From positions 1 to 42,192 of the forward strand of contig JAHFPN010000004.1 of assembly GCA_023269635.1 (NCBI GenBank): 42,192 nt of DNA, given 5' to 3'. Shown here piece after piece: positions 1 through 42,192 of this stretch. Under the pieces are notes generated by a model. That model ran no database searches. It was not told the DNA's origin and saw only the letters and a list, made by a program, of their open reading frames with translations. Origin of the DNA: Hyphomicrobiales bacterium (GTDB taxonomy: Bacteria; Pseudomonadota; Alphaproteobacteria; Rhizobiales; Xanthobacteraceae). Position 1 is the first letter of the stretch, and each line of letters begins with the position of its first letter. A program made the translations under genes and the position numbers.

Positions 1-1112
1 CTGACACTTTTGGGACTGGTCAAGTCGATTGTTGCGATTGCATGGGCGCCGAAGAAGATGCCGTAACATCCATCGATGGTCTGAGGTCGGATGGCGACGC
101 GTTCGCCGCGGAAGGCCTGCGGGACCTTCCATAAGCAGCCTTTGAAGCTGACATAGTCCTTGCTGGTGGGGACGGTGCGGACGATCTCGTGCGCATCGTA
201 GTTCACCCGGGGAAGGCGATCGGGCATGGAGCGTGAGCTTGGCCGATAACGGCTCGCCGGTACCTCCTGGCCGAGCGCTTCGTGCGGCCGCTCGAGATTG
301 TACACGCTGCGCCAGCGATCGAAGGCATGCTGCACCTCGGCGAGATTGCGGAAGCGTTGCAGCGCGAACACCTCGGCCTTGAGCGTGCGGTGGAAGCGCT
401 CGTTCTTGCCGCGGCTCTGCGGGTGATAGGGCCGGCTGTGCAGCACCCCGATGCCGAGCTTCAATAGCCACACGCCCAGACGGGTCCAGCGCTGCCCCGA
501 TGAATCACCCCAGGGCGAACCATTGTCCACGAAGATCGCATTCGGCAGCCCATAGCGGCGGAACGTCGTCTCCAATTGGCCTTGCACCGTGTTGCCCTGC
601 TCGTTGGCGCAGGCCTTCAGGCACAGCGCATAGCGCGAGTGGTCGTCCACCATGGTCAGCGGATGACATGCCGATCCATTCGCAAGCGGCACCCAACCCT
701 TGAAGTCCATCTGCCAAAGCAGGTTCGGTGCTTCTTTCTCGAAGCGTTGATAGGGCTGGCCGGGCGTGCCAGCCGGCCGAACGACACGGTCGTGCCGCCG
801 CAAGATCTCATGCACGGTCGAAAGCGCGGGAGGCTTCACCCCCTGGCGTTCGAGACAGCGCGCGATCTTGCGCGCTCCCCAGGCCGCATGCGCATCGCGG
901 ATTCCCAGCACCAGTGCTTCGACCGCCGCATCGCTGCGCCGCGGGCTCACATGCGGACAGCGCGAGCGATCCGCCAACTCCTCGTCACCAGCCGCCCAGC
1001 GCGCCAGCCACTTGTAACCGACGTCCGGACTGATCCCGAACCGCCGGCACAGCTCCCGCCGGTTCACCCCTTCCTGTATCGCCAGCCGTACAAACTCGCG
1101 CCGTTGCTCCAT
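1..1112 (-). CDS. IS481-family transposase, partial (C-terminus beyond window)
   Basis: Translating the minus strand from ATG 1112 gives about 370 codons with no stop before the window edge. A GAGAGG ribosome site precedes this start; an ATG at 1136 is a weaker alternative. The N-terminus is a helix-turn-helix (EGVNRRELCRRFGIS) followed by a second DNA-binding segment. The rve/DDE integrase core shows the catalytic Asp in WQMDFKG, the second Asp in FVDNGSPWG and the Glu in RGKNERFHR. The tail (VNYDAHEIVRTV, then SFKGCLWKVP) matches the C-terminal domain of long IS481 transposases. The frame is intact over its visible length, so the gene may be active. It cuts and rejoins DNA at the element ends. 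Confidence 0.9.
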   Translation of the reverse strand, partial: MEQRREFVRLAIQEGVNRRELCRRFGISPDVGYKWLARWAAGDEELADRSRCPHVSPRRSDAAVEALVLGIRDAHAAWGARKIARCLERQGVKPPALSTVHEILRRHDRVVRPAGTPGQPYQRFEKEAPNLLWQMDFKGWVPLANGSACHPLTMVDDHSRYALCLKACANEQGNTVQGQLETTFRRYGLPNAIFVDNGSPWGDSSGQRWTRLGVWLLKLGIGVLHSRPYHPQSRGKNERFHRTLKAEVFALQRFRNLAEVQHAFDRWRSVYNLERPHEALGQEVPASRYRPSSRSMPDRLPRVNYDAHEIVRTVPTSKDYVSFKGCLWKVPQAFRGERVAIRPQTIDGCYGIFFGAHAIATIDLTSPKSV

Positions 1113-1223
1113 AACCGACACCTCTCGCCACGGCATGGATCGCCTCCCTGGCAGCCGATTCCATGCCTATGATGTGTCAGCTATGTCCCCGAACACCCGT
1201 CAGTGATGTGTCCAGGCTGAACA
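1..1223 (-). mobile_element. IS481-family insertion sequence, left-end portion (right end outside window)
   Basis: The element holds a DDE transposase gene that runs off the window edge. Upstream of the gene (high-coordinate side) are two outward-facing motifs that begin TGTTC when read on the minus strand. One starts at 1195 (TGTTCGGGGACATAGC) and one at 1223 (TGTTCAGCCTGGACACATC). Both carry a GACA(C/T)A-type word, as expected for repeated transposase-binding sites. IS481-family ends normally begin TG, so the outer edge is probably 1223, with 1195 as the alternative. The target duplication cannot be checked because the other end is missing. The edge lies about 44 bp beyond the kdsD stop. 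Confidence 0.75.
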
Positions 1224-1266
1224 ACAAGCCCGGCCATGACGAAATAGCAAGGGACGGCGAGCAGGT

Positions 1267-2274
1267 TTACGCCACCCCGATCCGCAACAGATCGTGGAAG
1301 TGGACCAGGCCCACGGCCTTGGCACCCTCGACCACGAACAGGGTCGTGATCTTGTTGGCGTTCAAGATTTCCAGCGCCTCGCCGGCGAGCTGATCCGGCC
1401 GCACCGCCTTCGGCTTCTTGGTCATTACCTCTTCGACGGCGCGGGCCAGGAGGTCCTCGCGCATGTGCCGCCGGAGGTCGCCGTCGGTGATGATGCCCAC
1501 GAGCCCGCCGGCGGCGTCGATGACGCCGACACAGCCGAAGCCCTTGGAGGTCATCTCCACCACGGCTTCGGTCATGCGCGTGCCGCGCGCGACCAGCGGC
1601 AGCGATTTGCCGGTGTGCATCACGTCGCGCACGAAGGTGAGGCTGGCGCCGAGCCGGCCGCCCGGGTGCAGCGCCTTGAAGTCGAGCGCGGTGAAGCCGC
1701 GACTCTCGAACAGCGCCACCGCGAGCGCGTCGCCGAGCGCGAGCTGCAGGAGCGTCGAGGTGGTGGGCGCCAGGCCCAGCGGGCAGGCCTCGCGCGCCGC
1801 CGGCAGCGTCAGCACCACGTCGGCGGCCCGCGCGAGCGTGGATTCCGCGTTGGCCGTGACCGCGATCATCGCCACGCGGAAGCGCTTGGCATAATCGGTG
1901 AGGTCCTTGAGCTCGACCGTCTCGCCCGACCAGGAGAGCGCGATGATCACGTCGTCGCGCGTGATGGCGCCGAGGTCGCCGTGGCTCGCCTCGCCGGGAT
2001 GGACGAAATAGGCGGGCGCGCCGGTGGAGGCGAAAGTGGCGGCGATCTTGCGGCCCACGTGGCCGCTCTTGCCCATGCCGGTGACGATGAGGCGGCCCTT
2101 GGCGCCGCGGATCTTCTCCACCGCCTCGACGAACGCGGTGCCAAGCCCGTCATTGATGACGCTGGAAAGCGCCTCGAGCCCGGCCATCTCAGTCGCGATG
2201 GTGCGGAGCGCCGAGCGCAGAAGCTCGGACGAAGGCTCTTTCCTCGGCGCGACGCGGCCCTTGGCCCCGGCCAT
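1267..2274 (-). CDS. kdsD: D-arabinose-5-phosphate isomerase, KdsD/KpsF family
   Basis: This 335-residue cytoplasmic enzyme interconverts ribulose-5-phosphate and arabinose-5-phosphate, the first step to Kdo for the LPS inner core. A SIS sugar-isomerase domain fills roughly residues 40-175, with the phosphate-binding stretches GMGKSGHVGRK and LSWSGETVE and the APTTSTLLQLALGDALA segment typical of KdsD. Two CBS domains follow (about 210-265 and 280-333; VGIITDGDLRRHM lies in the first). The length matches the usual 320-340 residues. The ATG at 2274 has GGGGAG about 7 bp upstream. The gene is divergent from the envelope cluster that starts at 2419. An IS element begins just past its stop codon, so its native terminator may be lost. 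Confidence 0.93.
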   Translation of the reverse strand: MAGAKGRVAPRKEPSSELLRSALRTIATEMAGLEALSSVINDGLGTAFVEAVEKIRGAKGRLIVTGMGKSGHVGRKIAATFASTGAPAYFVHPGEASHGDLGAITRDDVIIALSWSGETVELKDLTDYAKRFRVAMIAVTANAESTLARAADVVLTLPAAREACPLGLAPTTSTLLQLALGDALAVALFESRGFTALDFKALHPGGRLGASLTFVRDVMHTGKSLPLVARGTRMTEAVVEMTSKGFGCVGVIDAAGGLVGIITDGDLRRHMREDLLARAVEEVMTKKPKAVRPDQLAGEALEILNANKITTLFVVEGAKAVGLVHFHDLLRIGVA

Positions 2275-2365
2275 CCAGGAACTCCCCGCTAACCCTGGAA
2301 ATCCCTAGCACGGGCAAGGCTGGCGAGGCCACCGGAGGCCTGCAAACTCGCGGGGAAAAGGGTCC

Positions 2366-2396
2366 GTTAACCATGCTGGTTCTAGTTTCGTTAACC
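2366..2396. promoter_or_regulatory. Pair of GTTAACC motifs in the kdsD/OMP divergent promoter region (possible CtrA half-sites)
   Basis: GTTAACC occurs twice, at 2366-2372 and 2390-2396, within the 144-bp divergent gap between kdsD and the beta-barrel gene. The first copy reads TTAACCAT, which is the known alphaproteobacterial CtrA half-site. The classical full site TTAA-N7-TTAA is not present because the two TTAA words are 24 bp apart. A CtrA role is inference only. Confidence 0.25.
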
Positions 2397-2418
2397 AGTT
2401 CGATCACGGGTTTGGGCC

Positions 2419-3969
2419 TTGTTCCTTCGTCCTCGCTCCGCGAAAACCCGCGCCGTGCTCGGCGCGTTTGCGCTCGCCTGCGGCGCCGCGGCGGCCTGGG
2501 CGCAGGTAACCGACGATCCCGCGAAGCCGGTCCTGCGCAGCACGCTTGCCGCCACGACGACCACCCCGCCCGCACCCGCGCCGCGCGCGACCGACGCCAC
2601 GACCCCGGGCACGATCCGCTACCTGTCGCCGCCCGGCATCGGCGCGGGCCCGACCGGCTTCATCTCGACCGGCTTCGATCCGCGGCGCGCGCGCAAGGCC
2701 AAGAAATCGGTCACCACGCGTCCCGCCGTGCCGGCGCCGGCCGCAGCCGCGACCACTACCGAAGCGCGCGCAAATCCGGACCTCACCGGCGCGATTGCGC
2801 CGGTGCGCCGTCCGCCGCGCCGTCTCGAAGACGAGGAGCCGTTCGGGCCGGCCGGGATCCCGTTCGGCAGCTTCACGCTACGCTCGATCCTCGATCTCAG
2901 CGCCGGCTACGACACCAACGCACTGCGCACACCCGGTGGGCCCGGTTCCTGGTTCACCGTGGTGGCGCCGCAATTCTCGCTCCGCTCCAACTGGGCGCGG
3001 CACGAGCTCAATGCCGAATTGCGCGGCTCCTACTCCTCCTACTACGACGTGAGCGCGAACAACCGGCCCGAGGCGTACGCCAATATCCGCGGCCGCATCG
3101 ACGTGAGCACGCTCACGCGCCTCGAGATCGAGGGCCGCGCCGCGCTCACCACCGAAAGCCCCGGCAGCCCGGACGCGGTCAGCACGGCAGTGCGGCCGCC
3201 GAACGTCTATTCCTACGGCAGCACGATCGGCGTGATGCAGCGCTTCAACCGGTTCGAGCTTGCGCTGCGCGGCCTCGTGGATCGGTACACCTACGAGAAT
3301 GCGATGCTGACCTCCGGCGCGATTTTCGATCTATCGGATCGCAACTATGTCGCCCCCGGCCTGCGCTTACGCGGCAGCTACGAGCTTTCGGAGGGGATCA
3401 AGCCGTTCGTCGAGATCGGCGTCGATCGGCGCATGTTCGACCGGGAGATCGACTTCACCGGCATCCGCCGCGGCTCGGACGGCTGGCTGGTTCGCGGCGG
3501 GTTCGCCTTCGAGCGCAAGGGCTTCCTGACCGGCGAGGTTTCCGCCGGCTACTTGCAGCGCCGCTATCGCGACCCGTCGCTGCCCGAGATTTCGGGGCTG
3601 ATCTTCGATTCCTCCCTGGTCTGGACCGCGACCCCGCTCACCAAGGTCACGCTCTATGCCGTTTCCACCATCGACGAGACCATGGTGCCGAGCGCCTCCG
3701 GCCTGTTCCGCCACGAAGCCCGCATCACCGTGGAGCACGCGTTCCGCCGCTGGCTGCTCGGCTCGGTGAGCCTCGGCTACGGCATCGAGGACTATCGCGG
3801 CAGCGGCCTCGTGGACCATCGCCTGCGCGCGAGCGCGAGCCTGACCTATTATTTCAACCGCATGCTTGCGTTGCGCGGCGAGCTGCGCCATGAGCGGCTG
3901 CGCTCCGATCTGCCGGGCCAAGACTACACGGCGAACGTGGCGCTCCTGGGCCTGAGACTTCAGCGCTGA
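2419..3969 (+). CDS. Outer-membrane beta-barrel protein (BBP2_2-like)
   Basis: The 516-residue protein has an N-terminal signal peptide (LGAFALACGAAAAWAQ, cleavage likely after AWA) and a Pro/Thr/Ala-rich linker to about residue 130. The rest alternates polar and aromatic/hydrophobic residues in short strands, as in a transmembrane beta-barrel (for example SYSSYYDVSANNRPEAYA, then GLVDRYTYENAM), and ends in an amphipathic strand. This resembles the beta-barrel porin-2 type OMPs common in Rhizobiales; its substrate is unknown. The only in-frame start after the stop at 2392 is TTG 2419. The transglycosylase gene begins 2 bp after the stop, so the two are very probably cotranscribed and translationally coupled. 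Confidence 0.75.
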   Translation: MFLRPRSAKTRAVLGAFALACGAAAAWAQVTDDPAKPVLRSTLAATTTTPPAPAPRATDATTPGTIRYLSPPGIGAGPTGFISTGFDPRRARKAKKSVTTRPAVPAPAAAATTTEARANPDLTGAIAPVRRPPRRLEDEEPFGPAGIPFGSFTLRSILDLSAGYDTNALRTPGGPGSWFTVVAPQFSLRSNWARHELNAELRGSYSSYYDVSANNRPEAYANIRGRIDVSTLTRLEIEGRAALTTESPGSPDAVSTAVRPPNVYSYGSTIGVMQRFNRFELALRGLVDRYTYENAMLTSGAIFDLSDRNYVAPGLRLRGSYELSEGIKPFVEIGVDRRMFDREIDFTGIRRGSDGWLVRGGFAFERKGFLTGEVSAGYLQRRYRDPSLPEISGLIFDSSLVWTATPLTKVTLYAVSTIDETMVPSASGLFRHEARITVEHAFRRWLLGSVSLGYGIEDYRGSGLVDHRLRASASLTYYFNRMLALRGELRHERLRSDLPGQDYTANVALLGLRLQR

Positions 3970-3971
3970 CG

Positions 3972-5282
3972 ATGCGGACAATCTGGACCTGGAAGCTCGT
4001 CGCCGGCGTGCTCGCCGCGACGATCGCGCTTGCACCGGTGCGCGCGCAGAATGTGCACGACGACCGCTTCGGTACCATTGCCGTGGTGCCCTCAGCGCCG
4101 GCGCGGGTCGACGCGTCGGTTCACCCGCTGATGACGCCCGAGGCGATCCTTGCCGCCGCGGCCAATTTCCGGAATTGCCTCGCTGCGCTGTGGCCGCAGG
4201 CGCAAAGGCGCGGCGTGTCGCGCGAGACCTTCGAGCTCGCCACGCGCGGGCTCGAGCCCGAGCTCAAGATCATGGAGCTCCTCGACGCCCAGCCGGAGTT
4301 CACCAGGCCGGTCTGGGAATATCTCGATCTTTTGGTGAGCGAGGAGCGCGTGCAGCAGGGGCGCGAGCTCCTCGCCAAGCACCGCGCCACCTTCGAGGCG
4401 GTGGAGCGCGCCTATGGCGTGGATCGCCACATCATCGCGGCGATTTGGGGCATCGAGTCGAAGTACGGGACCCAGGCCGGCGAGCGGCCGGTGCTGCGCT
4501 CGACCGCGACGCTCGCCTGCATCGGCCGCCGGCAGGACTATTTCCGCGACGAGTTCCTGGCCACCCTCGAGATTCTTCAGCGCGGCGACGTGCCCGCTGC
4601 CGACCTCAAGGGCTCCTGGGCCGGCGCCTTCGGCCCGACCCAGTTCATGCCCACCGCCTTCAAGCGCTACGCGGTCGATTTCGACGGCGACGGCCGGCGC
4701 GACGTGGTGAACTCGATTCCCGACGTCATCGCCTCGACCGCCAACAATCTCAAGCGCGACGGCTGGCAGCCGGGCGCGAGCTGGGGCTACGAGGTGCGGC
4801 TGCCGCCGAATTTCGATTTCCTGCTCGCCGACCGTTCGATCCGGAAATCGCTCGCCGAATGGGAACGCCTCGGCGTGCGCCGTGCCGCCGGCAAGCCGTT
4901 TCCGCGACCGGCGGATCAGGCCTTTCTCCTGGTTCCGGCCGGGGCGCGCGGGCCGGCGTTCCTGCTGATCGGCAACTTTCGTTCGATCCTGCGCTACAAC
5001 CCGTCGGAATCCTACGCGCTCGCGGTCGGGCATCTCGCCGACCGCATCCGCGGCGGCGATCCGTTCGTGCAAACCTGGCCGCGCGACGAAACAATGCTGT
5101 CGCGCACCGAGCGGGTCGAGATGCAGGAGCGGCTCGCGGCGCTCGGCCTCTATGTGGGCGAGGCCGACGGCCGGCTCGGCGCCGGGTCCCGTGCGGCGGT
5201 GCGCGATTTCCAGGCGCGTGCCGGCCTGGTGCCCGACGGCTTCGCGACCGCGGCCCTGCTCGAACGCCTGCGCCGGCGATAG
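3972..5282 (+). CDS. Lytic murein transglycosylase, MltB/SLT_2 family with C-terminal peptidoglycan-binding domain
   Basis: A 436-residue periplasmic enzyme that cleaves the MurNAc-GlcNAc bond of peptidoglycan with 1,6-anhydro product formation. A signal peptide (LVAGVLAATIALAPVRAQ) is followed by the SLT_2 domain from about residue 55 to 350. The catalytic Glu is E162 in WGIESKYGTQ, with family motifs GAFGPTQFMP and DFDGDGRRD downstream. A PG_binding_1 domain closes the protein (about 375-435: RLAALGLYVGEADGRLG). No lipobox Cys is seen, so it is probably soluble, unlike E. coli MltB. It starts 2 bp after the beta-barrel gene. The same arrangement with a secreted SGNH hydrolase downstream suggests joint work on the cell envelope. 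Confidence 0.9.
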   Translation: MRTIWTWKLVAGVLAATIALAPVRAQNVHDDRFGTIAVVPSAPARVDASVHPLMTPEAILAAAANFRNCLAALWPQAQRRGVSRETFELATRGLEPELKIMELLDAQPEFTRPVWEYLDLLVSEERVQQGRELLAKHRATFEAVERAYGVDRHIIAAIWGIESKYGTQAGERPVLRSTATLACIGRRQDYFRDEFLATLEILQRGDVPAADLKGSWAGAFGPTQFMPTAFKRYAVDFDGDGRRDVVNSIPDVIASTANNLKRDGWQPGASWGYEVRLPPNFDFLLADRSIRKSLAEWERLGVRRAAGKPFPRPADQAFLLVPAGARGPAFLLIGNFRSILRYNPSESYALAVGHLADRIRGGDPFVQTWPRDETMLSRTERVEMQERLAALGLYVGEADGRLGAGSRAAVRDFQARAGLVPDGFATAALLERLRRR

Positions 5283-5388
5283 TTCGTTCACCCGCGGCCC
5301 AAGCAGCCGCGTTCGGCGTGCACGGCCTTGAATTGGCCGCTAAACTCGGCCATCGGTTGTTCCGCCGCAACCACTCAAAAGCCGCACG

Positions 5389-6573
5389 ATGTTCCGGCCT
5401 TGGTTCAGAACTCTCGTTCTCGCCGCCGCGTTGGCGGGCTCGCTCGCCGCGCCGGCGGCGGCACAGCAGGACATGCGCGACGACCGCTATTTCATGCTGC
5501 GCGATCCGTTCCGGCCGCAGCGCGGCCTGATCACGACGCCGCGCGAGCTCTTGACGCCGCCGCCGCTTCCCGCCGAGCCGCGGCAGGAGCAGCAGGGCGG
5601 CACCGTGTACAACTCGGCCGCCGACGCCGACCGCCTGCGCACCGAGCCGGTCAAGGAATACGTGCTCGTGCTCGGCGATTCGCTAGCCGACCAGCTCGCG
5701 CAAGGGCTCGCCGACGCCTTCGTCACCGAGCGTCCCGAAGTCGCCATCATCAAGAAGACCCGCGACATTTCCGGCTTCGTGCGCACCGACGTGTTCGACT
5801 GGCCGGCGCAGGCGCCCGGTTTCGTCGCCGCGGATAAGGCGACCGCCGTCGTCGTCATGCTCGGAAGCAACGACCGTCAGCCGATCCGCGACGAAACCGG
5901 GGCGCACGAGCCGTTGTCCAATCGCTGGCGCGAAATCTACACCAAGCGGATCGAGGACTTCCTCACCAAGCTGAAGGAAACGAAGGTAGCGGTATTCATC
6001 GTCGGGCTGCCTTCCATGGGCAACCCGCGGCTCACGACCGATTTCCCCCACATCAACGAAATCTTCCGCGAGCGCGCGCAGAAGGTGGGCGTCACCTATG
6101 TCGATATTTGGGATGGATTCGTAAACGAGCGCGGCGACTACGTGATCACCGGCCCCGCCCTCGACGGCCAGATGCGCCGGCTGCGCGCCAACAACGGCAT
6201 TCACTTCACCCGCTTCGGCATGCGCAAGCTCGCGCATTACGTGGAACGCGATCTGGTGCGCCTATTCGGCGCGCGCACCCTGCCTTCCGCGCCGCAGGAC
6301 GCGACGCCGGAGCCGGTTCCGGAAGCCGTCCGGCCGATCGCCGGCCCGGTGATCTCGCTGACCACGCCGACCAGCCAGACCGGCGCGCTCGCGGGCTCCG
6401 CCCGGCGCACGGTGCCGATGGATTCGGTCGCAATCCGTACGCTGGTGGAAGGCCTGCCGGCCGAGCCGGTGGCGGGCCGCGCCGACGATTTCCGCTGGCC
6501 GCAGCCCTCCGCGGCAACCCAGCCGCAGACCACCGGCCAGGCCGCGACCGTGCAGCCGGGCGTGCCGCGCTGA
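5389..6573 (+). CDS. Secreted SGNH/GDSL hydrolase (DUF459-type)
   Basis: A 394-residue protein with a signal peptide (LVLAAALAGSLAAPAAAQ). The SGNH fold runs from about residue 90 to 300. Block I is VLGDSLADQ with the nucleophile Ser98, block III is MLGSNDRQ, and block V is the NNGIHFTRFG region with the likely catalytic His. The C-terminal 95 residues are Pro/Thr-rich and low-complexity. Such DUF459 proteins are probably O-acetyl or other acyl esterases acting on wall or surface glycans; the substrate here is unknown. The gene lies 106 bp downstream of the transglycosylase in the same direction. The mature N-terminus (AQQDMRDDRY) resembles that of the transglycosylase (AQNVHDDRF). Confidence 0.85.
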   Translation: MFRPWFRTLVLAAALAGSLAAPAAAQQDMRDDRYFMLRDPFRPQRGLITTPRELLTPPPLPAEPRQEQQGGTVYNSAADADRLRTEPVKEYVLVLGDSLADQLAQGLADAFVTERPEVAIIKKTRDISGFVRTDVFDWPAQAPGFVAADKATAVVVMLGSNDRQPIRDETGAHEPLSNRWREIYTKRIEDFLTKLKETKVAVFIVGLPSMGNPRLTTDFPHINEIFRERAQKVGVTYVDIWDGFVNERGDYVITGPALDGQMRRLRANNGIHFTRFGMRKLAHYVERDLVRLFGARTLPSAPQDATPEPVPEAVRPIAGPVISLTTPTSQTGALAGSARRTVPMDSVAIRTLVEGLPAEPVAGRADDFRWPQPSAATQPQTTGQAATVQPGVPR

Positions 6574-6587
6574 ACGCTCAGCGCGGC
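6564..6587. terminator. Perfect 10-bp inverted repeat spanning both stop codons of convergent genes
   Basis: GCCGCGCTGA (6564-6573) and TCAGCGCGGC (6578-6587) are exact reverse complements separated by ACGC. The arms contain the TGA stop of the SGNH gene and, on the other strand, the TGA stop of gltD. The hairpin could slow polymerase from either side, but there is no T-run on either strand, so intrinsic termination is not assured. Confidence 0.45.
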
Positions 6588-7996
6588 AATAGCGTCGATC
6601 CCATCAGGAACTTGTCGACCGCGTGCGCGGCCTGGCGGCCTTCGCGGATCGCCCACACCACCAGCGATTGGCCGCGGCGCATGTCGCCGCAGGCGAACAC
6701 CTTCTCGAGCGAGCTCTTGTAGCTCACGGTGTCGGCGTCCACGTTGCCGCGCTGGTCCAGCTTCAGCCCGAGGTTCTTGATCAGGCCTTCGTGCACGGGA
6801 TGCACGAAGCCCATCGCCAGCAGCACGAGGTCGGCGTCGAGCTCGAACTCGGTGCCGGGGATCGGCTTGAACTTCTCGTCGACGCGCACGCAGTGCAGCT
6901 TCTTCACCCGGCCGTTCTCGCCGCTGAATTTCGTGGTCATCACCGCGAAGTCGCGATGCACGCCCTCCTCGTGGCTGGGGGAGGTGCGGAGCTTCAACGG
7001 CCAATCCGGCCAAGTGAGGAGCTTGTTCTCCTTCACGGGCGGCTCCGGCATGATCTCGAAATTGCTCACCGAGAGCGCGCCCTGGCGGAACGCGGTGCCG
7101 ATGCAGTCCGAGCCGGTGTCGCCGCCGCCGATCACCACCACGTTCTTGTCGCCGGCCAGGATCGGCTTGACCCCGTCCTGCGGTTCGTTCCCGACGCGCC
7201 GGTTCTGCTGCGGCAGGTAGTCCATGGCGAAATGGATGCCGTCGAGCTCGCGGCCGGGGATTGTCAGATCCCGCGCCTTCTCGGCGCCGCCCGCGAGCAC
7301 CACGGCGTTGTGATCCTTGAGTAGGTCCTCCGCCGGCAGGTTCGCGCCCACGTGCGCGCCGTAGTGGAAGCGGACGCCTTCCGCCTCCATCTGCGTCACC
7401 CGGCGGTCCACGATCTCTTTCTCCATCTTGAAGTCGGGAATGCCGTAGCGGAGCAGCCCGCCGGCCTTCGGGTGCTTTTCGAAAACGTGCACCTCGTGGC
7501 CGGCGCGGGCGAGCTGCTGGGCGCAAGCCAGCCCGGCCGGCCCGGAGCCGACGATCGCGATCTTCTTGCCGGTCCTGTGCGCGGGCGGCTCCGGCTTGAT
7601 CCAGCCGTTCGCGATCGCCTTATCGGCGATGGCGCACTCGATGGTCTTGATGGTGACCGGGATGTCCTCGATGTTGAGCGTGCAGGACGCCTCGCACGGT
7701 GCCGGGCACACGCGGCCGGTCACCTCCGGGAAATTGTTGGTCAAGTGCAGGTTTCGCGCCGCCTGTTCCCAGTGGTTCTTGTAGATGAGGTCGTTCCAGT
7801 CCGGGATCTGGTTGTTCACCGGGCAGCCGGTGTGACAATAGGGGATGCCGCAGTTCATGCAGCGCGCGGCTTGGTCGCGCAGTTCCGGCTCGGGCAGCGG
7901 CTTCACGAACTCGTGGTAATGGCGCACGCGCTCTTCGACCGGCTGGTATTTCCGGTCGTGCTGCTCGTATTCGAGGAAGCCGGTGACCTTGCCCAC
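6578..7996 (-). CDS. gltD: Glutamate synthase (NADPH) small subunit
   Basis: This 472-residue beta subunit passes electrons from NADPH through FAD and Fe-S centres to GltB in the GOGAT reaction. The N-terminal Fer4_20 domain has the cysteine cluster [17 protein letters not shown] (from about residue 47) and further cysteines at CPAPCEASC. The FAD site is [13 protein letters not shown] and the NADPH-binding motif is [11 protein letters not shown]. The length is standard. It starts 4 bp after the gltB stop, so gltB and gltD form one operon. Its stop is within a perfect palindrome shared with the convergent SGNH gene. Confidence 0.97.
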
Positions 7997-8000
7997 GGGC

Positions 8001-11000
8001 TCAGGCCCCGGCGGCGAGGCGGGGCGCGGCTTCTTCCGCCGCTTTGAGCTCGGCGAGCGCGCGGCGGAATTCGTGCGGCATCACCTTGCGGAACTTCGGA
8101 TAATATTCGTTCCAGCGCGCGAGCATCTCGGCGGCGCGGCGCGAGCCGGTATAGCGGGCGTGGTTGGCGATCAGCCGGCGCAGCCGCTCGTTGTCGAACT
8201 GGGTCATGTCGGTGAGGTCGCCGTGGATCTCGCCTTCGTCCCACTCCGGCATGTCCTCGAGCGCGACCATGGCGCGGTTGCAGAGCTTCTCGAAGTTGCC
8301 GTCCTGGTCGAGCACATAGGCGATGCCGCCCGACATGCCGGCCGCGAAGTTGCGCCCGGTCTTGCCGAGCACCACGACGACGCCGCCGGTCATGTATTCG
8401 CAGCAATGGTCGCCGGTGCCCTCGATCACCGCCGTGGCGCCGGAATTGCGCACCGCGAAGCGCTCGCCGGCGACGCCGCGGAAGTAGCTCTCGCCCGCGA
8501 TCGCGCCGTACAGCACGGTGTTGCCGACGATGATCGATTCCTCCGGCACGATCGCGGATTCGCGCGGCGGATAGACGATGATGCGCCCGCCCGAAAGCCC
8601 CTTGCCGCAATAGTCATTGGTCTCGCCCTCGAGCTCGAAGGTGACGCCGCGCGCGAGCCAGCCGCCGAAGCTCTGGCCGGCGGTGCCCTTGAACTTCACG
8701 TGGATGGTGTCGTCGGGCAGGCCCTCGTGGCCGTAGCGCTTGGCGACCTCGCCCGACAGCATGCCGCCCGTAGTGCGGTCGGTGTTCCGGATCGCGGTCT
8801 CGATCCGCACCCTGGCGCCGCGGTCGAGCGCGGCTTGCGCTTCGGCGATCAGCTTGCGGTCCAGGATCTTGTGGATCTTGTGGTCCTGCTGCTCGCAGTT
8901 GAAGAGCGCGACGCTCGCCGGGACGTCCGGCTTGTGGAACAGGCGCGAGAAGTCGAGGCCCTTGGCCTTCCAGTGCTCGACGAAGCTCTGCTTGTCGAGC
9001 ATCTGCATCTGCCCGATCATCTCGCTGAAGGTGCGGAAGCCGAGCTCGGCCATCAGCTCGCGCACTTCCTCCGCCACATAGAAGAAGAAGTTGATCACGT
9101 GCTCGGGCGTGCCCTTGAAGCGTTTCCGGAGCACCGGGTCCTGGGTCGCCACCCCGGTCGGGCAGGTGTTCAGGTGGCACTTGCGCATCATGATGCAGCC
9201 GGCCGCGATCAAGGGCGCGGTGGCGAAGCCGAACTCGTCGGCGCCGAGCAGCGCGCCGACCACGACGTCGCGGCCGGTGCGGATGCCGCCGTCGACCTGC
9301 ACCGCGATGCGGCCGCGCAGGCCCTGATAGACCAGGGTCTGGTGGGTTTCGGCCAAGCCGATCTCCCACGGGGAGCCCGCGTGCTTGATCGAGGTGAGGG
9401 GGCTGGCACCGGTGCCGCCCTCGAAGCCCGCGATGGTGACGTGGTCGGAGCGCGCCTTGGAAACGCCGGCGGCGACCGTTCCGACGCCGACCTCGGAGAC
9501 CAGCTTCACCGACACGTCGCCGGCCGGGTTCACGTTCTTCAAGTCGAAGATGAGCTGCGCCAGATCCTCGATCGAATAAATGTCGTGGTGCGGCGCGGGC
9601 GAGATCAGGCCCACGCCCGGGGTCGAGTGACGCACCTTGGCGATGATGCGGTCGACCTTGTGCCCGGGTAGCTGGCCGCCCTCGCCGGGCTTGGCGCCCT
9701 GCGCCATCTTGATCTGCATCATGTCGGAATTGACCAGATACTCGGCGGTGACCCCGAAGCGGCCGGAGGCCACCTGTTTGATCGCCGAGCGCATCGAGTC
9801 GCCGTTCGGCAGCGGCTTGAAGCGGTCGGATTCCTCGCCGCCTTCGCCGGTGTTCGACTTGCCGCCGATCCGGTTCATGGCGATGGCAAGCGTGGTGTGC
9901 GCCTCGCGCGAGATCGAGCCGAACGACATGGCGCCGGTGGAGAAGCGCTTCACGACTTCCTTGGCCGGCTCGACTTCCTCGAGCGGGATCTTCTTGCGGC
10001 CGTTCTCCTCCGCAGGCTTCAGGCGGAACAGGCCGCGGATGGTGAGCAACCGCTCGGCCTGTTCGTTCACGATCTTGGAATAGGCGCGGAATTTCTCGTA
10101 GGAATTGCCGCGCACCGCGTGCTGCAAGGCCGCGACGCTCTCCGGGTTCCAGACGTGCGCCTCGCCGCGGATGCGGAAGGCGTACTCGCCGCCGATGTCG
10201 AGATCCTCGCGCAACACCGGCGACTCGCCGAACGCTTCGCGGTGGCGGCGCATGGTCTCTTCCGCGATTTGCGCGAGCCCCACGCCCTCGATCCGCGTCG
10301 CGGTGCCGGCGAAATACTTGTCGACGAACTCGGTCTTCAAGCCCACCGCGTCGAAGATCTGCGCGCCGCAATAGGATTGGTAGGTGGAGATGCCCATCTT
10401 GGACATCACCTTGAGCAATCCCTTGCCGATCGACTTGATGTAGCGCTTCAGAATCTCCTTCTCGTCGAGATTCTCGGCGATGTCGTCCTTGGCCGCGATC
10501 AGCGTCTCGAATGCGAGATAGGGATTGATCGCCTCGGCGCCGTAGCCGGCGAGGCAGCAGAAATGATGCACCTCGCGCGGCTCGCCGGACTCGACCACGA
10601 GCCCGACCGAGGTGCGCAGGCCCTTGCGGATCAGGTGGTGGTGCACCGCCGCGGTCGCCAGCAGCGAGGGGATCGGCGCCCGCGTCGGCGCCACGCGGCG
10701 GTCGGAGAGGATGATGATGTTGATGCCGTCGAGCACCGCGGCCTCGGCCTCGCGGCAGAGCTCCTCGAGCGCGTGCTTCATGCCGGTGGTGCCGTTGTCG
10801 GCCGGGAACGTGGTATCGAACGTCTTGGAGCGGAACTCGCCGTCGCCGACCTCGGAGATCGAACGGATCTTCTCCAGGTCCTCGTTGGTGAGGATCGGCT
10901 GGCGCACCTCGAGCCGCTTCTTCTTCGCGAGCCCCTTGAGGTCGAACAGATTCGGCCGCGGCCCGATGATCGAGACCAGGCTCATGACCAGCTCCTCGCG

Positions 11001-12674
11001 GATCGGGTCGATCGGCGGGTTCGTCACCTGGGCGAAGTTCTGCTTGAAATAAGTGAACAGCAGCTTGGACTTATCCGATAACGCCGAGATCGGCGTGTCG
11101 TTGCCCATGGAGCCGACCGGCTCCTCGCCGTTCCTGACCATGGGCTCCATCAGCATGCCTAAGTCTTCCTGCGTGTAGCCGAAGGCCTGCTGGCGATCGA
11201 GGAGCGGCACGTTGGTGCGGCCGTTCTTCGAGCGCACGGCCGGCAAGTCCTCGAGCACGATCTGGGTGCGGTCGAGCCACTTCTTGTAGGGATGCTTCCG
11301 CGCGAGCTCGGCCTTGATCTCCTCGTCGTCGATGATGCGGCCTTCGACCAGGTCCACGAGCAGCATCTTGCCCGGCTGCAGCCGCCACTTGCGGACGATC
11401 TGCTCTTCGGGGATCGGCAGCACGCCGGCTTCCGAGGCCATGATCACGCGGTCGTCGGCGGTGACGAACCAGCGTGCCGGCCTGAGGCCGTTGCGGTCGA
11501 GCGTCGCGCCGATCTGGCGCCCGTCGGTGAAGGCGATCGCGGCCGGCCCGTCCCAGGGCTCCATCAGCGCCGCGTGATATTCGTAGAAGGCCTTGCGCGC
11601 CTCGTCCATGAGCGGGTTCTGCGACCAGGCCTCCGGGATCATGGTCATCACGGCTTGCGCGAGCGAATAGCCGCCCTGCACCAGGAACTCGAGCGCGTTG
11701 TCGAAGCAGGCGGTGTCGGACTGGCCTTCGTAGGAGATCGGCCAGAGCTTCTGTATGTCGTCGCCGATCAGCGGCGAGGAGACCGAGGCCTGGCGCGCGG
11801 CCATCCAGTTGAGATTTCCGCGCAGCGTGTTGATCTCGCCGTTGTGCGCGATCATCCGGTAGGGATGCGCCAGCGACCAGGTCGGGAACGTATTGGTGGA
11901 GAAGCGCTGGTGCACCAGCGCGAGCGCGCTCTCGAAATCCTTGTCGTGCAGGTCCGGGTAATAGGTGACGAGCTGGTCGGCGAGGAACATGCCCTTGTAG
12001 ACGACGGTGCGGCAGGACAGCGACACCGGGTAATAGCCGGACGCGCGCCGCTCGCGCTTGCCGTAGAGTGTGCCGGAAATGGTCTTGCGCAACACATAGA
12101 GCCGCCGCTCGAAATCGCTGTCGGTCTTGGTCTTCGGATTCCTGGCGATGAACACCTGCAGGTGCACGGGCTCGGTCGGCTTGACCGAGACGCCGAGCGT
12201 CGAGTTGTCGGTCGGCACCGGGCGCCAACCGAGGAGCTTCATGCCGTCGCGCGTCGCTTCGGCGGCGTAGGTGTCCATGATCTCCTGCCGCCAGGCGTCG
12301 TCGCGCGGCATGAACAGCGCGCCGACTGCGTAATGTCCGGGCTCGGGCAGCGCGAAGCCGAGGCGCTTGGCTTCACGCGCGAAGAACTTGTGCGGGATCT
12401 GGACGAGAATCCCGGCGCCGTCGCCGGCGCGCGGGTCGGCGCCGACCGCGCCGCGGTGCTCGAGGTTCAGGAGGATCTTGAGCGCGTCCTCGATGATCTT
12501 GTGCGACTTGCTGCCCTTGATGTCGGCGATGAAGCCGACGCCGCAAGCGTCGTGCTCGCGGAACGGATCGAACATGCCGGCGGGCGAGGGGAACGATGCG
12601 CGCGTGGAATCCACGGCGGCGGCGCGCGGCTCGGCGCCGTTCGGGTGGCTTCCGCTGTTACGCACGCGCTCCAT
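8001..12674 (-). CDS. gltB: Glutamate synthase (NADPH) large subunit
   Basis: The 1557-residue alpha subunit makes two glutamates from glutamine and 2-oxoglutarate and, with glutamine synthetase, is the main ammonium assimilation route. The N-terminal glutamine amidotransferase begins after a propeptide at Cys44 (DACGVGF), the expected nucleophile. The FMN/central synthase domain includes the 3Fe-4S ligands in [13 protein letters not shown] and the [10 protein letters not shown] loop. The C-terminal GXGXG beta-helix contains [11 protein letters not shown]. The ATG at 12674 gives a 43-residue propeptide, close to the Azospirillum enzyme. It heads the gltBD operon, and the 484 bp upstream hold no other recognisable gene. 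Confidence 0.97.
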
Positions 12675-13158
12675 CCCTGCCTCGCCCTTGCATTCTAGCG
12701 CGGTCGCGGCGCCATTCGCGGGCCCGCCTAGTGCGCGCCCGCGGCCTTCGCCGCCTCTCGGTGGAAGCCGAGCCCTTGGCCGCGCTACGCCTGCGCCGGC
12801 CCGCCAGTCGGCGCGGCGTCACCGGCTTAAGGCCGCGGTGGCGCCGCGCGATACGGCGTTTTCTCCTAGGCGCGCCGTTCGCCTTCGGGCTAATGGGACA
12901 GCATCACTGTCCTTTCTCTTAAGATGGCAGATTTCCCCGATAGGCACAAGCGTGCAGAGCCGCTCGGCACCCAAAATCTTTGCGTTTCTTGCCCGCCGGA
13001 GCCGATCCCCGCAACGCTGCCGGGGCCGGGCAAGGCCGGCGCGCAAGGAACTTGTGCGAAACCGCCTTGGCGGGGCCCGGCCACGGCCCAACCGCTGCCC
13101 AGATCGCGTGCGGAATTTGCGGTCGGGGAGAGGGGCGGATTCGACTAAGGGGTCGCTC
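12675..13158. other. Intergenic region between gltB and a divergent secreted-protein gene; one terminator-like hairpin
   Basis: No convincing gene is seen on either strand in these 484 bp; open frames here are GC-rich shadows without recognisable motifs or good ribosome sites. The clearest element is a perfect 6-bp stem (GGACAG 12896-12901, CTGTCC 12907-12912) followed by TTTCTCTT. This looks like a weak plus-strand terminator and could end a short leader or sRNA. The region must also contain the promoters of gltB and of the gene at 13159, which I could not define. Confidence 0.4.
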
Positions 13159-13815
13159 ATGAGCCGAAATCCGAAAATCGTGGCTTGCGCATTGGTGGCA
13201 CTTCCGCTGCTTGCGCTCGGCTTCGTGCCGGCGTCGGCCCAGACCGCTCCGCGGCCGACGATTGTCGCGCCCTACGAGGTCGCCGCCGCCTTGCAACGGC
13301 TGGGCTTGCGCCCGCTCGCAAGCCCGCAACAGCGCGGCTGGGTCTGGATCGCCCCGGCCGTGACTCGCGACGGCGACCAGGTCCAGGTCGTAGTACGTGC
13401 GGGCAGCGGCGAAATCCTGGACGTGGACGAGATTCCCTACATGCCGCTCGCGCCGGGCCGGCCGATCGTCGGCGTTCCGGGCGCGCCCGGGCCGATGCGG
13501 CCGCAACGGCCGGTCACTGGCACATTAGAGGCGCCGGGTCCGCGCGTGGTCATGCGCGACGGCCGGCAGATCGATCTTTCGCCGGTGCCGCCATCTGCCG
13601 TGCGGCCCATGAATGCGAAACCGCGCGCCGTCCCGCTGCCGAAACCTCGGCCCGAGGCCGCGGTTACAACCGCGCCGATAGCGCCGCCCGCTCCGCCCGC
13701 TCCGCCCAAGGAAACCACCGCGCCGCCGAAACAGGTAACTGCACCGGTAGCCGCGCCTACGCCGGCCGCGAGCACCACCAGCTCGGTGTTCCCGCCCGTT
13801 CAGGGCTTCGAGTAA
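13159..13815 (+). CDS. Secreted proline-rich protein with PepSY-like domain
   Basis: This protein has 218 residues. The ATG at 13159 opens directly into a signal peptide (VALPLLALGFVPASAQ). Residues about 35-85 (YEVAAALQRLGLRPL, then VQVVVRAGSGEILDVDEI) have the PepSY-like pattern of a helix followed by beta-strands. The rest is a Pro/Ala-rich, probably disordered tail ending VFPPVQGFE. The same domain pattern recurs in the small secreted protein at 14732, suggesting paralogy. No function can be assigned. The gene converges on the hsp20 gene. Confidence 0.75.
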   Translation: MSRNPKIVACALVALPLLALGFVPASAQTAPRPTIVAPYEVAAALQRLGLRPLASPQQRGWVWIAPAVTRDGDQVQVVVRAGSGEILDVDEIPYMPLAPGRPIVGVPGAPGPMRPQRPVTGTLEAPGPRVVMRDGRQIDLSPVPPSAVRPMNAKPRAVPLPKPRPEAAVTTAPIAPPAPPAPPKETTAPPKQVTAPVAAPTPAASTTSSVFPPVQGFE

Positions 13816-13833
13816 GCAGGCCGGCGCTGCTTC

Positions 13834-13873
13834 CGAAAAAGCCAAAGGGCGCCCCGGTTGCCCGGGACGCCCC
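13834..13873 (-). terminator. Rho-independent terminator of hsp20
   Basis: On the minus strand an imperfect stem GGGCGTCCCGGG / CCGGGGCGCCC (13847-13873) is followed by TTTGGCTTTTT. It lies about 27 bp past the hsp20 stop. On the plus strand the T-tract is poorer, so read-through from 13815 would be stopped mainly by the stem itself. Confidence 0.65.
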
Positions 13874-13899
13874 TCGTTTCAGAACTGCTGGTTGGCCGT

Positions 13900-14367
13900 T
13901 CAGGCAGCTTTCGCGGCCTTGCCCTCGATCACCTTGGCCTTGGCCCCGCCGATCGGGATCTGGCGCGGCTTCATGGCCTCGGGGATCTCGCGCACGAGGT
14001 CGACGTGCAGGAGACCGTTCTCGAGGGTCGCACCCTTGACCTCCACGTGGTCGGCGAGCTGGAAGCGGCGCTCGAAGGCGCGGGCGGCGATGCCCTGATA
14101 GAGCGTCTCGCCGTTCTCTTCCTTCTCGCTGACCTGCTTCTCGCCGCGAATGGTGAGCGTGTTCTCCTTCACCTCGATATTGATTTCCTTGTCGGTGAAG
14201 CCGGCGACCGCGACCGAGATGCGGTACGCGTTCTCGCCGGTGCGCTCGATATTGTAGGGCGGGTAGGTCGGCGCCGCGTCCAGGCCCCCGAACGAATCCA
14301 GGAGCGAGAACAGCCGGTCGAAGCCGACGGTGGAACGATAGAGCGGAGTGAGATCGAACGTGCGCAT
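13900..14367 (-). CDS. Small heat-shock protein, Hsp20/alpha-crystallin family
   Basis: A 155-residue ATP-independent holdase chaperone of the IbpA/HspA class that keeps unfolding proteins soluble. The N-terminal region (RSTVGFDRLFSLLD) is typical of class A rhizobial sHsps. The alpha-crystallin domain spans about residues 37-130 (YNIERTGENAYRISVAVAGF ... NGLLHVDLVREIPE), and the C-terminal IXI-type motif is RQIPIGG. The ATG at 14367 has a strong AGGAGG site. Upstream are an RpoH-type promoter and a structured 88-nt leader resembling a ROSE thermometer, so expression is probably heat-controlled at both transcription and translation. Confidence 0.95.
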   Translation of the reverse strand: MRTFDLTPLYRSTVGFDRLFSLLDSFGGLDAAPTYPPYNIERTGENAYRISVAVAGFTDKEINIEVKENTLTIRGEKQVSEKEENGETLYQGIAARAFERRFQLADHVEVKGATLENGLLHVDLVREIPEAMKPRQIPIGGAKAKVIEGKAAKAA

Positions 14368-14455
14368 GCATATCCTCCTGTTGAAGCGAAATGCGTTGGG
14401 TGGACCCGCCGAAGCCGGGTCCGGTTTGTTTGCGCGGCCTTAAGGGCCCGCGCAG
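14368..14455 (-). promoter_or_regulatory. ROSE-like RNA thermometer in the hsp20 5' leader
   Basis: The predicted leader contains three stem-loops when read on the minus strand. The first pairs GCGCGG(G)CC with GGCCGCGC (14432-14453). The second pairs GGACCCG with CGGGTCC around a UUCG tetraloop (14402-14422). The third pairs UCGCU with the Shine-Dalgarno AGGA (14373-14389). UYGCU opposite AGGA directly before the start codon is the hallmark of rhizobial ROSE elements, which melt at heat-shock temperature to free the ribosome site. The assignment rests on motif and architecture, not on a covariance search. Confidence 0.65.
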
Positions 14456-14460
14456 CCGCG

Positions 14461-14489
14461 ATATGGGAAGCGGGCGCTGGGCTTTCAAC
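14461..14489 (-). promoter_or_regulatory. RpoH (sigma-32) type promoter of hsp20
   Basis: On the minus strand GTTGAAA (14483-14489) is separated by 14 bp from TCCCATAT (14461-14468). The heat-shock consensus is CTTGAAA, 12-14 bp, CCCCATNT; only one base in each box differs. Transcription would start near 14455, giving an 88-nt leader. Confidence 0.7.
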
Positions 14490-14731
14490 CCCGCGGCGGT
14501 TTGAAAAAACCTCTTATTTCACAAGATGTTGAGCGAAATCCGAGCGCCCACGCTGGCGGCGAATTTCATGAACGGGCGATGAATATTGGCGTCGGGGCCT
14601 ATTCAGGCCTTGGCGGCTAGAGGGAAATTGGGGGTGTGGTCTTCGTGACGATTGCGGCATCCGGCCGGCGGTCGTCGCGGCGGTTATGCTTGCGGCGATC
14701 GTCGCGGCGGCGACGATGATGTGGAGGCGCG

Positions 14732-15124
14732 ATGTTTCGGGGAACGCTTGCGTTGGCGGCGCTCGCACTTGCCATCGCCCTCGGCGCCGGCCCGACCCTG
14801 CCGCCGACCAGCCACGCCCAGGGCATCACCGAGCGCGGGCCGTTCGGCGGCGTGATCTTGTCGCCGCGCCAGCGCCGGCGCGTGCCCGGCTATTACACCG
14901 ATCGGCCGCCGCGCGTGGCGCCGCGCAAGCAGCTCACCCCCCTTGAGGCCACCGCGTCGTTGCAGACGCGCGGCTTCCATGACGTCGCCTTCGTGCAGCA
15001 GCGCGGCGCCACCTATATCTTCGAGGCCACCGGCCAGCGCGGCGAGCGCGTGCGCCTGGTGGTCAACTCGCACACCGGCACGATCGACGGCGTACGCCAG
15101 TTGAGCGCGCCGGCGCGGCGCTGA
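14732..15124 (+). CDS. Small secreted PepSY-like protein
   Basis: A 130-residue protein with a signal peptide (LALAALALAIALGAGP ... SHAQG). A basic Pro/Arg-rich linker leads to a C-terminal PepSY-like domain of about 50 residues (LEATASLQTRGFHDVAFVQQ, then VRLVVNSHTGTIDGVRQL). The ATG at 14732 has TGGAGG at 10 bp upstream. The domain has the same order of elements as the one in the protein at 13159, on the other side of hsp20, suggesting an ancient duplication. No enzyme motif is present. PepSY domains are often protease inhibitors or periplasmic binding modules, but no role is proven here. Confidence 0.75.
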   Translation: MFRGTLALAALALAIALGAGPTLPPTSHAQGITERGPFGGVILSPRQRRRVPGYYTDRPPRVAPRKQLTPLEATASLQTRGFHDVAFVQQRGATYIFEATGQRGERVRLVVNSHTGTIDGVRQLSAPARR

Positions 15125-15204
15125 GCCGTCCGGCCGATTGCCGCGGTGGACCGCCTGTTGTAACGCTCAAGGCCCGTCTGCGTTTCTCCCGCGATTCGAG
15201 CGTC

Positions 15205-16152
15205 ATGACCCTGCACGCGATCCCGGCGAATCCGGTGCCCGCTGGCGCCGTGACCGGCCAGCTCGCAACCGCCGACGGCGTGCACGTGCGCTTCGCACGC
15301 TGGGCGCCGGTTGCCCCCCGCCGCGGGACGGTCTGCATCTTCCCGGGCCGCGGCGACGCCATCGAGGAATACTTCGAGGTCGTGGCCGAGCTCCGCATCC
15401 GCGGCTTCGCGGTGGCGGCGCTCGACTGGCGCGGTCAGGGCGGCTCGGACCGGCTGTTGCGCGACCGCCGCAAGGGGCACGTCCGCAGCTTCGACGATTA
15501 TCAGCAGGATCTCGAGGTCTTCATGCGCGAGGTGGTGCTGCCCGATTGCCCGCCGCCGATCTTCGCGCTCGCCCACTCGATGGGCGGGGCGATCCTGCTT
15601 GAGGCGGTGCGGCTCGGCCGCCGCTGGTTCGACCGGCTGGTGCTCTGCTCGCCGATGATCTCGCTCGTCGGCATCCGGCGGCCGCGGCTCGCGCGTACGC
15701 TCGTGCGCGTGGGCTCAATGCTCGGCCTCGGCCGGCTCTATGTGCCGGGCGGCGGCCCAATCGCGACCAAGACCCGGCCGTTCCTCGGCAATCCGATCAC
15801 CTCCGATCCGGTGCGCTACGCCCGCATCGGCGCGATCTTCGAGACCGCGCCGGAGCTTGCGATCGGCGCGCCCACCATCGGCTGGATGCGCGCCGCCTTC
15901 GAGCTCATGAGTGCGTTCGCCGATCCGGTCTATCCGGCCTCGATTCGGCAGCCCATGCTGCTCGCGGCCGCGGGCAACGATCACATCGTCTCGACCACGG
16001 CCGTCGCCCGCTTCGCCTCGCGGCTGCGCGCCGGCTCTCACCTGGTGATCGCCGGCAGCCGGCACGAGATCCTGATGGAGCGCGACATCTACCGCAGCCA
16101 ATTCTGGGCCGCGTTCGACGCCTTCGTGCCGGGCTCGGCGATGTTCCGTTGA
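15205..16152 (+). CDS. Alpha/beta hydrolase, lysophospholipase (PldB)/S33 type
   Basis: A 315-residue hydrolase of the Hydrolase_4 (serine aminopeptidase S33/monoacylglycerol lipase-like) family. The oxyanion region is FPGRGDAIEEYF, the strand before the nucleophile elbow is FALAHSMGGAILL (GxSxG with HSMGG), and the likely acid and base lie near AAGNDHIVS and AGSRHEILMERD. It probably cleaves lysophospholipid or monoacylglycerol esters in the cytoplasm or at the membrane; no signal peptide is evident. The ATG at 15205 follows a short gap after the secreted PepSY-like gene. The stop lies only 3 bp from the convergent hisN stop. Confidence 0.85.
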   Translation: MTLHAIPANPVPAGAVTGQLATADGVHVRFARWAPVAPRRGTVCIFPGRGDAIEEYFEVVAELRIRGFAVAALDWRGQGGSDRLLRDRRKGHVRSFDDYQQDLEVFMREVVLPDCPPPIFALAHSMGGAILLEAVRLGRRWFDRLVLCSPMISLVGIRRPRLARTLVRVGSMLGLGRLYVPGGGPIATKTRPFLGNPITSDPVRYARIGAIFETAPELAIGAPTIGWMRAAFELMSAFADPVYPASIRQPMLLAAAGNDHIVSTTAVARFASRLRAGSHLVIAGSRHEILMERDIYRSQFWAAFDAFVPGSAMFR

Positions 16153-16155
16153 GGA

Positions 16156-16938
16156 TTAGGCGTTGAGCAGCGCGAGCGCTTGCGCATGCACGCGCCGGTC
16201 GCCGGCGGCGACGATACGGCCGCCCTTGAGCGCCGGCTCGCCGGCCCAGTTGGTGACGAGGCCGCCGGCGCCCTCGATGATCGGGATCAGCGGCACCACG
16301 TCGTGCGCATGCAGGCCGCATTCGATCACCAGATCCACGAAGCCCGCCGCCACCATGCAATAGGCGTAACAATCGCCGCCGTAACGCGAGAGCCGCACCT
16401 GCCGCTCGACGCGCTCGAATCGCTTGCGCTCGTCGTCGCTCATCAAAAGCGGGCTGGTGGTGAACAGCACGGCGTCGGCGACGTTGGCGCACCCGCGTAC
16501 CTCGAGCCGCCGCTCGCCGGCCGGGCCGCGATAGCGCGCGCGCCTGCCGTCGCCGAAGAAGCGTTCGCCGATGAACGGCTGGCACATCATGCCGTAGACC
16601 GGCATCCCGTCTTTCAGGAGTCCGATCAGCGTGCCCCAGGCCGGCATGCCGCAGATGAACGACTTGGTGCCGTCGATCGGATCGAGCGCCCAGACATAGG
16701 CCGCGTCCGCCCGCTCGTCGCCGAATTCCTCACCGATGATGCCGTGGCCCGGGAAGTTCTTCTTGATCAGCGCGCGCATCGCCGTTTCCGCCGCGCGGTC
16801 GGCGGCGGTCACCGGGTCGAAGCCGCCGGGATGCGCCTTGTTTTCGACCCCGAGCGCGGTGCGGAAGAACGGCTTGATCGCATCGCCCGCAACCGTCGCA
16901 AGCTCGTCCACGAACGAGGCGAATTCGACCGCGGGCAT
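16156..16938 (-). CDS. hisN: Histidinol-phosphatase, inositol-monophosphatase family
   Basis: A 260-residue Mg2+-dependent phosphatase. It shows the IMPase metal-binding motifs GEEFG (about residue 70), DPIDGTKSFI (about 86-95) and the C-terminal ECGLHAHDVVPLIPIIEGAGG. The TKSFICGMPAWGTLIG stretch and overall length match HisN, which removes phosphate from histidinol-phosphate in histidine synthesis, rather than SuhB or CysQ. It has no his neighbours here, as is usual for hisN in this group. The ATG at 16938 is supported by an AGGGAGCG site. Confidence 0.88.
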   Translation of the reverse strand: MPAVEFASFVDELATVAGDAIKPFFRTALGVENKAHPGGFDPVTAADRAAETAMRALIKKNFPGHGIIGEEFGDERADAAYVWALDPIDGTKSFICGMPAWGTLIGLLKDGMPVYGMMCQPFIGERFFGDGRRARYRGPAGERRLEVRGCANVADAVLFTTSPLLMSDDERKRFERVERQVRLSRYGGDCYAYCMVAAGFVDLVIECGLHAHDVVPLIPIIEGAGGLVTNWAGEPALKGGRIVAAGDRRVHAQALALLNA

Positions 16939-17012
16939 GGTTCACGCTCCCTTGAATCCCCTCATAGCCGCGTCATGCGAGCGCGGCAACGCCACCGCCC
17001 GAATACCCGTTT

Positions 17013-17735
17013 TCAATAGATGCCGAGGTGCTCGTGCAGGTCGATGCCCCGGCCGGCGAGCTCGGACGTGCGCCCCGCAACCGCCACCCGGCCGCTGTTC
17101 AGGATCACCACGTCGTCGGCGATGTTGAACACGAGCTTGGCGTTCTGCTCGACCAGCACGATCGAAAGACCGTCCTGCTTGAGACGCCGAATGGTCGCCA
17201 TCACTTCGGCCACGATCTGCGGTGCCAGCCCTTCGGACGGCTCGTCCATCAGCAGCACGCGCGGGTTCGACATCAGCGCGCGGCCGATGGCGAGCATCTG
17301 CTGTTCGCCCCCGGAAAGATGGCCCGCGAGCTGGTGCTTGCGCTCCTCGAGCCGCGGAAAGGTCTCGTACACCCGCGTCAGCGTCCAGGGCGCCTGCTGC
17401 CCGCCGCCGCGCGGCGGGCGGGCGGCCACCTGTAGGTTCTCGCGCACGCTCAAGCTGCGAAAAATCCGGCGGCCTTGCGGGACCAGCGCGACGCCTTGCG
17501 CCGCGATCGATTCCGGCGGCTGCCCGGTCACGTCCGCGCCATAGACCGCGACCCGTCCGCCGCGCGGCGAAAGAATTCCCATGGCGACGTTCATGCAGGT
17601 GGTCTTGCCGGCGCCGTTCCGGCCCAGGAGCCCGAGCAGCCGTGCTTCCGCGAGCGCGAAGGAGACGCCGTGCAGCACGTGGCTGTCGCCGTAGAACGCC
17701 TCGACGGCGTCGATCTCGAGCGCGTCATTCGCCAA
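17013..17735 (-). CDS. livF: Branched-chain amino-acid-type ABC transporter, ATP-binding protein LivF
   Basis: A 240-residue cytoplasmic ATPase. Walker A is GRNGAGKTT, the signature is LSGGEQQ and Walker B is VLLMDEP followed by SEGLAP, the sequence usual in LivF. An unusual short Gly/Pro-rich insertion (PPRGGGQQAPW) lies after the Q-loop region. It overlaps livG by 11 bp and is the last gene of the livHMGF operon. With LivG it powers uptake through LivH and LivM. The substrate could be branched-chain amino acids, but members of this family also take amides, urea or aromatic acids. Confidence 0.93.
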   Translation of the reverse strand: MANDALEIDAVEAFYGDSHVLHGVSFALAEARLLGLLGRNGAGKTTCMNVAMGILSPRGGRVAVYGADVTGQPPESIAAQGVALVPQGRRIFRSLSVRENLQVAARPPRGGGQQAPWTLTRVYETFPRLEERKHQLAGHLSGGEQQMLAIGRALMSNPRVLLMDEPSEGLAPQIVAEVMATIRRLKQDGLSIVLVEQNAKLVFNIADDVVILNSGRVAVAGRTSELAGRGIDLHEHLGIY

Positions 17736-18462
17736 GGTAGATCTCCTTGGTACGCGGATTGGCCACCACCTCGGCGCGGGTGCCTTCGACCACCACCTCG
17801 CCGAAGTGCATGACGCTGATGCGCTCGGCGAATTCGAGCGCCACGTCCATGTTGTGCTCGATCATGACAATGGTGACGTCGCGCGGGATGGCATTGAGCA
17901 GTTTCTGCACGTCGCCGCGCTCGTCGATGGAGAGCCCGGCGAACGGCTCGTCCAGCAGCAGCAGCTTCGGATTCTGCGCGAGCGCCATCGCGATCTCGAC
18001 CCGGCGGCGCTCGCCGTAGGAAGTATGCGCCATCGGCCGATCGGCGAGATGCAGGAGCCCCACCCGGTCGAGGGCGCGACGGGCGCTTTCCGCCAGATGC
18101 CGCTGGGCGCCAAGACTGACGAACGGGCTCCACCGCAATCGGTCGAGACCCAACAGCGACAACATCACGTTCCGCAACAGCGTATCGCGCGGGAACAGCG
18201 TGATGATCTGATAGGTGCGCGACAGGCCGAGATGGGCGCGGCGCCGGCTCGGAACGCGCGTGAGTTCCCGGTCGAACAGCGTGACCGAGCCGCGGTCGGG
18301 CCGGATTTCGCCGCAGATCAGGTTGAACAGGGTGGTCTTGCCGGCGCCGTTCGGCCCGATGATGAGACGCCGCTCGCCCGGTTCGACGTCGAGATTGACG
18401 TCGCGCGTGACGCGCAGTGCGTCGAACGACTTCTCGAGCCCGCGGCTGACGAGAGCGCTCAT
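17725..18462 (-). CDS. livG: Branched-chain amino-acid-type ABC transporter, ATP-binding protein LivG
   Basis: A 245-residue ATPase that pairs with LivF. Walker A is GPNGAGKTT, the signature is the LivG-type SYGERRRVE and Walker B is LLLLDEP followed by FAGLS. The start is ATG 18462, inside the ATGA overlap with the livM stop, which fixes the start although the frame is open further upstream. The C-terminus has the family EVVVEGTRAEVVANP segment. The tight overlaps on both sides show one translationally coupled operon. Confidence 0.93.
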   Translation of the reverse strand: MSALVSRGLEKSFDALRVTRDVNLDVEPGERRLIIGPNGAGKTTLFNLICGEIRPDRGSVTLFDRELTRVPSRRRAHLGLSRTYQIITLFPRDTLLRNVMLSLLGLDRLRWSPFVSLGAQRHLAESARRALDRVGLLHLADRPMAHTSYGERRRVEIAMALAQNPKLLLLDEPFAGLSIDERGDVQKLLNAIPRDVTIVMIEHNMDVALEFAERISVMHFGEVVVEGTRAEVVANPRTKEIYLGE

Positions 18463-19436
18463 CGGCCGCCGTCCCCGCCGGCCGGCACGGCCTTGCCGGC
18501 GAGCGAACGCATGGCCCAGCGCAGCAGCCGCACCGTGCCCGGCACCAGCCCCTCGGGCATGAAGATGACGATGGCGACGAAGATCGCGCCCAGGAGAAAA
18601 TTCCACCGTTCGATGTAGGCGCTGGCTACGTTCTTCATGACGACCACGAGCGCGGCGCCCACGATCGGCCCCATCAGCGTGCCGGTACCGCCCGCGATCA
18701 CCATCAACACCACTTCCGCGGAAGCGGTGAGCGACAACGACTGCGGGCTGATGAACTGGTTGTAGTAGACGAACAGAATGCCGGCGATGCCGCTCAAGAG
18801 CCCGGAGAACATGCAGGCATAGAAGCGGATCATCCAGACATTGTAGCCGAGCGCGGTCATGCGCCGCGGCTGGTCGCGCGTGCCGGCGAGGCTCGCGCCG
18901 AACGGCGAATTGGCGAACACCGCCATTGCCAGCACGCCGAGCAGGAACGTCAGCAGCGTCGCGTAGTAGAAGGCGGTTGCGGTTTCGAGCGAAAATCCGA
19001 ACGGCGCCGGGCGCGACGCCACCGTGAGGCCGTTGTCGCCGTTGGTGACGCCGATCCAGCGATAGGCCAATCCCCACAGGATCTGCCCGAGCGCCAGCGT
19101 GATCATCAGGAAGCCGATGCCGGTGGTGCGCAACGAAAGCGCGGCAAAGACCGCGGTGCCGAGCAACGTCACCGCGAGCCCGACCAGGATCGCGGCCAAG
19201 TGGCCCGCTCCGGCCGCCAGCGAAACGGCGACCGCGTAACAGGCGATGCCGAACAGCCCGGCATGGCCGAGCGAAACCAGCCCGCCATAGCCCGCGAGCA
19301 CGTTGATGCCGAGCGCGAACACGGCGTAGATCAGAATTTGGCTCGAGACGTTGACGTAATAGGTGCCCGGCATCCAGGCCGGCAGCGCCGCAAGCGCCAC
19401 CAGCGCAAGCACGAGGCCGAGCCAGCGGCCGGTCAT
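18459..19436 (-). CDS. livM: Branched-chain amino-acid-type ABC transporter permease LivM
   Basis: A 325-residue inner-membrane permease with eight to ten hydrophobic segments. The family hallmarks are GYGGLVSLGHAGLFGIACYA in the first third and VIAGGTGTLMGPIVGA in the last third. It overlaps livG by 4 bp (ATGA) and livH by 4 bp (ATGA at 19433-19436). It forms the channel together with LivH. Confidence 0.93.
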   Translation of the reverse strand: MTGRWLGLVLALVALAALPAWMPGTYYVNVSSQILIYAVFALGINVLAGYGGLVSLGHAGLFGIACYAVAVSLAAGAGHLAAILVGLAVTLLGTAVFAALSLRTTGIGFLMITLALGQILWGLAYRWIGVTNGDNGLTVASRPAPFGFSLETATAFYYATLLTFLLGVLAMAVFANSPFGASLAGTRDQPRRMTALGYNVWMIRFYACMFSGLLSGIAGILFVYYNQFISPQSLSLTASAEVVLMVIAGGTGTLMGPIVGAALVVVMKNVASAYIERWNFLLGAIFVAIVIFMPEGLVPGTVRLLRWAMRSLAGKAVPAGGDGGR

Positions 19437-20296
19437 GGCACGTGCCTGCCGAACAGCCCCTGCGGCCGCAGCAAGAGCATCAGCAGCATGGGCAGGAACA
19501 GCACGAAGTAGGCGAGCTCGGGCAACAGCGCCTGGCCGAAATTATAGATGAACCCGACGATGAAGCTGCCGAGGAACGAGCCGAGCAGGCTCCCGGTGCC
19601 GCCGAGAATCACGATGACGAGCGCCAGCGGCAGCATATCGAAATCGAGGCCGGGATAGACCGAAAGGATCGGCGCCCCGATCACGCCCGCGAAGCCCGCG
19701 AGCGCGGCTCCTAAGCAAAACACCACGGTGAACAGCCGCGAGACGCGGATGCCGACGACGCGCGCCATTTCCGGGTCGTCGACGCCGGCGCGGATCATGG
19801 CGCCGAGCCGCGTGCGCTCCAGGAGCAGCCACAGCACCACCGCGATCGCGACCGCGATCAGGATGACCGCCAGCCGATAGACCGGAAACACTACCCCGAG
19901 CAGATTGGTGGTGCCCACCAGCCACTGCGGCGTCTCGACCGCGATCGGATCGCCGGTCCACACCATCAGGCAGACGTCGGCGATCATGAAGGCGATGCCG
20001 AGCGTGACCAGCACCTGCGCCTGCTGCTGGCCGGCGAGCTGGCGCAACAGGAAGCGTTCGACGATGCCGCCGAACAAGGCGACCAGGAGCGCGCTTAAAG
20101 TAGCGGCCAGCCAAAAGTCGAGCTTGAACCAGATGACGAAGGTCGCCCCGAGATAGGCGCCGAGCATGAACAACGATCCATGCGTCAGGTTCGGGATGCG
20201 CATCAGCCCGAAGATCAGGGAGAATCCCGCCGACAGCAGGAACAGAAGGCCGCCCAGCGTGACGCTGTTGATGGCCAGAACCACGGTCAGGTTCAT
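19433..20296 (-). CDS. livH: Branched-chain amino-acid-type ABC transporter permease LivH
   Basis: A 287-residue permease with about eight membrane segments and the LivH landmarks GLMRIPNLTHGSLFMLGAY and VVILGGTGSLLGSF. The ATG at 20296 (MNLTVVLAINS) starts directly at the first membrane helix. A frame-open ATG at 20362 would add an unlikely polar leader. It is the first gene of livHMGF. The expected periplasmic binding-protein gene is missing from the operon; only a short 3' remnant lies upstream. Confidence 0.92.
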   Translation of the reverse strand: MNLTVVLAINSVTLGGLLFLLSAGFSLIFGLMRIPNLTHGSLFMLGAYLGATFVIWFKLDFWLAATLSALLVALFGGIVERFLLRQLAGQQQAQVLVTLGIAFMIADVCLMVWTGDPIAVETPQWLVGTTNLLGVVFPVYRLAVILIAVAIAVVLWLLLERTRLGAMIRAGVDDPEMARVVGIRVSRLFTVVFCLGAALAGFAGVIGAPILSVYPGLDFDMLPLALVIVILGGTGSLLGSFLGSFIVGFIYNFGQALLPELAYFVLFLPMLLMLLLRPQGLFGRHVP

Positions 20297-20444
20297 GGCC
20301 CGTGTCTTCTCGCTCCAGGTTGGCGGAGCCGGGTCACGGATATTCCCCCCTCGGTGCTGCAAGATCGGCCACCGGCGGCCTTGGCGCCGGCGGCTCCCAT
20401 GATCGCAAACGTGATCCGCTTTGTCTTCGCCCCCGGTCTTGCCC

Positions 20445-20597
20445 TCAGCCCTTCAACGGCGGGTAATCGCGCGAATAGACCGGCTGCTGCAAGAACCATT
20501 TCGGATCATAGGTCCAGAACTGACTGACCTTGGGCTCTTGCCGATTGCCGGCGTTCTTGTTGGCGCCCGTGAGCGAGGGCCGGCTGATCGGGTCCGC
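20445..20597 (-). pseudogene. 3' remnant of a possible periplasmic substrate-binding protein gene
   Basis: The last 50 codons before a TGA at 20445 read as genuine protein (for example TGANKNAGNRQEPKVSQFW and DPKWFLQQPVYSRDY). The tail looks like that of extracytoplasmic binding proteins of liv-type ABC systems. No start codon or signal peptide lies upstream, and a TGA closes this frame roughly 70 bp further on. A neighbouring frame just upstream reads TVAFKGQNAQRLVQ, which could be the preceding part joined by a frameshift. Its position 148 bp before livH suggests it was the operon's binding-protein gene, truncated by deletion. The homology is by eye and should be treated as tentative. Confidence 0.45.
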
Positions 20598-20820
20598 AAC
20601 TGAACCAATCGTTGCGCGTTCTGGCCCTTGAACGCAACCGTCCCTGCGCCCGCGCCGATTGGCGGGCGATCATGCCGGCGATCGCGGAAGATCATTCTAA
20701 TCCGGGAGCATTTCGCCATGCCGGCACGGCATGGCGGCATTGGGCGGGCCCCCGTTGTCGGCGGGCTCGCGGCGTGGCACTCGTCATCGCGCCGCGCGCC
20801 GGGCCGGCGGGGAAGCGACA

Positions 20821-22098
20821 ATGAGCGTCGAGTTAGCCGGACCAGGCGGGCGCGCGGGCATCGGCGTCATGACCGCGGTCGCGCTGGTGGGATCGCTTTG
20901 CGCGATCCACACCATGAGCCAATTCCTGCGCACCTCGATCGGGGTGATCGCGCCGGATCTCGCCCGCGAGGTCGGCTTGAGCGCCGCCGGGATCGGGCTG
21001 CTCGCCAGCGCCTTCTTCATGAGCTTTGCCGCCGCGCAGGTGCCGCTCGGCGTCGCCATCGACCGTTTCGGTCCGCGGCTGGTGCTCGCGATTTCGAGCG
21101 CGGTCGCGGTGATCGGCACGCTGGTATTCGCGACCGCAGCGTCGGCCGAGCTTCTGCTCCTCGGCCGCATCCTCACGGGCATCGGCTGCTCGAGCTTCTT
21201 CATCGCGCCGCTCACCATCTACTCGCGCTGGTTCGCGCCCGAGCGCTTCTCCACCGTGGTCGGCATCCAGCTCGGGGTTTCGAGCATCGGGACGCTCGCC
21301 GCCACCGCGCCGCTCGCCTTCGCCGCCGCCGCGTTCGGCTGGCGGGCGAGCTATCTCGCGGCCGCCGTCATCACCGCGCTGATCGGGTTCATGGTGTTCG
21401 TGATCGCGCGCGATTATCCGCCCGGCACGGTTCCGCCGGTGCGGCACGAGAGTCTCGCCGAGAGCCTGCGCGGGCTCGCGGTGGTCGCGCGCACGCCCTC
21501 GGTGCCGCGTCTGTTCGCCATGCATTTCTCCGGCTATTCGATCCTGGTGACCGTGCTCGGTCTGTGGGGCGGGCCCTATCTCGCGCACGTCTACGGCTAC
21601 GACCTCGAGCGCCGCGGCGAGCTTCTGTTCGTGCTCGCGGTCGCGAGCCTGCTCGGAAGTTTTGCCTGGGGTCCGATGGACCGGCTGTTTTCGAGCTACA
21701 AGCGGCCGGTGATCGCGGGCGCCGTAGTGACGATGCTGCTGCTGGTCTGGCTCGCCTATGTCGGCCGGCCCGGCGTCGGAACGCTGACGGTCTGGTTCGT
21801 CGCCTTCGGGATTTCCACCGCCTTTACGCCGCTCTTGACCGCGCACGGCCGCTCGCTGTTCCCGCCCGAATATGTCGGCCGCGGGCTGACGCTGCTCAAT
21901 CTCGGCACCATGAGCGGCGTGTTCGTGGTTCAGTTCGCGACCGGTCTCGTGGTCGACCTGTTCCCGGCCAAGGACGGCGTCTATCCGCTCGACGCCTATC
22001 GCGCGGCGTTCGCGGTGGAGGCGCTGGTGCTCGCGGTTTCGACGGCGATCTATCTCAAGGCGCGCGACCCGGCCCACGAGCAGGCACTTCCGGCCTAA
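20821..22098 (+). CDS. Major facilitator superfamily transporter
   Basis: A 425-residue inner-membrane carrier with about twelve hydrophobic helices. The MFS motif between helices 2 and 3 is seen as GVAIDRFGPRLVL, and helix 1 carries SQFLRTSIGVIAPDL, a pattern of the MFS_1 subgroup related to NarK/oxalate-formate-type carriers. The ATG at 20821 is preceded by GGGGAAG; the frame is open further upstream but that part is charged and unlike a membrane protein. The substrate is unknown. The gene lies next to the truncated binding-protein remnant, on the opposite strand from liv. Confidence 0.85.
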   Translation: MSVELAGPGGRAGIGVMTAVALVGSLCAIHTMSQFLRTSIGVIAPDLAREVGLSAAGIGLLASAFFMSFAAAQVPLGVAIDRFGPRLVLAISSAVAVIGTLVFATAASAELLLLGRILTGIGCSSFFIAPLTIYSRWFAPERFSTVVGIQLGVSSIGTLAATAPLAFAAAAFGWRASYLAAAVITALIGFMVFVIARDYPPGTVPPVRHESLAESLRGLAVVARTPSVPRLFAMHFSGYSILVTVLGLWGGPYLAHVYGYDLERRGELLFVLAVASLLGSFAWGPMDRLFSSYKRPVIAGAVVTMLLLVWLAYVGRPGVGTLTVWFVAFGISTAFTPLLTAHGRSLFPPEYVGRGLTLLNLGTMSGVFVVQFATGLVVDLFPAKDGVYPLDAYRAAFAVEALVLAVSTAIYLKARDPAHEQALPA

Positions 22099-22139
22099 GG
22101 GCTATTCGTCATCGCCGCGGACAATTTGGTATTGCTGCT

Positions 22140-22185
22140 ATGCGATTTTCGCATGGCTATTTGCTTGCTCATATTGCGTTGCAAT
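22140..22185. promoter_or_regulatory. Two palindromes in the AT-rich region upstream of the sRNA
   Basis: ATGCGA-TTT-TCGCAT (22140-22154) and ATTGC-GTT-GCAAT (22173-22185) are perfect inverted repeats in a stretch that is clearly lower in GC than its surroundings and full of TTGC words. CATATTG followed by TTGCA is also repeated directly (22170 and 22188). TTGC-N3-GCAA resembles the TGC-rich CTGC-N3/4-GCAG sites known for the polyhydroxybutyrate regulator PhaR. That link is inference. Confidence 0.4.
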
Positions 22186-22220
22186 GACATATTGTTGCAC
22201 TGCGATAGCGCGATGGCGTC

Positions 22221-22297
22221 GCGTTATCGCCGCCCTCCTTGGGCGTTTCCTCCCTAGACTTGGGCCGCTTGCTCCCGCAAGCGGCCCCTTTTCTTTT
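22221..22297 (+). ncRNA. mmgR: Small RNA of the alpha-r8/MmgR (suhB-motif) type
   Basis: The segment folds as two hairpins with a single-stranded TTTCCTCCCT (22246-22255) between them. The first stem is CGCCC-TCCTT-GGGCG (22231-22245). The second is an 11-bp stem (22262-22287) with a T-rich tail. The length of about 77 nt, the two-hairpin layout and the UUUCCUCCCU linker match MmgR of Sinorhizobium meliloti, a trans-acting sRNA that limits polyhydroxybutyrate granule and phasin accumulation. The 5' end is estimated from the family length, not from a promoter. I believe the Rfam family is RF00519, to be verified. Confidence 0.75.
22262..22297 (+). terminator. Rho-independent terminator of the MmgR-like sRNA
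   Basis: GGGCCGCTTGC (22262-22272) pairs perfectly with GCAAGCGGCCC (22277-22287) around a TCCC loop, followed by CTTTTCTTTT. It may also stop transcripts of the upstream MFS gene. Confidence 0.88.
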
Positions 22298-22313
22298 CGG
22301 CAGACCGGCTGAC

Positions 22314-23204
22314 CTATTCCGCCGCGTCGCGCATGGGCGCGATGCCCGCGGCGGTCACCGAAGCGAGCTTCCCCACCACCCGCGCGAGGTCGAGGCGCAC
22401 GCGCTCGAAGCGTGCGGTCCGCGCGTAAGAGCGCTCGTCCATGTAGAGCGCGCGGTTGATCTCGACCTGGACCGCGTGAAAACGCGCGGCCGGATCGCCG
22501 TAGTGCTCGGTGATGAAGCCGCCGGCATAGGGCTTGTTGCGCGCCACCGCGTAGCCGAGATCGCGCAGCGTCTCCTCGACGACGTCGCTGACCAGCGGCG
22601 CGCAGCTGGTGCCGTAGCGGTCGCCGAGCACGAAGTCGGCCCGCGGCCGCTCGTCGCGGCTGCTCGCGTTCGAGGGCATGGAGTGGCAGTCCACCAGCAC
22701 GGCGTGGCCATAGGCCTTCTGCGCATCCAAGAGCACCCGGCGCAGCGTGCGGTGATAGGGCTTGTAGTAGAGCTCGATTCTGCGCAGCGCCTCGTCCACC
22801 GGGAGCCGGCGATCATAGATCTCGCGCGAGTCACCGACCACGCGGGCGATGGTGCCGAGCCCGCCCGCGACCCGGAGCGAGCGCGTATTGGCGAAATTCG
22901 GCAGCCGGCCGTCGAACATGCGCGGGTCGAGTTCGTAGGGCTCCCGGTTCACGTCCAGGAACGCGCGCGGGAAATGCGCCCGCATCAAGGGCACCCCGAG
23001 CCGCACCGCGTCCGCGAACAGCTCGTCCACGAACGTGTCCTCGGAGCGGCGGAGCGTCGGCAGGTCCAGGCGCGTCATCGCCAGGAAATTCGCCGGGTAG
23101 GAGCGCCCGCTGTGCGGCGAGTTGCAGACCACCGGGCCCGCAAGCGCGGCCGGCTCCAGCACCTCGAAGGCGGGTACGAACTCGTCGACGATCTCGGCGC
23201 TCAT
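22314..23204 (-). CDS. N-formylglutamate amidohydrolase family protein (copy 1)
   Basis: A 296-residue FGase-family zinc hydrolase. Conserved stretches are VVCNSPHSGRSYP near the N-terminus, FLDVNREPYELDP, VLVDCHSMPS in the centre and VQVEINRALYMDE near the C-terminus. Characterised members hydrolyse N-formyl-glutamate to formate and glutamate in histidine breakdown (HutG-type), but many homologues outside hut clusters act on unknown formyl or acyl amino acids. No hut genes are nearby. The start ATG 23204 (MSAEIVDEF) is chosen because the upstream open frame is Arg/Pro-rich non-conserved sequence. A second family member lies at 28365. Confidence 0.85.
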   Translation of the reverse strand: MSAEIVDEFVPAFEVLEPAALAGPVVCNSPHSGRSYPANFLAMTRLDLPTLRRSEDTFVDELFADAVRLGVPLMRAHFPRAFLDVNREPYELDPRMFDGRLPNFANTRSLRVAGGLGTIARVVGDSREIYDRRLPVDEALRRIELYYKPYHRTLRRVLLDAQKAYGHAVLVDCHSMPSNASSRDERPRADFVLGDRYGTSCAPLVSDVVEETLRDLGYAVARNKPYAGGFITEHYGDPAARFHAVQVEINRALYMDERSYARTARFERVRLDLARVVGKLASVTAAGIAPMRDAAE

Positions 23205-23432
23205 GGTCGTGTTCGGCGGCTCAGCCTTGGCTCGCGGCCGGCCCCCGCGGGACCGCCGTCCGGGACGGGGAGGAACCCCCGGAAGCCGCATATTGCAAGG
23301 GTTCGGGGCCGTTTGTGAAGGGCGCCAAAGTGCCAATCCGCCTTCACCGGCCGTTTACCGGGGCCGGTGCAAATGAGGGCCGGGCAGAGGGGGTCGGGAG
23401 CTGCCGCCGGGCGTGGGGGGAGTATCGCGTCG

Positions 23433-23795
23433 ATGCCGAAAATTCTGCTCGCCGAAGACGACGGCGACATGCGTCATTTCCTCGAGCGGGCGCTCGCCAA
23501 TGCCGGCTACCAGGTGGTCGCCTTCGACAACGGCCGTTCCGCCTATCAGCGCCTGCGCGAGGAGCCGTTCGAGCTCCTGCTCACCGACATCGTGATGCCG
23601 GAGATGGACGGCATCGAGCTCGCGCGCAAGGCGACCGAGCTCGATCCCGATCTCAAGGTCATGTTCATCACCGGCTTCGCCGCGGTGGCGCTGAACCCGG
23701 ACAACAAGACGCCGAAGGACGCCAAGGTCCTGTCCAAGCCCTTCCACCTGCGCGATCTCGTGAATGAAGTGGAACGGCTGCTCAAAGCCGCTTGA
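23433..23795 (+). CDS. cpdR: Single-domain response regulator CpdR
   Basis: A 120-residue receiver domain without an output domain. The acidic pocket is AEDDGD near the N-terminus, the phospho-acceptor is Asp52 in LLTDIVMPEMDG, and the conserved Thr and Lys lie in MFITGFAAV and VLSKPFHLR. The sequence matches CpdR almost throughout. When unphosphorylated, CpdR brings ClpXP to the pole and primes it for cell-cycle substrates. The CckA-ChpT relay controls its phosphorylation. The ATG at 23433 follows a GGGGGGAG site; a 22-codon upstream extension is not conserved. Confidence 0.93.
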   Translation: MPKILLAEDDGDMRHFLERALANAGYQVVAFDNGRSAYQRLREEPFELLLTDIVMPEMDGIELARKATELDPDLKVMFITGFAAVALNPDNKTPKDAKVLSKPFHLRDLVNEVERLLKAA

Positions 23796-23806
23796 CCCGC
23801 CGCGCC

Positions 23807-23835
23807 TTGCGGCCACGCGATCGAGCCGATATAGA
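23807..23835 (+). promoter_or_regulatory. Housekeeping promoter of tRNA-Val
   Basis: TTGCGG (23807-23812), a 17-bp spacer and TATAGA (23830-23835) fit the sigma-70 consensus. The tRNA begins 28 bp after the -10 box. Confidence 0.5.
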
Positions 23836-23863
23836 AATTTCCGCGTGAGAAGTCCGCGCGGAT

Positions 23864-23938
23864 GGGCGCGTAGCTCAGCGGGAGAGCACTACCTTGACAT
23901 GGTAGGGGTCACAGGTTCGATCCCTGTCGCGCCCACCA
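23864..23938 (+). tRNA. tRNA-Val (anticodon GAC)
   Basis: A full cloverleaf can be drawn. The acceptor arms are GGGCGCG (23864-23870) and CGCGCCC (23928-23934), followed by A and an encoded CCA. The anticodon stem CTACC/GGTAG encloses TTGACAT with anticodon GAC. The T-arm contains GGTTCGATCC. Confidence 0.98.
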
Positions 23939-23957
23939 TTCGACGCAAGCTGCTGAA

Positions 23958-23986
23958 TTGACACGCTTGCGCCCGGCCCCTAAGAC
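23958..23986 (+). promoter_or_regulatory. Probable promoter of rpmJ
   Basis: A perfect -35 hexamer TTGACA (23958-23963) is followed after 17 bp by TAAGAC (23981-23986), a partial match to the -10 box. It lies between the tRNA and rpmJ. Confidence 0.45.
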
Positions 23987-24010
23987 CGCCCCTGAAGTCG
24001 GAACCGCACC

Positions 24011-24136
24011 ATGAAAATCCGCAATTCGCTCCGCTCGCTGCGCGGCCGCCATCGCGACAATCGCCTAGTGCGGCGCAAGGGGCGCGTCTACGTCATCAAC
24101 AAGACCCACCGCCGCTACAAGGCGCGTCAGGGCTGA
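24011..24136 (+). CDS. rpmJ: 50S ribosomal protein L36
   Basis: A 41-residue, strongly basic protein beginning [17 protein letters not shown] and ending [13 protein letters not shown]. This is the longer L36 form found in alphaproteobacteria (YkgO type). The usual zinc-binding cysteines are absent, which marks the C-minus paralogue class that does not need zinc. A housekeeping-type promoter lies upstream. Confidence 0.95.
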
Positions 24137-24207
24137 ACGCCGCTTCCGCGGCCCTTCTTCCGTTCTCCGGCTTTGCCAGCCGCCTCCGGGCGGCCTAGAA
24201 TTGATTG

Positions 24208-24846
24208 ATGCGAAGGCCGCTGCTGTCAGCGCTGATTCTCGCCGCCGCGCTCGCGGCGGGCGGGGCTGCGTTCGCCCAGGCGCCGGCGCCCGCGCCCGAT
24301 CCCGCCCCCGCAACGCCCGAACTCAAGGCCGATCGCCGCCCGCTCCGCGCGCCGCGGACCGATCGCAACGCGCGGCTCGATGCCCTGTTCGAGGTGCTGA
24401 AACGCTCGCCCGACGCCCAGATCGCCAAGACCGTCGAGCAGCGGATCGAGGCGGCCATGCTGCAGTCCGGCAGCGACACCGCCGATCTCTTGATGATCCG
24501 CGCCCGCGCCGCGATCGAGGCGCACGAGACCGGTCTTGCAATCGAGCTCCTCGACGCGGTGATCACGTTCGAGCCGGATTTCACCGAGGCCTGGGCGCGG
24601 CGCGCGAGCCTGCATTACCTGAAGAAGGACCTGGCGAACTCGCTCGCGGATTTGCGCGTGGTGATCGCGCGCGAGCCGCGCCACTTCGGCGCGCTCACCG
24701 GCCTCGGCGTGATCTTGCAGGATCTCGGCGAAGACAAGCGCGCGCTCGAGGCGTTCCGCCGCGCGCTCGAGGTGCATCCCCACCTGCAGGGGGTGCCCGA
24801 GTTCATCAAGAAGCTGACCGACAAGGTCGAGGGGCGGGATATTTGA
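24208..24846 (+). CDS. Secreted or periplasmic tetratricopeptide-repeat protein
   Basis: A 212-residue protein with a signal peptide (SALILAAALAAGGAAFAQ) and a Pro-rich linker. From about residue 55 on come helical TPR-like repeats. The clearest are at about 110-143 (EAWARRASLHYLKKDLANSL) and 146-178 (ALTGLGVILQDLGEDKRALEAFRRALEV). TPRs bind partner proteins; the partner here is unknown. ATG 24208 is preferred over the adjacent in-frame TTG at 24205. The gene converges on pyk across a palindromic repeat. Confidence 0.85.
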   Translation: MRRPLLSALILAAALAAGGAAFAQAPAPAPDPAPATPELKADRRPLRAPRTDRNARLDALFEVLKRSPDAQIAKTVEQRIEAAMLQSGSDTADLLMIRARAAIEAHETGLAIELLDAVITFEPDFTEAWARRASLHYLKKDLANSLADLRVVIAREPRHFGALTGLGVILQDLGEDKRALEAFRRALEVHPHLQGVPEFIKKLTDKVEGRDI

Positions 24847-24856
24847 GCTGAGGGCA

Positions 24857-24899
24857 CGTCATCCTTCGAGGGCCGCTTCGCGGCCGCCTCAGGATGACG
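24857..24899. repeat. REP-like palindromic element between convergent genes
   Basis: CGTCATCCT (24857-24865) and AGGATGACG (24891-24899) pair exactly. Inside, GAGG pairs with CCTC and GCCG with CGGC around CTTCG, forming a long hairpin with small bulges. Near-identical CGTCATCCT...AGGATGACG palindromes are scattered in Bradyrhizobium-type genomes. Here it may act as a two-way terminator for the TPR gene and pyk. Confidence 0.7.
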
Positions 24900-24910
24900 G
24901 CTCTTATTGT

Positions 24911-26344
24911 TCAGTCCCCCACGTCGCCCGCGCCGACATAGGCGATGCGCACCATGTTGGTGGCACCCGGCGTGCCGAGCGGAACGCCGGCGACGATGAT
25001 CACGCGTTGATTCGGCTTGGCGAAGCCCTCGCGGTAGGCGATGCGGCAGGCCTGCGCCACGGTGGCGTCGAGGTCGCCGGCATCGGGCGTCACCACGCAG
25101 TGCACGCCCCACACCAGCGCGAGCCGGCGGGCGGTCGCGAGCTTGGGCGACAGCGCCACCACCGGCGGCCGCGGCCGTTCGCGCGCAACGCGGAGCGCGG
25201 TCGCGCCCGAGCTGGTCAGGCACAGGACCGCCGGCAGATCGAGGGTTTCGGCGATTTGCCGCGCCGCGGCGGATATTGCGTCCGCGCCGGTCGCCTCCGG
25301 TGCCTCCCGCTGCACCTCCAGGATCGAGCCGCGCACCGGGTCGAGCTCCACCGCTTCGGCGATGCGGTTCATGGTGGCGACGGTCTCGACCGGATACTGC
25401 CCCGAAGCCGACTCGGCCGACAGCATCACCGCGTCGGCGCCTTCGAAGATCGCGGTCGCGACGTCCGACACCTCGGCGCGCGTCGGCACCGGCGCCGTGA
25501 TCATCGATTCCAGCATCTGGGTCGCGACCACCACCGGCTTGCCCATGTGGCGCGCGCTGCGGATGATCCGGATCTGAACCCCGGGCACGCGCTCGAGCGG
25601 CATCTCCACCCCGAGATCGCCGCGCGCCACCATGATGGCGTCGGCGGCCTCCAGAATTTCACTGAGCCGCGTCACCGCCTGCGGCTTCTCGATCTTGGCC
25701 ATCACCGCGGCCCGCGCGCGCGCGATCTTCTTGACCTCCGCGATGTCGTCCGCCCGCTGGATGAAGGAAAGCGCGATCCAGTCGACGCCCGCCTCGAGCG
25801 CGGCCTCGAGGTCGGAGCGGTCTTTCTCGGTCAGCGCGGAGAGCGGGAGCGTGGTGTCGGGGAGGTTCACGCCCTTGCGATCGGAGACCTGGCCGCCGAC
25901 CTCGACTCGGGTCGCGACCCGCCGGGGCGTGACTTCGGTGACCACGAGCTGAATCTTGCCGTCGTCGAGCAGCAACTTGTGGCCCGGCTCGATGGCGGCG
26001 AAGATTTCCGAGTGTGGCAGCTGCACCCGCTTGGCATCGCCCGGCGACTCGTCGTCGTCGAGCAGGAAGGTGGCACCCGCTTTGAGCTCGGCGCTGCCCT
26101 TGGCGAATGTGCCGACCCGGAGCTTCGGCCCCTGCAGATCCGCGAGCACGCCGACCGGCCGGCCGCACCGCTCCTCGACCCCGCGGACCGCCTGCACGTA
26201 GGTTCGCAGCCGGTCATGCGCCGTGTGACTCATGTTGATGCGGAACACGTCCGCGCCGGCGGCGAACATCTGCTCCATCACCACAGGATCGGACGACGAG
26301 GGCCCGAGTGTCGCGACGATCTTGGTCCGGCGTTCGCGCCTCAT
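24911..26344 (-). CDS. pyk: Pyruvate kinase
   Basis: A 477-residue glycolytic enzyme that converts phosphoenolpyruvate and ADP to pyruvate and ATP. The N-terminus has TKIVATLGPSS and FRINMSH. The catalytic barrel has VMAKIEKPQA and MVARGDLGVEMP followed by a VATQMLESM segment. The C-terminal domain covers about residues 350-470. The start overlaps the stop of the DUF1036 gene by 4 bp (ATGA at 26341-26344), so the two are translationally coupled. The glycerate kinase gene further upstream feeds the same lower-glycolysis segment. Confidence 0.97.
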   Translation of the reverse strand: MRRERRTKIVATLGPSSSDPVVMEQMFAAGADVFRINMSHTAHDRLRTYVQAVRGVEERCGRPVGVLADLQGPKLRVGTFAKGSAELKAGATFLLDDDESPGDAKRVQLPHSEIFAAIEPGHKLLLDDGKIQLVVTEVTPRRVATRVEVGGQVSDRKGVNLPDTTLPLSALTEKDRSDLEAALEAGVDWIALSFIQRADDIAEVKKIARARAAVMAKIEKPQAVTRLSEILEAADAIMVARGDLGVEMPLERVPGVQIRIIRSARHMGKPVVVATQMLESMITAPVPTRAEVSDVATAIFEGADAVMLSAESASGQYPVETVATMNRIAEAVELDPVRGSILEVQREAPEATGADAISAAARQIAETLDLPAVLCLTSSGATALRVARERPRPPVVALSPKLATARRLALVWGVHCVVTPDAGDLDATVAQACRIAYREGFAKPNQRVIIVAGVPLGTPGATNMVRIAYVGAGDVGD

Positions 26345-26829
26345 CGCGTTGGCGGCCCCGGCCGCGGTTGCATTGGCTGCTGCAGGAACTGCTGGGTCTG
26401 CCCCTTCTCGGTCAGCTGCAGCGTCCAGTTCTTCTGCTCGCCGGTATCGACTTCGAAGAAGCCGGTGCGATCATAGCCGCGCGCGAGACAATCCTCGATG
26501 CCGCGAATGGTGAATTCCTTGTCGCGCGTGCACATGAAGGCTTTGCCGGCCCATTCGCCGCCCTGATCGTAGTCCTGCGCGTAGACGTAGTAGAAGCGCG
26601 CCACCAACTGCCCACGGATCAGGGTCTCGCAGGTATTGGCCGGGACGTTCCACCAGCCTTCGGTGGTCCAGCCCTCCTGGTCCTTATAGCCGATGGCGAC
26701 GCCGACCCGGCTGCCGGTGCGGTTGCACAGGCGGAAATCGGCATAGGCATCGGCCGCCCAGGCAAGCGCAGCCAGAATGAGCGCGAGCCGCGCGAGGGTG
26801 AACCGGAAGGCGAGCCGGCGGCGTCTCAT
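26341..26829 (-). CDS. DUF1036 family exported protein
   Basis: A 162-residue protein with an N-terminal signal peptide (ARLALILAALAWAADAYA) and a DUF1036 domain. Conserved features are FRLCNRTGSRVGVAIGY at the start of the mature chain, GWWNVPANTCETLI, and a cysteine-containing FMCTRDKEFTIRG ... DCLARGYDRTGFFEVD. The family is alphaproteobacterial and has no known function. The start at ATG 26829 leads straight into the signal peptide. An ATG at 26871, 16 bp after the glycerate kinase stop, is possible. Its overlap with pyk is a recurring arrangement for this family in Rhizobiales, as far as I recall. Confidence 0.85.
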   Translation of the reverse strand: MRRRRLAFRFTLARLALILAALAWAADAYADFRLCNRTGSRVGVAIGYKDQEGWTTEGWWNVPANTCETLIRGQLVARFYYVYAQDYDQGGEWAGKAFMCTRDKEFTIRGIEDCLARGYDRTGFFEVDTGEQKNWTLQLTEKGQTQQFLQQPMQPRPGPPTR

Positions 26830-26887
26830 GTGCGGCAGAGGGTGAGCGCGAAGCAGCGGCACATGCGCCATTTCCCTTAAGCGCCGG

Positions 26888-28180
26888 TCAGGTGTCAACG
26901 AGCACCGCGCGGAAGTCGTTGACGTTGGTGCAGGTCGGCCCGGTCGTCAGCAGATCCCCCAGCGGCTCGAAGAAGCCGGTCGAATCGTTGTCGGCGAGGA
27001 AGCGGGCGGGATCGAGGCCGAGCGCGCGGGCGCGGGCGGGCGAGGTCTCGTCCACGAAGGCGCCGGCCGGGTCGTCGGGCGCGCCGGCACCGCCGTCGGT
27101 CCCGTCGGTATCGGCGGCGAGCGCGGCGATTCCGGGAGCGCCCGCGAGCGCATGGAGGAGCGCGAGCGCATATTCCTGGTTGGGGCCGCCGCGGCCGCGG
27201 CCCCGGATCGTGACCGTTAGCTCGCCGCCCGAGATCAACACCGCGCGGCGGCGCTCGCGCGCCAGCGCCAGCGCTTGGGCCGCATGCTCGGCCGCGACAT
27301 CGCGCGCCTCGCCCTCGAGATCGGCGCCGAGCGAAATCGGCTCGAGCCCGAGTTCGCGGGCGGCCGCAGCGGCGGCGGCGAGCGCGTCGGCCGGCCGCGC
27401 GATCAGGCGGAATTCGGTGCGCGCGAACGCCGGATCGCCCGGCTTCGGGCTCTCGTTCTTAGGCTCGGCGAGCGCGGCGACGATCGAGGCGGGTGCGTCG
27501 ATCCCGTGTCGCGCCAGCGCGGCGCGCGCGTCGGCGAGCGTCGAGGGATCGGGCACGGTCGGCCCGGAGCCGATCACCGACGGGTCGTCGCCCGGCACGT
27601 CGGAGATCGCGAGCGTGAGCACGCGCGCGGGCGCGGCGCGGGCCGCGAGCCTGCCGCCCTTGATGCGCGAGAGATGCTTCCGCACGGTATTGATCTCATG
27701 GATGGTCGCGCCGGAGGCAAGGAGCGCGCGCGTCAGCGCTTGCTTGTCCGCGAACGCGACCCCGGGCGCGGGCGCGACCCAGTTCGCCGACGCGCCGCCC
27801 GAAAGCAGCGCAAGCACCAGGTCGTGCTCGGTGGCGGAGTCCGCGAGCGCGAGCGCGCGGCCCGCGGCCGCGAGTCCGGCCGCGTCGGGAACCGGATGAC
27901 CGGCCTCGATCATCTCGATCCGGAGCGTGGGCCGGCCATAGCCGCGGCGCGTGACCGCGACGCCGACCAGCCGTTCGGCCGAAAGCCCGAGCGCGCCGAG
28001 ATAGTGTCGCTCCACCGTCTCGGCCATGGCGCCGGCGGCCTTGCCGGCGGCAAGCACGATGATGCGCCCGCGTTCGGGCGGCGGCGGCAGCGCCGCCGGC
28101 AAGCAGCGGCTCGGATGCGCGGCCGCGACCGCGGCATCGAACAGCCGGCGCAGGAGAGCGCGCGCTTGCGTCGGATTCAT
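26888..28180 (-). CDS. Glycerate 2-kinase, MOFRL/DUF4147 family
   Basis: A 430-residue enzyme that phosphorylates D-glycerate to 2-phosphoglycerate. The N-terminal DUF4147 domain shows VLAAGKAAGAMAETVE and ALLSGGASANWVAP, and then ISDVPGDDPSVIGSGPT. The C-terminal MOFRL domain shows ISGGELTVTIRGRGRGGPNQEYAL and DTDGTDGGAGAPDDPAGA. Older annotations name such proteins TtuD or hydroxypyruvate reductase. The start ATG 28180 (MNPTQARALL) fits the family length. With pyk downstream it links glycerate, for example from the serine cycle, tartrate or glyoxylate, to pyruvate. Confidence 0.92.
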   Translation of the reverse strand: MNPTQARALLRRLFDAAVAAAHPSRCLPAALPPPPERGRIIVLAAGKAAGAMAETVERHYLGALGLSAERLVGVAVTRRGYGRPTLRIEMIEAGHPVPDAAGLAAAGRALALADSATEHDLVLALLSGGASANWVAPAPGVAFADKQALTRALLASGATIHEINTVRKHLSRIKGGRLAARAAPARVLTLAISDVPGDDPSVIGSGPTVPDPSTLADARAALARHGIDAPASIVAALAEPKNESPKPGDPAFARTEFRLIARPADALAAAAAAARELGLEPISLGADLEGEARDVAAEHAAQALALARERRRAVLISGGELTVTIRGRGRGGPNQEYALALLHALAGAPGIAALAADTDGTDGGAGAPDDPAGAFVDETSPARARALGLDPARFLADNDSTGFFEPLGDLLTTGPTCTNVNDFRAVLVDT

Positions 28181-28364
28181 ACGGGCACGCCTGCGGGCTC
28201 GGCCGTCGGGCGCATCGGTGAGCCTCATGCCGGGGACGATGGGAGCCATGGCCAAGGTTGCGTTCACGGTCAATGGCGGAACGGCAGGCGACGCGGACTA
28301 GGCCGGTTGCCGCGCGGCCACGCGCCCCATGGCGTAAGTCCCGCAGTCCGCTTATCTATTTGGC

Positions 28365-29225
28365 ATGGTCGAGGCGACCGAGACGACCCCATCATCCGTG
28401 AGCGCGTCCAATGCGTTCGAGCTCGTGGAGGGGCCCGCGCTCGCTCCCTTCCTGCTCGTCTGCGACCACGCCTCCAACGATATTCCGGCCGAATTCGCCA
28501 ATCTCGGCCTGCCGGCGGCCGAGCTCGAGCGCCACATCGCCTATGACCTCGGCTCCGCCGCGCTGACGCGCGCGCTCGCCAAGCGCCTCGGCGCGCCGGC
28601 GGTGCTGTCTCGGTTCTCGCGCCTCCTGATCGATCCCAATCGCGGCGAGGACGACCCGACGCTGGTGATGAAGCTCTCCGACGGCGCGGTGATCCCCGGC
28701 AACGCGCGGGCCGACGCGGCCGAGGTCGAGCGCCGGTTGACGCGCTTCTGGCGGCCCTACGACCGCGCCATTGCCGCGATGATCGATCGCGCGCTCGCCG
28801 CCGGCAACGTTCCGGCGATCCTATCGCTCCACACCTTCACGCCGGCTTGGCGCGGGTTCCCGCGGCCCTGGCATTGTTCGGTGCTTTGGGACCGCGATCC
28901 TCGCTTGGCGCAACCGCTGCTCTCGGCGCTGCGGGCCGAGGGCGACTTGGAGGTCGGCGACAACGAGCCTTATAGCGGCGCACTCCACGGCGACTGCATG
29001 TGGCGCCACGGCACGCGCCGCGGGCTCGCCCACGCGATCCTGGAAGTGCGCCAGGATCTCGTTGCCGCCGAGGCCGGGGTCGCCGACTGGGTGGAGCGGC
29101 TCGCGCGCATCCTGCCCGCAACGCTCGCGCAGGACCGGCACCGCGACGCAGCTGCCGCTCAGCGCGTCAAAGCGGCGCCAAAGTCCGGCAATGGTCGACG
29201 CCCCGTGTCGGCAACGCTAACCTGA
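28365..29225 (+). CDS. N-formylglutamate amidohydrolase family protein (copy 2)
   Basis: A 286-residue FGase-family member. Conserved stretches are LLVCDHASNDIPAEF, LIDPNRGEDDPTL, ILSLHTFTPAWRG and a C-terminal AILEVRQDLVA. It is clearly more distant from copy 1 at 22314 than recent duplicates would be, so the two probably differ in substrate. pobA starts 26 bp after its stop, which suggests cotranscription. The last 30 residues are basic and low-complexity. Confidence 0.85.
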   Translation: MVEATETTPSSVSASNAFELVEGPALAPFLLVCDHASNDIPAEFANLGLPAAELERHIAYDLGSAALTRALAKRLGAPAVLSRFSRLLIDPNRGEDDPTLVMKLSDGAVIPGNARADAAEVERRLTRFWRPYDRAIAAMIDRALAAGNVPAILSLHTFTPAWRGFPRPWHCSVLWDRDPRLAQPLLSALRAEGDLEVGDNEPYSGALHGDCMWRHGTRRGLAHAILEVRQDLVAAEAGVADWVERLARILPATLAQDRHRDAAAAQRVKAAPKSGNGRRPVSATLT

Positions 29226-29251
29226 CGTTCGCAACGGCTGGCGGGGTTCCA

Positions 29252-30436
29252 TTGGCCAATCGCACGGCGGTCGGGATCGTGGGGGCGGGGCCTGCGGGTC
29301 TCTTCCTCTCGCACCTCTTGCAGCGGGAGGGCATCGACTGCGTGATCCTGGAATCGCGCACCCGCGCTCATGTCGAGGGGCGCGTGCGCGCCGGCGTCTT
29401 GGAGCAGGGCACGGTCGATCTCATGCACGAGCTCGGCGCCGGGGAGCGCCTGCGCCGCGAGTGCATGGTCGATCAGGCGCTCGACATCCGGTTTTCCGGC
29501 CGGCTCATCCATCTCGATCTGCCGGGCCTCACCAACGGCAAGGTGGTCACCATCTACGGCCAACAGGAGGTGGTGAAGGATTTGATTGCGGCGCGGCTTA
29601 AGGCCGGCGGCCGCATCGAGTTCGAGGCCGAGGTGATCGCGCTCGACGGCATCGATGGCGACCGCCCGGCGATCCGCTACCGCAAGGACGGCAAGGAAGA
29701 GACGCTCACCTGCGACTTCATCGCCGGTTGCGACGGTTTCCACGGCGTCTGCCGCGGCGCGATTCCCGACGGCGTGCTCACGCTCTACGACAGCATCTAC
29801 CCGTTTGGTTGGCTCGGGATATTGTCGGAATCGCCGCCGCTCAAGGAGATGACCTACGCCAATCACGAGCGTGGCTTCGCGCTGTGCAGCCGGCGTTCGC
29901 CCAGGATTTCCCGGCTCTACGTCCAGTGCACGCCCGATGAGGACCTCTCGCTCTGGCCCGACGCCCGCATCTGGGACGAATTGCATATCCGCATCGGCGA
30001 CGAGGGCCGGAGCGACCTCAAAGAGGGCCGGATTTTTCAGAAGGGGGTCACGCCGGTGCGGTCGTTCGTGGCCGCGCCGATGCGCCACGGCCGGCTGTTC
30101 CTCGCCGGCGACGCCGCCCACATCGTGCCGCCGACCGGTGCCAAGGGACTGAACCTCGCCGCCGCCGACGTGCGCGTGTTGGCGCGCGCGCTGGCCGAGT
30201 TCTTCAGCACCGGCTCGAACGTGCGGCTCGAGCGCTATTCCGACACCTGTCTCCGGCGGGTCTGGAAGGTCGTGCGCTTTTCCAACTACATGACCTCGCT
30301 CCTGCATCGCTTCCCTTCGCACACGCCGTTCGACCGCCGGGTGCAGCTTGCCGAGCTCGATTATGTGCTCACCTCGCGCGCGGGCGGGACGACGATCGCC
30401 GAGAATTATGTCGGCCTGCCGTTCGAGGATTTTTGA
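29252..30436 (+). CDS. pobA: 4-Hydroxybenzoate 3-monooxygenase
   Basis: A 394-residue FAD-dependent aromatic hydroxylase, exactly the length of the Pseudomonas enzyme. It converts 4-hydroxybenzoate to protocatechuate with NADPH and O2. It has the FAD motif VGIVGAGPAGLFLSHLL at the N-terminus, the RVRAGVLEQGTVDLM active-site stretch, the DGFHG motif in FIAGCDGFHGVCRG, and GDAAHIVPPTGAKGLNLA near residue 290. No ATG fits; the TTG at 29252 preceded by GGCGGGG gives the family N-terminus (MANRTAVGIVG). Neither the usual AraC/IclR regulator nor pca genes are nearby. Confidence 0.95.
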   Translation: MANRTAVGIVGAGPAGLFLSHLLQREGIDCVILESRTRAHVEGRVRAGVLEQGTVDLMHELGAGERLRRECMVDQALDIRFSGRLIHLDLPGLTNGKVVTIYGQQEVVKDLIAARLKAGGRIEFEAEVIALDGIDGDRPAIRYRKDGKEETLTCDFIAGCDGFHGVCRGAIPDGVLTLYDSIYPFGWLGILSESPPLKEMTYANHERGFALCSRRSPRISRLYVQCTPDEDLSLWPDARIWDELHIRIGDEGRSDLKEGRIFQKGVTPVRSFVAAPMRHGRLFLAGDAAHIVPPTGAKGLNLAAADVRVLARALAEFFSTGSNVRLERYSDTCLRRVWKVVRFSNYMTSLLHRFPSHTPFDRRVQLAELDYVLTSRAGGTTIAENYVGLPFEDF

Positions 30437-30504
30437 GGGCGGACGCGTCTGGAAAGGCCCGCCGCGCGTCGCTATGGTGCCCGGGAATGACGGAGGGAAC
30501 TGCC

Positions 30505-30807
30505 ATGGCCCCCGACGATAAGACCCGCATTGAGCTCGAGGCCGCCGTCTATCGCCGGCTGGTCGAGCATTTACGCAAGCGCACCGACGTGCAGAACATC
30601 GATCTCATGAATCTCGCCGGCTTCTGCCGGAATTGCCTTTCGAACTGGATGAAGGACGCGGCCGACGCCAAGGGCGTGCCCATGACCAAGGACGAGAGCC
30701 GCGCGGCGGTCTACGGCATGCCCTATGACGAGTGGCGCCGGCGCCATCAGAAAGAGGCGAGCGCCGAGCAGAAGGCCGCGTTCGCGAAGCAGGCCGGGCA
30801 CCAATAG
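30505..30807 (+). CDS. DUF1244 family protein
   Basis: A 100-residue soluble protein that is DUF1244 over nearly its full length. The hallmark is DVQNIDLMNLAGFCRNCLSNW, with a Cys pair spaced CRNC, followed by YGMPYDEWRRRHQ. The family is widespread in proteobacteria, has a known helical structure and has no assigned function. ATG 30505 has a strong GGAGGG site; the preceding in-frame ATG at 30487 lacks one. It follows pobA by 68 bp. Confidence 0.93.
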   Translation: MAPDDKTRIELEAAVYRRLVEHLRKRTDVQNIDLMNLAGFCRNCLSNWMKDAADAKGVPMTKDESRAAVYGMPYDEWRRRHQKEASAEQKAAFAKQAGHQ

Positions 30808-30951
30808 GGCCGGCCTCCGGTTTGCGAGCCGAACGCGCGGGAGAATCGCGGTTGGCGCGGTTGGTAGGAGCTGCCGGCGCCGAAAATCTCGAGCGCGCGT
30901 GGTCGCCCGACCGGCCGACTAGAACCGGCATTCAAGAGAAGAGCTGACGGC

Positions 30952-32481
30952 TTAGTTGGCTCTCGCCCAGCGCGAGTTGGTGACGCTGCGGTCGAACGCG
31001 ATCGTGGGCAACGGCGCGACCGCCGGTCCCGCGAAGCGCGCCGTGTGCGGCGCGAGCCAGCCGTCGTGGCTGAAGGTGACGCGGAGCGTCACCCGCGCCG
31101 GCTCGATCAATGCGCGCGTCGCGGTCAGGTCCGGGTGATAAAGCTCGGCCACGAACTGCACCATCGGCCCGCCCATGAGCTCGGCCGGCGCCGTGGACGC
31201 GTCGCCGAAGCGGGCCGACCGCGACAATTGCGCGGCGAGCACCGCCGGCGTCGCCACCGGGGACCGCGTCGCCGTGAGGCCGGTCGCGGGCGCGTAGGCG
31301 AGGGTGGAGCGCATCGGCTCCTCCGCGCTCCGGCCGACGATCGCCTCCGGCAGCGAAGCGGTAGTCTCGACATCGTTGGGCCGCGGCCGCGGCAGCGGCA
31401 CTTGGGCGACGACCGCGGCCGGAGCCGGGCCGGTCTGCCATTTCAGCTGCGTGCGCTGCTCGGGCAGCGTGGGCGCGAGGATCGCGACCGCAGTCGGCCG
31501 CGGCGCGGTCGCGGCCGGCGGCGGCGTCGTGCCCGGCAGCGGCGGTCCGGCGGTGAGGTTCGTCTGCAGCGGCAGGCGGGAACGCGTGGTCTTGCCCGGC
31601 GTCTCGTCTTCCTCCTCGTCGCGCCGGCCGAACAGATTGGCGACGAAGCGCTTGATCTTGGTTCCGTCGATCGCGATGTCGGTGGCGTCGGTGCGCGCCG
31701 CGATCACGGTCTGGCTCGGCCGCACGCCGCGTTTGTCGAGATCGGCGAGCGCGAGCTCGAAGCCCACCATCGGCTTGCCGTCGGTAGGAATGTGCACGGT
31801 GCGGCCGTCCGGGAACACGCGCGCGAGCTGATCGCGGGTCATGCGCGGCCAATGGCGCACGCCGCCGGTGTCGATATGCACGAACGGCGATCCGGAGGTG
31901 GGATAGAAGCCGACGCCGCCGCGCTGCAGGCGCAAGCCCGCGATGCGCAGGTCGGAAAGCTCGACGCCCGGGATGAAGAAGTCGATCGCGCGGCCCAGCA
32001 TGTGCTGGCTGAAACGGGCAACGCCACGCCCGCGGCGGCGGAGCATGGCGTTGGTGTGGGGCGAACGGTAGGCGGAAACGACGTGAATGGGCTCGGTGCC
32101 GCCGACTTCGCGGTGGACTTCCCAGAGCAGATCGAACAGCTGCGGATCCATCCGGGTCGGCTCGTCGCGGCGCCAGTCGCGCAACAGCCAGTTCAGCTTC
32201 TCGAGTGCCTTCGGATCGTAGCGGCCTTCCTGCTTGAAGGTGATCGTGATGCTCTCGTCGGTGTGCATGTGGTGGAGCGAGATCGCGCGCGTATCGCCGT
32301 TCGCGATCGCGTTCTCCAGACCATCGGAGAGTGCAAAGGAAAAAGCGCCGACCAGCCCGGCAAATGCCAGGGGACGAATGAACCGATGACTAACGATAAA
32401 TCTTGCAGCGGTGACTATCGGCACGAACCCCGTCCCGTAGCGTGTCGTGTTCGACTGCAAGCGCGACCCCCGTCGCGCCAT
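30952..32481 (-). CDS. DUF882/M15-family murein endopeptidase, MepK (YcbK)-like
   Basis: A 509-residue exported protein. A signal anchor lies near residues 34-52 (PLAFAGLVGAFSFALSDG). The DUF882 (peptidase M15A) domain spans about 65-225 with the zinc ligands of SQHMLGRAIDFFIPG (His and Asp) and FVHIDTGGVRHW (His). The remaining 280 residues are a long Pro/Ala-rich, probably disordered tail not found in E. coli MepK. MepK cuts LD (3-3) crosslinks in peptidoglycan. The gene lies just downstream of an L,D-transpeptidase gene that makes such bonds, as in E. coli ycbB-ycbK, which supports the role. Confidence 0.85.
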   Translation of the reverse strand: MARRGSRLQSNTTRYGTGFVPIVTAARFIVSHRFIRPLAFAGLVGAFSFALSDGLENAIANGDTRAISLHHMHTDESITITFKQEGRYDPKALEKLNWLLRDWRRDEPTRMDPQLFDLLWEVHREVGGTEPIHVVSAYRSPHTNAMLRRRGRGVARFSQHMLGRAIDFFIPGVELSDLRIAGLRLQRGGVGFYPTSGSPFVHIDTGGVRHWPRMTRDQLARVFPDGRTVHIPTDGKPMVGFELALADLDKRGVRPSQTVIAARTDATDIAIDGTKIKRFVANLFGRRDEEEDETPGKTTRSRLPLQTNLTAGPPLPGTTPPPAATAPRPTAVAILAPTLPEQRTQLKWQTGPAPAAVVAQVPLPRPRPNDVETTASLPEAIVGRSAEEPMRSTLAYAPATGLTATRSPVATPAVLAAQLSRSARFGDASTAPAELMGGPMVQFVAELYHPDLTATRALIEPARVTLRVTFSHDGWLAPHTARFAGPAVAPLPTIAFDRSVTNSRWARAN

Positions 32482-32663
32482 TAGGCTGAATCGATACTTA
32501 CCGGGCTGGGTTAACGGCCAATGACCGCCACCGCCCCCATGACCCTGCCTAAAGCCGGATCGTGGCGAAAAGGTGCCTCCACCGGCCGCGGCCGGGCCGC
32601 GTCCTGCAAGGGATTCCTCGGTCGAATCGGGGTCCCGGGCGCTTTGGCGCGTTCAGGCGGCGG

Positions 32664-34667
32664 CTAGCGGTTGAAGAACCACTGGAAGAAGTTGTTGGAG
32701 CGGAAGTGCTGGTCGGGCAGCCGCAGCGCCTCGCGGTTGATCGTGCCCGGCGCCCGACGCTCGACCGCGATGTCGGCGATCCGCCGCTCGTTGCTCTTCA
32801 GCACCGCGAGCACGCGCGCATCGCGGCCGTAGATGTCTTCGCGGAACTGCAGCGCGCCGGCATCGTCGACGAACGCGGTTTGGTAGGTCAGGTGGACCGG
32901 GATGTGGGTCGGGAAGCGAATGTCGATCTCGCTCGGCCCGAACATGCTCTTGATCCGTTCCTGGGTATAACCCTGGTTCGGCAGCACGATCGACAACAGC
33001 ACCTCGGCGTACTTGATCGGGTCCTGCACCCGCATGCAGCCGTGGCTGTAGGCGCGCTTCTCGTGCGCGAACAGCTGCTTGTCCGGCGTGTCATGCTGGT
33101 AAACCAGGAACTTGTTCGGGAAATTGAACCGGATGCGGCCGAGCGCGTTGCGGTCGCCCGGCGGCTGCGAGATGTGGATGGTGCCGTCGGGATTGGTGGT
33201 GACCTTGAGCCCGATGCGCGTCATCGCGTCGGGGTCCTGCTGCAGCGCCGGCAGGTATTCGTTCTGGATGATCGACGGCGGCACGTTCCAGGTCGGATTG
33301 ACGGTGATGTATTGCATCGACGCGCTGGTGATCGGCGTCGCCAGGTTGCCCGGCTTGCCGACCACAATCTTGGTGGCCCACACCGTCTTGCCGTCGCGCA
33401 CCACCCTGAGCGTGAAGTCCGGGATATTGACCATCACGTAGACTTTGCCGAGGTCGCGCGGCATCCAGCGCCAGCGCTCGAGATTGGCGATGATGGTGTC
33501 GAACCGGTTCTCGCGGCGCGGGGGATTGAGCGCGTCGATGGTCGCGGTGGTGAGGTTGCCGGTGGGGCTGAGCTTGCGCTGGCTCTGGAACTTCTTCACC
33601 GCGTCGGCGAGCGCCTTGTCGTAGACGTCGCCGGAGCCCGGCACGCCGAGCCGCTCGCGCAGCAGCGGGACGCGCGGATCGGTCATGCCGACCTTCAACA
33701 GCGGTCCCGCGCCGATGTGCGCCGGGCCCGGATCGCCGACTTGCGCACGCGCCTCGGCGAGCTTCGCCTTCAACGCCTTGTAGCCGGGGTGCTGCGGCAG
33801 GAATTCGTCGAGCGTGGCGCCGACGTCCTTGGCTCCGGCGATCTTGGCCAGCACCTCGGCGGGCTCGGGCACGTCCTGGAAATAGAGAATGTCGTAGGTG
33901 ATGCGCGTGAAATGCACGCGGCCGTTCTGCGCGTGGCGCACGAAGTCGAGAATTGCGCCGGTGAACTTCAGCTCCGCTTCCGCGAGCGCGCTCGCCTCGG
34001 CGATCGACTTGAAGTCGGGCGCCGCGTATTCGGCGGGATCGAGGCCGTCGGCGTCCACGGTCTTGAGAAACGCGATCGCCGCCGCCGCGCGCGCCGAGGT
34101 CTTGCCCTCGTCGATCCACAGCGGCGCGAAATTGCGCTCCCGGTAGAACGTCTCCACCGCCGCGCGCTCGTTCTTGCGCGAGAACAGGCGATCGAGTCGG
34201 CTGCCGACGACCTCGCGCAGCTTGTCGGCGATCGCGAGGTCGGCCGCGGTCAGCGCCGGCGCCGGCACGGTACCGATATCGGCCGCCGTGGGCGGCGGAA
34301 CATCGGCGATCTCCGGCTCGGGCACGAGCGACACGTACCGCACCTCGCCGCCCTCGCGCAGGAGATCGGCGAGGCTGAGCGGCGGCACGTCGACCGGCTC
34401 CGGCACCGGCACATAGTCCTCGACTCGCAGGATCGTGGGCGCGGTGGTTTGCGCGACCGCGGTGCTTTCGACCGCGACCACTTTGGGCAGTTGCCGCTCC
34501 GGCGAGAAAGCGACGAAGCCGATGGCGAGCAGAAATGCGGCGGCGATGGCGAGCTGGGCGATGCGGCGGAAATTCATCGGCGCGCGGTTCTCCGCCGACG
34601 CCCCGGGCGCATCCGGTGTTGCCGGCGGCAGCGCCGCGTTCAACTTTTCCCGCCACTTGCCGATCAT
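32664..34667 (-). CDS. Murein L,D-transpeptidase, YcbB/LdtD type
   Basis: A 667-residue inner-membrane-anchored enzyme. A membrane helix lies near residues 37-54 (LAIAAAFLLAIGFVAF). Then come a transpeptidase-associated N-terminal domain, a PG_binding_1 domain around 330-395 (PLLRERLGVPGSG), and the YkuD catalytic domain with the nucleophile Cys near 545 in YSHGCMRVQDP. LdtD-type enzymes form 3-3 crosslinks between peptide stems. The start ATG 34667 follows AGAGG; an upstream in-frame ATG at 34745 is unlikely. It lies between a sigma-54 response-regulator gene and a MepK-like endopeptidase gene, all on the same strand. Confidence 0.92.
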   Translation of the reverse strand: MIGKWREKLNAALPPATPDAPGASAENRAPMNFRRIAQLAIAAAFLLAIGFVAFSPERQLPKVVAVESTAVAQTTAPTILRVEDYVPVPEPVDVPPLSLADLLREGGEVRYVSLVPEPEIADVPPPTAADIGTVPAPALTAADLAIADKLREVVGSRLDRLFSRKNERAAVETFYRERNFAPLWIDEGKTSARAAAAIAFLKTVDADGLDPAEYAAPDFKSIAEASALAEAELKFTGAILDFVRHAQNGRVHFTRITYDILYFQDVPEPAEVLAKIAGAKDVGATLDEFLPQHPGYKALKAKLAEARAQVGDPGPAHIGAGPLLKVGMTDPRVPLLRERLGVPGSGDVYDKALADAVKKFQSQRKLSPTGNLTTATIDALNPPRRENRFDTIIANLERWRWMPRDLGKVYVMVNIPDFTLRVVRDGKTVWATKIVVGKPGNLATPITSASMQYITVNPTWNVPPSIIQNEYLPALQQDPDAMTRIGLKVTTNPDGTIHISQPPGDRNALGRIRFNFPNKFLVYQHDTPDKQLFAHEKRAYSHGCMRVQDPIKYAEVLLSIVLPNQGYTQERIKSMFGPSEIDIRFPTHIPVHLTYQTAFVDDAGALQFREDIYGRDARVLAVLKSNERRIADIAVERRAPGTINREALRLPDQHFRSNNFFQWFFNR

Positions 34668-34783
34668 GAGGTTGCCTCTTCGAGTGGAGCCTTCCGCCGG
34701 TCCCGCTGCAGCCCTTTTTTGACAGCCCCGGCTACCGGGAATCAAGCCTTCCCGGCGCTATTCCGATCAAAGCCTTGCGAGCG

Positions 34784-36301
<1,518 letters not shown>

Positions 36302-36446
36302 GGGAACTCCGGGAGCGGCGTGCCGTTCCGGGACACATTGCGGGAGCGACGTTAACGGAAGCTGAAGACGGCGCCGCCCGCGATCCACAGGCCGGCAGTT
36401 GAACCGGCCGACGCGGCACGCGATATGGGAGGGGAAGGGGATTCGA

Positions 36447-38294
36447 GTGTCCAAGCAGAAGATTGCGAACCCGTCCGCGGCCGCCGCCCGCGCCGACGAC
36501 GCGCTCGGCGCGTTGCCGGAATGGAATCTGGCGGATCTCTATCCGGCGATCGACGCGCCCGAAGTCGCCGCCGACCTCGCGCGGGCCGAGGCCGAGTGCG
36601 TCGCCTTCGAGGAAACCTACAAGGGCAAGCTCGGCGACATCGCCCGCTCGGAGCGTGCCGGGGCCGAGCTCGCCGCCGCGGTCGTCCGCTTCGAGAAAGT
36701 GGAGGAGCTGCTCGGCCGGATCATGTCGTTTGCCGGGCTCCTCTATGCCGGCGACACCTCCGATTCCAAGCGCGCCAAGTTCTACGGCGACGTGCAGGAC
36801 AAGATCACCGCGGCCTCATCGCACCTGCTGTTCTTCGCGCTCGAGCTCAACCGCATCGACGACGCGCTGATCGAGGCGGCGCTGAAGGAGCCGGCCTTCG
36901 GCCATTACCGGCCGTGGATCGAGGACGTGCGCCGGGAGAAGCCCTACCAGCTCGAGGACCGGGTCGAGCAGCTGTTTCATGAGAAATCCGTCACCGGCCG
37001 CGCGGCCTGGAACCGCCTGTTCGACGAGACCATGACGAGCTTGCGCTTCAAGCTCGAAGGCAAGGAATTGACCCTCGAGCAGACGCTCACGCTCCTGCAG
37101 GACCCGAGCGAGGCGCGCCGCCACGCCGCGGCCGACGCGGTGGCCGAGGTGCTGCGTGCTAATTTAAGGCTGTTCGCGCTCGTCACCAACACGCTCGCCA
37201 AGGACAAGGCGATCTCCGACCGCTGGCGCGGCTTCGAGGATGTGGCCGACGCGCGCCATCTGTCCAACCGCGTCGAGCGCGAGGTGGTGGAGGCGCTGGT
37301 CGCGGCGGTGCGTGCCGGGTTCCCGCGGCTTTCGCACCGCTATTATGCACTGAAAGCGAAATGGTTCGGCAAGGACAAGCTCGACCATTGGGACCGGAAC
37401 GCGCCGCTGCCGAAGGTCGAAACCCGCGTGATCGGCTGGGACGAGGCGCGCGACCGGGTGCTTAACGCTTACGGCGCGTTCTCGCCGCAGATGGCCGAGA
37501 TCGCTCAAGCCTTCTTCGACAAACGCTGGATCGACGCGCCGGCGCGGCCGGGCAAGGCGCCGGGCGCGTTCTCGCACCCGACCGTGCCCTCGGTGCACCC
37601 TTATGTGTTGATGAACTACCAGGGCAAGCCGCGCGATGTGATGACGCTCGCGCACGAGCTCGGCCACGGCGTGCATCAGGTCTTGGCGGCCCCGAACGGC
37701 GCGCTGATGGCGCCGACGCCGCTCACGCTCGCCGAGACCGCAAGCGTGTTCGGCGAGATGCTGACCTTCCGCGCGCTCTTGGCCGACACCAAGAATCCGG
37801 TCGAGCGCAAGTCCATGCTCGCGCACAAGGTCGAGGACATGCTGAACACGGTGGTGCGCCAGATCGCGTTCTACAGCTTCGAGCGCAAGCTGCACCTGGA
37901 GCGCAAGAACGGCGAGCTCACCGCCGACAAGATCTCCGAGCTATGGCTGGAGGTGCAGTCCGAGAGCCTCGGCCCCTCGATCCGGCTCGGGCCGGGCTAC
38001 GAGACGTTCTGGGCCTATATCCCGCACTTCATCCACTCGCCGTTCTACGTCTATGCCTACGCGTTCGGCGACTGCCTGGTGAACTCGCTTTACGCCGTCT
38101 ACGAGCAGGCCGAGGCCGGCTTTGCCGAGCGCTATCTTGCGATGCTCGCCGCCGGCGGCACCAAGCACCATGCGGAATTGCTCAAGCCCTTCGGGCTCGA
38201 CGCCCGCGACCCGGCCTTCTGGCAGGGCGGCTTGAGCGTGATCGAGCGCATGATCGGCGAGGTCGAGGCGCTCGATCGTCAGGCGCAATCCTAA
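36447..38294 (+). CDS. M3-family oligoendopeptidase (PepF type)
   Basis: A 615-residue cytoplasmic zinc metallopeptidase that degrades oligopeptides. The catalytic motif is AHELGHGVHQ, with the third ligand in the helix AETASVFGEM downstream. The N-terminal PepF-associated helical domain and the C-terminal FIHSPFYVYAYAFGDCLV stretch match oligoendopeptidase F clade 3. The start is taken as GTG 36447 (MSKQKIANPS), which has a GGAGGGGAAGGGG ribosome site. An upstream TTG at 36399 lacks conservation. The toxin-antitoxin module begins about 80 bp after its stop. Confidence 0.9.
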   Translation: MSKQKIANPSAAAARADDALGALPEWNLADLYPAIDAPEVAADLARAEAECVAFEETYKGKLGDIARSERAGAELAAAVVRFEKVEELLGRIMSFAGLLYAGDTSDSKRAKFYGDVQDKITAASSHLLFFALELNRIDDALIEAALKEPAFGHYRPWIEDVRREKPYQLEDRVEQLFHEKSVTGRAAWNRLFDETMTSLRFKLEGKELTLEQTLTLLQDPSEARRHAAADAVAEVLRANLRLFALVTNTLAKDKAISDRWRGFEDVADARHLSNRVEREVVEALVAAVRAGFPRLSHRYYALKAKWFGKDKLDHWDRNAPLPKVETRVIGWDEARDRVLNAYGAFSPQMAEIAQAFFDKRWIDAPARPGKAPGAFSHPTVPSVHPYVLMNYQGKPRDVMTLAHELGHGVHQVLAAPNGALMAPTPLTLAETASVFGEMLTFRALLADTKNPVERKSMLAHKVEDMLNTVVRQIAFYSFERKLHLERKNGELTADKISELWLEVQSESLGPSIRLGPGYETFWAYIPHFIHSPFYVYAYAFGDCLVNSLYAVYEQAEAGFAERYLAMLAAGGTKHHAELLKPFGLDARDPAFWQGGLSVIERMIGEVEALDRQAQS

Positions 38295-38324
38295 ACTTCT
38301 TGAAGCCGCAATAAGGGGACGTTG

Positions 38325-38357
38325 TACGAAATGTATAACGGTGTTATACATTTTGTA
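38325..38357. promoter_or_regulatory. 33-bp palindromic operator and promoter of the toxin-antitoxin operon
   Basis: TACGAAATGTATAAC (38325-38339) and GTTATACATTTTGTA (38343-38357) are inverted repeats with one mismatch and a GGT spacer. A sigma-70-like promoter, TTGTAC (38322-38327), 17 bp, TATACA (38345-38350), lies almost wholly inside. A repressor bound here would cover both promoter boxes. The likely repressor is the AbrB-like antitoxin encoded 18 bp downstream, alone or with the toxin. Confidence 0.8.
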
Positions 38358-38374
38358 TTACGTCGAGGTGATCC

Positions 38375-38647
38375 ATGACCGTTCAAAAGAAGATCGAAGG
38401 CGACCCGAGGAGCCAGGTCGTTGCAACCGTCGAGTTGAAAAAGATCGGCAACTCCACCGGCGTCATCTTGCCGAAGGAAGTGATGGCGCGCCTCAACTTG
38501 AGCGCCGGTGACAAGTTCTTCGCGACGCTGACGCCCGAAGGTGGGATTCGATTCACGCCATACGACCCCGACTTCGAGAAGGCGATGAAGGTCGCCCGCC
38601 GAGGCATGAAAATCTATCGCAACGCTCTCGCCGAGCTTGCGAAGTGA
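38375..38647 (+). CDS. AbrB/MazE-type antitoxin
   Basis: A 90-residue protein. A SpoVT/AbrB-like swapped-hairpin DNA-binding domain (about 17-60) reads VATVELKKIGNSTGVILP and MARLNLSAGDKFF. The C-terminal 30 residues (DPDFEKAMKVARRGMKIYRNAL) form the expected toxin-neutralising helix. ATG 38375 has GAGGTG upstream. Its stop overlaps the toxin start (GTGA at 38644-38647). Base composition is visibly less GC-rich than in the flanking housekeeping genes, which hints at transfer. It probably represses its own operon through the palindrome upstream. Confidence 0.92.
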   Translation: MTVQKKIEGDPRSQVVATVELKKIGNSTGVILPKEVMARLNLSAGDKFFATLTPEGGIRFTPYDPDFEKAMKVARRGMKIYRNALAELAK

Positions 38648-39030
38648 AAGAGCCGTTCTGGCTGACGACCGCGATGGTTGTCGCCATCCACGATGAACAA
38701 CTCGCCATTCACGGCGGCTCTTCCGGTTTGCGAGATTCGGACTTGTTGGAGTCCGCGCTAAACCGTCCGCGCAACAAGTGGGGTTACGAGCAGGCGAAGT
38801 TTCCCGAGCTCGCTGCGGCATACGGTTACGGACTCGCGCGGAACCATCCGTTCGTCGATGGCAACAAGCGGACAGCGCTGCTGGCGATCTACACCTTTCT
38901 CGGGTTGAACAAGATCGACTTCGTGGTTCCCGAGGCTGAAGCGGCCGCCATGATTTTGTCGCTCGCCGCCGGTGAGATCAGCGAGGAAGGTCTCGCGCGC
39001 TGGATCAGGGACAGCCTGCCAAAGAAATGA
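38644..39030 (+). CDS. doc: Death-on-curing (Doc) family toxin
   Basis: A 128-residue Fic/Doc-fold toxin, about the length of phage P1 Doc. The catalytic motif HPFVDGNKRT begins at His68 and is complete. P1 Doc phosphorylates elongation factor EF-Tu and arrests translation; the same reaction is inferred here. It starts at a GTG that overlaps the antitoxin stop. Its TGA stop in turn overlaps the ATG of the ABC1-kinase gene (ATGA at 39027-39030), so three genes are coupled. Doc usually pairs with Phd; an AbrB-type partner is the common chromosomal variant. Confidence 0.93.
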   Translation: MKEPFWLTTAMVVAIHDEQLAIHGGSSGLRDSDLLESALNRPRNKWGYEQAKFPELAAAYGYGLARNHPFVDGNKRTALLAIYTFLGLNKIDFVVPEAEAAAMILSLAAGEISEEGLARWIRDSLPKK

Positions 39031-40388
39031 CCGACCGCGAACGCAACCGTCTCTCCGCCCGTGCCGCGCGCTACGCCCGCGTCGGCGCCAATGTGGGCGG
39101 GCTGGCCGCGCGCTTCGTGGGCGCGCGCGTGTTCGGCATCGACCTCGACCGCGGCGAGAGCGCGGTCGCGCTCGCGGCCGCGCTCGGCGGCCTCAAAGGG
39201 CCGCTCATGAAGGTGGCGCAGCTCATGGCCACCATTCCGGACCTGTTGCCGGAGGAATACGCGACCGAGCTGATGAAATTGCAGAGCGAGGCGCCGCCCA
39301 TGGGCTGGGCCTTCGTCAAGCGGCGCATGAGCGCGGAGCTCGGGCCGGATTGGCAGGCAAGGTTCGCCGCGTTCGAACATAGCCCCTCGGCCGCCGCTTC
39401 GCTCGGCCAGGTGCACCGCGCGACTTCGAAGGACGGCAAGCCGCTCGCCTGCAAGCTCCAGTACCCGGACATGCAGTCGGCGGTCGAAGCCGACCTTTCC
39501 CAGCTCGAGGTCCTGTTCGCGATCCACCGCCGCATGGACCCGATCATCGACACCCGCGAGATCGCCAAGGAAATCGGCGCGCGCGTGCGCGAGGAGCTGG
39601 ACTATCGCCGCGAGGCGAAGCACGTCGCGCTCTATCGCGAAATGCTTGAGCGTGTGCCCGAGGTGCGCGTGCCCACAGTGTGGCCCGCGCTCTCCACCGG
39701 CCGGCTGCTCACGCTCGACTGGCTCGAGGGCACGCGGCTGCTCACCCACAAGCAGGAATCGCTGGAAGTGCGAAGCCGGCTCGCGCAGTCGCTGTTCCAC
39801 GCCTGGTGGCTGCCGTTCAGCCGCTTCGGCGTGATCCACGGCGACCCGCATCTCGGCAACTACACCGTCTTCGACGAGGCGGGGACGCCGGCGGGCATCA
39901 ATCTTCTCGATTACGGCTGCATCCGCATTTTCCCGCCGAGCTTCGTCGGCGGCGTGGTCGATCTCTATCGCGGCTTGAGCGAGGGCGACGACGCGCGCGT
40001 GGTGCACGCCTACGAGACCTGGGGCTTCCAGGGCCTGTCGCGCGACTTGATCGACGCGCTCAATATCTGGGCGCGCTTCATCTATGGCCCGCTGATGGAC
40101 GACCGCGTGCGCACCATCGCCGACGGGGTCGAGCCCGCGAAATACGGGCGCCGCCAAGCGTTCCAGGTGCACCAGGCGCTCAAAAGCAAGGGCCCGGTCA
40201 GGGTGCCGCGCGAGTTCGTGTTCATGGACCGCGCCGCCATCGGGCTCGGCGGCGTATTCCTGCACTTGCGCGCCGAGTTGAACTTCCACCGCCTGTTCGA
40301 GGCGGCAATCGCCGATTTTTCGGTGCGGACGGTCGGCGCGCGCCAGCAGGCAGCGCTCTCCGGCGCGGGGCTCGATTTCGTTTCTTGA
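39027..40388 (+). CDS. ABC1/AarF/UbiB-family atypical kinase
   Basis: A 453-residue protein-kinase-like protein. It has the family's A-rich loop AAASLGQVHRA, the catalytic loop HGDPHLGNY (with catalytic Asp) and the metal-binding LLDYG in place of DFG. The N-terminal KxGQ signature appears as KVAQ in GPLMKVAQLMA, with Gly replaced by Ala. Family members support ubiquinone synthesis or lipid handling through a low ATPase activity; no second ubi gene is here and no membrane helix is clear. Its ATG lies within the toxin stop codon, so its translation now depends at least partly on the toxin-antitoxin mRNA. Confidence 0.9.
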   Translation: MTDRERNRLSARAARYARVGANVGGLAARFVGARVFGIDLDRGESAVALAAALGGLKGPLMKVAQLMATIPDLLPEEYATELMKLQSEAPPMGWAFVKRRMSAELGPDWQARFAAFEHSPSAAASLGQVHRATSKDGKPLACKLQYPDMQSAVEADLSQLEVLFAIHRRMDPIIDTREIAKEIGARVREELDYRREAKHVALYREMLERVPEVRVPTVWPALSTGRLLTLDWLEGTRLLTHKQESLEVRSRLAQSLFHAWWLPFSRFGVIHGDPHLGNYTVFDEAGTPAGINLLDYGCIRIFPPSFVGGVVDLYRGLSEGDDARVVHAYETWGFQGLSRDLIDALNIWARFIYGPLMDDRVRTIADGVEPAKYGRRQAFQVHQALKSKGPVRVPREFVFMDRAAIGLGGVFLHLRAELNFHRLFEAAIADFSVRTVGARQQAALSGAGLDFVS

Positions 40389-40391
40389 CTT

Positions 40392-40513
40392 CACCCTCCC
40401 CTGAAAGGGGAGGGTCGGATCGCCGCAGGCGATCCGGGGAGGTGTCGGACCCCCTCCCGGCTCCGCCCGCTTTCGCGGGCGTCGCCGACCTCCCCCTTTC
40501 AGGGGGAGGTGGG
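40392..40513. repeat. Mosaic palindromic element with four hairpins
   Basis: Four perfect stems lie in 122 bp: CCCTCCCC/GGGGAGGG (40394-40414), GGATCGCC/GGCGATCC (40417-40435), CGCCCGC/GCGGGCG (40464-40481) and ACCTCCCCC/GGGGGAGGT (40488-40510). The outer two share the word CTCCCC with TGAAA or TTTCA loops and are roughly inverted to each other. This is the style of dispersed non-coding repeats in Bradyrhizobium-type genomes. It separates the ABC1-kinase gene from the oxidase subunit gene and may terminate or protect transcripts. Confidence 0.8.
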
Positions 40514-40602
40514 AAATCGGCACTTACGTCGCGTTGCCCGGATCGGTGGTTTCCGCTAAAGCCTGCCTCGCAAGAGTTTCCGACGATTTCGAGGGACGGA
40601 CG

Positions 40603-40767
40603 ATGGCCGAGCACGCGCATCATGGGCACCAGGAGAAAGTCACCACCGCCGAGGGCAACGACTACGCCCAGCACGTGGGGACCTATCGCGATTTCGTCAC
40701 CATCCTGAAATGGTCGATCCTCGCGGTCGCGATGGTGCTCGTGTTCCTCTGGGTCTTCGTCTACTGA
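40603..40767 (+). CDS. aa3-type cytochrome c oxidase subunit IV
   Basis: A 54-residue protein. A His-rich polar N-terminus (MAEHAHHGHQEK) and the conserved GNDYAQHVGTYRDFV stretch precede one membrane helix (ILAVAMVLVFLWVFV). This is the bacterial aa3 oxidase subunit IV family (COX4_pro_2), a small helix attached to the terminal oxidase. The true start is ATG 40603 with GAGGGA upstream. It stands before pntAA, a gene order that I recall as frequent in alphaproteobacteria. Confidence 0.92.
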   Translation: MAEHAHHGHQEKVTTAEGNDYAQHVGTYRDFVTILKWSILAVAMVLVFLWVFVY

Positions 40768-40831
40768 CCGCCGCCGCCTCGCTGTACCCGCAGAGCGCGC
40801 GCCCGCGCGCGCCGTCTTGACCTGACCGACC

Positions 40832-41971
40832 ATGAACATCGCGATCCCGGTCGAAACCGATGCGAACGAGCCGCGCGTCGCCGCGACGCCCGACACCGTG
40901 AAGCGCTTGGTCGGTCTCGGCGCGACCGTCACGGTCGAAAGCGGCGCCGGCAACAACGCGGGCATCCCCGATGCCGAGTTCGCGGCCGCCGGCGCCAAGG
41001 TCGCGAGCGGGGCCAAGGCCGCGCTCGCCGACGCCGATATCGTGCTCAAGGTGCGGCGGCCGGCCAAGGCGGAACTTTCCGCCTACAAGCCCGGCGCGCT
41101 CCTGATCGGGATGCTCGATCCTTTCGGCAACGACGCCGCGATCGGCGAGCTGGCCGGCGCGAAATTGATCGCGTTCACGATGGAATTCCTGCCGCGCATC
41201 ACCCGCGCACAGGGCATGGACGTGCTTTCGAGCCAGGCCAATCTCGCCGGCTATCGCGCGGTGATCGACGCTTCCGCCGAATATGGCCGGGCGCTGCCCA
41301 TGATGATGACCGCGGCCGGCACCGTGCCCGCCGCGCGCGTGTTCGTCATGGGCGCCGGCGTCGCCGGCCTGCAGGCGATCGCCACCGCGCGCCGCTTGGG
41401 CGCCGTGGTCACCGCCACCGATGTGCGCCCGGCGGCCAAGGAGCAGGTGGAGAGCCTCGGCGCCAAGTTCGTCGCGGTCGAGGACGAGGAGTTCAAGGCG
41501 GCGGAGACCGCGGGCGGCTACGCCAAGGAAATGTCGAAGGCGTATCAGGCCAAGCAGGCCGCGTTGGTCGCCGAGCACATCAAGAAGCAGGATATCGTGA
41601 TCACCACCGCGCTGATCCCCGGGCGGCCGGCGCCCAGGCTCGTGTCGAAAGCGATGGTCGAATCCATGCGGCCGGGCTCGGTGCTCGTGGATCTCGCGGT
41701 CGAGCGCGGCGGCAACGTGGAGCTCGCCAAGCCCGGCGAGGTCGCGAACGTGAACGGTGTCAAGATCGTAGGCTGGCTCAACGTGCCCGGCCGGCTCGCG
41801 GCCACCGCCTCGAGCCTCTATGCCAAGAACCTGTTCGCGTTTCTGGAGCCCATGTTCGACAAGAAGACCAAGGCGTTCGCGGTGCCCTGGGACGACGAGA
41901 TCGTGAAGGCGACGCTGCTCACCAAGGACGGCGCCGTGGTGCATCCGAGTTTCAAGGGAGGACGGCCATGA
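40832..41971 (+). CDS. pntAA: NAD(P) transhydrogenase, subunit alpha part 1
   Basis: A 379-residue soluble dI component that binds NAD(H) in the proton-driven hydride transfer from NADH to NADP+. The N-terminal AlaDh_PNT domain begins [21 protein letters not shown]. The Rossmann NAD-binding motif is [20 protein letters not shown] (about residues 170-190). The mobile loop and the [15 protein letters not shown] stretch are conserved. It overlaps pntAB by 4 bp (ATGA at 41968-41971), giving the split alpha-subunit arrangement usual in alphaproteobacteria. Confidence 0.95.
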
Positions 41972-42192
41972 TCGATCTCCTGCCGCTCGAGCTTGTCGCG
42001 GAAAGCGCGAACGAGGCGCTGTTGCCCGTGGGCGCGTTTCCGCTCGCGGCCGGCGGCGACGTCGATCCCTTCATGTTCCGGCTTTCGATCTTCGTGCTCG
42101 CGGTGTTCGTCGGCTATTACGTGGTCTGGTCGGTGACGCCGTCGCTGCACACGCCGCTCATGTCCGTCACCAACGCGATCTCCTCGGTGATC
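41968..42192 (+). CDS. pntAB: NAD(P) transhydrogenase, subunit alpha part 2, partial
   Basis: The first 75 codons are present before the window ends. After a polar N-terminus, [24 protein letters not shown] forms the first membrane helix and [14 protein letters not shown] leads into the next, as in the small dIIa membrane component. It starts inside the pntAA stop codon. pntB is expected beyond the window. Confidence 0.93.

Follow-up and report, generated by a model that had tools for sequence, protein, structure and literature searches.

The 42,192-nucleotide stretch of DNA analysed here (hereafter referred to as the window) contains a gene for a small RNA (sRNA) of the aR8/MmgR family, and we consider it probable that its product acts in trans, is repressed by PhaR through a double operator and serves as a brake on carbon storage. 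The family, RF00519 suhB in Rfam, is also known as the Makes More Granules Regulator. Judged by its sequence, the sRNA is an ordinary member of this known family, which tunes carbon storage in Alphaproteobacteria. The locus has the covariance signature and the anatomy of the family, together with a 5′ hairpin that covaries among relatives; its promoter carries PhaR-type boxes that are conserved at other copies of the gene; the partner genes are encoded in the same genome; and the presence of the family in a genome goes along with that of PhaR. That PhaR represses the gene, that the RNA depends on Hfq, that it represses translation and that it affects phasins and polyhydroxybutyrate (PHB) are inferences that we draw from work on S. 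meliloti and Caulobacter.

An aR8/MmgR sRNA gene between the MFS and FGase genes

The RF00519 (suhB/mmgR) covariance model matched the window at positions 22225–22301 of the plus strand, the match spanning the whole model (1–77 of 77) with a score of 69.1 bits, the gathering threshold being 41 (E = 2.4e-12), and the sole further Rfam match within the window was a tRNA. The first-pass annotation had proposed an MmgR/aR8 sRNA at 22221–22297 and had named the Rfam suhB/MmgR covariance model as the way to check it. The full-length match, far over the gathering score, bears out this proposal, as do the 10-mer core, the terminator and the neighbouring gene for N-formylglutamate amidohydrolase (FGase), all of which were found. 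The core, TTTCCTCCCT at 22246–22255 of the plus strand (UUUCCUCCCU in the RNA), is a predicted anti-Shine-Dalgarno seed that is unpaired in the fold. It is the 10-mer defined for the aR8 family, whose description in the literature draws on this core, a terminator and adjacency to FGase (PMC12559287).

As had also been noted, the sRNA lies between an MFS transporter gene and the FGase gene. The former (20731–22098, plus strand; PF07690, E 3e-41; start codon uncertain) is the upstream neighbour, and the latter (22314–23204, minus strand; PF05013, E 4.5e-77) is convergent. With the MFS frame stopping at 22098 and that of FGase ending at 22314, a gap of 215 bp contains the RF00519 match, and the description of the locus as otherwise empty is true in practice; a 359-aa plus-strand frame over the sRNA site is antisense to FGase.

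The genome from which the window comes (2.67 Mb, 82.94% complete) has a single RF00519 copy over the cut-off, and four other matches in it were weaker, all below the cut-off of 41. A candidate second genomic copy (L002), with CCTCCC present, scored 27.8 bits against the cut-off of 41 and lacked the full 10-mer; we rejected it as a paralogue. Copies over the cut-off were found in 51 of 61 genomes (the genome itself and 60 relatives) and in 58 of 115 genomes sampled from the class. An exact scan for the core pattern returned at least 120 further stretches, which, among the 80 matches listed by name, were mostly from Hyphomicrobiales; the nearest FGase relatives among the named matches listed were those of a Xanthobacteraceae MAG (69.6%) and Rhodoplanes serenus (69.0%), which makes an origin of the window in this part of the order probable.

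A conserved double PhaR-type box at the sRNA promoter

Two boxes that match YGCRNYGCR, the core of the PhaR motif known from S. meliloti (PMC12542648), are present at the predicted promoter. The distal box, TGCGTTGCA (22175–22183), lies between the predicted −35 and −10 elements, and the proximal box, TGCACTGCG (22196–22204), lies over the predicted transcription start; their spacing of 21 bp corresponds to two turns of DNA. The candidate −35 element is CTTGC (22164–22168, plus strand) and the candidate −10 element is CATATT (22188–22193, plus strand). Fifty-one copies of the gene with the 21-bp box spacing have in common CTTGC, about 17 bp and CATATT, the T, T and G of the −35 element being 92–96% conserved and each base of the −10 element 92–98%. 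A generic sigma-70 scan gave no promoter at its threshold for this site. The 21-bp box pair is unique in the window, with 0.22 expected. Taken in isolation, such a pair would be only mildly surprising, and the case for it rests on conservation.

Conservation was evaluated in copies collected with the pattern TTTCCTCCCTA-(0-2)-ACTT that had enough flanking sequence, duplicates and copies near locus ends being dropped. This survey set comprised 190 distinct copies, which came from 170 of the 195 loci, and boxes were counted in the region from −80 to +2. At least one box was present in 160 of the 190 copies (shuffle mean, 33.2), at least two in 87 (shuffle mean, 4.0) and a pair at exactly 21 bp in 51 (shuffle mean, 0.08); pairs at 20, 19 and 22 bp occurred in 15, 10 and 4 copies, respectively. 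Control pieces taken 200–400 bp upstream contained a box in 29 of 372 cases and a pair in none of the 372. Relatedness among the copies was handled by collapsing the upstream sequences at 60% identity into 108 groups, whose representatives included 79 with a box, 39 with at least two and 31 with a pair at 19–22 bp.

A convergent FGase gene lay within 1.5 kb of 126 of the 190 distinct copies, every FGase-linked copy being convergent. Among these 126, 78 had at least two boxes, 33 had one and 15 had none, and the corresponding numbers for the 64 copies without an FGase link, some of which were perhaps cut by contig or locus ends, were 9, 40 and 15. Thus, the double box mainly accompanies the FGase-linked copy (78/126 versus 9/64). 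Two loci (L049 and L183) each carry three clustered copies with differing boxes, and they provide a natural set for the study of promoter divergence among paralogues.

In the literature passages searched, no aR8 gene was described as having a double PhaR box. A review calls the mmgR dyad ‘conserved’ (PMC8401924), so part of the box conservation may already be in print.

A further dyad, ATGC-N7-GCAT, is located at 22140–22154 in the stretch 22137–22157, some 55 bp before the predicted start. Activation by NtrC is part of the MmgR-type function, and this dyad was the sole upstream element noted in that connection. An upstream dyad with this gap was found in 20 of the 190 copies, against 1.25 in shuffles. 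By its form it fits a LysR-type T-N11-A site, but a terminator scan also picks up this sequence as a stem resembling a terminator of the MFS gene.

Storage genes and candidate targets

The genome encodes PhaR, with PF07879 and PF05233 within one protein, as well as two Phasin_2 genes, a class I PHA synthase (PhaC) and Hfq. In the intergenic promoter between both phasin genes, upstream of the second one (L198 1444–1472; G000:C54), TATATT is flanked by two PhaR-type boxes with a spacing of 20 bp. The PhaR locus (L196; G000:C3) has two adjacent PHB_acc_N frames, a full PhaR (1141–1707) and a short frame (1722–1976). The second PHB_acc_N frame, of 85–93 aa, has the DNA-binding domain only, and similar adjacent pairs occur in some of the relatives, for example G036 and G021.

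As a check, the first-pass annotation had suggested a prediction of pairing between the CCUCCC linker and the ribosome sites of phasin mRNAs. Duplexes of the core with the two phasin start sites had energies of −11.7 and −7.6 kcal/mol, which were no better than those with mononucleotide-shuffled sites (fractions 0.45 and 0.47); a review, in the passages available, reports no direct target for MmgR. The link to PHB storage that the first-pass annotation had drawn is strengthened by the upstream PhaR-type boxes and by the genes for PhaR, phasin, PhaC and Hfq in this genome, and finds no support in the phasin pairing. The start region of a response regulator gene (23436–23792) pairs with the core at −16.9 kcal/mol, a level found in 3% of shuffles, and this gene is a possible local target.

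An alternative, to which we assign a chance somewhat short of even, is that the RNA is an aR8 sRNA with broad anti-Shine-Dalgarno targets, like SisA, and that any influence on PHB storage is a side effect. It takes the boxes as marks of a general control of carbon flux, in line with the many carbon genes that PhaR governs in S. meliloti (PMC12542648). Many of the mRNAs that SisA represses encode proteins other than phasins, and CrfA acts as a sponge for SisA (PMC12559287); here the phasin pairing is at chance and the neighbouring response-regulator start pairs better. Such a broad function is, however, less readily reconciled with the similar double box at the phasin and sRNA promoters of the same genome, or with S. 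meliloti, in which phasins and PHB go up when the core is lost (PMC8401924). A brake on storage remains the function that we favour.

Co-occurrence of the sRNA with PhaR

In the class sample, a copy over the cut-off was present in 54 of the 71 genomes that encode PhaR and in 4 of the 44 that do not (Fisher p = 5e-13, in a test that ignores phylogeny and genome size). The corresponding numbers in the set of relatives were 50 of 54 and 1 of 7. Setting aside the window's own genome, we then took the best copy from each of the 57 class genomes with one over the cut-off: a box was found in 36 of the 53 genomes with PhaR (10 with at least two), the examined copy in the other 17 of the 53 had none, and one of the four copy-bearing genomes without PhaR showed a box. 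The core was not located by its pattern in two of the 57 loci (L246 and L251) and was anchored on an earlier CCTCCC in another (L210); all three enter these counts as they came out. The only PhaR-less relative with a copy over the cut-off (L052) had no box.

These data bear on the identity of the regulator. The YGCRNYGCR repeats could be sites of another protein that binds TGC-rich dyads, since the motif is short, and a box is present in one of the five over-cut-off copies examined from genomes without a PHB_acc_N match. We regard this as unlikely: the repeats correspond to the core of the motif bound by PhaR in S. meliloti, which was tested by EMSA, including at mmgR (PMC12542648), PhaR and aR8 co-occur, and the phasin promoter of this genome has a similar box pair.

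Anatomy of the RNA

The 77-nt span of the first-pass annotation folds with an energy of −36.9 kcal/mol, against a mean of −19.7 for dinucleotide shuffles (z = −7.5). It had been described as having two strong hairpins. The second is an intrinsic terminator (22262–22297, plus strand; fold and terminator scan) with a GC-rich 11-bp stem at 22262–22287 and a T-rich tail, CTTTTCTTTT. The first, directly ahead of the core (22231–22245, plus strand), has only 5 bp and is not strong. One copy from another locus (L108) has an apparent insertion in the loop of this short hairpin.

Immediately before the 5-bp hairpin, the fold and the comparison with relatives revealed a 5′ hairpin of 13 bp with a 3-nt loop (22202–22230, plus strand), which is mostly beyond the Rfam model; the start of the model also falls inside the inverted repeat. 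The proposed start at 22221 truncates this hairpin, and the transcript is therefore probably longer than the 77 nt or so that had been assigned to it, with a probable length of roughly 92–97 nt. The single box tabled for S. meliloti mmgR lies at 3046679–3046699 and the RNA at 3046712–3046789, so that the box ends 13 bp before the RNA start; the same distance would place the start here at about 22202, which is the outermost base on the 5′ side of the hairpin.

To characterize this element in relatives, we folded segments from copies with a box 14–32 nt before the start of the Rfam model. Of 108 distinct segments, 106 were more stable than their own shuffle mean, with a mean energy of −16.1 kcal/mol versus −7.8 kcal/mol in shuffles. 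Pair-type tallies derived from each sequence's own fold were circular, and we replaced them with a count of paired cells under a fixed structure, which covered six length classes and left out the 34-nt class and rarer lengths. The paired cells exceeded those of all 500 column shuffles in four of the six classes (26, 33, 32 and 31 nt, with 20, 20, 11 and 8 sequences, respectively) and did not beat every column shuffle for the lengths of 28 nt (8 sequences) and 25 nt (7 sequences). The original description of suhB recognized no conserved parts beyond a short helix at the 5′ end and the terminator, and MmgR is predicted, according to a review, to have three stem-loops; the additional 5′ hairpin therefore extends a known feature. 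Its omission from RF00519 is relevant to anyone annotating or mutating aR8 RNAs.

The inverted repeat at 22202–22230 overlaps the proximal box, and S. meliloti MmgR is listed at 77–78 nt, which would agree with a DNA operator followed by a 77-nt RNA that starts downstream. We find this quite unlikely in view of the stem, which ranges between 6 and 14 bp across copies and shows changes on both sides, of the predicted −10 element, which sets the start at about 22200, and of the three stem-loops predicted for MmgR, which make a 5′ hairpin normal. The idea that the site is just the terminator of the MFS transcript or a chance structure, with no gene, accounts for the terminator-like element and is given practically no weight against the full-length covariance match, the conserved core and the promoter-like conservation across many copies.

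A model for storage-responsive control of the sRNA

In the model that we propose, transcription would begin near 22200–22202 from the promoter formed by CTTGC (−35) and CATATT (−10). PhaR (AniA), which senses stored PHB, would occupy the two operators 21 bp apart, one between the −35 and −10 elements and one over the start, and would keep the sRNA gene off as long as there are no granules. Accumulation of PHB would titrate PhaR, whereupon the phasin genes and the sRNA would both be switched on. The sRNA would present, in order, the 5′ hairpin, the short hairpin, the exposed UUUCCUCCCU and the terminator; with the help of Hfq it would pair via the core to ribosome-binding sites and dampen translation. 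Its targets would probably be phasins together with other carbon-metabolism mRNAs, and the outcome would be a brake on storage. Both repression of mmgR by PhaR and binding of PhaR to the mmgR promoter are described for S. meliloti (PMC12542648), where PhaR is also titrated by stored PHB and where phasin and PHB levels rise once the MmgR core is lost (PMC12542648, PMC8401924). In Caulobacter, the aR8 core pairs with the ribosome sites of mRNAs with Hfq, and a sponge RNA counteracts it (PMC12559287).

For the broader proposition that PhaR control of aR8 is an old, class-wide wiring of the Alphaproteobacteria, in which the FGase-linked copy of the Hyphomicrobiales evolved a double operator around the −10 element, spaced by two helical turns and with the second operator half inside the first RNA hairpin, we see the chances as evenly balanced. 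On this reading, a granule sensor would drive a phasin gene and its RNA brake through one operator layout, an arrangement that constitutes an incoherent feed-forward loop, and copies without an FGase neighbour, which more often have a single box, would respond less sharply to storage. PMC12559287 does not settle if a role in carbon metabolism is common to all aR8 RNAs or confined to a part of them; our promoter survey predicts storage control for copies that carry PhaR boxes, most of all for FGase-linked copies that have a pair of them.

Comparison with known systems

The sRNA shares with S. meliloti MmgR the 10-mer core, the terminator, the RF00519 match, a PhaR-type box between the −35 and −10 elements and the presence of phasin and PhaR genes. 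It differs in having a second box over the start, whereas the S. meliloti table gives one for mmgR, and in its longer 5′ hairpin, with a predicted RNA of 92–97 nt compared with the 77–78 nt listed for MmgR. Caulobacter crescentus SisA, an aR8 RNA, likewise has the core, the FGase neighbour and the Hfq-type anti-Shine-Dalgarno seed (PMC12559287); as described there, Caulobacter has four siblings without a common upstream motif, whereas the incomplete genome studied here has one copy over the cut-off. The arrangement of the boxes resembles that of the S. meliloti phaP1 and phaP2 promoters, each of which has two PhaR boxes, the boxes here being PhaR-type by sequence. The reported phaP1 and phaP2 boxes flank the −35 element and start 18 and 28 bp apart, whereas those described here flank the −10 element and are 20–21 bp apart.
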